The notes under the pieces are model-generated. The model ran no database searches. It worked only from the letters and a program-made list of their open reading frames with translations, and was not told the DNA's origin. A program made the position numbers and the translations under genes. 64,000 bases of DNA. Source: Pseudolabrys sp. Lineage in GTDB: Bacteria; Pseudomonadota; Alphaproteobacteria; Rhizobiales; Xanthobacteraceae. Shown here one piece after another: positions 1 to 64,000 of the stretch. The DNA lies in the NCBI GenBank assembly GCA_030655215.1, contig JAURVZ010000084.1, positions 186,001 through 250,000 on the forward strand, written 5' to 3'. Position 1 is the stretch's first letter. The number at the start of each line of letters is the position of its first letter.

Positions 1-336
1 GGCGCCGATGCCAATGGCCGCGCCGGCGCCGAGCCAGGGCGAACCGGTCGACTTGATCACCGTCGCCGCGACGCAGGCGCTGAGGCCCACGGTCGCGCCG
101 ATCGACAGATCGATCTTGCCGGTCAGGATGACAAGCGTCAGGCCCGACGCCATGAAGAAGACAAGGCTCGCCTGCCGCAGGACGTTCAGCAGGTTGTTGG
201 CGGTGAGGAACGCGTCGCTGGCAATCGACAGCACCACGCAGATGATGGCGACAGCCAGCAGCCGGTAGGCAACGTCGGTGACGTCGCGCGACAGCGTCAG
301 CTTGAACTTGGGAGCGACTGCTTCAACCTGGCTCAT
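1..336 (-). CDS. Sugar ABC transporter permease (RbsC-like), partial, runs off the left window edge
   Basis: Minus-strand translation from ATG at 336: MSQVEAVAPKFKLTLSRDVTDVAYRLLAVAIICVVLSIASDAFLTANNLLNVLRQASLVFFMASGLTLVILTGKIDLSIGA; typical BPD_transp_2/RbsC N-terminus; ATGA overlap with the upstream permease. Confidence 0.85.
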   Translation of the reverse strand, partial: MSQVEAVAPKFKLTLSRDVTDVAYRLLAVAIICVVLSIASDAFLTANNLLNVLRQASLVFFMASGLTLVILTGKIDLSIGATVGLSACVAATVIKSTGSPWLGAGAAIGIGA

Positions 337-1304
337 GAGTCGTGTGCCTTCCGCACGCCGTCGAAGAACAGCGCGACAATGACGAGCAGCCCGACGCAGA
401 TAACCTGGATCGAGGACGGCATCGCCAGCAGATTAAGTCCGTTGCGCAACACACCGATGGTGACAACGCCGAGCAGCGTGCCGAGCAACCAGCCCTCACC
501 GCGTTCGAACTGGGTGCCACCGACCGCGACGGCGGCGATGGCGTCGAATTCCATGCCGATGGCGGCGGTGGGATGCGCCGAGCTGATGCGCGACGTCAGC
601 AGCAAGGCGCCGATGCCGGCCATCAGGCCGCCAATGCCATAGACGATGGCAAGAACGCGCCGGTCATTGATGCCGGCATGCCGCAGCGCTTCGCGGTTAC
701 CGCCGAGCGCCGGCACGTAGGTGCCGAAGCGCGTGTGGTAGAGGATGCCGTGCATCACCGCATAGGCGACCGCTGCGAGGATGAGCGGAAACGGAATGCC
801 GAGCACCGTGCCGGAATAAAAGAAGTGCAGTGATGGCGGCATGCCGACAATGCTGGTGCCGTCGGTAATGACAAGGCAAAGACCCTGCGCAATGCCCAAC
901 GTGCCGAGCGTGGTTACGAAGGGCGGGATGTCGATCCAGGCAATCAGCCAGCCATTGAGCAGGCCGAAGGCCAGACCGATCGCAACAGCGGCGATGAAGG
1001 CAATCGTCAGCGAGCCGGTCGACACCGCGACCGAGGCGAGCACGACCGAACCGAGGGTCAGCACCGCGCCGATCGACAGGTCGAGGCCTTCAGTCATGAT
1101 GATGAAGGTCATCGGCAAAGCGAGCAGCAGCAGGATCGACGACTGCACCAGGATGTTGCTGAGGTTGGGCGCAGTCGAGAACCCGGGGCTCATGGCGGCG
1201 AAGATCGCGAACAAGGCGACCAGCACGAAAGCGACGCCGGGCACGCGGCCCAGCGTTGCCATGCCTTGCGCCATGACGCCTCCACTGAGGGCGCGATCAC
1301 TCAT
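333..1304 (-). CDS. Sugar ABC transporter permease (RbsC-like)
   Basis: 323 aa, multiple hydrophobic helices, 'TEGLDLSIGAVLTLGSVV' and 'GGNREALRHAGI' motifs of the RbsC family. Confidence 0.9.
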   Translation of the reverse strand: MSDRALSGGVMAQGMATLGRVPGVAFVLVALFAIFAAMSPGFSTAPNLSNILVQSSILLLLALPMTFIIMTEGLDLSIGAVLTLGSVVLASVAVSTGSLTIAFIAAVAIGLAFGLLNGWLIAWIDIPPFVTTLGTLGIAQGLCLVITDGTSIVGMPPSLHFFYSGTVLGIPFPLILAAVAYAVMHGILYHTRFGTYVPALGGNREALRHAGINDRRVLAIVYGIGGLMAGIGALLLTSRISSAHPTAAIGMEFDAIAAVAVGGTQFERGEGWLLGTLLGVVTIGVLRNGLNLLAMPSSIQVICVGLLVIVALFFDGVRKAHDS

Positions 1305-2838
1305 GGTGCATTCCTAACTGCAAGATGTTTTCTTCATTCAGCCGCTCGCGCGACAGTTCGCCGGCAATGATGCCCTCACGCATGACGTAGGCGCGGTCGC
1401 AAACATTGACGATCTCGCTGAGCTCGGAGCTGATCATCAGGATAGCGGCGCCATTCTCGACCAGGTCGTACATCAGCGCGAAAATTTCAGCCTTGGCGCC
1501 GACGTCGATGCCGCGCGTTGGCTCGTCGAAGATGAACAGCTTCGCTTCGGCCGCCAGCCACTTGCCGATGACAACCTTCTGCTGATTGCCGCCGGACAGC
1601 ACCTGCACCGCGCGGCGTGGCGACGGTGTTGCAATGCGCAGCTTCTTGATCATTGCCTGCGCGACTTTGGCGGCCTTGCCGGGATGAAAGATGTGCGACG
1701 GAAACAGCTTGTCGAGCGACGACACGACAATGTTGTCGCCAACCGAACGGATCAACGCCAGGCCTTGCGACTTGCGGCTTTCCGGGATCAGCGCAACGCC
1801 CATGCGGGTCGCTTCGTCCGGCCCGCCACTGAAACGCTTGCCGAAGAACGTCACCTCACCGGCCGTGATCCGGTCGGCGCCGAAAATGGCGCGCGCCACT
1901 TCGGTGCGGCCGGAGCCGACCAGCCCGCAAAGGCCGACGATTTCGCCGGCGCGGACGTTGAGATTGATGTCGGAAATGCCGCTCGGCCCGGTCAGGCCCT
2001 TGACGTCAAGCGCAACCGCGCCCGGCTTGATGTTGTCGCCACGACGATGAATGGCATCGACCTTGCGGCCGACCATCTTCTGCACCAGGTCGCTCGGCGT
2101 GGTTTCGTTCGGCAGCACGGTCGCCACCATCTTGCCGTCCCGCAGGATGGTGATGCGATCGCCGAGCAAGAAGACTTCGGCCATGCGGTGCGAAATATAA
2201 ACGATGGCGACGCCGGCAGCCTTCAAGCGGCGCATCATGCCGAAGAGGTGCTCAGTCTCGGTGTCGGACAATGCCGATGTCGGCTCGTCCATGACCAGAA
2301 TGCGGGCGTTCTGTGACAAAGCCTTGGCGATTTCGACGATCTGCTGCTGCGCCACGCCGAGCGTGTGAACCGGCGCATCGATATCGATATCGGAGCCGAT
2401 CATGCCGAGCACGCGTTGCGCTTCGCTGCGGATCTTCTGGCGATCGATGGTGCCAGGAATCTTGCCGGGAAATTCGCGGCCGAGATAAATGTTTTGCGCA
2501 ACGCTGAGATACGGCACCAGCGAGAATTCCTGGAAGATCACCGCGATGCCGAACTGGCGCGCGTCCAGCGTCGACTTAATCTCGATTTTCTCGCCGTGGT
2601 TATACAACTCGCCTTCGTCGGCGACGTAAGCGCCGCACAGCACTTTCATCAGCGATGATTTGCCGGCGCCGTTCTCGCCGCACAGCATATGGATTTCGCC
2701 GGCCCAGATCGGAAACGACACATTGTCGAGCGCGCGCACGCCGGGGAATGTCTTGCAAATGCCGCGCAGCTCCAGCAGCGGCCCGCGCGCTGTCGCGCTG
2801 TCCGCCTGCACCGGTGCGATGGTCGCGAGGTCCGTCAT
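1297..2838 (-). CDS. Sugar ABC transporter ATP-binding protein (RbsA-like, two ABC domains)
   Basis: Start placed at MTDLATIAPVQ (2838) rather than the longer ORF start (2982); Walker A GENGAGKSS, LSGGNQQKVVIGKWLA, two ABC domains. Confidence 0.9.
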   Translation of the reverse strand: MTDLATIAPVQADSATARGPLLELRGICKTFPGVRALDNVSFPIWAGEIHMLCGENGAGKSSLMKVLCGAYVADEGELYNHGEKIEIKSTLDARQFGIAVIFQEFSLVPYLSVAQNIYLGREFPGKIPGTIDRQKIRSEAQRVLGMIGSDIDIDAPVHTLGVAQQQIVEIAKALSQNARILVMDEPTSALSDTETEHLFGMMRRLKAAGVAIVYISHRMAEVFLLGDRITILRDGKMVATVLPNETTPSDLVQKMVGRKVDAIHRRGDNIKPGAVALDVKGLTGPSGISDINLNVRAGEIVGLCGLVGSGRTEVARAIFGADRITAGEVTFFGKRFSGGPDEATRMGVALIPESRKSQGLALIRSVGDNIVVSSLDKLFPSHIFHPGKAAKVAQAMIKKLRIATPSPRRAVQVLSGGNQQKVVIGKWLAAEAKLFIFDEPTRGIDVGAKAEIFALMYDLVENGAAILMISSELSEIVNVCDRAYVMREGIIAGELSRERLNEENILQLGMHHE

Positions 2839-2989
2839 GCGCGACTGGTTGCGGATGACGAGCAGCGGCAAACGCATGCCGCGCTGATGTTCAGACAGAT
2901 GATTGCCACTAGGCGTCCCCGTTTCTTCCCGACACAAACTTCGCTGCGTGGATCGTGAGCGTCCACGTTGCCGGGTTTTCACGCCCGTG

Positions 2990-3003
2990 GTAAAACGATT
3001 TAC
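2990..3003. promoter_or_regulatory. Candidate LacI-family operator
   Basis: GTAAAACGATTTAC: dyad with central CG (only the A/A pair next to the centre mismatched), between the divergent ABC operon and LacI gene. Confidence 0.65.
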
Positions 3004-3126
3004 GAAGTGGCTGATGAATGCAAGTGAAATTGCGTCGCAGCCAGGGAGCGTACCGGATCGCGATGCGCTTGAAAGACGTTGTGCGTCGCACCATTGCGAT
3101 GCGGGGATGAGGCACCAAGGATCGCA

Positions 3127-4164
3127 ATGGGCGGAAAGCGCAGGCGTCCGACGACAGGTTCATCGCCGACAATTCGCGATGTCGCAAAGCGTGCCGGTGT
3201 CTCTCCTGGCACAGTATCCAACGTATTGATCGGCGTGCGCGGCGTGCGGGCAGACAGCCGCATTTCAGTGATGAAGGCAGCCGAAGCGCTCGGTTACAAA
3301 TCCAACCACATGGCCTCAAGCCTGCGGCGTGGACACACGCGAACAATCGGCGTGGTTGTGCCGGACTTGTCCAACGAATTCTTCTCAGGCCTGGTCACGC
3401 ATTGGGAAGCACAGGCGGCCAAGGCCGGCTACGAAATCCTCGTTGTCTCCAGCGGAGACAATCCAGAGACGGAAACGCGGCGAATACAATCTCTGATCGC
3501 ACGGCGCGTCGATGGGCTGCTCATTGTCGCGGCGCGCGACGACTTCGGCGCAGCGTCGGGATTTCCCGCCCTGCTCCCGCCTGCCGTGCTGGTCGATCGC
3601 GCCTCAGGGCACAAAAGGTTCGACACTGTGTCGTCCGACAATGTCGCCGCCGGCTATGACGGCACATTGCATCTCATCAAGCTCGGGCATCGCGACATCG
3701 TCCTGGTCACGTCCGATGATAGTCATCTCCACCTGCGCGACCGTGTCGATGGCTACCGAAGGGCGCTGAAAGAAAACGGCCTCGCCAAGCGCGAACGGCT
3801 GGTGATTGGCGGCCGCAGCGTTGAAGCCTGCCGCGCGGCAATCGCTCAGGAATTCCGCCGGCCGGTGCGGCCGACGGCGATCTTCGCCTCGACCTTCTTT
3901 GCGACCTTGGGAGCGATCAAGGCCATTCACGCCTTCGACATCGCTCTGCCGGGCGAGATATCACTGGTCGGCTTCGAACATTCCGAATGGGCGACGGTTT
4001 TTCAGCCGCATCTCACTGCGGTGGCACAACGCCGCGAAGAGCTTGCTGCGAAATCCTGGAGCACGCTGATGGACCGCATCGGCTCGCCGCGCGCCAAGCT
4101 GCGCAGCATGAAGATACCGGTCGATTTCAGCATTCGCGACTCGGCGCAGCAACTGGCGGACTAA
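3127..4164 (+). CDS. LacI family transcriptional regulator
   Basis: 'TIRDVAKRAGVSPGTVSNVL' LacI HTH; periplasmic-binding-like sensor domain; start at MGGKRRRPTTG. Confidence 0.93.
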   Translation: MGGKRRRPTTGSSPTIRDVAKRAGVSPGTVSNVLIGVRGVRADSRISVMKAAEALGYKSNHMASSLRRGHTRTIGVVVPDLSNEFFSGLVTHWEAQAAKAGYEILVVSSGDNPETETRRIQSLIARRVDGLLIVAARDDFGAASGFPALLPPAVLVDRASGHKRFDTVSSDNVAAGYDGTLHLIKLGHRDIVLVTSDDSHLHLRDRVDGYRRALKENGLAKRERLVIGGRSVEACRAAIAQEFRRPVRPTAIFASTFFATLGAIKAIHAFDIALPGEISLVGFEHSEWATVFQPHLTAVAQRREELAAKSWSTLMDRIGSPRAKLRSMKIPVDFSIRDSAQQLAD

Positions 4165-5327
4165 GGTCGAGCGGCGATCACGTGATCGCGCGTGATATCC
4201 ACGACCGTGCGGCAGCCGATCATCGCCATCGTGTAAGCGAGGTCCGATTGCAGGATGTCGATGGCCCGCTTGGCGCCACGCAATCCGCCGGCCGCCACGC
4301 CATAGATCGTGGCACGGCCGGTGAAGCAGAAATCGGCTCCAATGGCTTTCGCGACAATGAGGTCGCTGCCACGCCTGATGCCGCCGTCGAAGAATACGCG
4401 GATATCCTTGCCGGCGCCGGCCCGCACCTGCGCCAGCGAGTCGAGCGCGCCTTGCATGCAATCAAGCTTGTTGCCGCCATGGTTGGAAATCGTCACCGCA
4501 TCGGCGCCGGCCTGCACCGCGCGCAAGGCGTCGTCCGGATGCACCAGGCCTTTGACGATCATCGGGCCCTTCCAGAGGCTGCGAATACGATCGAGATCGC
4601 GCCAGGTCTGCGCGTTGTTCCAGTTCTGGACGTAATAGGCCGAGACCTGCTTGGCGCTGCTGCCGGGCGGCGCATAGGCGGTCCAGCTCTCCAGCTTCAT
4701 GCCGCCGCTGCGCAGGTAATCGGCGGTCCAGAACGGATGCACCAGCGCATCGAGAAACAGCTTCGGAAAGGTGCGGATGGTCGGGCCGGTCGCCATCGAC
4801 ACGCCGGTGCGCGAGACCACTTCGGAGCGCGGCTGTAGTGGGTAATCGACCGTGTAGACCAGAACCTTGACCCCGGCGTCGCGCGCCCTGCCCAGCATTC
4901 TGTCGGTCACCTCCGGCGTATGCGCGCCATAGAGCTGATACCAGGTGTGGTCGGGTGCAACGCGGGCGACCGTCTCGATGGTCGCGTGCGACGCGCCCGA
5001 TAAAACGAACGGAATGTTCGCGTCGCGCGCGGCTTCGGCCAGCAGTTCATCAGCGAAACGGCGGTAGATGCCGGCAATGCCGACCGGCGAAATGCCGAAC
5101 AGGCTGGCATATTTGCGCCCGAACAATTCAACGCTGGTATCGACCGGCGTGACATCGGCCAGCGCGCGCGGCTGCAATTTATACTGCCGGAACGCATTGA
5201 CGTTGCTGCGGATGCCGCCGCCGTCGCCGGCGCCGCCTTCGAGATAGTCGCCGACGAAGCGCGGCATGCGCCGCAGAGCGAGACGGCGCAAGCCTTCGAT
5301 ATTCACCGCCCGGTCGACCGCCGTCAT
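4161..5327 (-). CDS. FMN-dependent alpha-hydroxy-acid dehydrogenase (LldD-like)
   Basis: 'YQLYG', 'VDYPLQPRSE', 'VKGLVHPDDALRAVQAGADAVTISNHGGNKLD', 'FDGGIRRGSD' motifs; start placed at MTAVDRAVNIEG. Confidence 0.9.
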   Translation of the reverse strand: MTAVDRAVNIEGLRRLALRRMPRFVGDYLEGGAGDGGGIRSNVNAFRQYKLQPRALADVTPVDTSVELFGRKYASLFGISPVGIAGIYRRFADELLAEAARDANIPFVLSGASHATIETVARVAPDHTWYQLYGAHTPEVTDRMLGRARDAGVKVLVYTVDYPLQPRSEVVSRTGVSMATGPTIRTFPKLFLDALVHPFWTADYLRSGGMKLESWTAYAPPGSSAKQVSAYYVQNWNNAQTWRDLDRIRSLWKGPMIVKGLVHPDDALRAVQAGADAVTISNHGGNKLDCMQGALDSLAQVRAGAGKDIRVFFDGGIRRGSDLIVAKAIGADFCFTGRATIYGVAAGGLRGAKRAIDILQSDLAYTMAMIGCRTVVDITRDHVIAARP

Positions 5328-5421
5328 GTCCCTGCCCTTCGCCTTCAATCGGACATTGCTTCTATTGCCGCACGGACCATGTTTCAAGCTAAGATGCGCG
5401 CTGAAACTTGCGGAGCCGCCG

Positions 5422-5808
5422 ATGCCCCATGTCATTGTCGAGTATTCGACCAATATCGAACCAGCGCTCTCGCCGCGCGCCGTGCTTGAAGAAGTGCATG
5501 CGGCGGTGCTGGCAACCGGCGTGTTCAAACTCGCCGCCATTCGTACGCGCGCGGAACCGCGCGACCTTTACGTCATTGCCGACGGCGATCCGTCGCATGC
5601 CTTCATCAATGTCATGCTGCGCATTGGCGTCGGCCGTGACGAGGCAACCAAGACGATGATTGTCAAAACTATCATGGACCGCCTTGCCGAGATCAGCGCG
5701 CTGCTGTCAGCCAAGGCCGGCCTGAACATGCTGGTCGAGATCCAGGAGATCGCGGAGCCGGCGCTGCGCAAGGGCAATATGCACGAGCGCTTCGCCGGCG
5801 GAGCCTGA
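5422..5808 (+). CDS. 5-carboxymethyl-2-hydroxymuconate delta-isomerase family (HpaF-like)
   Basis: N-terminal MPHVIVEYSTNIE (Pro2 tautomerase-type start) and CHMI-like length and motifs. Confidence 0.85.
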   Translation: MPHVIVEYSTNIEPALSPRAVLEEVHAAVLATGVFKLAAIRTRAEPRDLYVIADGDPSHAFINVMLRIGVGRDEATKTMIVKTIMDRLAEISALLSAKAGLNMLVEIQEIAEPALRKGNMHERFAGGA

Positions 5809-5811
5809 GCC

Positions 5812-6792
5812 TTACGGCGCGACGATCGGCTGCGCCTGCAGCACCGGATCCCTGACCTCAACACCGGCGAACAGAGTGCCCTCCTCGAACCAGCTCTTCG
5901 GCGCCGGCGCGCCCCACAAAGTCTGGCGCTGCGGGTCCTTGAGGTTCCATTTGATCGGCTCGTGATCGGGATCGACCGTCAGATAGTCCGAGCAATAGAT
6001 CTCGATACGGTGGCCGTCCGGATCACGGACATAGAGAAAGAACGCATTGGAAATGCCGTGCCGCCCCGGCCCGCGCTCGATATTGCCGACATAGCCGGTG
6101 GTCGCCATCAGATCGAGCAGATCGATGATGCTCAAAGGCGTCGGCACCCAGAACGCCACATGATGCAGCCGCGGCCCGCGGCCATTGGTGAAGGCCATGT
6201 CATGCACACCGCCCTTGCGATGCATCCACGCCGCCCACAGCCGCTCCGATGTTTCGTCCTCGGTATATTCGGCAACGCGAAAGCCGATCTCGTTGTAGAA
6301 CGCAACCGAAGCATCGACATCGGTCGAGAAGCAATTGAAATGATCGATGCGCAGCGGCCGCACACCGCGATAGCGCGCATATTGCTGGTGGATCGGCTCC
6401 AGCCGCTTCATCTCGTGATAGAACTCGAGCGGCAGGCCGCCGGGATCGCGCGTGCGCAAGGTGCGGCCCTGATGCGGCCGCTCGATCCAGCTCACCGGCA
6501 AGCCCTTGCTCTTGAAGTGATGCGCGGCCTTGTCGAGGTCCTCGTCGGAATAAACCTTGAAGCCGAGATCATTGGCCATCGGCTCCGGCCCCTGCCGCAG
6601 GATCAGGCTGTGATGGTTGCGCTCCTCAAGCCCGCGCAGGAACAGCACGCCGCTGTCTTCATACGACACCTGCATGCCGAAGGTATCGACATAGAAACGC
6701 CGGCTGGCGGCAATGTCCCTGACGACCAGTTCGACATGCGACAGGCGCACAATGTTGAACGGCGGATAAAGATTGGCCTTCGGTACCGGCAC
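5812..6792 (-). CDS. Extradiol ring-cleavage dioxygenase, homoprotocatechuate 2,3-dioxygenase-like (VOC/glyoxalase fold)
   Basis: 'NIVRLSHVELVVRDIAASRRFYVDTFG', 'LRIDHFNCFSTDVDASVAFYNEIGFRVAEYTEDE', 'LHHVAFW', 'DPDGHRIEIY'; probable GTG start VPVPKANLYPP. The longer 605-aa ORF is antisense read-through. Confidence 0.85.
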   Translation of the reverse strand: MPVPKANLYPPFNIVRLSHVELVVRDIAASRRFYVDTFGMQVSYEDSGVLFLRGLEERNHHSLILRQGPEPMANDLGFKVYSDEDLDKAAHHFKSKGLPVSWIERPHQGRTLRTRDPGGLPLEFYHEMKRLEPIHQQYARYRGVRPLRIDHFNCFSTDVDASVAFYNEIGFRVAEYTEDETSERLWAAWMHRKGGVHDMAFTNGRGPRLHHVAFWVPTPLSIIDLLDLMATTGYVGNIERGPGRHGISNAFFLYVRDPDGHRIEIYCSDYLTVDPDHEPIKWNLKDPQRQTLWGAPAPKSWFEEGTLFAGVEVRDPVLQAQPIVAP

Positions 6793-6906
6793 CTTTTCGC
6801 TCCCTGCGCGTCCTCTTCCGGGCCGCAAAGCGATTATCGCATGCGGTTTGGAATTGACCAGCGCGCGCTGTAGAGTGCCCGGCAGCGTGAGCCTGAAGGA
6901 GTTTCC

Positions 6907-7683
6907 ATGAGTGACGGTGAAGTGCGGGTCGTGCGCGACGGCGGCGTGGCGACAATTTTGTTCGATCGGCCACAGGCGCGCAACGCCATGACCTGGCGCA
7001 TGTATGAGGGGCTGGCCGCGGCCTGCGCGCAACTGAGCGGCGACGATACTGTGCGCGTCACCGTGCTGCGCGGCGTCGGCGGCAAGGCCTTCATTGCCGG
7101 CACCGACATTGCCCAATTCCGCGAATTCACCAAGCCGGAAGACGGCGTCGCCTATGAAGAGAAAATGGAAGTCTATCTCGCCGCGCTCGAGGCGATGCCG
7201 ATGCCGACACTGGCCGTCGTCGAAGGCTGGGCGATTGGCGGCGGGCTGGCGATTGCCGCCTGCTGCGATTTGCGCATCGCCACGCCCGGCACAAAATTCG
7301 GCGTGCCGATTGCCCGCACGCTTGGCAACTGCCTGTCCGTCAGCAATTACGCGCGGCTCGTCGCGTCGCTCGGGCCCTCCCGCACCAAGCAGATGATGTT
7401 GCTGGCCGAAAACGTGCCGGCCGAAGACGCGTTGGCCGCCGGCTTCCTGATGGAGATTGCCGAGCCGCACGCGCTCGACGCCCGCGTCGCCGCGATTTGC
7501 GAGCGCCTGCTCGGCAATGCGCCGGTCACGATGCGCGTGACCAAGGAAGCCATTCGCCGCCTGCAACATGTCGGCATTCCGAATGGCGACGATCTGGTTC
7601 GCGCCGCCTACGGCAGCGACGATTTCCACGAAGGCGTCGATGCCTTCGTCGCCAAGCGCCCGCCGCAGTGGAAGGGCCGTTGA
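6907..7683 (+). CDS. Enoyl-CoA hydratase/isomerase family protein
   Basis: 'GGKAFIAGTDIAQF', 'EGWAIGGGLAIAACCDLRIAT' crotonase motifs. Confidence 0.92.
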   Translation: MSDGEVRVVRDGGVATILFDRPQARNAMTWRMYEGLAAACAQLSGDDTVRVTVLRGVGGKAFIAGTDIAQFREFTKPEDGVAYEEKMEVYLAALEAMPMPTLAVVEGWAIGGGLAIAACCDLRIATPGTKFGVPIARTLGNCLSVSNYARLVASLGPSRTKQMMLLAENVPAEDALAAGFLMEIAEPHALDARVAAICERLLGNAPVTMRVTKEAIRRLQHVGIPNGDDLVRAAYGSDDFHEGVDAFVAKRPPQWKGR

Positions 7684-9357
7684 TCAGCCGCCGTTGCGGA
7701 TCGTGTGCGCCATCTTCTCGGCAATCATGGTCGTCGGCAGATTGGTGTTGCCGCTCGGCACCGCGGGCATGATCGATGCATCGATGACCCGCAGATTATC
7801 GACGCCATAAACCCGGCAGGCGGAATCGACCACCGCCATCGGCGCATCAGCGCGACCGATCGAACAGGTGCTGGTTGGATGCCCCATCGGCGCTGCAGCG
7901 GCGATAATCTCTTCGTCGGTGACCGCACTCTGCGCGTGTCTGTTACCAATCCAGCGGCCGGGACTGATCGCCTGCCCGAGCAGCAGCCGCTTCACCGCCG
8001 CCGGCGCATTCAGCGCAATGTTCGCCGCCAGGCCGAACAGCTCGCCTTTCAGGCCTGGCTGGTTGAACTGATGCAGCGACAGGATCGGCGGCAGGATAAA
8101 GGCATCGTCATAAGTCGCCGCCAGCGAAGGATCGCGCACCATGCTTTCGGCAAAGCGTGCAGATTGCAGGAACCGCGGTGCGTCACGCGGATCCGACAAC
8201 AGCCGGAAATCGATGCGTGGCGGCGTCTTGATGTCCGGCGTGTCGATGGTGACGCGGCCGCGTGAGTACGGCGAATACAGCGCCGCACCGACCATGCCAA
8301 TCGCGGCGCCGAACGGCCGTGGACTGACGCGGCCCATGGCAAAAGCGAGAAGATCGCTCGGCTTGCAATCGGGATGGCCCGACGAATGCCGAACGCAATT
8401 CATGCCGAACTGATGCAGGTCGGCCGCAAGCCGCATTTTTGGCGGGATGGTCAGTGCGAAATGCAAATAAGGATGGTTCTGCAGGTTGGCGCCGACGCCG
8501 GGCCGGTCGGCTTTCACGGCAAGGCCGAGTTTCTGCACATCCGCCGCCGGGCCGATGCCACTGCGGATCAGCATCGCCGGCGAATGAATGCCGCCGGCGC
8601 TCAGGATCACCTTCTGCGCGTTGATAACGCGCGTTTGCCCGCCCTGCTCGATCGTCACGCCGGTGACGCGCCCGCCCTCGACATTGAGCGATGTCACATT
8701 CGTGTTCGGCATCAATTGCAGATTGCTGCGGCGGCGCACATCGGCGCTCAGATAACAGCGCGGGCTCGAGGCGCGCACGCCGTCGCCCTGGCTCAACGGC
8801 AGTGCGAAAGCGCCATCGCCGCCATCTTCATTGATGTCGTCGACATGTCGGAAACCCCGCTGCGCGGCAACGCGCGCCATCGCCTCGGCAAAGCCCGGCC
8901 ATTCATTGCGCGGCACGCGCGTGATCGGCATCGAACCAGGCACATTACTGTCGCGCTGGCGCACCGGATCGATCTCAAGCTGCCGGTAGAATTTGACGAC
9001 ATCGCTCCAGGCCCAGCCTTGTGCGCCGAACGATGCCCAACTGTCGAAATCGGACGGCACGCCGCGCAAGGCCCACATGCCCATGACGCTGGAGCCACCG
9101 CCCATGATGCGGCCTTGCGGATAAGGCCGACGCGTCTCGCCGATGACGCGCTCGGCTTTCAGCTCCGGCCAGAAGTAATTGCGGTTGAGCGATGAACTGG
9201 GGAACGTATCGGCGATGTCGGCCGGCGTCGCATCGGGCGGCGTATCCTGCCCGGCTTCGATCAGCAGCACGCGGGTGACGCCATCTTCACTCAGGCGCGA
9301 CGCGAGGACAGAACCGGCCGTGCCGCCGCCGACGATCAGAAAATCCGGATTATCCAC
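7684..9357 (-). CDS. GMC family (glucose-methanol-choline) oxidoreductase
   Basis: 'DFLIVGGGTAGSVLASRLSED', 'GRIMGGGSSVMGMWALRG', C-terminal 'MGHPTSTCSIG...[20 protein letters not shown]'. Confidence 0.93.
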   Translation of the reverse strand: MDNPDFLIVGGGTAGSVLASRLSEDGVTRVLLIEAGQDTPPDATPADIADTFPSSSLNRNYFWPELKAERVIGETRRPYPQGRIMGGGSSVMGMWALRGVPSDFDSWASFGAQGWAWSDVVKFYRQLEIDPVRQRDSNVPGSMPITRVPRNEWPGFAEAMARVAAQRGFRHVDDINEDGGDGAFALPLSQGDGVRASSPRCYLSADVRRRSNLQLMPNTNVTSLNVEGGRVTGVTIEQGGQTRVINAQKVILSAGGIHSPAMLIRSGIGPAADVQKLGLAVKADRPGVGANLQNHPYLHFALTIPPKMRLAADLHQFGMNCVRHSSGHPDCKPSDLLAFAMGRVSPRPFGAAIGMVGAALYSPYSRGRVTIDTPDIKTPPRIDFRLLSDPRDAPRFLQSARFAESMVRDPSLAATYDDAFILPPILSLHQFNQPGLKGELFGLAANIALNAPAAVKRLLLGQAISPGRWIGNRHAQSAVTDEEIIAAAAPMGHPTSTCSIGRADAPMAVVDSACRVYGVDNLRVIDASIMPAVPSGNTNLPTTMIAEKMAHTIRNGG

Positions 9358-9377
9358 GCTTCCTCGCCACTAAAAGT

Positions 9378-11594
9378 CTATTTGGTTTCCAGCGCGAAAA
9401 CCCCGTTCCAGTCACTCGGCGGCGCCTGCTTCTCGAAGCCGCCGATGCGCAGCGAGTAGATATCGAACAGCCGGCTGAGACCGAAGCCTTCGCCCGCCGC
9501 ACGGCAACGCACGATCGCCTCGCCCGCCGCCGCGAAGTCCTGACTTCTGTAGAGCTTGAGCATTTCGTTGAACAGCCCCTGCATGCGCAGGAAATTTTCA
9601 CTCTGTGCAACATCGGCGCCACCGAGCACTGTATAGATCGTCTCCGGCTCGGTCTTCCCCTTGACGGTGATGTAATCGACTTCGAGCAAGGCGAATTTAT
9701 TGCCGACCGCTTGCGCCGTCTTTGAGCCGATCAGGATCTGCACATCATAGGACTTCGTCTGTCCTTCCAGCCGCGACGCCAGATTGACGCAATCGCCCAG
9801 CACTGAATAATTAAATCGCAGGTCGGAGCCCATATTGCCGACGACGCAGCGGCCGCTGTTCAGGCCGACGCCGATCTTGAGCGGAATGAAGCGCTGGCCA
9901 GCCTCGGCCGCTTCCTTCTCGCGCTTGATGTTGATCGTCTCCACCCGCACCAGCATTTCCAGCGCCGCGCTGCAGGCGTTGATCTCGTGCTCGGCGTCAT
10001 GCAGCGGTGCGTTCCAGAATGCCATGATGGCGTCGCCGATATATTTGTCGATCGTGCCGTTCTTCTCGACAATGGCGTTGGTCATCGGCGTGAGAAAATT
10101 ATTCATCAAGGTTGTCAGACCTTGCGGATCGTCCTTGTAGATTTCCGAAATGGTGGTGAAGCCGCGCACATCGCTGAACAGGATGGTCATATTGCGGTCT
10201 TCACCGCCGAGCGTCAGCGTCTCATGGCTGTGCGCCAGCTTGTCGACCAGGGATGGCGATAGATACTGCCCGAAGGCGGAGCGGATGCGGCGGCGCTGCA
10301 ATTGCTCGCGGAAATAATTGATGAAGATCAGCGTGAGGTAAATCAGGAACGTCGCCAGCAGCGGGAACGTGGCGTCGATCAAAATGCGCTGCTGTGTGAA
10401 GAAATACCAGGAGCCGGCAGCAAGCCCGGCGGTGACCAGCGCGCCGAGCGCCAGCATCATCGAGGCGCCGAGGACCGGCCCGATGGCAATGATGATCAGC
10501 CCGAACAACACCGCGGCAGCAAGCTCGGCACCGATCGCATAATTCGGATAGACCAGCATTGACTTCGACAGCACGTTCTCAAGCACCTGCGCATGCACTT
10601 CGACGCCGGACATCGCCGGATTGATCGGCGTTGCCTTGATGTCGCGCAGGCCGACCGCCGAGGTGCCGAGCAGCACCAGCCGGCGGCCGACGCGATCCGC
10701 CGTCACCTTGTCCTCGAGTACATCCTTGGCCGAGACGTAACGGCTGTCGTCGGACGGCGCGAAATAGACCCAAAGCTGGCCGTTGCGGTCGGTCGGCAGT
10801 TCGAGGCCGGGAATGGCGACGCTGACCAGCCCAGCAGCATCCGTCTTGACGCGAATGCCGCCCGCGCCGGTGGCAACGCGCAGCATTTCGAGGCTCAGCG
10901 CCGGCATCAATGTGCCTTGCGCATTCATCACCATCGGCACGCGGCGCACGATGCCGTCCGGCTCCGGCTGGATCGTCAGCATGCCGCGGCCGGCCGCCGC
11001 TTGTTCGAGCGGCGGCACGTTATGGATGATGCCGGGAAAGCCGATGAGGAAATTGCGTGGATCAGGCCCGAGCATGGCAAAGCCGGTCGTCGGCGGCCGC
11101 GGCCCGGCCAAAGGCACCGGCAGATGATGGCCGGATTCGCCGAGCACAACGCGCGCGCGTTTCATCGCGTCGCCGAGCACATCATCATTGCTCGGCAGCT
11201 TCATCAGCGATGCGCGGGTGTCGGCATCGAGATTGCGGAAGCTCTCCGCGGCAATGGCGGGCGACATGCGGTCGGGTTCGGCGAAGATGACGTCGAAGCC
11301 GATGACCGCGCTGCCGAGCCTGGTCAGCTTGGCGACCAGATCGGACAGCAAGGTGCGCGGCCACGGCCATTGGCCATAGGCCTTCAGGCTCGCCTCATCG
11401 ATGTCGACAATGACCGCCGGTTTCAACGTCGCCTGGCGCGGCTGGATGGATTGATAGAAGTCGAAGGTGCGCACGCGCATTGACTCAAGCGGCGCCGGAT
11501 TGCCGATCCGCAACGCAACCAGCGCCGCCAGCAAGAAAAGACAAACCAGCCGCCCAATACCGAAGCCTTGCGCGAAGCGGGTAAGCCTCTTCAT
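9378..11594 (-). CDS. CHASE2 domain-containing class III adenylate/guanylate cyclase
   Basis: N-terminal TM + CHASE2 ('VIVDIDEASLKAYGQWPWPRTLLSDLVAKL', 'GFDVIFAEPD'), three TMs, catalytic domain 'MTILFSDVRGFTTISE', 'GTIDKYIGDAIMAFWNAP', 'GVGLNSGRCVVGNMGSDLRFNYSVLGDCVNLASRLE'. Confidence 0.93.
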   Translation of the reverse strand: MKRLTRFAQGFGIGRLVCLFLLAALVALRIGNPAPLESMRVRTFDFYQSIQPRQATLKPAVIVDIDEASLKAYGQWPWPRTLLSDLVAKLTRLGSAVIGFDVIFAEPDRMSPAIAAESFRNLDADTRASLMKLPSNDDVLGDAMKRARVVLGESGHHLPVPLAGPRPPTTGFAMLGPDPRNFLIGFPGIIHNVPPLEQAAAGRGMLTIQPEPDGIVRRVPMVMNAQGTLMPALSLEMLRVATGAGGIRVKTDAAGLVSVAIPGLELPTDRNGQLWVYFAPSDDSRYVSAKDVLEDKVTADRVGRRLVLLGTSAVGLRDIKATPINPAMSGVEVHAQVLENVLSKSMLVYPNYAIGAELAAAVLFGLIIIAIGPVLGASMMLALGALVTAGLAAGSWYFFTQQRILIDATFPLLATFLIYLTLIFINYFREQLQRRRIRSAFGQYLSPSLVDKLAHSHETLTLGGEDRNMTILFSDVRGFTTISEIYKDDPQGLTTLMNNFLTPMTNAIVEKNGTIDKYIGDAIMAFWNAPLHDAEHEINACSAALEMLVRVETINIKREKEAAEAGQRFIPLKIGVGLNSGRCVVGNMGSDLRFNYSVLGDCVNLASRLEGQTKSYDVQILIGSKTAQAVGNKFALLEVDYITVKGKTEPETIYTVLGGADVAQSENFLRMQGLFNEMLKLYRSQDFAAAGEAIVRCRAAGEGFGLSRLFDIYSLRIGGFEKQAPPSDWNGVFALETK

Positions 11595-11607
11595 GACGGC
11601 CGCCGGA

Positions 11608-12966
11608 TCATCGTTCCCTGAACGCCCGCATGAACTGGTCTTGCAGCGGCTTCATCAGATAGGAGATCATCGTGCGATCGCCGGTTTGCACGAAAGCCTC
11701 GACCGGCATGCCCGGCAGCAGCCGCACATCGCCAAGCAGCGTAATCGTCTCCGGCGGCAGCGCGATGCGGATCGTATAATAGGTTTGCCCGGAGCGCTGG
11801 TCGACCGACGTGTCGGCCGATACGCGCGACACCTTGCCGTCAATCTCCGGCGTGGTGCGGCTGTTGAACGCGGAGAAGCGCAACACCGCCACCTGCCCGA
11901 TCTGCAATTGATCGATATCCTGCGGCTGCACCTTGGCTTCCACTTGCAGCTTGTCGGCGTCCGGCACGATCAACATGATCGGATCGCCGGCATTGATGAC
12001 GCCGCCGATCGTGTGCACCGTTGACTGGAAAATGGCGCCGGTCTGCGGCGCGCGGATGTCGGTGCGGCGAAGCTGGTCTTCGGCCGTTACCTTGCGTTCG
12101 ACAAACTCGCCGAGCTTGCCGTCGACATCGCGCATTTCCTTGGCGACTTCACTGCTCAGGTTCTGGTCGATCTGGATGATCTGCAGATTGATCTCGGCGA
12201 TGCGGCCCTTCGACTGCGCCGCCGACGCGATCAACTGCGCGCGCTCACCACCGAGCCGGGCCGCTTCGCGCTCAAGCTGGGTCAGCCGCGTCAGTTGCAC
12301 AAGATTGCGGGCATAGAGATCGCGCACGCCTGACAGCTCGCGCTCGATCAGGGTCATTTCTTGCGTCTTCGCGGCCTGCTGCGCTTCGATGCCGCCGATC
12401 TCTTCGTTGAGCTGGGCCATGCGCTGCTGCAACTGCGCCTTCTGGCCGGAGCGCTCGGTGCGGCGCAGTTCAAACAGCCGCCGTTCGCTACGCACGGCGG
12501 ACACCGCATCGGCATCGGTGCGCTCCAGCAACGTTGCCGGAAATTCAATCGTCTCGGCGCCATCGCGCTCGGCCTCGAGCCGCGCCTTGCGCGCGGTCAG
12601 TTCGTTGGTGCCCTTGGTGATGATCGACAGATTGGCGCGCATCACGGTCTCATCGAGACGCACCAGAATGTCGCCGGCCTTGACCTTGTCGCCGTCGCGC
12701 ACACGCAATTCGCCGACAATGCCGCCGGTCGGGTGCTGCACCTTCTGCACGTTCTGGTCGACGACGATCGAGCCTTGCGCAATCAGCGCGCCGGAAATCT
12801 GCACCGTGGCGGCCCAGCCGCCGACACCGCCGCCGAGCAGCAGCACGATCAGCACGCCGGCAAACAGATGGCGGCGGATCGAGGCGCGCGCATCAGGCTG
12901 CGGCGTCTCGGGCGGCATCGGCACCAGCTGCGCGCCGGCGGGGCGTGGTGGAACGCGGCTTTTCAT
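11608..12966 (-). CDS. HlyD family type I secretion periplasmic adaptor subunit
   Basis: 'GALIAQGSIVVDQNVQKVQHPTGGIVGELRVRDGDKVKAGDILVRLDET', coiled-coil, 'DIRAPQTGAIFQ...GPI/DPIMLIVPD'. Confidence 0.93.
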   Translation of the reverse strand: MKSRVPPRPAGAQLVPMPPETPQPDARASIRRHLFAGVLIVLLLGGGVGGWAATVQISGALIAQGSIVVDQNVQKVQHPTGGIVGELRVRDGDKVKAGDILVRLDETVMRANLSIITKGTNELTARKARLEAERDGAETIEFPATLLERTDADAVSAVRSERRLFELRRTERSGQKAQLQQRMAQLNEEIGGIEAQQAAKTQEMTLIERELSGVRDLYARNLVQLTRLTQLEREAARLGGERAQLIASAAQSKGRIAEINLQIIQIDQNLSSEVAKEMRDVDGKLGEFVERKVTAEDQLRRTDIRAPQTGAIFQSTVHTIGGVINAGDPIMLIVPDADKLQVEAKVQPQDIDQLQIGQVAVLRFSAFNSRTTPEIDGKVSRVSADTSVDQRSGQTYYTIRIALPPETITLLGDVRLLPGMPVEAFVQTGDRTMISYLMKPLQDQFMRAFRER

Positions 12967-14714
12967 GGCGTGCTCTCGCTCTCGGGAACGATCTTGAGCG
13001 GCGGCGGCGCGGTCGGTGGCCGCAGCACCTTGGCGAGAACCTCATCCTTCGGCCCGAAGGCCTGCACCCGCCCTTCTTTCAGCAGCAGGATCTGGTCGAC
13101 GCCGGCAATCGCGCTCGGCCGGTGCGCCACAACAATGACGATGCCCTTGCGCTCGCGCACGCCCATGATGGCCCGGGTCAGCGCCGCATCGCCTTCGGCA
13201 TCGAGATGCGAATTCGGCTCGTCAAGGATCACCAGGAACGGGTCGCGATAGACGGCGCGCGCCAGCGCCACCCGCTGCGCTTGGCCGGTCGAGAGCGCGC
13301 TGCCATGGTCGCCGACCGGCGTGTCATAGCCCTGCGGCAGGCTGACAATCAGTTCATGAACGCTGACCGCCTTGGCGGCGGCAATCACCGCGTCGAAATC
13401 GGGTTCCAGCTCGAAGCGCGCGATATTCTGCGCCACGGTGCCCGCCATCAGTTCCACATCCTGCGGCAGATAACCGATATGGCGGCCGAGCACGTCCGGC
13501 GACCACTGGTCGAGGGCGGCGCCGTCAAGCCGCACCTTGCCGCGCATCGGCTGCCAGACGCCGACCAGAAGCCGCGACAGGGTCGACTTGCCGGAGCCGC
13601 TCGGTCCGATAATGCCGAGGCCCTGGCCGGCTTCCAGCTTGAAGCCGACATCATGCAGCGTGATTTTCTGCACGCCCGGCGGCCCGGCGCTGACCTGCTC
13701 GACCAAAAGCCGCTGCGACGGCGGGTGCAGCGCCATCGGCGGCGGCAAGGCCGGCATGGCCGCGAGAAGCTTATTCAGTCGCGCCCAACTTTGTCTCGCC
13801 GCGACGAAACCTTTCCAGTGCGCGATGGCGAGATCAACTGGAGCAAGTGCACGGGCGCTCAGGATCGAACCCGCGATGATGACGCCGGCGCTGGCTTCCT
13901 GGAGGATCACCAGATAGGCGCCGACGGCGAGCACGCCGGACTGCAGCATCATGCGCAAGATTTTGGAAATGGCGCTGAGGCCGCCGCCGACATCGGCCGT
14001 GCGCTGCTGGCTGCTCATATAGGCGCGGTTGGCCTGCCCCCAGCGGTCCGCCATGCGGCTGAACATACCCATTGCGGTCAATGCCTCTGCATTGCGCCGC
14101 GCCGCCTCCGCCAGCCCGTTGCGCGCAACGGCCGCTTCCTGCGCTTCCTTGGACGGCGCTTTAGTCAGCGTCTCGGTGAGCATGGTCAGCGCGATCAGGA
14201 TGAGCGCGCCAACGAGAGCTGTAAGGCCGATCAGCGGATGAAACACGTAGCAGACCGCCAGATAGAGCGGGATCCATGGCAGGTCGAACAGCGCCACCGG
14301 GCCGAGGCTCGAAAGGTATGACCGTATGGCATCGAGATCGCGCAAAGGCTGGTTGCCGTCACCGCGGTTGCCGGCGCGCAGAGGCAGCCGCACCATCGTG
14401 TCATAGACCCGGCCGCTCAGCGCCTCATCCAGCGAACCGCCGATACGGCCGAGGATGCGGCCGCGGATGGCCTCGAGCAGGCCGAGCGCGGCGAACAGGA
14501 AAGCGACCAGAACCGTCAGGCCGATTAAGGTCGGCGTCGAGCGGCTCGGCAGCACCCGGTCATATACCTCCAGCATGAAGATGGCGCCGGACAGCATCAG
14601 GATGTTGGTCATACCGCTGATCAGCGCGGTGCCGACAAAGGCGCCACGGCACGCGGCAAGCGCGGCCGAGAGTTCGGAACGGGGTTGCTGGCGGCTGTGA
14701 ATCGGGCGCGACAT
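12963..14714 (-). CDS. Type I secretion system permease/ATPase (PrtD-like)
   Basis: 'FMLEVYDRVLPSRSTPTLIGLT', Walker A 'GPSGSGKSTLSR', 'ALSTGQAQRVALARA', 'VILDEPNSHLD'. Confidence 0.93.
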   Translation of the reverse strand: MSRPIHSRQQPRSELSAALAACRGAFVGTALISGMTNILMLSGAIFMLEVYDRVLPSRSTPTLIGLTVLVAFLFAALGLLEAIRGRILGRIGGSLDEALSGRVYDTMVRLPLRAGNRGDGNQPLRDLDAIRSYLSSLGPVALFDLPWIPLYLAVCYVFHPLIGLTALVGALILIALTMLTETLTKAPSKEAQEAAVARNGLAEAARRNAEALTAMGMFSRMADRWGQANRAYMSSQQRTADVGGGLSAISKILRMMLQSGVLAVGAYLVILQEASAGVIIAGSILSARALAPVDLAIAHWKGFVAARQSWARLNKLLAAMPALPPPMALHPPSQRLLVEQVSAGPPGVQKITLHDVGFKLEAGQGLGIIGPSGSGKSTLSRLLVGVWQPMRGKVRLDGAALDQWSPDVLGRHIGYLPQDVELMAGTVAQNIARFELEPDFDAVIAAAKAVSVHELIVSLPQGYDTPVGDHGSALSTGQAQRVALARAVYRDPFLVILDEPNSHLDAEGDAALTRAIMGVRERKGIVIVVAHRPSAIAGVDQILLLKEGRVQAFGPKDEVLAKVLRPPTAPPPLKIVPESESTP

Positions 14715-14728
14715 GCGCGCAGCCTATA

Positions 14729-17632
14729 CTATCCGAGCAAATTCGGCATCAGCACGATGAAATCGTTGACGTGCAGATCGTTAACGCTGGTGTCCGCGAG
14801 CGTTACCGAGTTGAAGCCGTCGGTACCGAGGGCGAACGTCACGTCTCCGCCTGCCTCGGTCCACGTCGCTTTCCAGTCGTCGAATGTGTTCGCCGTCGGA
14901 TGCAGCAGGAATGCCTCCTCCTCCGCGGACATCGTGACGAATCCAGGAACGATGTATGACAGCACGATCTTGTCTACGCCTGGCGTGAAATCGGTCACCG
15001 TGTCGTGACCCGATCCTGGCGAAAAGACGAATGCGTCAGCGCCGCCGTTTCCGGTCAGCATTTCGCTGCCGCTCCCACCGACGATGATATCGCTCTTGGC
15101 GCCACCGCTCAACGTCGTGCCGGCCACAACGTCAAGCCAGACCTTTGCTGACGAGGTAGCATGGCCAGCCAGGCTACTGCTCGGCAGCTCGTTACTTATT
15201 GAATAGTCGAATGTGTCGTCAAACGAGGCGGTGTGCTCCGGCTGTAGCTGGTACAACACTAGGCCACTCTCGCTATCGAAACTCACGCCAGCGCCGACCT
15301 CAGATGGCCAGAAGCCGTGATCCACTTCCTGATAGGCCGTCGTGAAAAAAAGGCCATCCGGGCTGTCATTGACGGCCAGGAAGTCGAACGGGATTGAAAT
15401 AAAGCGGTGTTGTCCTAGGCTGTAGACGTTATCTGCAGAGATAACAAGGTGATCCTCCACGGCTTCTGCCGGGCGCGGCGCGTCGTTTACCGGCGTCACA
15501 TGCACCGTCACCGTCTCGGTATTGCTGTTCGCAACACCATCCGACACCGTGATCTGAATGGTGCGATCCGCGCTGCCGGGATCATTTCCAGTGTTGCTGA
15601 ATTGGATCTGCTGCAGCGCCGCGGCGTACTCGCTCAAAGTTGCCACACCGGCCAGAGTCAACACACCTGTCACCGGATCATATGCCGACGCGATGATCCC
15701 CGCTGGCAGCGTGCCGATCGCCGTAAGGAGATCGCCCGGCCGGAAGTTAGCGATCTTTATCGTCGCCGACTGCAGTTGAGTGCCGTCGCCGTCAGTGATT
15801 TTAGTCGCTGGCGAAGATATTGCGACGCCCGGGCCACCTTCCACGTAGTTCAGCGCGGCAGCTGCATATTCGATTTTGACGTTGTCGATGTAGAACCAGT
15901 CATCGTTATCGACACTGTCGTCAACGCTGAACCGGATTGTCGTCGATGACGAGATGTAGCCTGAAATATCGAAGCTGAATTGCTGATACTCGCTGTCGGT
16001 AGAGGTGCCGTAGCCGGTCGCGCCGATCTTGCCTATGATCGTGAAATTGATGCCGTCCGACGAGGCCCAGACATAAACGACATCGTCGGGATCGCCGTAC
16101 TGGATCTCGCGCCGGTAGTCGAACTTCAGTGTCGCCGTGCTCGCGCCACTCAGATCGGCCGTGCGCTGGATTGTATCGGCGACATCGGATTCGTAATCAT
16201 CATCGCTGAGGAACAGGCGGAAATTGCCAGCATCGCCGGCTGGATCGCTCTTAACCTGGATTTCGCCGGTGGTGGCTGGATTGCTGGTGTAACCGTGCTC
16301 GTACTCGACCCAACTGCCGGTCCAGTTCGCCGTGCCGGAATTCGAACCGTATGACTGGGAGCCGAATTGGTCGGCCACCGTATTGTTGTGGCTGATGACA
16401 AGCACCGGTGCAACATTCATAGGCGGCACGTTGACCGGAACGGGCGACGGTATCACCACCGTCTCGGTGTATGTGGTCTGGCCGCCGGTCGGGGTTGGCG
16501 TCGTGATGGTCACCACCGCCGTCGTATAATTTGGCGGCGCCGCATCATTGTTCGGCGTGTCGGACGGACTGCCCGTCTTGTTCTGCTCCGGAAACAACTG
16601 AATCGTTGTCAGCGGCTTGTCGGTCGACTGCGGGTTCGGCGTCGGATTGTTGTTCGGGTCGGCCTGCTGGTTCTGCTGAAGTATCTGGTCGCCGATCGCC
16701 TTGATGCTGAGGATCTGCTGCAACGCCGCGAGTTCGACGGCCAACTGCCCCGGCGTCTTCTGGATTTCCTCGGCGATGACCTGCAGCGGCCCGGCTGGAC
16801 GCACGACGATCATCGGGCCGTCTTGTACGACGTTGGCAATGATGACGCCGCGGCTGTCGAGAATGACAGCGCCGGTGGCGCTCTGCGAGACGTAGAAGTT
16901 GACCGTGCCGTCGTTGGCGGTGGTCACGCCGCCGACGGTGCCGCGGATGCCCATCGTGGCCACTGGTGTCGAGATGGCCATGTTGCCGGTATGGGCGATT
17001 TCGCCTGAAATGAACGTCAGCGAGCCCTGCACCAGGTCGAGAAGCTGCGAATTCTGCGAGCCTTGCGGGTTATAGACGAATTCGTTGACCACCATGCGGG
17101 TGTTGGCGGTCAGGTTGAGCGTGCTGCCATCGTTGAAGGTGACGCCGAGCGTGCCCGCCACGGTCTGCATCACGTCGCCCTTGAGGATCGGGTCACCGGC
17201 CTGGGCCGGCATCGCGACGCCATTGCGGACGATGGTCGCGTCGCTCGAGGCCTGCGCGACACGGCCGACAGCCTGCGCCGCAGCGGCCGGGGCACCGGCC
17301 TGGGCGTATTGGCCGGGCGCGACCGGACCGGCCAGCGCTTCGACCACGTTGGCCGACAGCATGGCGCCTTCCGGCGACAGCAAGGGCGCCCGGACGTCGC
17401 CGGCGAAATAGTCGTGAACCAAATAGGCGTCGCCGCCCTCGCCCCGCAAAATCAGGTCGGCGCCGGCACGGCTGAACTGGGCGTTGAAGAGCAAATGCGC
17501 GTCGGGAATCGTGACGCTCGGGCCGCCCTCGCCGGGCTCAATGGCGACCGACGTCGGGCCCACCTTCGCCGAAGCTTGCGCTTCGCCGAGAGCGAAACTC
17601 TCGCCCGCCCAATCATCCACGCTGCGTAACAT
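14729..17632 (-). CDS. Large T1SS-type surface/secreted protein: FecR domain + cadherin-like domain + RTX C-terminus
   Basis: FecR region 'ATIVRNGVAMPAQAGDPILKGDVMQTVAGTLGVTFNDGSTLNLTANTRMVVNEFVYNP', cadherin-like 'VHVTPVNDAP', RTX-like 'SDIIVGGSGSEMLTGNGGADAFVFSPGSGHDTVTDFTPGVDKIVL'; directly upstream of exporter genes. Confidence 0.85.
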   Translation of the reverse strand: MLRSVDDWAGESFALGEAQASAKVGPTSVAIEPGEGGPSVTIPDAHLLFNAQFSRAGADLILRGEGGDAYLVHDYFAGDVRAPLLSPEGAMLSANVVEALAGPVAPGQYAQAGAPAAAAQAVGRVAQASSDATIVRNGVAMPAQAGDPILKGDVMQTVAGTLGVTFNDGSTLNLTANTRMVVNEFVYNPQGSQNSQLLDLVQGSLTFISGEIAHTGNMAISTPVATMGIRGTVGGVTTANDGTVNFYVSQSATGAVILDSRGVIIANVVQDGPMIVVRPAGPLQVIAEEIQKTPGQLAVELAALQQILSIKAIGDQILQQNQQADPNNNPTPNPQSTDKPLTTIQLFPEQNKTGSPSDTPNNDAAPPNYTTAVVTITTPTPTGGQTTYTETVVIPSPVPVNVPPMNVAPVLVISHNNTVADQFGSQSYGSNSGTANWTGSWVEYEHGYTSNPATTGEIQVKSDPAGDAGNFRLFLSDDDYESDVADTIQRTADLSGASTATLKFDYRREIQYGDPDDVVYVWASSDGINFTIIGKIGATGYGTSTDSEYQQFSFDISGYISSSTTIRFSVDDSVDNDDWFYIDNVKIEYAAAALNYVEGGPGVAISSPATKITDGDGTQLQSATIKIANFRPGDLLTAIGTLPAGIIASAYDPVTGVLTLAGVATLSEYAAALQQIQFSNTGNDPGSADRTIQITVSDGVANSNTETVTVHVTPVNDAPRPAEAVEDHLVISADNVYSLGQHRFISIPFDFLAVNDSPDGLFFTTAYQEVDHGFWPSEVGAGVSFDSESGLVLYQLQPEHTASFDDTFDYSISNELPSSSLAGHATSSAKVWLDVVAGTTLSGGAKSDIIVGGSGSEMLTGNGGADAFVFSPGSGHDTVTDFTPGVDKIVLSYIVPGFVTMSAEEEAFLLHPTANTFDDWKATWTEAGGDVTFALGTDGFNSVTLADTSVNDLHVNDFIVLMPNLLG

Positions 17633-17961
17633 AAGCGCGCGCCCCTGAGGCCTTTGGCCCAGTTTTCTTAAGCTTTAGCGAGAAAAGCCCCCCGACGAGG
17701 CTAATTAACAAACTCTTATAGGTATCAGAGGGGTAGTCAATGCAGAACGCCGCAACCCCACCCCTGGAAACCTCTGCAATGTTAACGCGGGCGGGAACCA
17801 TGGTAGTTTTGCAACTATTCACTTGAAGTTCCTGCATAATCGGCCAGCAATTGCTGTTTCCTGCGTCATCCTCCTGTCTGGGTCGCGCGGTGGCGCCCGC
17901 AGGTTCAAACCCGACATCGGGCCAGATGGCGCAGATCTCTTAGGCCCGACCGACATCCGCC

Positions 17962-17981
17962 GCTGTGACCGGCATCACAGC
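17962..17981. promoter_or_regulatory. Candidate CRP/FNR-family binding site
   Basis: GCTGTGACCGGCATCACAGC: perfect 7-bp half sites with 6-bp spacer; contains the CRP core TGTGA-N6-TCACA; in the divergent intergenic region between 17632 and 18090. Confidence 0.55.
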
Positions 17982-18089
17982 CGGAAATCCCCGCAAAACG
18001 CACACTGCCGCCGGCTGCAATTCGTATTTGTCACGCAGCCCGAATGGCTTATGAAGCCGTTCCTTTCTGGCGCCAGGCGGTGACGATCG

Positions 18090-18908
18090 ATGCGAATTCG
18101 TTTTTGGGGAGTACGGGGAAGCATTGCCTGCCCGGGCGCGGAAACGATCCGCTATGGCGGCAACACGCCGTGCATTGAAGTGCGCTGCGGCGACCATGTG
18201 CTGATCTTCGACGCCGGCACCGGCCTGCGCCCTTTCGGCAATACGCTGATCAAGAACGTCAAGATTCGTACCGTCGATATCTTCCTGACGCATTGCCATC
18301 TCGATCACGTCACCGGCCTGCCCTTCTTCGCGCCGTTTTTCGCCGAGGGCTACAAGGTGCGGATCTGGGCCGGCAATTTGATGCCGGAAAGCAGTATCGA
18401 GCAGGTCATCCGCAAGCTGATGAGTTCGCCGCTCTTCCCGGTCGAGGTCGAGATTTTCCGCGCCGCCATCGAATTCCACAACTTCGTCTCCGGCGATGTT
18501 CTGAAACCTTTCGATGGCGTCACCGTGCATACCGCGCCGCTCGATCACCCGGACGGCTGCAGCGGCTACCGCGTTGAATATGGCGGCAAGGTTTTTGCTT
18601 TGCTCAGCGACACATCGGGATTTCCCGGCAAGCGCGACAAGGAGTTGGTCTCACTGGCGCGCGACGCTGACCTCGTTGTCTATGACGCGACCTTCACCGA
18701 ACAGGAAATTGCCACGCGCGAGGGTTGGGGACACTCAACGTGGGAGCGCGGCATCCGCATGGCCAATCAGGCCGGCGCCAAGCAGCTTTGCCTGTTTCAC
18801 CACGACCCATCGCACGATGACGATTTCATGGACGCGCTCGCAGCCGATGCCGCTGATTCACGGCCCGGCACAATCACGGCGCGCGAAGGCCAGATTATCG
18901 ATCTCTGA
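18090..18908 (+). CDS. MBL fold metallo-hydrolase
   Basis: 'MRIRFWGVRGSIACPGAETIRYGGNTPCIEVR', metal motif 'THCHLDHVTG' (HxHxDH), 'LDHPDGCSGYRVEYGGK'. Confidence 0.9.
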   Translation: MRIRFWGVRGSIACPGAETIRYGGNTPCIEVRCGDHVLIFDAGTGLRPFGNTLIKNVKIRTVDIFLTHCHLDHVTGLPFFAPFFAEGYKVRIWAGNLMPESSIEQVIRKLMSSPLFPVEVEIFRAAIEFHNFVSGDVLKPFDGVTVHTAPLDHPDGCSGYRVEYGGKVFALLSDTSGFPGKRDKELVSLARDADLVVYDATFTEQEIATREGWGHSTWERGIRMANQAGAKQLCLFHHDPSHDDDFMDALAADAADSRPGTITAREGQIIDL

Positions 18909-19100
18909 CGGCGCCGAGTGCTTAGAGATTATTCACCCTGCCCGCCCGCCTTTCACCGGCCATTTACCGTTGCCGCGAAAGCAGGGCTCGCCGGCGCCCG
19001 CATTTAACCTGAACGAAGCAGCCGGCATTTTATTCATAAGCCCATGAGCGGCATGAGACCGGCTTGAAGCCGGCGCAACGCCCGCTCTTGGGGACGTCAC

Positions 19101-19832
19101 ATGCTGCCTGCTTCACAGGTGCGCACCTTGGTGCGCGCAATGGCCCTGCTTTGCCTTGCCGGACTTTGCGTCAGCAGCGCAAAGGCAGAACCGGCGCCGC
19201 CGATGCAACTGGCTGCGCTCGCACCGGTGGATGACGCCATTCAACCGGCCTCCGGTCCATTCGGCATGATCGCCGCGCATAGCGGCGCAATGTCCGCCAA
19301 ATGGCGCAGCCTGCAGCCGGCCATTGATATGGAAGCCCGCATTCTCGACCTGTGCCGCAGCGATGCGCAGCTTTGCCCGGCGGCGGCGGCGAGCTTCCTC
19401 GCCATCATCGACACCGCGCGCAACCGCGCGGGCCGCGCCCGCATTGGTGAAATCAACCGCGCCATCAATCTGGCCATCCGCCCCGAGGATGATCGCGCGC
19501 GCTATGGCGTTGCCGACATATGGACGACGCCGTTGATGACCTTTGCGCTGGGGGCCGGCGATTGCGAGGACTATGCCATCGCCAAATATGTCGCGCTGCG
19601 TGCGGCCGGCATCGCGCCGGACGATCTGCGCATCGTCATCGTGCATAATCCGGCGCTGCGCCAGGATCATGCGGTGACCGCCGCGCGCGTCGATGGCGAA
19701 TGGCTGATCCTGGACAATCGGCATATGTTGATGCTGAGCGACAAGCAGCTCACGACGATGGTGCCGCTGGTGACGCTCGATCACGAGGATGCCAAGCCGC
19801 CGGTTACCGTGGCGGAGGCGTCTAGAACCTGA
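19101..19832 (+). CDS. Bacterial transglutaminase-like cysteine peptidase (BTLCP), LapG-like
   Basis: Signal-peptide-like N-terminus; 'GAGDCEDYAIAKYVALRAAGI' (Cys), 'DHAVTAARVDGEWLILDNR' (His/Asp) catalytic triad of the LapG/DUF920 family. Confidence 0.88.
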   Translation: MLPASQVRTLVRAMALLCLAGLCVSSAKAEPAPPMQLAALAPVDDAIQPASGPFGMIAAHSGAMSAKWRSLQPAIDMEARILDLCRSDAQLCPAAAASFLAIIDTARNRAGRARIGEINRAINLAIRPEDDRARYGVADIWTTPLMTFALGAGDCEDYAIAKYVALRAAGIAPDDLRIVIVHNPALRQDHAVTAARVDGEWLILDNRHMLMLSDKQLTTMVPLVTLDHEDAKPPVTVAEASRT

Positions 19833-20754
19833 CCCGCAATGACAGCGACCCGCTGTCGCCTTGCGTGGTGTGCTGCGCGCCGAACTCGCGATAATATTTC
19901 GCCACCAGGTTCATGGCGATATTGTTCATCGTGAATGTATAGCTGATGCCAGGACCGATGCCGGCGACGCGCAGCTTGCGGCCGCCTGCGATTGTGCCGG
20001 CGCCGCTGTCGGGGCCGAGCTGCTGCGCGTAATAGCCGACGGCGCCAAGCTTGAAGGCCGGCGTCAGCATGCGCCCGGCGGCGAAATCGAAGTGAAACAT
20101 ATCGCCCGACTTATAATTGGTGTCGGTGTTGGCGAAGCTGTTGACGTAGATCGCCGCGCCCGACACTTCCCAGCCGGTTTTCGGATCGAAGTAAGTGACG
20201 CCAAGCTGCGGCGACACCGCCCAGGCATTCTTGCCGGTATTGGCCAGCCGGTTGCGATCGTAATTGCCGGCCGGCAGGAACACGGCGGCCAACACATTCC
20301 AGTGCCAATTGCCGGCGTGCCAGCCGAGCGTCACAGGATTGACGACGATGTCATTGAGCGAGGTCAGGCTGCCGCTGCGCCGCATCGTGCCGAAGCGGGT
20401 GGCCAAGGCCATGTCGGCATCGAAGTCCGACACGCCACCGCGCACCGAGAAGGCGTAATCGCCGCCAAACAACTGATACGGCGTGACCACCGTGACGCCG
20501 AGAACATGGGTGACCTGCTTGAGGTCTAGCGTCAGGCGGCCTTGCGGCAATGTCGAGCGTTCCTTGCCGCTATAGACATAGAAATCCTGCCGCACCGTCA
20601 CGCCGGGCCCGGGCAAAACGCCGGTCATGAAATCGCGATAGCCTTTGAAATAAGGGCTCTGGCCGCCTTCGACGGCCGCCGCCGGCAAGAGCGATGCGAC
20701 CAGCGCAACAGCGACAAGCGGATACGTCCAGAATCGCTGCAACGCACCAAGCAT
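19822..20754 (-). CDS. Outer membrane transporter, phenol MetA-pathway-like (SphA/MetA_deg family)
   Basis: Signal peptide; 'FKGYRDFMTGVLPGPGVTVRQDFYVYSG', beta-rich repeats, C-terminal 'LSLRVRF' ending in F as in OM beta-barrels. Confidence 0.75.
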   Translation of the reverse strand: MLGALQRFWTYPLVAVALVASLLPAAAVEGGQSPYFKGYRDFMTGVLPGPGVTVRQDFYVYSGKERSTLPQGRLTLDLKQVTHVLGVTVVTPYQLFGGDYAFSVRGGVSDFDADMALATRFGTMRRSGSLTSLNDIVVNPVTLGWHAGNWHWNVLAAVFLPAGNYDRNRLANTGKNAWAVSPQLGVTYFDPKTGWEVSGAAIYVNSFANTDTNYKSGDMFHFDFAAGRMLTPAFKLGAVGYYAQQLGPDSGAGTIAGGRKLRVAGIGPGISYTFTMNNIAMNLVAKYYREFGAQHTTQGDSGSLSLRVRF

Positions 20755-20890
20755 TACACATTGTAACAGCGGCCAATGCGCTCAGGAAGGCTGCGACACG
20801 AGCATAACCACAGCTGTTGCAGTGATCCGCTTCGCCGTGCTGAATTGAAGCCAAGGTCCGGAACAACGCGGACTCATGGGGAAGAGGCCA

Positions 20891-22516
20891 ATGACGACCG
20901 CGCAATCATTCGACTACATCGTCGTCGGCGCCGGCTCCGCCGGTTGCGTGCTGGCCAATAGGCTGACCGCGTCGGGCCGCCACCGCGTGTTGTTGCTGGA
21001 AGCTGGCGGCAATGACCGCAATTTGTGGATCCACATTCCGCTCGGCTACGCCAAGCTGTTCACCAACGCCAAATATAACTGGCTGTACAAATCCGAGCCC
21101 GAGCCGGAGCTGAACGGCCGCGAGATCATCCAGCCGCGCGGCAAGGTGCTCGGCGGCTCAAGCTCGATCAACGGATTGATTTACCTGCGCGGCCAGCCGC
21201 AGGATTTCGACCACTGGCGTCAACTCGGCAATAGCGGATGGAGCTTCGACGATGTGCTGCCCTATTTCCGCAAATCCGAGGATCAGGAGCGCGGCGCCGA
21301 CGACATGCACGGAACCGGCGGGCCGCTCGCCGTGTCCGATGTCGAGAAGCATCCATTGTGCGAGGCTTTCATCGAGGCCACCGAGCAGGCCGGCTTCCCG
21401 CGCACCGAGGACTTCAATGGCCGCGATCAGGAAGGCGCCGGCTATTTCCAGCTGACCGCGCGCAATGGCCGCCGCCGTTCGACCGCCGCCGGCTTTCTGA
21501 AACAAGCACGCAAGCGGCCCAATCTCGTTGTCGCCACCGGCGCCTTGGCGACACGCGTTCTGTTCGACGGAAGCCGCGCCACCGGCATCGCATATACCCA
21601 GAACGGCCTGCAACACACCGCGCATGCGGCTGCCGAAGTCATCCTCGCCGGCGGCGCCTTTAACTCACCACAGCTGTTGCAGCTTTCCGGCGTCGGCCCG
21701 GCCGAGCATTTGCGCTCCCTCGGTATTCCGGTGGTGGCCGACAGGCAAGGCGTCGGCGCCGATCTGCAGGACCACTTCCAGGTGCGCATGCAGTATCGCT
21801 GCACCGAGCCGATCACCATGAACGACTTCGTCAATGACTGGCGGCAGCGCATCCATGGCGGCCTGCGCTATATGACGTCGCGCAAGGGCATGCTGACCAT
21901 TGGCGCGGGCTATGCCGGCGCTTTCCTGCGCACGCGGCGGGAGCTGGAAACGCCGGACGTGCAGATCCATTTCATATTGTTCAGCGCCGACAGTCTCGGT
22001 GGCGGGCTGCATCCGTTTCCCGGCTTTACCGCATCTGTCTGCCAGTTGCGGCCGGAAAGCCGCGGCACCGTGCGCATCAAATCGCGCGATCCGGCTGCGG
22101 CGCCGGCGATCCAGCCGCGCTATCTCTCCAGCCAGTTCGATATCGACACGATTCTTGATGGCATGAAGCTGCAACGCACGATCATGAGCCAGAAGGCGAT
22201 GCAGCATTACATTGCCGAAGAGCGCGTGCCCGGCGCGGCCTGCACCAGCGATGCCGACCTGCTCGCCTATGCGCGCGCCACCGGCACGACGATCTTTCAT
22301 CCGACCAGCACCTGCCGCATGGGCTCGGATCCCGCTGCCGTGGTCGATAAGCGTTTGCGGGTGCATGGCATCAGCGGCCTGCGCGTGATCGATGCCTCGA
22401 TCATGCCGACGGTGGTGTCAGGCAATACGAATGCGGCTGTGGTGATGATCGCGGAAAAGGGTGCGGATATGGTCCTTGAAGATGCCGCCACACCGCCGCT
22501 GGCCGCGACGGCGTAA
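20891..22516 (+). CDS. GMC family oxidoreductase (choline/alcohol dehydrogenase-like)
   Basis: '[20 protein letters not shown]', '[20 protein letters not shown]', '[10 protein letters not shown]...[19 protein letters not shown]'. Confidence 0.93.
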
Positions 22517-24034
22517 TCACATCGTCGCGCCGATCTGCCACGGCACGAATTCGAGATCGCCATAGCCCAAGTCTTCCGACTTGGTGTGCGCACCGGAAGC
22601 GACCGCCAGCACCTTGTTGAAGATTTCCTCGCCTTTCTGCTCGATGGTGACGCCGTCAAGGATATCGCCGCAGTTGATATCCATGTCCTCGGTCATCGTC
22701 TCATAGACATAGTGATTGGTGGCGAGCTTGATTGAGGGCGTCGGCTTGCAACCGAAGGCAGACCCGCGGCCGGTGGTGAAGCACATCACATTGCAGCCGC
22801 CGGCCACTTGCCCCGTGGCGCCGACCGGATCGAAGCCCGGCGTATCCATGAAGACGAAGCCTTTCTCGCGCACCGGCTCGGCATATTCATAAACCGCACG
22901 CATTGTCGTCGTGCCGCCTTTGGCCGCCGCGCCAAGCGACTTCTCGAGAATGGTGGTCAGGCCGCCGGCCTTGTTGCCGGGCGACGGATTATTGTTCATC
23001 TCGCCGCGATTGCGCTCGGTATATTCCTCCCACCAGCGAATGCGCTCGACCAGTTTCTCGCCGACGGTCGAATTGACCGCGCGCCGCGTCAGCAAATGTT
23101 CGGCGCCATAGATCTCCGGCGTCTCGGCCAGCACACCGGTGCCGCCATGCTTGACGAGCAGATCGACCGCCGACCCAAGCGCCGGATTGGCGGTGATGCC
23201 GGAATAACCGTCGGAGCCGCCGCATTGCAAAGCCAGCATGACTTCGGACGCCGGCCGCGTTTCGCGCTTGGCCTTGGCGGCAATCGGCAACATGGCGCGG
23301 ATGCGTTCGACGCCTTCCTCGATCGTCTTGCGGCTGCCGCCGATCGCCTGAATGGTCATGGTCTGGAAGCGGTCGCCTTCGACCAGATCATAATGCTGCT
23401 TCATGCTGTCGATCTGGAAGGTCTCACAGCCGAGGCCAACCATGAGTGCTCCGCCGAGATTGGGATGCGTGGCGTAACCCCATTGCGTCCGCCGCAGCAC
23501 GTCCCAGCCCTCGCCTTTCGAGGCCATGCCGCAGCCGGTGCCATGCACGAAGGGCACGACGCCGTCGATCTCCGGATAGTCCTTGAGCATGTCGGAGCGG
23601 TTGACCGCTTCAGCGATGAACTTCGCCACCGTCGCCGAGCAGTTCACCGAGGTGAGCACGCCGATATAATTGCGCGTGCCGGTGTGACCGTTGGCGCGCA
23701 GATAGCCCTGGAAGGTGGCGCGCAATTCTGGTGGCAGCATTTCGTCGTTCTTGGCGTCCTCGGCGAAGCGATAGTCGCGCGCGAAATCATGCATGACGAC
23801 ATTCTGCTCATGCACCCAGTCGCCCGGTGCGATGTCCTTGGAGGCAAAGCCGATGATCTGGCCGTATTTGCGCACCGGCTCGTCGAGCGCGATCGGCGCA
23901 ATCGCCATCTTGTGGCCGCGCGGAATGCGCTCGCGTGCCCTGGCGCCACCTGCGCTGTTGCCGGCCACGATCTGGTCGACGGCAACGATGACATTGTCGC
24001 CATGCGCGAGCCGGACGAAGCGCGGAGTATCCAC
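22517..24034 (-). CDS. UxaA family altronate/galactarate-type dehydratase
   Basis: SAF-like N-terminus, '[28 protein letters not shown]', '[19 protein letters not shown]', '[10 protein letters not shown]' motifs. Confidence 0.9.
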
Positions 24035-24158
24035 GGCGTTAGCCTCCCTGGAGCGATTTCAATGTATTCTGCGCTCTTGCGAGTGAGAAGCAAGAGCCAA
24101 CATAGCCGTCGAAATTGCGCCGTGATTGGGCTACAGGTCTCAGCTTCAAGGGGCTTGC

Positions 24159-25529
24159 ATGCAGCGCGAAAAAGAACAGGTCGCATTGACGTCCATCGCG
24201 GCTTCGGCGGCGCTGACGGTTGCCAAGGGTATCGTCGGCTTTTCCACCGGCTCGCTGGCAATTCTGTCGGAGGCTGCGCATTCGCTGATCGATCTCGGCG
24301 CCGCGATCATGACCTATATTGCCGTGCGCATTTCCGGCAAGCCGGCCGACGAAGAGCATCACTACGGCCATGGCAAGGTCGAGAGCGTGTCGGCCTTGGG
24401 CGAGACCGCGCTGCTGTTTCTGCTGTCGGGCATGGTGATCTGGGAAGCGGGCAAGCGGCTGCTCGGCGACGAGTCGCACACCGTTGTCGCGACCTATTGG
24501 GCCTTCGGCGTCATGATCGCGTCGATCGTTGTTGATTATTACAGGGCCCGCGCTTTGACACGCACGGCCGTGAAAACGCAGAGCCAGGCGCTGGAAGCGG
24601 ATGCCCTGCACTTCTCGTCCGACATGTGGTCATCGCTGGCCGTGCTGGTCGGCCTTGGCGGCGTTTATTTCGGCTTGGCCTGGGCCGATGCCGGCGCGGC
24701 GATCCTCGTCGCCGTGCTGGTGTGCAGCGCCGGTTGGCGGCTGTGCCGCCGCACCATCGAGACGCTGACCGATACCGCGCCGGCCGGTGCGGCGGAGAAG
24801 ATCACGGCGATTGCCGAGACCATTACCGGCGTCGTCGCGGTCGAACAGGTGCGCGCCCGCAGCGTCGGCGACACGACGTTCATTGATCTCACCTTCGCCG
24901 TCAGCCGCACATTGCCAATCGATCGCGTCAGCGCCATCAAGGGCGAAGTCGCCAGCGCCATCGCCCGCGAGATTCCCGGCGCCGAACCGGTCGTCACCGC
25001 CAATCCGGTCGCGCTTGATAGTGAGACGGTGCTCGACCGCGTCATGGTCATTGCCCGCAACCGCGCGCTGGCGGTGCACCACGTCACCGTGCACAACATC
25101 CGCGACAGACTGGCCATCGCGCTCGACCTCGAGGTCGACGGCAAGCTCACACTGGCCGATGCGCACGCCATCGCCGATGGGCTGGAGGAAGCCATCGCCG
25201 CCGAGCTCGGCACCGGCGTTGAAGTCGAAACCCATATCGAACCACTCGAGCCGGTCGATGCGCTAGGCCGCGAGGCGCCGACGGAGCGCGTGCTGGCGGT
25301 GCAGACCATGCTGGCCGAACTGGCGGTGCAGGACCGCGCCTTGCGCAATATTCACGATGTCCGCGTGCGTGAAACCGATGACGGCGAAATCGTCAATTTC
25401 CATTGCGACGTCGACCCGGACCTCAGCGTGCAGACTGTGCACGAGAAGGTCGACGCGCTGGAGCGTGCACTCAAGCAGCATTCGTCACTGATCAAGCGCG
25501 TCATCGGACATGCCGAGCCGATCAGCTAG
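24159..25529 (+). CDS. Cation diffusion facilitator family transporter
   Basis: 'FSTGSLAILSEAAHSLIDLGAA', 'HHYGHGKVESVSAL', 'ALEADALHFSSDMWSSLAVLVGL'; long C-terminal cytoplasmic domains. Confidence 0.9.
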   Translation: MQREKEQVALTSIAASAALTVAKGIVGFSTGSLAILSEAAHSLIDLGAAIMTYIAVRISGKPADEEHHYGHGKVESVSALGETALLFLLSGMVIWEAGKRLLGDESHTVVATYWAFGVMIASIVVDYYRARALTRTAVKTQSQALEADALHFSSDMWSSLAVLVGLGGVYFGLAWADAGAAILVAVLVCSAGWRLCRRTIETLTDTAPAGAAEKITAIAETITGVVAVEQVRARSVGDTTFIDLTFAVSRTLPIDRVSAIKGEVASAIAREIPGAEPVVTANPVALDSETVLDRVMVIARNRALAVHHVTVHNIRDRLAIALDLEVDGKLTLADAHAIADGLEEAIAAELGTGVEVETHIEPLEPVDALGREAPTERVLAVQTMLAELAVQDRALRNIHDVRVRETDDGEIVNFHCDVDPDLSVQTVHEKVDALERALKQHSSLIKRVIGHAEPIS

Positions 25530-25541
25530 GGGAGACCCGAC

Positions 25542-26180
25542 ATGACCATCACCATCACGGCCTTCGAGAAGTCACCCGATGGCGACCAGGGGCTGGCGCG
25601 GGATACGCGGGTGCGCTGGGCACTTGAAGAAGCCGGCCTGCCCTACAAAGTTCGGCTGGTGTCGTTCAAGGCGATGAAAGAGCCGTGGCATCTGGCGCTG
25701 CATCCGTTCGGTCAGATCCCGACCTATGAGGAGGGCAACCTCGCTTTGTTCGAGACCGGATCAATCGTGCTGCATATCGCGCAGCGCCATGCCGGCCTGC
25801 TGCCGGACGATGTCGATGCACGCGCGCGCGCCATCACCTGGATGTTCGCCGCCACCAATACGGTCGAGCCGCCGATCCTCGAACTGCAGAACGCCGTTCT
25901 TTTGGAGCGCGACAAGTCTTGGAACAACGAGCGACTACCGCTGGTCAAGGATCGCGTCCGCGACCGGATGAAGCAATTGTCCGCGCGCCTCGGCAATGCC
26001 GACTGGCTCGATGGTGATTTCAGCGCCGGTGATTTGATGATGGTGTCGGTGCTGCTCAGGCTGCGTTCGTCGGGCATCCTGGACGAATATGCCAACCTGG
26101 CTGCCTATGTCGCGCGCGGTGAAGCGCGGCCGGCGTACAAACGCGCTTTCGCGGCGCAATTGGAAGTCAATAAACCGTAG
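25542..26180 (+). CDS. Glutathione S-transferase family protein
   Basis: 'LEEAGLPYKVRLVSFKAMKEPWHLALHPFGQIPTYEEGNLALFETGSIVLHIAQRH' GST N-domain. Confidence 0.9.
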   Translation: MTITITAFEKSPDGDQGLARDTRVRWALEEAGLPYKVRLVSFKAMKEPWHLALHPFGQIPTYEEGNLALFETGSIVLHIAQRHAGLLPDDVDARARAITWMFAATNTVEPPILELQNAVLLERDKSWNNERLPLVKDRVRDRMKQLSARLGNADWLDGDFSAGDLMMVSVLLRLRSSGILDEYANLAAYVARGEARPAYKRAFAAQLEVNKP

Positions 26181-26185
26181 ACTGT

Positions 26186-26212
26186 CCGGGGCGCGCGCCA
26201 AGCGCGCCCCGG
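26186..26212. terminator. Hairpin between convergent genes (putative bidirectional terminator)
   Basis: CCGGGGCGCGC-GCCAA-GCGCGCCCCGG: perfect 11-bp stem, 5-nt loop; no strong U-tract. Confidence 0.6.
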
Positions 26213-26225
26213 TATGGAAAAAAGT

Positions 26226-27188
26226 TTACTTCGCGCCGTCCTTGAACATGTCGGCCAGCTTCGCCGTATCCGCCGCAATCGCCTTGTCGAACGCGTCCGG
26301 CGTCAGCGCCATGGCTTCGACGCCCTGCGCCGCGAACTTCGCCTTGATGTCGTCGGTCTTGACGATGTCGGCGACGTCCTTGTTGATCTTGGCGACGATC
26401 TCCTTCGGCGTACCGGCGGGCGCGAGGATGCCGAACCACGAGTCATATTTGAACCCGGGCAGCGCCTCTTCGCCCAAAGTCGGCGTGTCCTTCATGGTCG
26501 GGTTGCGCGCGGCGGTGGCGACCGCCAGTGCGCGGACCTTGCCGGCCTGCACCAGTTCGACGCCGACATTGATCGGCGTGAAATACATCTGCGTGTCGCC
26601 ACGCACGACGCTGGTCACCGCTTCCGGCGCGCCCTTGTAAGGCACATGCACGAGATCGATCTTCGCCGCTTCCTTGAACATGGCGGCGGCGATGAAAGTC
26701 GAGCTGGCAAGTCCCGGCGAGGCAAAGTTCAATTTGCCCGGGCTCGCCTTGGCCAGTTCGATGAACTCCTTGGCGGTCTTTGCCGGGGAGTCCGGCGGCA
26801 CGATCAAGACCACCGGAACAGACGCGACCGGCGCCACGCCGACGAAATCTTTCACCGGATCGAAAGAGAGACCCTTGTTTATGACGCCGGCAATCGTGTG
26901 ACCGTTCGAGGTCAGCATCAAAGTGTAGCCATCGGCCGGGCTCTTGGCGACCGCTGTTGTTCCCGGCAAGCCGGGACGGTTTTCGACCAGCACGGTCTGT
27001 CCCCAGACGCCGGTCAACTTGTCGGCAACAATACGCGCCAGAATGTCGGTGGCGCTGCCGGCCGAGAACGGCACAACGATTTTGACCTGCTGGCTCGGAT
27101 ACGCCTGCGCCAGCGCCTGCCCGCTGACACCGATACTCAAAGCAGCCGACGCCGCGATACCCAATAATACTCTGCGATTAAGTCCCAT
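26226..27188 (-). CDS. Bug family tripartite tricarboxylate transporter substrate-binding protein
   Basis: 'YPSQQVKIVVPFSAGSATDILARIVADKLTGVWGQTVLVENRPGLPGT' Bug-family N-terminus; start at MGLNRRVLLG. Confidence 0.92.
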   Translation of the reverse strand: MGLNRRVLLGIAASAALSIGVSGQALAQAYPSQQVKIVVPFSAGSATDILARIVADKLTGVWGQTVLVENRPGLPGTTAVAKSPADGYTLMLTSNGHTIAGVINKGLSFDPVKDFVGVAPVASVPVVLIVPPDSPAKTAKEFIELAKASPGKLNFASPGLASSTFIAAAMFKEAAKIDLVHVPYKGAPEAVTSVVRGDTQMYFTPINVGVELVQAGKVRALAVATAARNPTMKDTPTLGEEALPGFKYDSWFGILAPAGTPKEIVAKINKDVADIVKTDDIKAKFAAQGVEAMALTPDAFDKAIAADTAKLADMFKDGAK

Positions 27189-27343
27189 CGTATCCTCCAC
27201 AAAACAAGCGGGTTAATCTCCGCTCTGTTGTCGCATTGGTACCACGTTTGGATGCTCTCTGCGAGAGCGCCGCTGTTGCCAAACGTCGCAACCGGGACTT
27301 TTGACTGCTTCCAATTTCCTCACTCAGGCCTTAGATCAAGACC

Positions 27344-29986
27344 ATGCGCACAGACATTGCCCAGCCGATCCGCCTCAAGGACTATCGCCAGCCGGATTGG
27401 TGGGTCGATACGGTCCATCTCGATGTCGCCCTGCATCCGACGCAGACAAAGGTACGCGCCACTTTGGCGCTGCGGCCGAATGCGGAAAGTGCCGCGGCGC
27501 CTGTGGTGCTCGATGGCGACGGGCTGACATTGGTGTCGCTGAAGGTGAACGGCGCGCTACTCCCCGCCGAGGCCTATATCGCCGCGCGGGACAGCCTGAC
27601 CATTCCGCAGCCGCCGAGCGGGCCTTTCACGCTTGAGATCGAGACTTTGGTCGATCCGACCGCCAATACACAGTTGTCCGGCCTGTATCGCACCAGCGGA
27701 AACTGGTGCACGCAATGCGAGGCCGAAGGCTTCCGCCGCATCACGTATTTCCCGGATCGTCCCGACGTCATGGCGATCTACACGACGCGCATCGAGGCCG
27801 ACAAAAAAGAAGCACCGGTGCTGCTCAGCAACGGCAATCTGACCGAGAGCGGCGACTTAGCCGATGGCCGCCACTTCGCCGTCTGGCACGATCCGCACAA
27901 GAAGCCGGCCTATCTGTTCGCCTTGGTCGGCGGCGACCTGGCGCATGTCGAGGACACGTTCCGCACCCTATCCGGCCGCGACGTGACGCTGCAGATCTAT
28001 GTCGAGCACGGCAAGGAAGACCGCTGCGACTACGCCATGGACGCGCTCAAGCGCTCGATGCGCTGGGACGAGGAAGCCTATGGCCGTGAATACGACCTCG
28101 ACATCTTCATGATCGTCGCCGTGTCCGACTTCAATATGGGCGCGATGGAGAACAAGGGCCTCAACGTCTTCAACGATAAATACGTGCTCGCCTCGGGTGA
28201 CAGCGCCACGGACGGCGACTTCGGTGGCGTCGAAGCGGTCATCGCGCATGAGTATTTCCACAACTGGACCGGCAATCGCATCACCTGCCGCGACTGGTTC
28301 CAGCTTTGCCTGAAGGAAGGCCTCACGGTTTTCCGCGACCAGGAATTCACCAGCGACATGCGCTCGCGTCCGGTCAAGCGCATCAGCGATGTGCGCGGCC
28401 TGCGCGCGGCGCAGTTCATCGAGGACTCCGGCCCGCTGGCGCATCCGGTGCGCCCCGAGCAATACAAGGAGATCAACAACTTCTACACCAGCACCATTTA
28501 CGAAAAGGGCGCTGAAGTGGTGCGCATGGTGCACACGTTGCTGGGCGCGGCAAAATTCCGCCAAGGAATGGATTTGTACTTCGAACGTCACGATGGCGAA
28601 GCCGCCACCGTCGAGCAGTTCATCCAGTGCTTCGCCGATGTCGGCGGCTGGGCCGACAAGACGCAGTTCATGCTGTGGTACAGCCAGGCCGGCACGCCGG
28701 TGGTCACCGCCACCACGCATTACGATGCCGGCGCGAAGACCTACGGCCTGACCGTCAAGCAAACCATTCCGCCGACGCCGAACCAGTCCAACAAAAGGCC
28801 CATGGTGATTCCGTTGGTCACCGGTCTGGTTGGCAAGGATGGCCGCGACCTGCCGCTCACCCTCTCCAGCGGCGGCACGATCGAGCGCGGCGTGCTCGTG
28901 CTCGATGAGAGCGAGAAGACTTTCACCTTCACCGGCATCACCGAGCGTCCGGTGCTGTCGATCAATCGCGGCTTCTCGGCGCCGATCAAGCTCGTCAGCG
29001 ACATTGATGGCGCCGACCTCGCCTTCCTCGCCGCGCATGACAGCGATCCGTTCAACCGCTGGCAGGCCTTGCAGACCACCGCCATGCGGCTGCTGATTGA
29101 CAATGTCTCGCGCCTGCGCGCCGGCGAAACGGCCCGAACCGACGATGCCTTGCTGGCGGCGATGGCCGCCATTCTTGACGACACCAAGCTTGAACCGGCC
29201 TTTGTCGCGCTGGCTTTGACGCCGCCGGGCGAAGGCGACATCTCGCGTGAGATCGGCCGCGACATCGACCCGGACGCCATTTACCGCGCCCGCGCCGCCT
29301 TGCGCGCCGACATCGGCAAGCATCTCGGCGACGCGCTGGCCAAGGTCTATGAACGTATGGCGACCACCGGCCCCTATTCGCCCGATGCGAAGGCTGCCGG
29401 ACGCCGCGCGCTACGCAACACCGCGCTCGATCTTCTGGCGGCCAACGCCGCGCCTGATGCGATTGCCCGCGCCGCCCAGCAATATGACGCGGCCGACAAC
29501 ATGACTGACCGTATGGCGGCGCTGGCCACCTTGTCGCAGCACGATGTGCCGGAACGGGCGACCGCCTTGGCCGATTTCTACACGCGCTATGCCGCCGATG
29601 CGCTGATCATCGACAAATGGTTCTCGCTGCAGGCCATGACACCACAGCCAACGACGCTGGATCATGTCCGCGCCCTCACCGCCCATCCTGCCTTTGGCAT
29701 GACCAACCCGAACCGGGTGCGCTCACTGATCGGCGCCTTTGCGCAGAGCAACCCGACGCAGTTCAACCGCGCCGATGGCGCCGGCTATGACTTCGTCGCC
29801 GACACCATCCTCGCGCTCGATCCGAAGAACCCGCAGCTCGCCGCCCGCATGGCGACCGCCTTCCGCACCTGGCGTACCTTGGAAGCCGGCCGTCAGACCA
29901 AGGCGCAAGCCGCTTTGCAGCGCATCAAGGCCGTGCCGTCGCTGTCACGCGACCTGTCCGACATCATCGAGCGTGCTCTCGGATAA
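27344..29986 (+). CDS. pepN: Aminopeptidase N
   Basis: 'SDFNMGAMENKGLNVFN', zinc motif 'VIAHEYFHNWTGNRITCRDWFQLCLKEGLTVFRDQEF'; 880 aa. Confidence 0.96.
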   Translation: MRTDIAQPIRLKDYRQPDWWVDTVHLDVALHPTQTKVRATLALRPNAESAAAPVVLDGDGLTLVSLKVNGALLPAEAYIAARDSLTIPQPPSGPFTLEIETLVDPTANTQLSGLYRTSGNWCTQCEAEGFRRITYFPDRPDVMAIYTTRIEADKKEAPVLLSNGNLTESGDLADGRHFAVWHDPHKKPAYLFALVGGDLAHVEDTFRTLSGRDVTLQIYVEHGKEDRCDYAMDALKRSMRWDEEAYGREYDLDIFMIVAVSDFNMGAMENKGLNVFNDKYVLASGDSATDGDFGGVEAVIAHEYFHNWTGNRITCRDWFQLCLKEGLTVFRDQEFTSDMRSRPVKRISDVRGLRAAQFIEDSGPLAHPVRPEQYKEINNFYTSTIYEKGAEVVRMVHTLLGAAKFRQGMDLYFERHDGEAATVEQFIQCFADVGGWADKTQFMLWYSQAGTPVVTATTHYDAGAKTYGLTVKQTIPPTPNQSNKRPMVIPLVTGLVGKDGRDLPLTLSSGGTIERGVLVLDESEKTFTFTGITERPVLSINRGFSAPIKLVSDIDGADLAFLAAHDSDPFNRWQALQTTAMRLLIDNVSRLRAGETARTDDALLAAMAAILDDTKLEPAFVALALTPPGEGDISREIGRDIDPDAIYRARAALRADIGKHLGDALAKVYERMATTGPYSPDAKAAGRRALRNTALDLLAANAAPDAIARAAQQYDAADNMTDRMAALATLSQHDVPERATALADFYTRYAADALIIDKWFSLQAMTPQPTTLDHVRALTAHPAFGMTNPNRVRSLIGAFAQSNPTQFNRADGAGYDFVADTILALDPKNPQLAARMATAFRTWRTLEAGRQTKAQAALQRIKAVPSLSRDLSDIIERALG

Positions 29987-30072
29987 AAAGACCTCCCGCT
30001 TACCCCTTGAGAGGACTCAAAATTTTTAGTGGGTAACGATTTTTTCATAATTGACTCTCTGGACTCTCGACA

Positions 30073-30108
30073 AATCAGCGCCTGTCGATTCAAATCGACT
30101 TACTGATT
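30073..30108. promoter_or_regulatory. Nested inverted repeat upstream of histidine kinase gene
   Basis: AATCAG-N5-GTCGATT-CA-AATCGAC-TTA-CTGATT. Confidence 0.4.
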
Positions 30109-30169
30109 CGGACCGGTATTGCAGTGCTTCCGGATCGGGCGGCGGGGAAAATTCCACACGGAGGCCTTC

Positions 30170-32464
<2,295 letters not shown>

Positions 32465-32471
32465 GGCGCCT

Positions 32472-35450
32472 CTAAGGTTCTTTGCCTAAAATCCGTACGA
32501 AACTCTCGCGAACACGCTTCTGCGTTTCCTTGAGCGTGACATTGAGCGTGGCGAAGTCCGGCACGTCAGCGGCGCGCGCCAGCAAGCGCAAGAGGCCGGG
32601 CCCGGCCGTCTTCGGATCGAATGGCCCGGCGAGGCACAGGCGCAATATCTGCGTCAGGTCGTGATAAAGCTGCGCCGCCGGCCTTAAAACTTCGGCATCC
32701 TCAACCGAAACAAGTTTCAACTGCCGCGCTTTGTCGAGCACGCGCGCGGTGGATGTATCGAGAATGTCCGGATGCTGGTGCGCATGCACCAACTGCAAAT
32801 ACTGCGCGATGAATTCGAGATCGACCAGCCCGCCAACCGCGTTCTTGAAATCCCACGGATTGCTGTCGCCCTTCTCATTGGCGATCGCCGTGCGCATCTC
32901 GACAACGTCACCGGCGATCTGCTCGGCATCGCGCGGCTGGCGCAATATGTCCTGAATGACGCCTTCAACACGCGCGGTGAATTCCGGTGACGCCGACACG
33001 ACGCGGGCGCGCGTCAGCGCCATGTGCTCCCAGGTCCAGGCCTCGGTCTCTTGGTAGTTGATGAAACTGCCGATCTGCGTCGCCAGCGGCCCCGCCTGCC
33101 CCGATGGCCGCAGCCGCATGTCGACCTCGTACAGCGCGCCGTAATTGGTCTGCGCGGTCAGCGCATTGATCAGGCGCTGCGTCAGCCGCGCGAAATATTG
33201 CGCGCCGTACAGAGTGCGCTTGCCGTCGGACTCAGGATGCTCACCATCGAAGTCGTAAAAGGTGATGAGATCGAGATCGGAGGTCGCCGTCATTTCGCGG
33301 CCGCCGAGCTTGCCCATGGCCAGCACCGCTGTTTCCTCGGCTTTGACGTGGCCATAGGTATTGGCAAACACCTCAGACACCGCGCGATGCACAGCGCGGA
33401 TCACCGCGTCGGCCAGCCGCGCAAAGGCCTCACCGGCCAGCCGCGCTGTCAGTGTGCCGGACAGGATGCGGACCCCGATCAGAAACATGTATTCCAGCCC
33501 GAACATGCGGATGCGCTCGAGCAGATCCTCGTCATAGCGCGATTGCGCAAGCGCAGCATCGAGCCGGCGCTGCAGCTCCTCATCATCCGGCAACACGCCG
33601 AAGAAACTCGGATCAACCAAAGCATCCATTACCTGCGGATGCCGCGCCAACGTGTCGGCCAGCCGTGGCGCAATGCCGAGCACAAGCGCAATCAGCGCGA
33701 TAAATTCCGGTTTCTGCCGCAGCAGCGACAGCAACTGCGCCGCGCCATGCAGATTGCCGAGGAAGTGGTCGAACAAGATTAGCGTCGCATGCGGATTGTC
33801 GGTGCGGCCGATGTGCTCCAGCAAGGTCGGCAGCAGCGCAGTCAGATGCGCATGCGTCACCTCGCCTTTCAGCGAGCGATGCTCGCCGGCCAGCCACTGC
33901 CGCACAATGGCCGATGTCTCCAGCGGTGCGCGGAAGCCAAGTTCCGTGAGCCGCGCCAACGTCTGTGGATCATCGATGTCGGCGGGAAAATTCAGCGCCG
34001 GCCCATCGCCGTCCGGCACTTTCTCGAACAGCCGCGCATAGTGGCTTTGCACCGCTTCGAGATGACCGACCAGCGCTTCGGCGAAAGCGTCGCGATCGGG
34101 ATAGCCGAGGAAACGCGCAAAGCGCTCCAGGTCGGCGCGCGTCGCCGGCAGCACCTGCGTCTGCTCGTCATTGACCATTTGCAGGCGGTGCTCAACCACG
34201 CGCAGGAAGCGATAGGCCTCCTTCATCGCGTCGCGCGCAGCGGCATCGATCCAGCGGTCCTCGCAAAGTTTGTCGAGCGTGATCAACGTATCGCGGTCGC
34301 GCAGATGCGGATTACGGCCGCCGGCAATCAGCTGCTGCGTCTGCGCAAAGAATTCGACTTCGCGAATGCCGCCGCGGCCAAGCTTGATGTTATGGCCTTC
34401 GACAGCGATCTCACCATGGCCGCGGAAAGCGTTGATCTGCCGCTTCATCGCATGCACGTCGGCAACGGCGGCGAAGTCGAGATATTTGCGCCAGACAAAG
34501 GGCGCCAGCTCGGCGAGGATTGCTTCACCGGCCTTGATGTCGCCGGCGCAGGCGCGGCCCTTGATCATCATCGCCCGTTCCCAGTTCTGACCGACGCTCT
34601 CGTAATAAGACATCGCCGCATGAGTCGAGATGGCAATGCCGGTCGAGGCTGGATCGGGACGCAAACGTAAGTCAGTGCGGAACACATAGCCGTCGCCGGT
34701 GTGCTCCTGCAGCAGTTTCACCACGCGCTGGGTGATGCGCACGAAGGTCTTTGCCGCTTCGGCATTCTCCGGCAGCGCCTCGCTGTCCGGATCGAAGAAG
34801 ACGATGAGGTCGATGTCGCTGGAATAGTTCAGCTCAAAGCCGCCCATCTTGCCCATGGCGAGCACGATGTAGCCGCTGTCGATGTGCGGATTGGCGATGT
34901 CGGGAGGATTGAGTTTACCTACGCGTGCCGCTTCCGAGAGCGCGAAGTTCACGGCGGCAGCAACGGCGGTATCGGCAAGCTCGGTCAGCGCCTGCGTGGC
35001 GCGCATCACCTGCCAGACGCCGCCAATGTCGGCGAGCGCGATCAGCAGCGCGGCCTCCGCTTTCATGCGACGGAGAATGCGCATCGCTTCGTCGATGTCC
35101 TCGCAGGTCGCGGCGGCGCGGCCGCTTGCAGCGAGCAACCCGTCGAGATGCGTCTCCGGCGCGGCCTTCATCATCGCGAGAAAGCGCGCCGGCGCGGTCG
35201 CCACCAGATCCCACAGGAAAGGCGAACTGTCGGCGAGGCTCTCCAGCAATGTCTCGATGAGAGGGTGATCAGCCAGCAGGGTCCGCATCGCGGTGCCATC
35301 GGCATCGCCAAGGCCGCCCAGCCATTCGCTCAGTTTTGCCTTCGCCGCTGCCGGATCGTTGGCAATCGGCGCCGTGACAAGTCGCGACGCCAGCGTCCCC
35401 TGCGGGGATACCTCCGTCAGCTTGGGGTCGTGTCCGGCAGGATCACTCAT
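32472..35450 (-). CDS. glnE: Bifunctional [glutamine synthetase] adenylyltransferase/deadenylase
   Basis: 992 aa; duplicated nucleotidyltransferase motifs 'LAMGKMGGFELNYSSDIDLIVFFD' and 'LAMGKLGGREMTATSDLDLITFYD'. Confidence 0.96.
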   Translation of the reverse strand: MSDPAGHDPKLTEVSPQGTLASRLVTAPIANDPAAAKAKLSEWLGGLGDADGTAMRTLLADHPLIETLLESLADSSPFLWDLVATAPARFLAMMKAAPETHLDGLLAASGRAAATCEDIDEAMRILRRMKAEAALLIALADIGGVWQVMRATQALTELADTAVAAAVNFALSEAARVGKLNPPDIANPHIDSGYIVLAMGKMGGFELNYSSDIDLIVFFDPDSEALPENAEAAKTFVRITQRVVKLLQEHTGDGYVFRTDLRLRPDPASTGIAISTHAAMSYYESVGQNWERAMMIKGRACAGDIKAGEAILAELAPFVWRKYLDFAAVADVHAMKRQINAFRGHGEIAVEGHNIKLGRGGIREVEFFAQTQQLIAGGRNPHLRDRDTLITLDKLCEDRWIDAAARDAMKEAYRFLRVVEHRLQMVNDEQTQVLPATRADLERFARFLGYPDRDAFAEALVGHLEAVQSHYARLFEKVPDGDGPALNFPADIDDPQTLARLTELGFRAPLETSAIVRQWLAGEHRSLKGEVTHAHLTALLPTLLEHIGRTDNPHATLILFDHFLGNLHGAAQLLSLLRQKPEFIALIALVLGIAPRLADTLARHPQVMDALVDPSFFGVLPDDEELQRRLDAALAQSRYDEDLLERIRMFGLEYMFLIGVRILSGTLTARLAGEAFARLADAVIRAVHRAVSEVFANTYGHVKAEETAVLAMGKLGGREMTATSDLDLITFYDFDGEHPESDGKRTLYGAQYFARLTQRLINALTAQTNYGALYEVDMRLRPSGQAGPLATQIGSFINYQETEAWTWEHMALTRARVVSASPEFTARVEGVIQDILRQPRDAEQIAGDVVEMRTAIANEKGDSNPWDFKNAVGGLVDLEFIAQYLQLVHAHQHPDILDTSTARVLDKARQLKLVSVEDAEVLRPAAQLYHDLTQILRLCLAGPFDPKTAGPGLLRLLARAADVPDFATLNVTLKETQKRVRESFVRILGKEP

Positions 35451-36877
35451 CCGGCAATCTGTACCGGGCCTCCGCGCGGCAAAGCAATGATGCTCTTGAG
35501 GCCAGGGTTATTATCGGCGAGCGTCAATTCCCCGCCATGCAACCGCGCCACTGCGGCGGCGAGGCTCAGGCCCAGGCCGGAACCCGGCTGCGAGCGGCTT
35601 TGCTCAAGCCGCACGAAGCGCTCCAGCGCCCTTTGCCGGTCGGCTTCCGGAATGCCGGGGCCATTATCGGCTACCGTCAGCAGCACGCGATCGCCATCGA
35701 CTGCCGCCCGCACCACGATCTGCCGCGGCGGCTCGCCTTCGGCCGTGCCGGTTGGCGCTGCATATTTGATGGCATTGTCGACCAGATTGGCCATCGCCTG
35801 GCTTATCAGTTCGCGGTTGCCCTTCACGGGTGCTGCCTGCGGCGCCTCGACCATGAGCTCAATGCCCTTCTCGTCGGCCAAAGGCTCGTAAAGCTCGCCA
35901 ATGTCATTGGCGATTTCGGCGGCGTCGAACTCGACCATGCCGTCGCGCGCCTGCCCGGATTCGGCGCGCGCAATCATCAGCAGCGCATTGAAGGTGCGGA
36001 TCAGGCCGTCGGATTCCTCGATCGTGCCTTCCAGCGCCGCCCGGTATTCGGCCTCGCTCGAGGCAGAGCGCAAAGCCTGTTCGGTGCGGTTGCGCAGCCG
36101 CGTCAGCGGCGTCTTCAGGTCGTGCGCGATGTTGTCGGACACTTCCTTGAGGCCGAGCATCAGCGCCTCGATGCGCTCCAGCATCAAATTGAGATTTTCC
36201 GCAAGGCGGTCCAGTTCGTCGCCGGTACCGGCAATCGGCAACCGCTCGCCAAGATCGCCGGCCATAATGCTGCGGCTGGTTTCCGTCATGGCATCGACGC
36301 GCCGCAGCACGCGCCGCGTCACGAACAGTCCGCCAGCGAGGCCGAGCACAATGACGATAGCGACCGACCAGCGGCCGGCCGAACTGACAATATGATAAAG
36401 CCGCTCGCGCTCTTCGAGATCGCGGCCGACCAGCATGCGAAAGCCGCCGGTCAGTTGGAACACCCTGACCAAAGCATGGTGGTCGGGATGACTTTTATCT
36501 TTCTCGTCCGCTTCATCGAGCCGCCGGTAGGTCGTTTCGATCCAGCCGGGCTTGTCGAGCGCGCCGGGCTGCAGCGCCGTGACATTGCCGGCCAGCGGCT
36601 GCCCATTGAATGTGGTGACCAAGTAAAGGCTGGAGCCCGGCCGCTTGGCCCGCTCGTCAATCGACGCGACCAGCCGGCGAATGCCGCCCTGCCGGTATTG
36701 CTCGGACAGACCGGTGATCTCGGCGTTGACCGTATCGGTGATCTGCTCGGTAATCAGGCGGCGCGTATTGAACGCGAAATAGCCGAGCAGGAAGGCGGCA
36801 AACAGCGCAAACACCGTCAAATAGACCAATGTCAGCTTGAACGTGGTGGTGCGGAAAAGTTTACCGAGCGCCGTCAC
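35447..36877 (-). CDS. HAMP domain sensor histidine kinase
   Basis: 'EVSDNIAHDLKTPLTRLRNRTEQAL', 'NLVDNAIKYA', 'VADNGPGIPEADR'; overlaps the response regulator. Confidence 0.92.
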   Translation of the reverse strand: MTALGKLFRTTTFKLTLVYLTVFALFAAFLLGYFAFNTRRLITEQITDTVNAEITGLSEQYRQGGIRRLVASIDERAKRPGSSLYLVTTFNGQPLAGNVTALQPGALDKPGWIETTYRRLDEADEKDKSHPDHHALVRVFQLTGGFRMLVGRDLEERERLYHIVSSAGRWSVAIVIVLGLAGGLFVTRRVLRRVDAMTETSRSIMAGDLGERLPIAGTGDELDRLAENLNLMLERIEALMLGLKEVSDNIAHDLKTPLTRLRNRTEQALRSASSEAEYRAALEGTIEESDGLIRTFNALLMIARAESGQARDGMVEFDAAEIANDIGELYEPLADEKGIELMVEAPQAAPVKGNRELISQAMANLVDNAIKYAAPTGTAEGEPPRQIVVRAAVDGDRVLLTVADNGPGIPEADRQRALERFVRLEQSRSQPGSGLGLSLAAAVARLHGGELTLADNNPGLKSIIALPRGGPVQIAG

Positions 36878-37541
36878 GGATCATGTACCCCGTGCCGCGA
36901 ATGGTGTGCAGAAGCGGCTGGGAGAAGTTCTTATCGATCTTCGAGCGCAAACGCGAGATGTGCACGTCAATGACGTTGGTTTGCGGGTCGAAATGATAAT
37001 CCCATACGTTTTCAAGAAGCATGGTGCGGGTGACCACCTGCCCGGCATGCTTCATCAAATATTCAAGCAGGCGGAATTCGCGCGGCTGCAACGTGATCTC
37101 TTCAGCGCCACGCCGCACCACATGCGACAGCCGGTCGAGATGCAGGTCGCCGACGCGCAATTCGGTTTCTTCATTGCGGCCGCCGCGGCGCCGCGCCAGC
37201 ACTTCGACACGCGCCAGCAATTCGGTGAATGAATAAGGCTTGGGCAGGTAATCGTCGCCGCCGGCACGCAGGCCTTTGACCCGGTCATCGACCTGGCCCA
37301 GCGCGGAAAGAATAAGCGCCGGTGTTTCGATGCCCTTCTTGCGCAAGGTGCCGATTACCGTCAGGCCGTCGAGCTTGGGCAGCATGCGGTCGACAATAAG
37401 AACGTCATATTGCCCGTCGAGCGCCGAGGCGAGACCATCCTCACCGTCATGCGCCGCCTCGGCAACGTGGCCGACTTCCTTGAACGCCTTGACCAGATAG
37501 TCGGCCGCGTCGCGGTCGTCCTCGATGATCAGAAGCCGCAT
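36861..37541 (-). CDS. OmpR-family response regulator
   Basis: 'MRLLIIEDDRDAADYLVKAFKEVGH', 'LIVDRMLPKLDGLTV', wHTH 'LQPREFRLLEYLMKHAGQVVTRTMLLENVWDYHFDPQTNVIDVHISRLR'. Confidence 0.94.
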   Translation of the reverse strand: MRLLIIEDDRDAADYLVKAFKEVGHVAEAAHDGEDGLASALDGQYDVLIVDRMLPKLDGLTVIGTLRKKGIETPALILSALGQVDDRVKGLRAGGDDYLPKPYSFTELLARVEVLARRRGGRNEETELRVGDLHLDRLSHVVRRGAEEITLQPREFRLLEYLMKHAGQVVTRTMLLENVWDYHFDPQTNVIDVHISRLRSKIDKNFSQPLLHTIRGTGYMIRDGAR

Positions 37542-37663
37542 GGTGACCCGATCCGGTTGAGCGTCGCTGGACCTGTTGCCTGCGCTTTGCCCGTAACTCT
37601 CCACATAACTAGCCATCGGTTACACCATTTCCAGGCGATTCGGCGGCGCCGGGGGGAAGAAGT

Positions 37664-37690
37664 TCGGGGCGGGCACAAGGCCCGCCCCGA
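37664..37690. terminator. Hairpin downstream of degP/Q (putative terminator)
   Basis: TCGGGGCGGGC-ACAAG-GCCCGCCCCGA: perfect 11-bp stem. Confidence 0.6.
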
Positions 37691-37756
37691 TGAGGTTGTA
37701 CCGCTAAGCGGGGGCGACGGTTGCCGCGGCACATCCCCAAACTCATTAGTCCGCTA

Positions 37757-39298
37757 TCAGCCTTGGCCGACCGGGAGCGCGACGAAGCGGGTGTTCTCGC
37801 CCTTCTTCACGCGCAGCAGCACCGTGCGCTTGCCGCCGGTCTTGGCGGTGGCAATGGCATTGCGCACATCGGCAGGCGAGGACACGGCCTTGCCGGCCAC
37901 TTCAAGGATCACATCACCGGTGGCGAAGCCCTGCTCGACCGCGGCACCGGACGGGTCGACACCCGTCACGACGACACCGTCATTACCGGCACCGGCGACA
38001 CGCGCCGCAGGTGCCAGAGTGAGGCCGAGCTTACCGAGGTCAACGCCGTTGGCGTCTTCCTTGCTCGGCGCAGCCTTGGCTTCCTTGCTGTTCGGCAACT
38101 CGCCGAGCACCAGGTTCAGTGTCTTCTCTGAACCCTTCTGCATGACAGTGAGCTTGACGTTCGCCTTCGGCGCAAGCGCGCCGATCTTCTTGGCGAGGTC
38201 GCGGGCGTCCTTCACTTCGGCGCCATTGACCGCGGTGATGACGTCACCCGCTGCAATGCCCGCCTTCGCGGCCGGACCGTCAGCCTGCGGCTCGGCAACC
38301 AGCGCACCAGTCACCTTCTTTAGGCCGAGGCTCTCGGCGATATCCGGGGTCACCGGCTGGATCTGAACGCCGATCCAGCCGCGCGTTACGGTGCCATTGT
38401 CCTTGAGCTGCGTGATCACCGACTTCACGGTGTCCGACGGAATCGCGAAGGCGATACCGACCGAACCGCCCGACGGAGAGAAGATCGCCGTGTTGACGCC
38501 GATCACATTGCCTTCGGTGTCGAAGGTCGGGCCACCCGAATTGCCCTTGTTCACCGGCGCGTCGATCTGGATGAAGTCGTCGTAAGCGCCGGCGCCGATG
38601 TCACGGCCACGGGCCGAGACGATGCCGGCGGTCACCGAACCACCGAGTCCGAACGGATTGCCGACCGCGATCACCCAGTCACCAATGCGCGGCGGGTTGC
38701 CGGCGAGATTGACGTACGGGAAATTGCCGCCTTCGACCTTGATCAAGGCCAGGTCCGTGCGCGGATCGGTGCCGATCACCTTGGCGGTGTGGATCTTGCC
38801 ATCGTCCGTGGTGACTTCGACGCTGTCGGCTTTTTCAACGACATGATTGTTGGTCACGGCAAAGCCGTCAGCCGAGATAAAGAACCCCGAGCCCTGGCCG
38901 GTGACCGGGCTACGGCCGCCACCGCGCGGACCGCGCTGCTGCGGCATGCCTTCTTCACCACCGAAGCGGCGGAAGAATTCGCGCAGTTGCGGCGGCACGT
39001 TCTGCATGTCTTCGCCGCCCATGCCGCTGGTCTGCGATTCGGCGCCGACCTTGACGCGCACCGACATGACCGCCGGCTTCACCTTCTCAACGATGTCGGC
39101 AAAGCCGACCGGCGCCGGCATCTTCTTGGCTTGCTCGGTCAGGTTCTGCGCCTGCGCGGCGGTGTAGGTGCCCTGCATGTTCATGCCGGGGGTCACGACA
39201 AGCGCACCGATGCCGAGGCCGGCAATCGTGGTGGCGAGCAAGGCAATGCGGCGGGCGGACAGCACGCGGCTCTTGAAGGGGGAAACGCTCTGGGTCAT
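37757..39298 (-). CDS. Do family periplasmic serine endopeptidase (DegP/DegQ/HtrA)
   Basis: 'VTNNHVVEKADSVEV', 'TDPRTDLALIKV', 'VNKGNSGGPTFD', two PDZ regions. Confidence 0.95.
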   Translation of the reverse strand: MTQSVSPFKSRVLSARRIALLATTIAGLGIGALVVTPGMNMQGTYTAAQAQNLTEQAKKMPAPVGFADIVEKVKPAVMSVRVKVGAESQTSGMGGEDMQNVPPQLREFFRRFGGEEGMPQQRGPRGGGRSPVTGQGSGFFISADGFAVTNNHVVEKADSVEVTTDDGKIHTAKVIGTDPRTDLALIKVEGGNFPYVNLAGNPPRIGDWVIAVGNPFGLGGSVTAGIVSARGRDIGAGAYDDFIQIDAPVNKGNSGGPTFDTEGNVIGVNTAIFSPSGGSVGIAFAIPSDTVKSVITQLKDNGTVTRGWIGVQIQPVTPDIAESLGLKKVTGALVAEPQADGPAAKAGIAAGDVITAVNGAEVKDARDLAKKIGALAPKANVKLTVMQKGSEKTLNLVLGELPNSKEAKAAPSKEDANGVDLGKLGLTLAPAARVAGAGNDGVVVTGVDPSGAAVEQGFATGDVILEVAGKAVSSPADVRNAIATAKTGGKRTVLLRVKKGENTRFVALPVGQG

Positions 39299-39461
39299 CG
39301 GGAAAGCTCCATCTGAATTCGGTGACGCGCCAGCGCGTCGTTGAATTGGAAGATGGGGTTTCGAGCCTTACAGCGTTCTTTCGGGGGGATTAAACTTCGG
39401 TAAGGTGGGGAAATTTTTATTACGGAAAATAACCTCGATTAAACAATAACTTGCAGCAATT

Positions 39462-39917
39462 TTAGTCGGTCAGCTGGCGCATTCGGCGCTGCTCGTCGCT
39501 GCTCAAAGCGGCGGTTTCCAGCACGACCGTCTTACGACGTGCCATCGCCAGCAGCGTCACGATACCGGCGAGCAGAACGAGCGGCGGCAAGCCCCACAGC
39601 AGCAACGTGGAAATTTCCAGCGGCGGCCGCAGCAAAACAAACGAGCCATAGCGCGACACCAGATAATCGAGCACCTGCGCGTCGCTATCGCCCTTCACCA
39701 GCCGCTCGCGCACCAGCAGGCGCAGATCCTTGGCGAGCGGCGCATCCGAATCGTCGATCGACTGGTTCTGGCAGACCATGCAACGCAATTCTTGTGACAG
39801 CGCGCGGGCGCGTTGCTCAAGCGCCGGGTCCTTCAGGACTTCGTCCGGCGTCACCGCAAAACTCGCCTGCGGCAGCAGCAGCGCGGCGATGAGGACGAGA
39901 CGCGCGATGAGCCGCAT
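39462..39917 (-). CDS. ccmH: Cytochrome c-type biogenesis protein CcmH
   Basis: '[30 protein letters not shown]' CcmH signature (LRCxxCQ). Confidence 0.95.
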
Positions 39918-39922
39918 GCGCC

Positions 39923-41917
39923 CTACTCCGCCGGCTGCAGCGTTGACGATGGCTTGCTGGCCTTCTTTGCCGGCTTCGGTGCACCAACACGCAAGCGCCG
40001 GTCCGACAAAGACAGCAAACCGCCCAACGCCATCACCAGCGAGCCGAGCCAGATCAGCAGCACTAAAGGCTTGAAGTAGAGGCGCACGGCGACCGAGCCG
40101 TCTTCATTGACGTCGCCGAGCGACATGTAGAGCTGGCTGAAGCCGCGCGTCAGCAACGCCGCTTCGCTGGTCGTCGACTGCCGTGCGCCGAAGCTACGCT
40201 TGGACGGCTCCATCAAGCCTACGGCAACGCCGCCGCTGCGCGCGGTGAACTTCGCCACTGTTTCGCGGAAGTTCGGTCCGGCGCGTTGCGTCATGCCATC
40301 GAAGCTCATGTCATAGCCGGACAGCGACGTACTCTGCCCTTGCTTCAGCGCAACAATGCGCTCCTCGCCCCAGGTGCTGGCGGTGACAATGCCGAGCAGC
40401 GTCACCGCCATGCCGAAATGCGCCAGCGCCGTGCCCCACACCGAGCGGGGCAAACCAAAGGTGCGCGCGCGAACGGTTGCAAGCGGCAGGCGGAATACTC
40501 CAGTGTGCTCGACCAGATCGACCAGCGATCCCGCCATCACATAGAACGCTAGACCAATGCCGAACGGCGCCAGCACTGAGGTCACGCCCATGGCAACGAA
40601 CGTCACCGCAATCGCCACAAGGCCAATGGCAAAGGCTGCCATCAGCCGCTGCGCCACGCCGAGCACATCGCCGCGCTTCCACGCCAGCAATGGCCCGAAC
40701 GGCATAGCAAAGAGCAAAGGAATGAACAGCGGCCCAAAAGTAAGATTGAAGAACGGCGCACCGACCGAAATCTTTTCGCCGGTGATCGCCTCGAGCGCCA
40801 GCGGATACAGCGTGCCGACGAAAACGGTCAGGCAGGCCGTCGTCAGGAACAAATTGTTGAACACCAGAGCGCCCTCGCGCGACACCGGTGCGAACAGCCC
40901 GCCCTGCTTCAGCATCGGTGCGCGCCATGCAAACAGAGCCAGCCCGCCGCCGATAAAGAAAATCAGGATCATCAGAATGAACACGCCGCGCGACGGATCG
41001 CTGGCGAACGTATGCACCGATGTCAGCACGCCGGAGCGCACAAGGAAGGTACCGATCAGCGACAGTGAGAAGGCAAGGATGGCCAGCAGCACCGTCCAGA
41101 TTTTCAGCGCATTGCGCTTTTCCATCACCACGGCGGAGTGCAGCAGCGCGGTGCCGGCGATCCACGGCATCAATGATGCATTCTCAACCGGATCCCAGAA
41201 CCAGTAACCGCCCCAGCCGAGTTCGTAATAAGCCCAGTACGAGCCCATCGCGATGCCGACGGTGAGAAACATCCACGCCGCGAGCGTCCATGGCCGCACC
41301 CAGCGCGCCCAGGCCGCGTCAATGCGGCCTTCGATCAGCGCAGCAATGGCGAAGGAAAACGAGATGGAGAAGCCGACATAGCCGAGATACAGAAGCGGCG
41401 GATGCACCGCGAGGCCGATGTCCTGCAGGATCGGGTTGAGGTCCTTGCCCTCGAATGGCGCCGGCGCGAGGCGCAGGAACGGGTTCGAGGTCAGCAGGAT
41501 GAAGAGATAGAAGGAGCAAGCGATCCATGACTGCACCGCCAGCACATTGGCTTTCAATGTCGCAGGCAGGTTGCCGCCGAATGCCGCCACGGCCGCGCCG
41601 AAGGCCGCCAGGATCAGCACCCACAGCAGCATCGAGCCTTCGTGATTGCCCCAGACGCTCGTGAATTTGTAGATCAGCGGCATCATCGAGTGCGAATTCT
41701 CAAACACATTCGCCACCGAGAAATCCGACGTGACGTAACACGCGGTCAGCGCGACGAATGAAAGCGCGACGAACACGAACTGCATCAACGCGGTCGAACC
41801 CGCCAGTCGCATCAGCGCCGCGTCACCACGCAAGCTGCCGACCAGCGGCACCAGTGCTTGCACAATGCCGAGCGCCAGGGCCAGCACCAGCGCGTAATGT
41901 CCGAGCTCGGGGATCAT
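39923..41917 (-). CDS. ccmF: Heme lyase CcmF/NrfE family subunit
   Basis: '[27 protein letters not shown]' tryptophan-rich motif; 664 aa polytopic. Confidence 0.95.
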
Positions 41918-41927
41918 CGTGAATGAC

Positions 41928-42416
41928 TCATGGCGTCTTGCTCATGGTGGGCTTGTCGACGACATGCGCGTCGGTCTTCATCTCACCCTCTTGCCAACGG
42001 CCGGTCTTCTTCAAGGCGTCGACCACTTCACGCGGCATGTATTTCTCATCGTGCTTGGCGAGCACGCTGTCGGCGACGAAGGAGCCGTCAGCCGCGATCT
42101 TGCCTTCGGTCACCACGCCTTGCCCCTCGCGGAACAGGTCAGGCACGATGCCCTGATAGCGCACGGCGATCTCATGCGCGCCATCGGTGACCGCAAAACG
42201 CACGTTCAAACTTTCGCCGCGCTCAAGGCTGCCCGGCTTGACCAGCCCGCCAATGCGCACGCGCGTGCCGGCGGCCGGCTTCTTCTCCGCAATGTCGCTT
42301 GGCGAATTGAAGAACACGATGGAGTCGCTCAGCGCGCTCAAGACCAGCACAGCGGCAAGCGCCAGCACGCCAAGGCTGCCGCCGATCAGGGTCAAACGTC
42401 GTTGCTTGCGCGTCAC
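41928..42416 (-). CDS. ccmE: Cytochrome c maturation protein CcmE
   Basis: '[54 protein letters not shown]...[10 protein letters not shown]' (heme-binding HDEKY). Confidence 0.96.
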
Positions 42417-43546
42417 CCTTCCAGCCCCATGCTTTTGATCAACTCGCCGATCTGGCGCAATTTTTCGGGATCGCTGGCCAAGGCCTTCCTGGCATCGCCG
42501 GCGGCGGCCGTTGCCTTGTCGCGGTCACCCATGACCATATAGGCGCGCAACAGGCGCTGCCAACCTTCAAGGTCACTGCCATCTTCCTTGAGCTTGTCGG
42601 CGAGCCGCGCCACCATGCCGCGGATCATGTCGGCGCGGTCCTGCTCGCTCATCGTGTTCGCCGCGGCAACATCGGCAGCACTTGGTCCCGCGGTTCCGGC
42701 AATCGGCGGCGTCGACACGACACCAAGACGCGCCAATGACTCGCGCACCATCGGCGCCCACGGTGCATCGGCTGGTGCGTCCTTCAACATGCCGGTCCAG
42801 ATCGCGGCGGCTTTCGGCTTGTCGCCATCCTGCTCGGCCGCAACGCCGACGAAAAACTTTGCCTTCAAGTCATTGGCATCGAGAACCAGCGCACGTTCGA
42901 ACGCTGTCTTGGCTTCAACGGTGATGACGCCATTGCTCGCCGCCGACAACGCCTCGCCGAGATCGGCCTGCCGCGACGCCGTCTCGCCGGATAGCGCCAG
43001 CAACTTGCGACGCGCATTCACGGCGTCATCGAAACGGCCAAGCCGCAGATACACCGGCGCGATCACTTCATAGCCGCGCGCATCATTCGGATTCTGCTCG
43101 AGATGCGCCTCGACCCGCCCGATCAACTCCTGGATCGAACGGTCTTGCGGCTGCACCGCAGCCGCGCGGCGCTCGGCCAGAGGCTGGCCGGGCAATTGCG
43201 GCGAACCAAGCGTGAGATAAATCGCTGTCGCGCCAATCGGCAGCAGCACCAGCCCGGCCAATGCCGTCGCCCGCCGCCGCCACAGCGGCGACGCGCCGGC
43301 AACAGTCTTGTCGGCCTCGGCCACATCGGCCGCAGCGATCAGCCGCCGCGAGACTTCCACCTTGGCCGCTTCCGCCTCAGCCTCACCGATCAGGCCGGTG
43401 GCGCGGTCGCGCGCGATCTCATCAAGCTGGTCGCGATACACGGCAATGTCGCTGCCGCCCGCGTTCGCCGTGCGCCGGCCAAGCGGCCACAGCACGGCGA
43501 AAATCGCCGCCGCGGTCATCAGCGCAAACGCAAGCCAGAGGGTCAT
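42413..43546 (-). CDS. ccmI: Cytochrome c-type biogenesis protein CcmI
   Basis: N-terminal TMs, '[33 protein letters not shown]', TPR region; ATGA overlap with ccmE. Confidence 0.93.
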
Positions 43547-43689
43547 GGGAGGAGTGTATCCACTTTACTGGCGTTCAAAACAACCGCCAGGACGGGATAC
43601 ATCAGCCGCAATCATGGCGGCCATGCGCAAGGGTCACAGGGGGAAGGAATGCCGGGAACACCGGACTTTTCAGCCGCCGCCTTGAAAAC

Positions 43690-45093
43690 TCAGCCCCGCG
43701 CCGCCTTGCGATCGGCGGCGGCCAGTTCGGCGGCCTTGCTGAGCTGGGCGGCGTAGTCGCGCCCGAATACCGTGGCGCATAGCCGCACCGCGGCATCGAC
43801 CTGCGACTGGCGGAAGCTGCGCTCGGCCGGCACCGCGTGGCGCAGCGCTTCGAGCAGGCCGCGGGTGGCGTGGTCGAGATATTGCTGCAGCTCGGAAAAG
43901 GTCCGCTGCGTCATTTCATTGATCGCCAACTCACCGGCGAAATGGCGGCAGGTACCAACGAAAGCGACCAGCGCCTCGGTGTCCGCCACTTCGGCAGAAT
44001 CTAGCGAGCTGTTCGGGCGGATCTCGCCCGTCGCGCGCGGCTTGAGCAAGCGGCGCACCCGGCCCGGCATTGAATCGATTTCCAGCCGCAACGTATCGCC
44101 GATCTGGCTGCGCAGGCCGGATAGCGCCCGGCCCCAGCTCGAATCCATCGGCATGTTCAGCTCGGTGCGCAGGCCGCGCGCCGCGTCATGGATGGTCTTG
44201 AGCAATGCGCCGACTGCCACGCCACGGCCGCTGCGCAGATCATCGCGCAACTCTGCAACCTGCCGCTCAAGTTCGGACAGCACGATCGTCACGGCCACGC
44301 CATAAGGCGTCTCGGCCACGCGCGCCGCGGTGTCGCTGCCCGCCGCTTTGACGCCGAGGCGGATCAATTGCCATGGCGCCGCCAGCCGGTGCATCACCGT
44401 CAGCATGGAATAGAGAAACACATCGCTGCTCGTCGGCGAGGTCTTCTCGATCAGCGCCCTGCACTCGTCGATCTGGCGCGGCCCGAGATTGCCAACCTGC
44501 AGCGGCAAATGCGCCGCCATGGCGCTGAGTCCATCGCGGGCATTCAACACGCATTTCAGAATAGCGGCATCTTCGCCGGCGCGTTGCGTGCCGATCTGCG
44601 AGAGCATGCGGCGCCTGGCTTTATCGTCGGTGTCGGCATTGCGCAGTTGATCGGTCAGCGCCAATGCGACGCGATCCTGAAAGGCCCGCACGAAATACTT
44701 CGCCTTCTCGGCATCGCCTTCAGCCAATGCAGCGTTGACGATATTGTCGACAGCCTTGGCGTCATCGGGAAGAACGTCGCGCGCAATCCAGTTCCACAGC
44801 AAATCGAGCGACGAGCGGGAGATGCGCCCGAGATGACGATGCTGGCCGATATCGTCAACGAGGAAGGGTTCTAGCGGTTTGAAAAACAGCCGCCCGCTGT
44901 TGCCTATGCGCGGCGCGCCTTCGCGCTGGTCGCGGGCAATGCGGCGCAACTCCTGGAGAACGAGATCGGCGGCGCCGAGCTCATCGCCGCGCAGCAGGCT
45001 GCGCTCGAATTCGGCAATGAGCATCCCCCGCGCTTGCGGCGACAACTCGCGCAAGAACAGTTGCAGACGTTCAATCGTGTCGGCGCCCGCCAT
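43690..45093 (-). CDS. Conserved hypothetical protein, function unknown
   Basis: 467-aa uninterrupted ORF; no recognised catalytic motif. Confidence 0.7.
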   Translation of the reverse strand: MAGADTIERLQLFLRELSPQARGMLIAEFERSLLRGDELGAADLVLQELRRIARDQREGAPRIGNSGRLFFKPLEPFLVDDIGQHRHLGRISRSSLDLLWNWIARDVLPDDAKAVDNIVNAALAEGDAEKAKYFVRAFQDRVALALTDQLRNADTDDKARRRMLSQIGTQRAGEDAAILKCVLNARDGLSAMAAHLPLQVGNLGPRQIDECRALIEKTSPTSSDVFLYSMLTVMHRLAAPWQLIRLGVKAAGSDTAARVAETPYGVAVTIVLSELERQVAELRDDLRSGRGVAVGALLKTIHDAARGLRTELNMPMDSSWGRALSGLRSQIGDTLRLEIDSMPGRVRRLLKPRATGEIRPNSSLDSAEVADTEALVAFVGTCRHFAGELAINEMTQRTFSELQQYLDHATRGLLEALRHAVPAERSFRQSQVDAAVRLCATVFGRDYAAQLSKAAELAAADRKAARG

Positions 45094-45195
45094 CGCCGGC
45101 TCTACCCGCGTTAGGAATTACACGGGACTGTGATACCGCAGGCGGCCTTAAGAACTCATTAAGCATGTGGAATGAAAGGCGCGCCCGGCGCAGCG

Positions 45196-45681
45196 TTATG
45201 TGAGCGGCGTCCAGGTGCCGTCCGGGTTGCGGCAGGCCGTGCCGCGCGCGGTCTGCGGCTGGCCGTTGATATAGATCGAGTGGGTGAACGAGCGGCAGTC
45301 CTGCCCGCGCTGCTGATAGGCCGGGCCTGGCACGATGGTGCCGTAGCGGCCGGAGTCGGGGTTCTTCCAGGACACCGGCGCGCCGGACGGGCTGCGCTCA
45401 AGCGCATCCATCTGCGCCTCATAGGCACGGCGCCGGTCTTCCTCATCGAGCGAAGCGCCGATCCGATTGCCGACCAGGCCGCCGAGAAGACCGCCGATCG
45501 CCGCACCGGCCAGCCGGTCGCCCGTGCCGCCACCCGCAACAGCCGCGCCAAGCAATGCGCCAGTGCCGGCGCCGAGCAAGGTGCCGGTGTTCTCGCGCGG
45601 CCCCGGACCGTCCGGCGTCCCGGCGCAAGCGGCAAGCGAAAGCCCCATCGCGGCGATGGCGGCAAACTTCAAAGACGGCAT
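45196..45681 (-). CDS. RT0821/Lpp0805-like 17-kDa surface antigen family lipoprotein
   Basis: Lipobox 'LSLAACAG', glycine zipper 'GTLLGAGTGALLGAAVAGGGTGDRLAGAAIGGLLGGLVGNRIGASLDEEDR'. Confidence 0.8.
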   Translation of the reverse strand: MPSLKFAAIAAMGLSLAACAGTPDGPGPRENTGTLLGAGTGALLGAAVAGGGTGDRLAGAAIGGLLGGLVGNRIGASLDEEDRRRAYEAQMDALERSPSGAPVSWKNPDSGRYGTIVPGPAYQQRGQDCRSFTHSIYINGQPQTARGTACRNPDGTWTPLT

Positions 45682-45790
45682 GAGCCCCCCGAATAGCACC
45701 CGAACGAAACGGCCCGTCAGCGGGCCGGACAAGAATTCTACCGAGAGCCGAGGATTAGGGCAAAAGGCGGGCAAGGCGCTTGCCGTCAAC

Positions 45791-47167
45791 TCACCCCGCC
45801 GGCAGCAGCAATTCCGCGCGCAGGCCGCCGAGCGGCGCTGTGCCCAGCTTCAACTCGCCGCCATAAAGCGCTGCCAGTTCGACCACGATCGACAGCCCCA
45901 GGCCCGAGCCCGGCTTGGTCTCGTCCAGACGGCGGCCGCGCCGGCCGGCCTGTTCGCGCTCGGTCGCCGACAGGCCGCGGCCGTCATCGTCGACCACAAT
46001 GCGCACGACATGATCCTCCGTCGCCGCATCGCGCCGTTCACGCAGAACTTCGATGGTCACGCGCGACGACGCCCATTTGCAGGCATTGTCGACCAGATTG
46101 CCGATCATCTCTTCGAGATCGGCGCGCTCGCCGCGAAAACGCGCCGCTTCCGTGGCACGCACCTCGATGATGATTTCGCGGTCGCGATGAATCTTCTCCA
46201 TTGTCCGAGCCAGCGCCGTCACTACCGGCATGACATCGGTGACCGTGCCGATCACCGTCATGCGCGCCGCCAGCCGCGCGCGTTCGAGATGACGCGTGAC
46301 CTGATCACGCATAATGGCCGCCTGCTCCAGCACCTTCAGTGCCAGGGAATCGTCGCCGCGCGCGGTGGCTTCATTGACCATCACTGACAGCGGCGTCTTC
46401 AACGCATGCGCCAGATTGCCGACGTGCGTACGCGCGCGCTCGACAATTTCTTTGTTGGCGTCGATCAAAGCATTGGTCTCGCGCGCCAGCGGCGCAATCT
46501 CTTCCGGGAATTTTCCGCCGAGACGTTCGGCCGTGCCCGAACGAATGGCGGTCAGGCTGTCTGTGATGCGCTTGAGCGGCGCCAGACCAAAACGCACCTG
46601 AAACATCGTGGTCAGCAGCAGTACCGCCGCCAGAATGAAAAACGTCAGCACCAGAGCCTGGTCGAACGTGCGCGTCTCGTCCTTGATTTCGGCAGCATCA
46701 CCGGCAACCACAACGAGGAAGCGGCCTTCGTCGCCGAGATCGATATTGCGCTCGACCTGCCGCAAGCTTTGCTCTTCCGGCCCGGTTGCGTAGCCCTGCC
46801 GCGAGCCGTCCGGACCCGGCGCAACGCCGAAATCCTGCAGCCGCGGCAAGCCGCCATCCCACAGCGAGCGCGACGCGCGCACTTCATTCTTGCCGGTGTC
46901 GGTGCGGGTGATTTGCCAATACCAGCCGGACAACGGCAATTCGAACAGAGGCTCGCCCAGTTGCGGCGGCGTTCGGTCGTTCGGATCATCCGGCGAGGCG
47001 ACGTCGGCGACCAACGTGCGCAGATAGACGCCTAACCTGCGGTCGAAGGCGCGCTCGACGCCTTGCCGGTAAAACGACGACAGAACGATCCCGGTGACCA
47101 GGAGGATAAACACGGTCCATGCCGTGGCCGAAACGAACAGGCGCAGCGCGAGGGAGTTGGCGCGCAT
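45791..47167 (-). CDS. Sensor histidine kinase (PhoQ-like)
   Basis: Two TMs, 'ARTHVGNLAHALKTPLSVMVNEA', 'VDDDGRGLSATEREQAGRRGRRLDETKPGSGLGLSIV'. Confidence 0.9.
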   Translation of the reverse strand: MRANSLALRLFVSATAWTVFILLVTGIVLSSFYRQGVERAFDRRLGVYLRTLVADVASPDDPNDRTPPQLGEPLFELPLSGWYWQITRTDTGKNEVRASRSLWDGGLPRLQDFGVAPGPDGSRQGYATGPEEQSLRQVERNIDLGDEGRFLVVVAGDAAEIKDETRTFDQALVLTFFILAAVLLLTTMFQVRFGLAPLKRITDSLTAIRSGTAERLGGKFPEEIAPLARETNALIDANKEIVERARTHVGNLAHALKTPLSVMVNEATARGDDSLALKVLEQAAIMRDQVTRHLERARLAARMTVIGTVTDVMPVVTALARTMEKIHRDREIIIEVRATEAARFRGERADLEEMIGNLVDNACKWASSRVTIEVLRERRDAATEDHVVRIVVDDDGRGLSATEREQAGRRGRRLDETKPGSGLGLSIVVELAALYGGELKLGTAPLGGLRAELLLPAG

Positions 47168-47173
47168 GTGCGC

Positions 47174-47839
47174 TCAGGTGCCCGGCGGGGTGAGCATATA
47201 GCCAAGGCCACGCACCGTCTGGATGATATCGACACCGAGCTTCTTGCGAATGCGGCCGACGAACACTTCGATCGTATTCGAGTCGCGGTCGAAGTCCTGG
47301 TCGTACAAATGCTCGACCAGTTCGGTGCGCGACACGACGCGGCCATTGTGATGCATGAGGTATTCGAGCAGCCGGTATTCATGGCTGGTCAGCTTCACCG
47401 GATTGCCGTCGACCGACACGCGGTTGGTGCGCGAGTCGAGCCGCACCGGGCCGCAGGTGAATTCGCTCTTGGCATGCCCGACCGAGCGGCGCAGCAGCGC
47501 CCGCAAACGCGCCAGCACTTCCTCGAGATGAAACGGCTTGGCGACGTAGTCATCTGCGCCGGCGTCGAAGCCTTGCACCTTGTCGCTCCAGCGGTCGCGC
47601 GCCGTCAGCATCAGCACCGGCATGATGCGGCCATTGCGCCGCCAGGCTTCCAGCACCGAAATACCGTCCATTTTCGGCAGGCCGATATCGAGGATCACGG
47701 CATCGTAAGGCTCGGTATCGCCAAGGTGGTGGCCCTCTTCGCCGTCATAAGCGCGGTCAACCACATAGCCGGCATCGGTCAGTGCCGTTGTCAGCTGACG
47801 GTTGAGATCGGGGTCGTCCTCGACAACGAGCAGGCGCAA
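47174..47839 (-). CDS. OmpR-family response regulator (PhoP-like)
   Basis: 'MRLLVVEDDPDLNRQLTTALTDAGY', 'VILDIGLPKMDGISVLEAWR', C-terminal wHTH. Confidence 0.93.
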   Translation of the reverse strand: MRLLVVEDDPDLNRQLTTALTDAGYVVDRAYDGEEGHHLGDTEPYDAVILDIGLPKMDGISVLEAWRRNGRIMPVLMLTARDRWSDKVQGFDAGADDYVAKPFHLEEVLARLRALLRRSVGHAKSEFTCGPVRLDSRTNRVSVDGNPVKLTSHEYRLLEYLMHHNGRVVSRTELVEHLYDQDFDRDSNTIEVFVGRIRKKLGVDIIQTVRGLGYMLTPPGT

Positions 47840-47871
47840 GGCGGCGTTCTCCAGAACCGGCGACGCCGGCT

Positions 47872-48234
47872 TTACAGCCCGGTGATAGGCTCGCCATTGG
47901 TGGCGTCAACCGTGGCGCGGGTCACTTTGCCATTCCGCGCCAGCAGAGTCAGCACATAGAACAATTTCTCGCCCTCGCTGCAAAGCTGGGCCCGGACGAC
48001 CTCGCCCCTTTGGCCGCGCTCGCGCAACGACTTGATCGCCGAGGCCAGCGCCACTGCCTTCTTGTCGGTGACCGCGGCGCGCTGTTCGGCCCGGTTCAGG
48101 CAGGCGCGTTCAACCGGCGCGCCGGCCAGGCCTTGCGCCACCGCAACCGGCACGACGGAACTGGAAAAGACCGGGCCCGACAGCACCAGCAGTCCCAGAA
48201 GAATCGCAGCATTGATAATGCGGGGAACCGGCAT
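47872..48234 (-). CDS. PepSY-like small secreted protein
   Basis: Signal peptide; 'GEVVRAQLCSEGEKLFYVLTLLARNGKVTRATVDATNGEPI' resembles a PepSY repeat. Confidence 0.65.
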   Translation of the reverse strand: MPVPRIINAAILLGLLVLSGPVFSSSVVPVAVAQGLAGAPVERACLNRAEQRAAVTDKKAVALASAIKSLRERGQRGEVVRAQLCSEGEKLFYVLTLLARNGKVTRATVDATNGEPITGL

Positions 48235-48287
48235 GGGGCGTGTCTAGAGGCGCGCCGGTGAACGCTGGCTGAACGGGGAACTTGGGC

Positions 48288-48968
48288 TCAGCTGTTAAAC
48301 CCGTCGAATGACGCGAAAGTGTCCAAAGCGGCGCGTGGCGCACGCCAGCCATTGATGGGCGCATCCGGATCTTCATAGCCGATGGCCATGCCGGAATAGA
48401 TCATCAGCTCGTCGGGGAGATCGAGGAAGGACCGCACGGTCTTGTGGAATGACACCCAGGCCTGTTGCGGACAGGTGTGCAGCCCATGGCCGCGGGCCAG
48501 CAAGGCGACGGTTTGCAGATAGCCGCCAATGTCGGCCCACTGCGCTTCGCCATGCGATCTGTCGCGGGCAAAGAACAAGGCTGCCGGTGCGCCGAAGAAG
48601 TCATAGTTGCGGGCATATTGCCGGTAACGCGCGGCCTTGTCCTCGCGCGGCACGTCGATCGACTGGTACAGCAGCTCACCGACGGTGAAGGCGCGCTCGC
48701 GATAGGGCTCGGCCATCGGGTGCGGATAGATCTGGTATTCGACGCCCTCGCCTTTCGGTAATTCGGTCGCCATGCGCGGCGCCAGCAATGCCTTCAAGGC
48801 GTCGAGGCGTTTGCCGGCAATGGCATAAACCCGCCACGGCTGAAGATTGCCGGCTGATGGCGCGCGCGCCGCCCGCTCGACAATATCGCGCACCGTTCGC
48901 TCCGCGACGGGCTTCGGCAAAAACGCCCGGCACGAATAGCGCGAGGCAACGGCATCGAAAATGTCCAT
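48288..48968 (-). CDS. Nitroreductase family protein
   Basis: 'RYSCRAFLPKPVAERTVRDIVERAARAPSAGNLQPWRVYAIAG' FMN-binding nitroreductase motif. Confidence 0.92.
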   Translation of the reverse strand: MDIFDAVASRYSCRAFLPKPVAERTVRDIVERAARAPSAGNLQPWRVYAIAGKRLDALKALLAPRMATELPKGEGVEYQIYPHPMAEPYRERAFTVGELLYQSIDVPREDKAARYRQYARNYDFFGAPAALFFARDRSHGEAQWADIGGYLQTVALLARGHGLHTCPQQAWVSFHKTVRSFLDLPDELMIYSGMAIGYEDPDAPINGWRAPRAALDTFASFDGFNS

Positions 48969-49030
48969 GATAGTCTCCGCGACAATTTGCTATAATGGCG
49001 CGGAACGCAGCGGACGCAAGACTATCATGG
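48965..49030. repeat. Perfect 12-bp inverted repeat embracing both start codons of a divergent gene pair
   Basis: CCATGATAGTCT (48965-48976) and AGACTATCATGG (49019-49030); contains ATG of nitroreductase (48968, -) and of the 49027 ORF (+); TATAAT between. Confidence 0.8.
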
Positions 49031-49686
49031 CTCAACCCAGCGAGCACGGTCGCATCATCGCGGCGGCAGCCAAAGCGGCCCTCGCGCCGATCGGATGTGT
49101 GCGCAAAGGCCAGTCGCGCACCTGGCGAGCCGACCATCGCTATTGGGTCATTGACGTCGAATTCCAACCAAGCGGCTGGCAAAAGGGAAGCTACCTCAAT
49201 ATTTCTGTCGCGTGGCTTTGGAATGTGACCCACGGTTACGACTTTGCATATCGCGCGGGATCTTTCATTCCTTTCGAGACCGCAGAACAATTTACCCCGC
49301 CGATAAGAGAACTGGCCGCGATCGCCGCGACGGAAGTCTTGAAAGTCAGAGAACAATTCGGATCATTTTCGGACATTTTGGACTACATCAAAGCTGACAA
49401 CAGACGTGCACCCTGGCCCGGCTTCAATGCTGCTATCGTTTGCGGACTCGCTGGCGACATTGTCTCCGCTCGCCAATATTTTCATGAGGTTGAAGCATGG
49501 GATACCGATAAGTCCCCTTGGCGCGCGCGAGCGAAAATAGACGCGATTAAGCTTGAAGCGCTGCTCGATCGTCCGGAGCGTTTTCGAGACGCTGTTGCTG
49601 AGTGCATCGCCCGCCGCCGCCAACTCATGGGCCTGCCGCCCGACCCACACTGCTTTGATGAACTGGATTCCAAAGCAACGCCATGA
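49027..49686 (+). CDS. Hypothetical protein
   Basis: 219-aa ORF from MAQPSEHGR; no recognised domain. Confidence 0.6.
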   Translation: MAQPSEHGRIIAAAAKAALAPIGCVRKGQSRTWRADHRYWVIDVEFQPSGWQKGSYLNISVAWLWNVTHGYDFAYRAGSFIPFETAEQFTPPIRELAAIAATEVLKVREQFGSFSDILDYIKADNRRAPWPGFNAAIVCGLAGDIVSARQYFHEVEAWDTDKSPWRARAKIDAIKLEALLDRPERFRDAVAECIARRRQLMGLPPDPHCFDELDSKATP

Positions 49687-49746
49687 CCGGGCCAATATTC
49701 CTTCGAACAGGATGTCCCTTGCTTGTTGCTCCCTGCGCCCGCTCAA

Positions 49747-50154
49747 TCACTTCCTCCCTAATATCCGCGCCGCCTTCTCCAGACTCCGCCCGCCGAAATA
49801 AGCGGTGAGCACGATCATCGCCCATTGCGCGACGTCGCCGGTGAGCGGATCGGTCGTGCCGAGCCCGAGAACTTTGTCGATGACCACAACTTTCCACGCG
49901 TAAATGACAAAGGCGCCGGCAAACAGAGGACGCGGCAGCGCCGTGTACCAGCGCCCCTGCTCGGCAATGACCAGTTGCGTTGCTAATTCGCGCTCACGCT
50001 GCTGCAGCCCAAGTTCGCGCGCCGCCAGATCGGCGGCAATCTTCTCCGATGTATTCTCCGCCGTGAGCTTCGCCCGATAGCCATCGACGGCGGCCTTGGC
50101 GAACGGCCCGCCGAGCAGACTGCCGAGCCAGCCGAGAAGTGTGCTCAGCATCAT
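49747..50154 (-). CDS. Putative phage holin-like membrane protein
   Basis: Short protein with charged coiled-coil and TM segments 'LFAGAFVIYAWKVVVIDKVLGLG' and 'WAMIVLTAYFGGRSLEKAARIL', 3-TM holin-like; next to endolysin remnant. Confidence 0.6.
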   Translation of the reverse strand: MMLSTLLGWLGSLLGGPFAKAAVDGYRAKLTAENTSEKIAADLAARELGLQQRERELATQLVIAEQGRWYTALPRPLFAGAFVIYAWKVVVIDKVLGLGTTDPLTGDVAQWAMIVLTAYFGGRSLEKAARILGRK

Positions 50155-50381
50155 TCACCTTTTGCCAGGCTACGGCGCCGCGCCAGTTCGGTCACGAGGC
50201 CAATGCCGATGACGTAATACGGCACGTATTTCGGCTGCAGCACAGACTGGACCGCGGCGCTGACGCTCGGGTCCTGCAGCAAGGCTTCCACCGCCACCAG
50301 CGCCAATCCGGCACAGGCGACGGCCCGCGCCCACAGGATGGTGATGGAGTGCATGAAGGATGATTTGATCTTGTCCCACAT
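50151..50381 (-). CDS. Small membrane protein of the lysis cassette (holin-like)
   Basis: 'MWDKIKSSFMHSITILWARAVACAGLALVAVEALLQ'; TAATG overlap with the endolysin stop at 50381. Confidence 0.55.
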   Translation of the reverse strand: MWDKIKSSFMHSITILWARAVACAGLALVAVEALLQDPSVSAAVQSVLQPKYVPYYVIGIGLVTELARRRSLAKGE

Positions 50382-51008
50382 TAACGAACTCCTGTTGAAA
50401 ATGATTTCATGATGCGCGCGACAAGGCCGGCCCATCCGGCCGGCGCGGCCTTCGCCACCGGCGCCGCATCCGGCGCGCGCTTGAGCGGTTGCTCCGCAGC
50501 GAGCTTCAGCGAAAAGCTCTTCACCTCGGCGACGCGTCGGCCCCAGCCTTTGCCGAACACGTCCCAGGTCTTCAGCCGCTGCAGGAAGCGCAAGCGCTCA
50601 TCGCAAATCGCCGTCACCAGCGCACGCGCATCGGCCGCCTTCGCCGCGATGACGACGCGCATTCACCACACTGCTGTCGTCCGGCAGCTTGAGGCAGCGC
50701 CGCAGCACTTTGCCGCTGCGGCCGATGCCGGAATTCACGCCGTAGTCGAACACGGCATAATCGACACCGGCCGGCAGATCATCGCAGCGCTGCGCGTCCC
50801 AATATTTGGTGCGGTAAATGCGGTTGGCCTCACCCAGCGACATCGCTTTGACGTCGGCGGCTGTCCCGCCCGCCTTCACATATTTCCGGTAATCGTGGAT
50901 GGTGATGCCGAAATTGGTCGGCCCGCCCGGATCGGATGGATGATTGGTATAGCCGCCTTCGTGCTGCAACAGGCGCGCGAGCGCCGCTGAGAAGTTCTCA
51001 GCAGCCAT
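50381..51008 (-). pseudogene. GH108-type N-acetylmuramidase endolysin (with PG-binding C-terminus), frameshifted
   Basis: N-part 'LARLLQHEGGYTNHPSDPGGPTNFGITIHDYRKYV...YAVFDYGVNSGIGRSGKVLRRCLKLPDDSSVVN' and C-part in another frame 'RVVIAAKAADARALVTAICDERLRFLQRLKTWDVFGKGWGRRVAEV'; join at ~50656-50662. Confidence 0.8.
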
Positions 51009-51130
51009 TGGTGGCCTCTTTTGTATGTTTAAATTCCGGGACAACACGCCGAACTTTGCGGCTCCCACTTCCTGGGGGGCACCGCCTGAGTTATGCTATA
51101 AGCAAGACAACCGCGGATAAGCTGACCTTC

Positions 51131-51907
51131 ATGCGCCCAACAAAGCTCGTCATGCTCCACTGCCCTAAGGCGGCGGGTACGTCGGTTTCGACGTATCTCG
51201 GGGCGTTCTTTAAGAACAAGACGGACCTGCCAGCGGCATCGTTCCGGCTATCGGACGAGAGCAAGTGGCCGAACTACAAAGCCTTCGATTTCATTCATGG
51301 GCACTGCGGTTACGATCTTGTTAGGTATCTCGGCGCGGAATTCCAATGCGTTACAAGCTTTAGACATCCGGTTGCCCGCCTTGCATCGCTGTACAATTTC
51401 TGGCGGAACGACACGATTGAGAGCCAGGTTGCGGAGGTCGTTAGCGAGAAAAACCCGCCACCACACAAGATCGCGCAGCATCTTGCTCACGAGCTCTCAT
51501 TTTCGGAATGGGTGGCATCTGACGAAAACGCCGTAACGATGTATACGCGCAACGCTCACACGCGGCAGATATTGCGAAACTGGTGGACGCCGAAGGACCT
51601 GTCGTGGTTCGATATGGAAATCGTTAAACACCGCATCCGCAAAATGCCTTGGTTCTATATCGCCGAGTTGCAGGCTGACTCGATGAGGTTGCTCGATGTG
51701 GCGTTCGGAAAGGCGATCACCAAACCGGACCTCGGACGAGAAAACGTCACGACCTACGCAAGAAAGCCGCAGACTTCGCCGACAGCGAAAGACGCCGAAG
51801 TGATCGCTCGCTACAATGCAGCAGACATTTTGATTTATAACTACGCACTAAAGAGACAGAAGAGCGCCGCCGCCTTAATGTCGCGGTCGTCTCTAGCGGC
51901 AGGATAA
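51131..51907 (+). CDS. Sulfotransferase family 2-like protein
   Basis: 'LHCPKAAGTSVSTYLGAFF' (5'-PSB-like loop) and 'FRHPVARLASLYNFWRN' (3'-PB-like). Confidence 0.82.
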   Translation: MRPTKLVMLHCPKAAGTSVSTYLGAFFKNKTDLPAASFRLSDESKWPNYKAFDFIHGHCGYDLVRYLGAEFQCVTSFRHPVARLASLYNFWRNDTIESQVAEVVSEKNPPPHKIAQHLAHELSFSEWVASDENAVTMYTRNAHTRQILRNWWTPKDLSWFDMEIVKHRIRKMPWFYIAELQADSMRLLDVAFGKAITKPDLGRENVTTYARKPQTSPTAKDAEVIARYNAADILIYNYALKRQKSAAALMSRSSLAAG

Positions 51908-51912
51908 TTCCT

Positions 51913-52839
51913 ATGAAACCCGCACCTCTCGTTGCAAATGGCATTCCGAAATCTGGTACGTATTTTTTGGACGCCATCGTCAACGCGACAGGCCTGTGGC
52001 AATCAACGGGGCTTCATCTTGCTGCCCCGCATACCGTTGTCAGAAGTTCGGACGGCTCCACCTCCACCGACAGCCGGCCCGCAACCTCAGTCATCCCCGC
52101 GCTGGCCGATGGTACTTACGCCAATGCCCATATGATTTGGAGCTCTGAGATCGAGGCGGCAATATTGTCGCGTAACGCGAAGCATGTTCTCATCATTAGA
52201 GACCCGCGCGACACCATCGTTTCCATGATGCGATGGCAGACGTACAATCCAAAGTTCGTGACCAATGCAGCCGAGCAGGAAGCGCAAAGCGTCCTTCGGT
52301 TAGGGTTCGCTGATGATAGAGCGCGCGCCTTGCACTTCATTCACCGTATGCGCTGGAATGACTATGCCCAATACGCACCTTGGCTGAAATCTTCGGCTTG
52401 CCACGTCGTCCGCTTCGAAGAACTTTATAGCGAATTGACTGACGACAAGAGCGAGCTGACGTCGGTGAAGGGGCTTCTGAACTATCTCAGCGTCGGCGGC
52501 ATCGATTCCGCTTCTTTGCGGGCGACTCTGCACCAAGGCGTCACATCGTCTGGCATAAAGAACAAGATTGGCGCTTGGCGCGAACTGTTCGGAGAGGAAC
52601 ACATGAGTTTGCTGGACTATCCTGCTCTCAACGAATCGATGGCAGCCTTGGGCTACACTGCGCACAGTCACCCGGCGCTTACCAAAGTCGAGTTTTACGA
52701 TGATGCCAACGGCAAAAAAATGCGCCGTGAATATTGGAACCCGCAGCATCCCGAATGCCCGTCGCGCTATAGAGTGCATGTCGATCAGAGTGTTTACGTG
52801 CGCGCGGAGCCGGCAGAGGCTGCTGTATCTAACCCGTGA
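51913..52839 (+). CDS. Sulfotransferase domain protein
   Basis: 'NGIPKSGTYFLDAIVNATGLW' (5'-PSB loop) and 'LIIRDPRDTIVSMMRW' (3'-PB). Confidence 0.82.
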   Translation: MKPAPLVANGIPKSGTYFLDAIVNATGLWQSTGLHLAAPHTVVRSSDGSTSTDSRPATSVIPALADGTYANAHMIWSSEIEAAILSRNAKHVLIIRDPRDTIVSMMRWQTYNPKFVTNAAEQEAQSVLRLGFADDRARALHFIHRMRWNDYAQYAPWLKSSACHVVRFEELYSELTDDKSELTSVKGLLNYLSVGGIDSASLRATLHQGVTSSGIKNKIGAWRELFGEEHMSLLDYPALNESMAALGYTAHSHPALTKVEFYDDANGKKMRREYWNPQHPECPSRYRVHVDQSVYVRAEPAEAAVSNP

Positions 52840-52909
52840 AAAGACATTGGCAGTTTGCTGTGCCGTTAGTATTGCAACCTGCAACAACACGGACCTCGCG
52901 AAGCCGGTC

Positions 52910-54025
52910 TCACGAGTAATCACCTCCGGTCGCCACCAACCCAGACGCGCTGCCAGGCAAGTAGGACGCGCCGCCACCAGCGGTGAAGATCACGCCGTTT
53001 CGAACCGCCGAATATCGGACGCCGGTAGCCGCGCCGGAATACGTAATGCCGCTCGCCTGCGCATATGAAAGACGGTCGGCGAGCGCGAAGGCGCCGCTGA
53101 ATGCTGGCGCCCCCGTGAGAGTCACAGTGCGGCCCGAGCCGCCGGTAACAATGCTGCCATGCGTCAACGCCTGGAGATGGTAGGACGCGCTGCCGGAGAT
53201 GGTATAATCGATCCCGTTCGCGACAATCTTTCCGTCGGTCGTGGCAAGCATTTGACCGCCGGCAATGGCGCCAAAGTCCATTGCCCCAGATACCGTGATA
53301 ACGCCGCCAGTGAGCGCGTTTATTCCCGCACCGGACGACGTTGCGATCTTGAGCCCGGCAATGGAAAGATTGCCGTAATTCGAGACAGAAATAGCGACGC
53401 CGGCTGTGGAGAGCAGCACGCTCGAAGGGGACAACGTGTTGCCACGAAGAGTGACGGTCCCGCGACCGACCCATGGACCGGCGACGGTGACCGACCCGGT
53501 GTAATTGCCGCTCTCCACCTGAATCGTAACGTCATATCCATTGAGATCGAGGGTAGCGACGACGTTGATCGCCTTCTGAATTGTCAGGAACGCGCCGCCC
53601 GACGAATTCGCCAAACCGTTGTTGCTGTCAGACCCATCGGTACGCACGTAGTATGTGCGGTTTGCCGTCAGAACTTCACGGCATGGCTTGATCACAGCCA
53701 CCCAGGCACTGCCGTTCCAGCTCAACAGCGCGCTCTCGTCGATGACATAGGCAAGCCAGCCGATGCGCGGCGCACTGAATTGCCAGGCGCCGTCCTGCCA
53801 CGCCGCAATGGCGTTGACATGGCTGGCCCATGCACCTGTCGCGCCGGTCTTGACGATCCAGCGTTGCCCTTCGGACGGCGAACCGGGCGGCGCGGTCAGA
53901 TCGCGGTCAAGCACTGCGAGTTGCACCAGAGTGTCGAGAATGCGCAAGGCTTCGTTGTGGGTGACGTGCTTCTGCGCCTGGCTGCCTTCAATGCAAGGCA
54001 GCGCCAGATTGGCGGTGTCGGTCAT
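52910..54025 (-). CDS. DUF2793 domain protein with beta-helix C-terminus (tail fibre/spike-like)
   Basis: 'NLALPCIEGSQAQKHVTHNEALRILDTLVQLAVLDRDLTAPPGSPSEGQRWIV...WAGAWQF'-type DUF2793 region, then 'YYVRTDGSDSNNGLANSSGGAFLTIQKAINV' pectin-lyase-like start. Confidence 0.85.
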   Translation of the reverse strand: MTDTANLALPCIEGSQAQKHVTHNEALRILDTLVQLAVLDRDLTAPPGSPSEGQRWIVKTGATGAWASHVNAIAAWQDGAWQFSAPRIGWLAYVIDESALLSWNGSAWVAVIKPCREVLTANRTYYVRTDGSDSNNGLANSSGGAFLTIQKAINVVATLDLNGYDVTIQVESGNYTGSVTVAGPWVGRGTVTLRGNTLSPSSVLLSTAGVAISVSNYGNLSIAGLKIATSSGAGINALTGGVITVSGAMDFGAIAGGQMLATTDGKIVANGIDYTISGSASYHLQALTHGSIVTGGSGRTVTLTGAPAFSGAFALADRLSYAQASGITYSGAATGVRYSAVRNGVIFTAGGGASYLPGSASGLVATGGDYS

Positions 54026-54039
54026 GTTTTGCGTCTCTG

Positions 54040-57000
54040 TTATTGAATTGCGAGCGTTATGTCGGCGGGGAAGCCGCGCCCGATCGTTGCCGAGAGTTGC
54101 ACCACGCGCAGGTGCAGGGTCGCTTGCGGCGCGCCGAAGTCGGTCAGTTCATGCGCGGCCGTATAGAGGACTGACGGTGTCGTTGCTGTCAGCGTGCGCA
54201 GCGCCGTCGCGCCAAGCATGACGTCAATCTCGTATGTCTCGCTGTCCTCGCCGAGCGGCACTTCGCCGGTCCAGCTGTCGCCGTCGGCGCGCGTGCGGCG
54301 GATCCAGCCGATGCTGACGCCACTGCCATCGCGCACGGCTTTGACATGGACTGGCGACAAGGGCCGCAGCGCCGTCGCGCGCGGTGTCGCGACGAGCGAT
54401 AGCGCTGATGCATCGCCGGTGTCGCGGCCGGCCGCGACCACGCGCAATTGCAATGGCCGCTCCAGCGCGCCGATGCCGCTCGCCACTGTCACGATCTGCG
54501 GATCGAGCAGCACAAACGGCGCGCCAGCGGCCAGCATTGGCGTCATCGCCCACTCGCTGCCGAATTGCCCGCGCAACAAGCGAGAGAGTTTGTACTCCCG
54601 CTCGCCCACTAATTCGGCATTGGCGAACTGGATCAATTCCCAATGGCCATCGGCATTACGCAAGGCCGCAACATTGGCGCCGCCGAGCACCGCATTGTCC
54701 GATGCCGATGCTAACGCGCCGCCGAAAAGCCGGACGCGGCATTCAGCCTTCTGCCAGCGCGCCGTCGGCCCGGCCGGCAGCACATCGAGCGTCTCGCCCA
54801 TTGTTGCGCGCGCCTGCGCCAGCGCCACGCGGCTGAAGCTCGCGCCATCGTGTGACGCCCAAACAGCCATCGCGCCCGGCCATGGCTCGGCCGAAACCGC
54901 CATGCGCATCAGCGGCACCGGCTGCTCCGCCGACAAAGCCGGCAGATCGAGCACAAGCGCATGCGCCGGCCCAAGTGCGGGCGGCAGCACGGTCGTGCGT
55001 TGCCGCGGCGCCTGCAGGCTGACATTGAACACTTCCGGATCGATCGAGCGCGCCCGCACCGCGCGCGCCTCGGCGTCGGTAATTTCCTCGATCTCGATCA
55101 GCCGCCGCCGTCCATTGATCGTCACGCCGGCGACATCGCCCGGCGTCAGTCCCAGCAAACTCGGCGGCAGCGCGAACACTGCGCTCTCTCGCCCGGCCCA
55201 CAGATCCTGCAGCCAGATCTCTGTGCGCCGCTCGACACTCACATCGTCACTGACAATGGCGAGGTCGGCATGCGCGCGCCGCGCCGACAATCCGACCAGC
55301 CGGCGCGAGGTCGCCGTCGCGCGCTGATAGTCGGCCGCCATTTCGGTGAAGCCAATCGACACCGCACGCGGCAGGTCGCTCTCCTGAGCGCGCACCAGCC
55401 GCGCCGGCGGCACATCCTCCGGCAAGACCAGATCGTCTTCCGTCAACTCGATCACCGGCGCGCCGCCGCGCTGGCGAAAGCGCAACACGCCGTCCTGCTC
55501 AACCGCGTCGAACTGAAACGCCAGCGCCAAAGGATCGAGCATGGCGCGCGGCGCCATCGGCCGGTCGACGACATAGCCATCCGGTCCCTCGCCGAGTTCA
55601 TCGGTCTCGGCATCGGTGACGCCATTGTCCTCAAGCAGCGTCGACACCAGCCCATCGAGCGTCGCATTGCCGAGGCGTCCGGTCAGCCAGTGCCCGCTCT
55701 GCCAATTGGCGGCGTCGCTCCACACATCGCCCGCGGCGGGGAACACCGGATAAGGCCGCGCATCCCAGGTCCACAGATGAATGGCGTCGGCCGTCACCAT
55801 GCGGCCGCCATAGACGCTCGACACCGGGTTGAGCGCGGCATCGCCGAACGCCGGATCGAAAGCCCCTAACACCGCTTCAAGAAAGCGGCGCTGGATCAAG
55901 TCATCGCGCTTGCCACTGGAGAAATATGGCAGCGCTGCTTCCGACGACTTGGCATCGGGAAATGTGCTCGGCTGGTTGGCGCCTTTGTCGACCGCGGGAC
56001 AGCCGAGTTCGGTCAGCCAGATCGGCTTGCTCTGCGGCACCCAGCCGGTCGGGCTGCCAAGCTCAACGCCACCGACACGTTCATAGTGCGGGCGCGACCA
56101 GAAATTCCAGATGTCCTTCTGCCGGTAGATCCACGGCTTGCCGAGGCCATCGGTAATGGCGCTGCGCGTTTGCGCCAGACGCGCGGCATCGTTGGCATAG
56201 TACCAGTCATAGGCCTCGCCGCTGTTGAGGTGCCCGGCGATGTAGTCGCGGCGATAAGGGCTATCGCTGAGCGCGCGGTCAAGCGCATTGGCGTCGTCGC
56301 GCCAGTCCGACAAAGGCGCGTAGTAGTCGATGCCGACACAGCCGATCGCCGATGACGCCCATAGCGGATCGAGCGGAAAGCGCACCTCGCTGCCGATCAC
56401 ATGCGAGCCATATTCGGTCCAGTCGGCGGCATAGGTGACAAGTGTATCGCCGCCAACAATGGCCTTCACATCCGCCGCCAGGGTCACCAGCGCATTCACC
56501 GCCGGATAGACACCGGAGGCCGAACGCACGCGCGTCAGCGCGCGCATCTCCGAGCCAATCAGAATAGCATCAACGCCGCCGGCGCTCTCGGCCAGCGCGG
56601 CATAGTGCAGAATCATCTTGCGGTAATTCCATGCGTCGGCGCCCCCGGCGAAGAACGTATTCACCTGGCTCGCGGCGGCAGCCGTGCCATCCACCGTGCC
56701 GGCGCGTTCCGGCGCCGGATCGCAGTTAATGCGCCCGCGCCATGGATAGGCCGGTTGCGACGCCGCGCCGCTATGCGGATCGCTGAGTGCATTGCCCGGC
56801 GCAATGTCCATCATCACGAACGGATAGAGCGTTACCTTCAGCCCGCGGGCTTTCAATTGCGCAATCAGATTCACCACGCTCCAGTCGGACGGCGTGCCCC
56901 CATAGGCTGGCCGCCCGCCGACACTCGACACCTGATAGGCGGCATCGCGCGTCACACCCGCAACGGACCACGTCGCGCCATGGGTTGTCTTGATAGAACT

Positions 57001-57906
57001 GTCGATGCCGGGCCGCACGCGGCACTGCCCGCAGCGCAAATCGCTGCCGAACCAACTCACCACAATGGCGACGCGCTCGAGGTTCGGCGCCACGGCCTGC
57101 AACTCGTCGAGCGAGGCAATCACGTCCGAGGCAGCAAACGTCACATGCCGGTTCTCAGGGCCCGATATGCCAGGTCCCAAAACTTGCACCACAGTCGACG
57201 GCTCATAGCCGAACTCGGTCGAACCCGGGATCAGCGTCACCGCGCGCACCATTTTCTCAAGCTGGCCGACCGCCCGCACCACCTCGAACGACAATTGCGG
57301 AATGCGGTTGCCGAAATCGGCGAGCGGCAGGCGCTCGATGACGACATAAGCCAGCCCGCGATAGGCCGGCGCGGCGCCTTCCTTGGCGACGATCAAGGGG
57401 TCTGGCGTCTGCGTCTCGTCGCCGGTGTAGACGCGCATGGTCACGCCGCTGAGATCGAGCGGTTTGCCATCGGCCCAGACACGCCGCACCGCACCGATCG
57501 GCCCTTCGCACAAGCCGAGCGCGAGATTGCCGTAATATGCGTAGGTCGTCGTCGTGGTGACTGTCGTGGTCGATCCGCCGCCGCCGGTGCTCTTGCCGCC
57601 GCCGGATTGCTCGGTCGAGGTGCTGGTGCTGACCACCTCTTGCAGATTGGTCGCCCAGATCACCTGCCCCGCCAGACGCGCGCGGCCATAGAGACGCGGG
57701 ATCGCCGCGCCATCCGTCGAGGCCATGACTTCGAGATCGGCGAGGCGCGGCCCTTCGACCGTGCGCTCGCGCCGCGAACCGAACAGAGCCTGGTCGATGG
57801 CGTTGCCGGCGACGGCGCCAACAACGCGACCGATTATCGCCCCCGCCGGCCCGAGCAATGACTTGCCGGCGACGCCGCCTGCCGCTGAAAGAAGGAGTGC
57901 TGCCAT
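54040..57906 (-). CDS. GTA TIM-barrel-like domain / baseplate megatron-type tail protein (RcGTA g15-like)
   Basis: 1288 aa; 'LLGPAGAIIGRVVGAVAGNAIDQALFG', 'GSEMRALTRVRSASGVYPAVNALVTLAADVKAIVGGDTLVTYAADWTEYG', 'IWLTELGCPAVDKGANQPSTFPDAKSSEAALPYFSSGKRDD'. Confidence 0.95.
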   Translation of the reverse strand: MAALLLSAAGGVAGKSLLGPAGAIIGRVVGAVAGNAIDQALFGSRRERTVEGPRLADLEVMASTDGAAIPRLYGRARLAGQVIWATNLQEVVSTSTSTEQSGGGKSTGGGGSTTTVTTTTTYAYYGNLALGLCEGPIGAVRRVWADGKPLDLSGVTMRVYTGDETQTPDPLIVAKEGAAPAYRGLAYVVIERLPLADFGNRIPQLSFEVVRAVGQLEKMVRAVTLIPGSTEFGYEPSTVVQVLGPGISGPENRHVTFAASDVIASLDELQAVAPNLERVAIVVSWFGSDLRCGQCRVRPGIDSSIKTTHGATWSVAGVTRDAAYQVSSVGGRPAYGGTPSDWSVVNLIAQLKARGLKVTLYPFVMMDIAPGNALSDPHSGAASQPAYPWRGRINCDPAPERAGTVDGTAAAASQVNTFFAGGADAWNYRKMILHYAALAESAGGVDAILIGSEMRALTRVRSASGVYPAVNALVTLAADVKAIVGGDTLVTYAADWTEYGSHVIGSEVRFPLDPLWASSAIGCVGIDYYAPLSDWRDDANALDRALSDSPYRRDYIAGHLNSGEAYDWYYANDAARLAQTRSAITDGLGKPWIYRQKDIWNFWSRPHYERVGGVELGSPTGWVPQSKPIWLTELGCPAVDKGANQPSTFPDAKSSEAALPYFSSGKRDDLIQRRFLEAVLGAFDPAFGDAALNPVSSVYGGRMVTADAIHLWTWDARPYPVFPAAGDVWSDAANWQSGHWLTGRLGNATLDGLVSTLLEDNGVTDAETDELGEGPDGYVVDRPMAPRAMLDPLALAFQFDAVEQDGVLRFRQRGGAPVIELTEDDLVLPEDVPPARLVRAQESDLPRAVSIGFTEMAADYQRATATSRRLVGLSARRAHADLAIVSDDVSVERRTEIWLQDLWAGRESAVFALPPSLLGLTPGDVAGVTINGRRRLIEIEEITDAEARAVRARSIDPEVFNVSLQAPRQRTTVLPPALGPAHALVLDLPALSAEQPVPLMRMAVSAEPWPGAMAVWASHDGASFSRVALAQARATMGETLDVLPAGPTARWQKAECRVRLFGGALASASDNAVLGGANVAALRNADGHWELIQFANAELVGEREYKLSRLLRGQFGSEWAMTPMLAAGAPFVLLDPQIVTVASGIGALERPLQLRVVAAGRDTGDASALSLVATPRATALRPLSPVHVKAVRDGSGVSIGWIRRTRADGDSWTGEVPLGEDSETYEIDVMLGATALRTLTATTPSVLYTAAHELTDFGAPQATLHLRVVQLSATIGRGFPADITLAIQ

Positions 57907-58343
57907 TAGTCACCAACTCCGGGAAACCGGAACGCATAAGCAATGTGCCGCCGCCACCAAGGCGCCAGCGCCACTTCGGCAACCGAAGCGCCGTCATGCG
58001 CGTGCACGATCTTGTCAGGCGCCGTGATAATGGCGGCATGCTTGGCCGGCAGATTGCTGCGCCAGCGAAACAGCAACACGTCGCCTTCAGAGAATGCGTT
58101 GCGGTCGATGAGTATCAAGTGTCGCGCTGCGGCTTCGGCCAGCGACTCGCTGCCGGCCGCTTCCGCCCAGTCCGGCGCATAGGCTGGCGCTTGCTCCGGC
58201 TCGTCGCCGATCACGGCGCGCCACACACCGCGCACCAGCCCGAGACAATCGCAGCCGATACCTTTCAGTGATGCCTGATGCCGATAGGGCGTGCCGATCC
58301 AGCCGCGCGCTTCCGCGACGATGAGAGAACGAGTGATAGTCAT
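57906..58343 (-). CDS. NlpC/P60 family tail peptidase (RcGTA g14-like)
   Basis: 'GWIGTPYRHQASLKGIGCDCLGLVRGVW', 'HAAIITAPDKIVHAHDG'. Confidence 0.93.
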   Translation of the reverse strand: MTITRSLIVAEARGWIGTPYRHQASLKGIGCDCLGLVRGVWRAVIGDEPEQAPAYAPDWAEAAGSESLAEAAARHLILIDRNAFSEGDVLLFRWRSNLPAKHAAIITAPDKIVHAHDGASVAEVALAPWWRRHIAYAFRFPGVGD

Positions 58344-58352
58344 GGGGACCTC

Positions 58353-58408
58353 GTGTCCCGGACGCAGCGCAGCGTTCTTCACGATGCGAGATCCGGGACC
58401 CCGGTTAC
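58353..58408. repeat. Palindromic intergenic repeat, copy 1
   Basis: GTGTCCCGGACGCAGCGCAGCGTTCTTCACGATGCGAGATCCGGGACCCCGGTTACT; GTCCCGGA/TCCGGGAC stem; shares AGATCCGGGACCCCGGTTACT-type end with copy 2. Confidence 0.8.
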
Positions 58409-59295
58409 TTGTTTAAACTATTTCCGTCATTGCCCGGCTCGCCCTGAACCGGATAGCGCACGACAAAGTCATTGCCGGGAATGTGCGGGAAGCCGCGAAA
58501 ATTCACGATGTTGTTGAAACGGTCGCGGCACGTCGTGAAGCGCTTGTCGCAACCGGCTGTCACAGTGAATGTATCGCCGGGCGCAATCGCCTGCGGCATC
58601 GCCTGCCACAGATCGAGCGTCACATCGGTCGCTTTGCGATGCAGCTTCACCTCAATCGCCAAACCGTTGTTCGCGCCGCTGGTGAAAGTAAGCTTGCCGG
58701 CCGTGAACCAGCCATCGCCGAACGCGCCTAGGCCACTGGCGCGGAACGCCGATGTTGCAGTCAACGCGACCACTGTGCCGATGCCGCGAAACGCAGACAA
58801 CATTAGATTGACCTTGCAGCGGCTATCACCGCAATCGGCCGAGCACGTCGCCGTATAAAGCCGCCCTGTGTCTTGCGTCAGCTTCTCGCTCAATCCCCGC
58901 ATCTCGGCGGTAAACACCGCGCCATCGCGGCGCACTTCGCCAAGCGTGCCTTTGGCCATCAACACGCGCAGAGACGGCTCGCTCCAGTCGACCAGCCACA
59001 GCTCGACGCCCGCAGCGTCGTAGCGGCCGGCCGCGAGATCATCCTCGTTCAACGTGTCATCATTGAGCGCGCCGCTGAGCTCCGACGTGTCGGCCGCGAG
59101 CCCATGCTTCTGCGCCACCTCACTGCCGCTGAGACCGGTGCCGGCGCGGCAGGTCACCGCGCCGAGCACGACATCCTCGTCGTGATCGGTGAAGCCTTGC
59201 GTCACATCATCCTGGCGCACGATCAGCCAGCAGCGGCACAGAGTCGTCACGCCGGAGTCCATCTTCTCCTGCAAAGCGGGCGGGATGTTTCTCAT
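58405..59295 (-). CDS. DUF2163 domain protein (RcGTA g13-like)
   Basis: 'CRCWLIVRQDDVTQGFTDHDEDV', C-terminal 'GCDKRFTTCRDRFNNIVNFRGFPHIPGND'. Confidence 0.93.
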   Translation of the reverse strand: MRNIPPALQEKMDSGVTTLCRCWLIVRQDDVTQGFTDHDEDVVLGAVTCRAGTGLSGSEVAQKHGLAADTSELSGALNDDTLNEDDLAAGRYDAAGVELWLVDWSEPSLRVLMAKGTLGEVRRDGAVFTAEMRGLSEKLTQDTGRLYTATCSADCGDSRCKVNLMLSAFRGIGTVVALTATSAFRASGLGAFGDGWFTAGKLTFTSGANNGLAIEVKLHRKATDVTLDLWQAMPQAIAPGDTFTVTAGCDKRFTTCRDRFNNIVNFRGFPHIPGNDFVVRYPVQGEPGNDGNSLNK

Positions 59296-59933
59296 GGCTT
59301 GATCTCCACCACGGGAATTTTCGGAATGGCGCCAGCGGCAAAGGCGGACAGATCGACCTCGAGATAATCGGTGTCGAAGCGCACCGGCACGTCGAACAAA
59401 AACCCGGCGGTGACGTCGATGCCAAGGCCGGGGATATGAGCCGGCAGGAACGTCACGATGCCCGTCGTCGAGTCGACGCTGAAGTGCATGCCGCGCGTCA
59501 TCTCGACACCGGCCACCGCGATGCGCACGCTCAACGGCACCGGCTTTTCAATCGGTCGCCGGTACGGCGCAAACTCGTCGCCATAAGTCTTGCGCAACGC
59601 AAACGTTGCCGTCACGCCATCGCCATAGCCGATGATCTGATCCAACGGCGTCACCGCCGCATCCGGCGCCGCGGAAGAATGATCGAGCCGGTCGCGCCAG
59701 CGAAAGCCATACAGTCGCCCGCGCCGCTCCTCGAAGAAGGCAATCGCCTGCGACAACGCCTGATGCGTCTTGACGCCATAACCGGCGTCGTAACGCCGTC
59801 GCGAATGCGCCCAGCGCGCATTGCGCTCCTCGCGGCCGGAGCCGAGCGCAACCACATCGGTACGCCGCTGCGGCCCGCCGGCGCTTTTCAGCGCGATGTC
59901 GAGCGGAAACAGGATTTCATGAAATGCGGTCAT
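59292..59933 (-). CDS. DUF2460 domain tail protein (RcGTA g12-like)
   Basis: 'FHEILFPLDIALKSAGGPQRRTDVVALGSGREERNARWAHSRRRYDAGYGVK'. Confidence 0.94.
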   Translation of the reverse strand: MTAFHEILFPLDIALKSAGGPQRRTDVVALGSGREERNARWAHSRRRYDAGYGVKTHQALSQAIAFFEERRGRLYGFRWRDRLDHSSAAPDAAVTPLDQIIGYGDGVTATFALRKTYGDEFAPYRRPIEKPVPLSVRIAVAGVEMTRGMHFSVDSTTGIVTFLPAHIPGLGIDVTAGFLFDVPVRFDTDYLEVDLSAFAAGAIPKIPVVEIKP

Positions 59934-60518
59934 CTAGAGTCCCCGCTGACCGCGCGCCACCGCGCGCGCAATCTGCCCGGTGATGTAGGCTTCCGAACGC
60001 TGAAAGCTGCCGGGGTCCGGCGTCGCAATGTGAATGGTGACGTTGCCGCTTTGGCCGCCGCTCGCTGCAACACCGAGCCGGCCATCGGCGCCGCGCGACA
60101 GCGGCACAATCGCCTCCGGCCCGGCGTCACCGGCCAGCCCCATGCCGCCGCTCAGTGGAAAGTAGCTCGGCGTGTTGATGATGCCGCCGGAAGCGAAAGG
60201 CGTCAGGTTCTTGATGACGCCGCCATCATCGCCGTCCGTTAGAATGTTCTTGAAGTCGCCAGCCAGCAACCGCGCAATCGGCTTGAAGGCATTCTGCATC
60301 GCCAGGCTCGACAGCTTCAGCGTCAGACCTTTCAGCACATCGTCGAACTGCTTGCCGCCGGTCGTCGCTTGCGCAAACGCCTTGGTAATGGCGCTGGCGA
60401 ATTGCCCGGCGCTGACACCGAGCACCTTGAGACTTTGCCGCTGCTTTTTCGTCGGATCGTCGCGCGGCGGCACTTGAGAATATTGCGCGCCTTCGTCAAA
60501 CCCATAATCATCGCTCAT
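59934..60518 (-). CDS. Short phage tail tape measure protein (RcGTA g11-like)
   Basis: 'FASAITKAFAQATTGGKQFDDVLKGLTLKLSSLAMQNAFKPIA', 'FASGGIINTPSYFPLSGGMGLAGDAGPEAIVPLSRGADGRLGV'. Confidence 0.92.
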   Translation of the reverse strand: MSDDYGFDEGAQYSQVPPRDDPTKKQRQSLKVLGVSAGQFASAITKAFAQATTGGKQFDDVLKGLTLKLSSLAMQNAFKPIARLLAGDFKNILTDGDDGGVIKNLTPFASGGIINTPSYFPLSGGMGLAGDAGPEAIVPLSRGADGRLGVAASGGQSGNVTIHIATPDPGSFQRSEAYITGQIARAVARGQRGL

Positions 60519-60699
60519 CGGGAAACCTCTTCATCAAATCCGCCAACCCGCCGCGATCGAGCGGCACGCTCCGCCCACCGCGCACCGCTTCAATTGCGTA
60601 GCTGAGCTCGCGCGGCGTCATGCGCCAGAACTGCTCCGGCGGCAGCTTCAACACGCCGAGGCCGAAGCCGATGGCCTCCGGCCAAGGAAACGGCTTCAC
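60508..60699 (-). CDS. Phage tail assembly chaperone (RcGTA g10.1-like)
   Basis: 63 aa 'FPWPEAIGFGLGVLKLPPEQFWRMTPRELSYAIEAV'. Confidence 0.9.
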   Translation of the reverse strand: MKPFPWPEAIGFGLGVLKLPPEQFWRMTPRELSYAIEAVRGGRSVPLDRGGLADLMKRFPDER

Positions 60700-61010
60700 G
60701 CCGCGTCCCCAAATGTCGCTGCGATCAAGGCCGCGGCAATGCGCACATAGCCCTGCGCGCCGCCATCGACCGCGAGCCGTGCGACTTCGTCGTCACTCAC
60801 CGCTTCTCCGGCGCCACGCAACCCGGCGCCGATGATGCGTGTCAGGTCGCGCGCCTTCAGCCGCCCCGAGGCAAAGCGCTCGGTCAGCGCCACCAAGTCG
60901 TCAGCGCCAAACGCATCTTCCAGTTCGGCCAAAGCGCCGAGCGTCAGCACCAAGGTGCGCTTGACGCCGCCGAGCTCGGCCTCGATCTCACCGCGATATT
61001 TGTTGGCCAT
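60696..61010 (-). CDS. Gene transfer agent family protein (RcGTA g10-like)
   Basis: 'LTLGALAELEDAFGADDLVALTERFASGRLKARDLTRIIGAGLRGAG'. Confidence 0.9.
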   Translation of the reverse strand: MANKYRGEIEAELGGVKRTLVLTLGALAELEDAFGADDLVALTERFASGRLKARDLTRIIGAGLRGAGEAVSDDEVARLAVDGGAQGYVRIAAALIAATFGDAA

Positions 61011-61013
61011 CGT

Positions 61014-61421
61014 TTACGCCGCCGCGAATGTCTGCTCGCCAGCCGACTCGAGCGCGACGTCATAGGTCACCTCGCCATTGTGCTCACCGGCGAATTCCAG
61101 ATTGGTGATCTGGAATTTGCCCTGCACCGTGCCGAAGTCCGGAATGACGATCTGGTAATTCTTCACCGCGCCGTCGAAGAAGGTCTGCCGCATCAGCGCA
61201 TCGGTCGCTGCATCCTTGAACAGGCCGCGGCCGGAGATCGAGGCGCGCTTGACGCCGGCGCCATCGAGCAGTTCTCGCCAGCGATTGGCGCTCTCGGCAT
61301 GCGTGATGTCGACAGTCTCGGCGTTGAACGACAGCCGGCGCGTGCGCAGGCCGGCCACCGTTGTGTAGCCTGCGCCGTCGGCGATCTTGATCAGCAGGTC
61401 CTTACCTTTTTGAGCGGTCAT
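61014..61421 (-). CDS. Phage major tail protein, TP901-1 family (RcGTA g9-like)
   Basis: 'TAQKGKDLLIKIADGAGYTTVAGLRTRRLSFNAETVDITHAESANRWRELLDGAGVKRASISGRGLFKD'; SD-like GGAGA before ATG at 61421. Confidence 0.93.
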   Translation of the reverse strand: MTAQKGKDLLIKIADGAGYTTVAGLRTRRLSFNAETVDITHAESANRWRELLDGAGVKRASISGRGLFKDAATDALMRQTFFDGAVKNYQIVIPDFGTVQGKFQITNLEFAGEHNGEVTYDVALESAGEQTFAAA

Positions 61422-61436
61422 GATGTTCTCCAAAAA

Positions 61437-61847
61437 TTAAAGCGGTTCGGTCACGGCGCGGAAGCGAACCAGCGCGTGATAGGTGCGGCCGTCGGCTTCG
61501 CGCCGCACATCGGCGACGGCGAAGCGAAGATTGATGAGGCTGTGCCCGCTCAAGGTCAGCGGCGCATCGTCGAGCGCTTGCAGCAGCGCGCCGGCAATGA
61601 CATGGGCTTCCTTGTGGCCGCCCTGCCGCGACCAGGCATGCAAGGTCAGCTGATGCTCAGCGCCGGATTCAGTGCCGGTCGAGAAATCGGCGATGCGCGC
61701 TTCGCCAAGCGTCACGTAAGGAAAGGCCGCCTGCTTCGGCGGCTCGTCATAGATCTTCGGGCCGCCGAGCACAGAGGTGAGCGTGCTGTTGGCGGCCAAC
61801 GCGCTGTGCACGGCGGCACGCAGCGCGACGGCGGATGCAATCGGCAT
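61437..61847 (-). CDS. DUF3168 tail completion/terminator protein (RcGTA g8-like)
   Basis: 'LRAAVHSALAANSTLTSVLGGPKIYDEPPKQAAFPYVTLGE'. Confidence 0.92.
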   Translation of the reverse strand: MPIASAVALRAAVHSALAANSTLTSVLGGPKIYDEPPKQAAFPYVTLGEARIADFSTGTESGAEHQLTLHAWSRQGGHKEAHVIAGALLQALDDAPLTLSGHSLINLRFAVADVRREADGRTYHALVRFRAVTEPL

Positions 61848-61848
61848 G

Positions 61849-62169
61849 TTAATCCTCCCGCTGTTCGGCGTCGATGTCGAGAAAGCGCCGGTCAGCGCTC
61901 TCGCGCACGGCGAGCACGCGATAGGTGCGGATGCCGTCGATGAAGCGATGCCGGGTCGAGACGTCGTTGCGTTTGCGAATGGTGATGGTGGCGCGAAGCG
62001 CCGCTCCGAGACGATGAGCCTCGCTCTCGCTGCGCGCCGACAAAGGCGTCACCTTGGCCCACAGCACGGTGACGACATCATAGAGCCGGGTGACGCCGCC
62101 CTGCCCGTCGTCGCTTTCGCTGGCCGCTTCCAGCACAACACGGCGGTTGAGTTGCCCGGGCGCGGTCAT
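61849..62169 (-). CDS. Head-tail adaptor (RcGTA g7-like)
   Basis: 'PGQLNRRVVLEAASESDDGQGGVTRLYDVVTVLWAKVTPLSARSESEAHRLGA'; start placed at MTAPGQLNRR. Confidence 0.9.
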   Translation of the reverse strand: MTAPGQLNRRVVLEAASESDDGQGGVTRLYDVVTVLWAKVTPLSARSESEAHRLGAALRATITIRKRNDVSTRHRFIDGIRTYRVLAVRESADRRFLDIDAEQRED

Positions 62170-62732
62170 AGCGACAGCATCCGGTAAGGCGCGATCAACG
62201 TCGCGACGGTCGATGGCAGGATCGTCACAGCGCCCAGCGCCGCCAGTCCGCGGTTCTCGTACCAATGCGCGACCAGCAAGCGCAGCGCGTGCCGCAACGG
62301 CTCCGGCACGTCGGTGGCGGCGTCGCCGTAACCGCAGATAACATCCAGTTCGATACCGGCGACGATCCGCCCCGGCGCCGGCAAAGCCCAGGGCGCGAAA
62401 GCTAGGGCCGAACCGCCGCTGTCGACAACGAAGGACTCGGCGTCGACCGCATGCGCGACGCCGCCATCATCATAGACCCGCGTTGCCGACAGCTCCCGCA
62501 ACGGCGCCGGCGCGACCTTAAGCCGCCCGTCTTCCGGCCAGGCGTCCAACGTGATGCGCCAGGTTTGTGTGATCAGCGCGCGGCGCGTCTGCGCCTCGAC
62601 GTGAATGCGCGAAGCGGCTATCAACGCGCCGATGACATCGTCGTCATCATTATGCTCGACGCGGAGAAACGCTTTTGCCTCGGCGAGCGACAGCGGCTCG
62701 ACCGCAGGCGCGGTGAGAAGTAGAGAAGACAT
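62166..62732 (-). CDS. Head-tail connector protein (RcGTA g6-like)
   Basis: 'PLSLAEAKAFLRVEHNDDDDVIGALIAASRIHVEAQTRRALITQTWRI' gp6-like. Confidence 0.9.
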   Translation of the reverse strand: MSSLLLTAPAVEPLSLAEAKAFLRVEHNDDDDVIGALIAASRIHVEAQTRRALITQTWRITLDAWPEDGRLKVAPAPLRELSATRVYDDGGVAHAVDAESFVVDSGGSALAFAPWALPAPGRIVAGIELDVICGYGDAATDVPEPLRHALRLLVAHWYENRGLAALGAVTILPSTVATLIAPYRMLSL

Positions 62733-62749
62733 GATGTTTGCTCCGAATC

Positions 62750-62807
62750 GTGCCCCGGACGCGGTGCGGCATGCAATGACGCACCGCAGATCCGGGACCC
62801 CGGTTAC
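62750..62807. repeat. Palindromic intergenic repeat, copy 2
   Basis: GTGCCCCGGACGCGGTGCGGCATGCAATGACGCACCGCAGATCCGGGACCCCGGTTACT; GCGGTGCG/CGCACCGC stem; same orientation as copy 1 at 58353. Confidence 0.85.
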
Positions 62808-62810
62808 TCA

Positions 62811-63557
62811 ATGAAGAAATTTGGTTTCGCCGTTTTTCTCTCGCTCACAGCCGCCCCCGCGCTCGCCATCACCGGCAATGCGCCGCCGGCCACCGGATGG
62901 GCGGCGCGTCCGATCGTCATGGTCATTGATGGCCGCGGCAATCTCTGCACCGGCACGGCGCTGGCGCCGGACCTCGTGCTCACCGGCGCGCATTGCGTGA
63001 CGCTGCCGGTCGCTTACAAAGTGCGCACCTATCAGAACGGCGCCACCATCGATGCGCGCCAGGTCATGCGCCATCCCGGCTTCAGCATGGCGAGCTATGC
63101 CGCCAGTCGCGCCACCGCCGACATTGCGCTCATCAAGTTGGCGCAGCCTCTGCCCGACATCATTGTGCCGGCGGCGCTCGCAGCTTCGCGCCGCGTTGCC
63201 GTCGGCGAAACGCTGACCATTGCCGGCTTCGGCGTCACGCGAAACAAAACCGATGATGGCCTGGGCATTCCGCGCGCCGCCACGCTTGTTGTCACCGGCA
63301 AGCCCGGCAGTCTGCAGGTGCGGCTGCAGGATCCGGCAACGCAGAACAAACGCGCCGGTCTCGGCGGCTGCGTCGGCGATTCAGGCGGCCCGGCTTTCGA
63401 TGGCGAAGGCCCGCTGGTCATCGGCGTCATCAGCTGGTCGACGGCGCCGAATGACGAAGCCGGCTGCGGCGGGCTGACGGGCGTGACGCCGCTGTTGAAT
63501 TACCGGCAGTGGATTGTGGATACCGCGAAAAAACTCAACTCACCAATCGGAAACTGA
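62811..63557 (+). CDS. Secreted trypsin-like (S1) serine peptidase
   Basis: Signal peptide MKKFGFAVFLSLTAAPALA; 'LTGAHCV' (His), 'TADIALIKL' (Asp), 'GDSGGPAF' (Ser). Confidence 0.92.
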   Translation: MKKFGFAVFLSLTAAPALAITGNAPPATGWAARPIVMVIDGRGNLCTGTALAPDLVLTGAHCVTLPVAYKVRTYQNGATIDARQVMRHPGFSMASYAASRATADIALIKLAQPLPDIIVPAALAASRRVAVGETLTIAGFGVTRNKTDDGLGIPRAATLVVTGKPGSLQVRLQDPATQNKRAGLGGCVGDSGGPAFDGEGPLVIGVISWSTAPNDEAGCGGLTGVTPLLNYRQWIVDTAKKLNSPIGN

Positions 63558-63594
63558 GACAGTCTGCCGGACGCTCCCATAGAAGGATCGACGG

Positions 63595-64000
63595 ATGTTC
63601 AAAGTCAGTCATTTCAGCTTCGCTGTTATCGCCGCACTCCTCTGCCTGACAAGTGTTTCGCCCTCTTACGCAGAGGTGCGCGTCGCCGTCATCGGCGACA
63701 GCAACGTCTACGGCAAAGGCGTCTCAACAGACGACAATTACGTTACGCAACTTGCGAGCCGGCTCAAGGCCAAGGGTCTCGACGTCTCGGTCTCGAACGG
63801 CGGCCGCAACGGCGATACGACCGGCGGCCTTCTGGCGCGCCTGGATTCAGCTGCGCCGCAAGGCACGCAGGTCGCCGTTGTCTGGGTCGGTATCAATGAC
63901 CAGAGGAGTCTCGGTGCCAGTAAGGAGCAGGTGCAGGCCGGACGGGCCGCTATTGCACAGCGATTGAAGGCGCGCGGCATCGAAGTCATTACATTGGTCG
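63595..64000 (+). CDS. SGNH/GDSL (TesA-like) hydrolase, partial at right edge
   Basis: Signal peptide; 'RVAVIGDSNVYGKGV' (GDS block I), 'VSNGGRNGDTTGG', 'VVWVGIND' (GxND block III). Confidence 0.85.
   Translation, partial: MFKVSHFSFAVIAALLCLTSVSPSYAEVRVAVIGDSNVYGKGVSTDDNYVTQLASRLKAKGLDVSVSNGGRNGDTTGGLLARLDSAAPQGTQVAVVWVGINDQRSLGASKEQVQAGRAAIAQRLKARGIEVITLV

Follow-up and report, generated by a model that had tools for sequence, protein, structure and literature searches.

Predicted sulfotransferase genes in a hypervariable slot beside the tail-fibre gene of an RcGTA-like gene transfer agent in Pseudolabrys

The common view of gene transfer agents (GTAs) is of domesticated, conserved machines, and a locus in Pseudolabrys sp. 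raises the question of what two sulfotransferase-like genes are doing inside one. The window, which is the whole stretch of 64,000 nucleotides that we analyzed, contains two plus-strand ORFs, ST1 (51131–51907, 258 aa) and ST2 (51913–52839, 308 aa), separated by 5 bp. Both lie antisense to their minus-strand neighbors, the gene for a DUF2793 tail fibre on one side and that for a GH108 endolysin on the other. A sequence-only reading of this DNA had described the two ORFs, their antisense placement and the motifs PKAAGTS and RHPVARLASLY (ST1) and PKSGT and RDPRDTIVSM (ST2), all of which we find as described.

The assignment of the two proteins to sulfotransferase families follows different routes. 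ST2 matches Sulfotransfer_1 above the Pfam cut-off (PF00685, 31.1 bits against 22, E=2e-7), contains PKSGT and RDPRDTIVSM as its 5'-PSB and 3'-PB motifs, and has a relative of 59–60% identity in genome G012. ST1 matches Sulfotransfer_2 (PF03567) weakly, at 17.3 bits, below the cut-off of 22, and its support comes through an intermediate, its relative L167 in genome G576 (E=2.6e-13), which itself passes the Sulfotransfer_2 cut-off (28.8 bits versus 22). Sequence searches of the PDB gave no significant match for either protein. The nearest named solved match to ST1, the remote heparan sulfate 2-O-sulfotransferase (3f5f) of the Sulfotransfer_2 family, is not significant (E=0.33), and shares with it, in matching order, PAPS-loop-like, HGH and RxPxxRxxSxY segments, the FIHGH motif of ST1 lying in a stretch, FIHGHCGY...RHPVARLASLYNFWR, that aligns with YHGHVSY...RDPIERLVSYYYFLR. 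The histidines of the HGH motif are catalytic in heparan sulfate 2-O-sulfotransferase. ST2 resembles the Sulfotransfer_1 family, represented by StaL (5x2b), in its two motifs and its Pfam match. AlphaFold models of ST1 and ST2, built from two-row alignments, were unusable (pLDDT 34 and 39). We conclude that, by sequence, both are predicted sulfotransferases, in agreement with the first reading.

ST1 and ST2 also differ in composition from the genes around them. Their GC contents are 0.542 and 0.551, against 0.62–0.66 in most flanking GTA genes; their codon-adaptation indices are 0.48–0.49, against 0.54–0.67 in the same set, and their GC3 is 0.63–0.67, against 0.72–0.78 in most of those genes. 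The low GC noted in the first reading is confirmed, and the composition is foreign. A TATGCTATAAG-like promoter had also been proposed ahead of ST1; this detail is unsupported, because a consensus scan of 51009–51130 did not pick it up and returned no promoter match. A single, weak terminator-like site lies at 52848–52865.

The flanking genes on the minus strand identify the carrier. On one side of the pair, the DUF2793 tail-fibre gene (52910–54025; PF10983, E=8e-34) is adjoined by g15 (54040–57906; GTA TIM-barrel/Rcc01698-like tail protein; PF13547, E=1e-133, PF13550 and PF23666), g14 (57906–58382; NlpC/P60 peptidase, PF00877), g13 (58405–59295; baseplate hub protein, PF09931 and PF09356), g12 (59292–59933; DUF2460, PF09343) and g10 to g6 (60696–62732; tail tube, tail completion, head completion and connector; PF11836, PF06199, PF11367, PF05521 and PF05135). 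On the other side lie the endolysin (50598–51008; PF05838, E=7e-29), whose ATG start at 51008 was inferred by alignment to congeners, and a probable GTA holin (49747–50154; PF11351, weak at E=0.048; phrog_3427 holin, E=2e-4), which is conserved in congeners. The connector-to-g15 stretch has the gene order and families of RcGTA, including the GTA-specific GTA_TIM, Rcc01698_C and GTA-gp10, and capsid, prohead protease, portal and terminase genes follow past the window end. The g15 protein occurs in 16 congeners at 63–85% identity over its full or most of its length, with fragments in two more, and the nitroreductase, orf47174 and histidine kinase genes downstream of the lysis genes are likewise the neighbors in the congener loci that extend there. 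Known here from its genes, the cluster is thus best described as an RcGTA-like GTA that is vertically inherited at a fixed chromosomal site. An ordinary prophage was ruled out by genus-wide synteny in Pseudolabrys together with the GTA gene order. Since a vertically inherited GTA is the carrier, the superinfection exclusion that had been suggested for the two genes is better recast as possible control of GTA or phage adsorption.

ST1 and ST2 are private to the source genome at this position, none of the other genomes examined having them there; in the closest relatives by the g15 tree, 3–167 bp separate the DUF2793 gene from the endolysin, and the flanks are syntenic. Foreign composition, antisense insertion and congener sites without the two genes together give the moron-like layout proposed by the sequence-only reading. 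Single-sequence searches found no direct relatives of either protein in phage records, IMG/VR or GTDB contigs (the last queried with ST1), and an alignment-based search of IMG/VR returned one partial match to ST1 (35%) and no match to ST2. The source genome is fragmented and 80% complete, so that an assembly artefact or chimeric contig might be suspected. However, the contig around the slot is 269 kb long, synteny is conserved to either side, the ORFs are intact, and G124, G085 and G019 are examples of near-complete or few-contig genomes in which the slot is also filled. We reject this explanation as extremely improbable.

To place the pair in a wider context, we surveyed the slot, running from the endolysin start to the DUF2793 stop (51009–52909 in the window), in 71 distinct GTA or GTA-like loci that contain both genes and were chosen by similarity to the window's endolysin or DUF2793 protein. 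More than 600 bp separates the two genes in 36 of the 71, compared with 0–4 loci at each of seven other junctions, which were scored in fewer loci (16–70). About 15 of the 36 occupied slots hold sense tail or alpha/beta-hydrolase-like genes that are apparently normal in those lineages, and 18 hold recognizable glycan-type enzymes, mostly antisense. The latter comprise O-acyltransferases (Acyl_transf_3; L010, L023, L126, L127, L128 and L144), sulfotransferases (two each in the window and L019, others in L020, L021, L124 and L153, that of L020 being assigned through close similarity to L019), a sulfatase (L019 and L020), GXM-type or Methyltransf_24 methyltransferases (L129, L131 and L138, the last assigned through similarity to the other two), FkbM with PMT_2/DUF7024 (L142), TIGR04325 (L018), Methyltransf_23 (L134), GSCFA with a glycosyltransferase (L021) and DegT (L124). 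Together with one locus bearing a radical SAM/SPASM protein (L155) and two whose antisense ORFs match nothing (L032 and L111), they make up 21 loci, 18 of which have antisense cargo genes. The counting of methyltransferases as glycan enzymes is partly inferred from family, and certain of them, like the radical SAM protein, may act on something other than glycans. Comparable antisense genes lie downstream of DUF2793 in a Nitrobacter (L039), an Afipia (L030, a fragment) and BMS3Bbin10 (L033). No toxin-antitoxin, restriction or transposase genes were recognized in the slot cargo examined. The other GTA junctions had few large insertions, in which inspection by eye, with profile searches of a minority, revealed no glycan enzyme. 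Looking for the same arrangement in other genomes, as had been proposed, thus shows ST1 and ST2 to be private, yet the slot repeatedly gains glycan-modifying genes, and this strengthens the earlier interpretation.

Across 23 genomes of the genus, five of the 21 Sulfotransfer_1 matches fall inside the slot, where its fraction of the genome predicts about 0.007 (binomial P ~8e-14, computed after the pattern was noticed and from matches that are not fully independent, because two genomes have one cargo in common). Mapped onto a quick tree of g15, cargo presence changes at least 12 times and cargo type, in classes assigned by the analyst, at least 17 times. Cargo common to several loci is under purifying selection (dN/dS 0.04–0.23). 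In the loci surveyed, the DUF2793–endolysin interval is a hypervariable cargo slot enriched in glycan enzymes.

Several other features of these clusters were recorded. Other genera (L121, L130, L135, L139, L143 and L153) repeatedly have, in the DUF2793–endolysin interval ahead of the endolysin, an alpha/beta-hydrolase-like gene of ~190 aa that lies in the sense direction and has a product starting with 'AIRGLAGG'. In Aquamicrobium (L054, 6487–9006), a DUF2793 gene that has no adjoining g15 match is directly preceded, on the opposite strand, by an acyltransferase-like ORF, which suggests that the link between fibre and glycan enzyme may reach further. The GTA head cluster contains antisense host-type genes (window 62811–63557 and, past the window on contig C93, L172 812–6633), namely a trypsin-like protease, GDSL lipase, Sel1, Crp-type regulator and methyltransferase. 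The trypsin-like gene occupies the same place in 8/8 congeners examined and the others occur in subsets; these genes are long-standing passengers, in contrast to the fast-changing DUF2793–endolysin slot. A second variable spot, between holin and nitroreductase (48961–49746), has overlapping low-GC ORFs on both strands that are present in some congeners (L008, L009 and L011) and missing in others; the plus-strand ORF has no Pfam match. The g15–DUF2793 interval has a 1.17-kb insertion in L006 (3915–4982), L008 and L108, with a related antisense ORF of ~355 aa in L006 and L008 that has no Pfam or NCBIfam match. Finally, in two congeners, G019 (contig C1) and G023, the syntenic GTA is accompanied by several further loci that are GTA-like or bear an endolysin (L109, L113, L114, L116, L118 and L119).

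The slot adjoins the gene predicted to bind the receptor, as had been pointed out, and this gene is itself variable. The N-terminal part of the window's DUF2793 protein is 93% identical to that of congener locus L006, whereas the C-terminal part reaches no more than 56% identity with any surveyed locus, its best match being in another genus; for this reason the tip of the tail fibre looks swapped too. DUF2793 has been designated the GTA tail fibre (PMC10883770), and in R. capsulatus the RcGTA particle attaches to capsular polysaccharide through its tail fibre and head spike, a capsule-less strain being unable to receive (PMC10218006). The closest relative of ST1 within the genus (G004, 36–37% identity) directly precedes genes of the polysaccharide-export type for an ABC-2 permease and an ABC ATPase, in a neighborhood that also has SIS-domain isomerase and methyltransferase genes; around the ST2 relative in G012 we identified no polysaccharide cluster. 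The export-gene context, the swapped tip and the capsule binding of RcGTA together suggest that cargo and fibre may form a receptor-related module. The surface-glycan role raised by the first reading gains from this export context and from the recurrence of glycan enzymes in the slot elsewhere.

These observations bear on where the enzymes would act. ST1 and ST2 might modify the GTA particle (fibre, spike or capsid) or a small metabolite instead of the cell surface, as the genes sit within a structural cluster and the ST2 family includes members with small-molecule or peptide substrates, the nearest PDB matches of ST2 including, below significance, the glycopeptide sulfotransferase StaL. The polysaccharide-export genes beside the ST1 relative argue against such a target, as do the acyltransferases and other slot enzymes, which by family are typical of surface polysaccharide modification, and we consider it improbable. 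It is a more serious possibility, though still a doubtful one, that the slot is a neutral landing site: the boundary between fibre and lysis genes would tolerate insertions, glycan genes are very mobile, and the surface would change for reasons unrelated to the GTA, such as phage predation or niche, with recombination between conserved GTA flanks shuffling the cassettes. The conserved flanks would make such recombination possible, the GTA cluster also houses other antisense genes, and the cargo, antisense to the GTA in 18 of the 21 loci, is therefore probably expressed independently of it. Yet a neutral site does not readily account for cargo in which other mobile classes (toxin-antitoxin, restriction, transposase) went unrecognized, or for its position next to a receptor-binding gene with a likewise variable tip.

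We favor as probable the explanation that the RcGTA-like GTA, itself vertically inherited, has recently acquired ST1 and ST2 in its hypervariable slot as a cassette for sulfating surface glycans. The two enzymes would most likely use PAPS to sulfate a sugar of an exported capsule or O-antigen polysaccharide, which would alter the polysaccharide presented to the GTA's own tail fibre and to phages; in other genomes, O-acyltransferases, methyltransferases, sulfatase, glycosyltransferases and other sulfotransferases in the slot may serve the same end. Weighing against this explanation, the 80%-complete source assembly gives just a borderline match to APS kinase, the enzyme for PAPS supply, which is clear in most congeners. 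An extension of this explanation, which we hold tentatively and think unlikely, is a GTA compatibility module, in which fibre tip and adjacent glycan cassette are exchanged together, so that a lineage-specific polysaccharide mark is recognized or avoided by the lineage's own GTA. If true, DNA exchange would be steered to kin, or producers would be spared re-adsorption.

Two known systems come closest. R. capsulatus has its tail-fibre and lysis genes at loci separate from the head-tail cluster, and temperate phages carry seroconversion cassettes or morons, such as the gtr and oac genes. The present cluster is like RcGTA in its connector-to-g15 order and families, its DUF2793 tail fibre (Rcc00171 in R. 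capsulatus), its GH108 endolysin and its GTA-type holin families (PMC10883770, PMC10218006), but here the head-tail cluster is immediately followed by the fibre and lysis genes, and their junction has variable, antisense, glycan-type cargo. Like seroconversion morons, exemplified by the temperate phage Kapi1 (PMC8787464), the slot would place horizontally acquired surface-glycan modifying genes aboard a phage-like element. Unlike them, it belongs to a vertically inherited GTA, its repertoire goes beyond acyltransferases to sulfotransferases, sulfatase and methyltransferases, and the phage records searched contain no closely related genes. The best reading of the slot contents is thus of exchangeable surface-glycan modification cassettes, resembling seroconversion morons, within a GTA.

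In the open-access literature searched we found no description of a fast-turnover, function-biased cargo slot beside a GTA receptor-binding gene. Its position next to a fibre that probably recognizes recipients hints that DNA-exchange partners are tuned here. The slot contents provide a simple genomic readout across the family, including the cultured Afipia and Nitrobacter relatives, and if the cargo alters the GTA receptor, the matching of GTA donors and recipients in nature would become testable.
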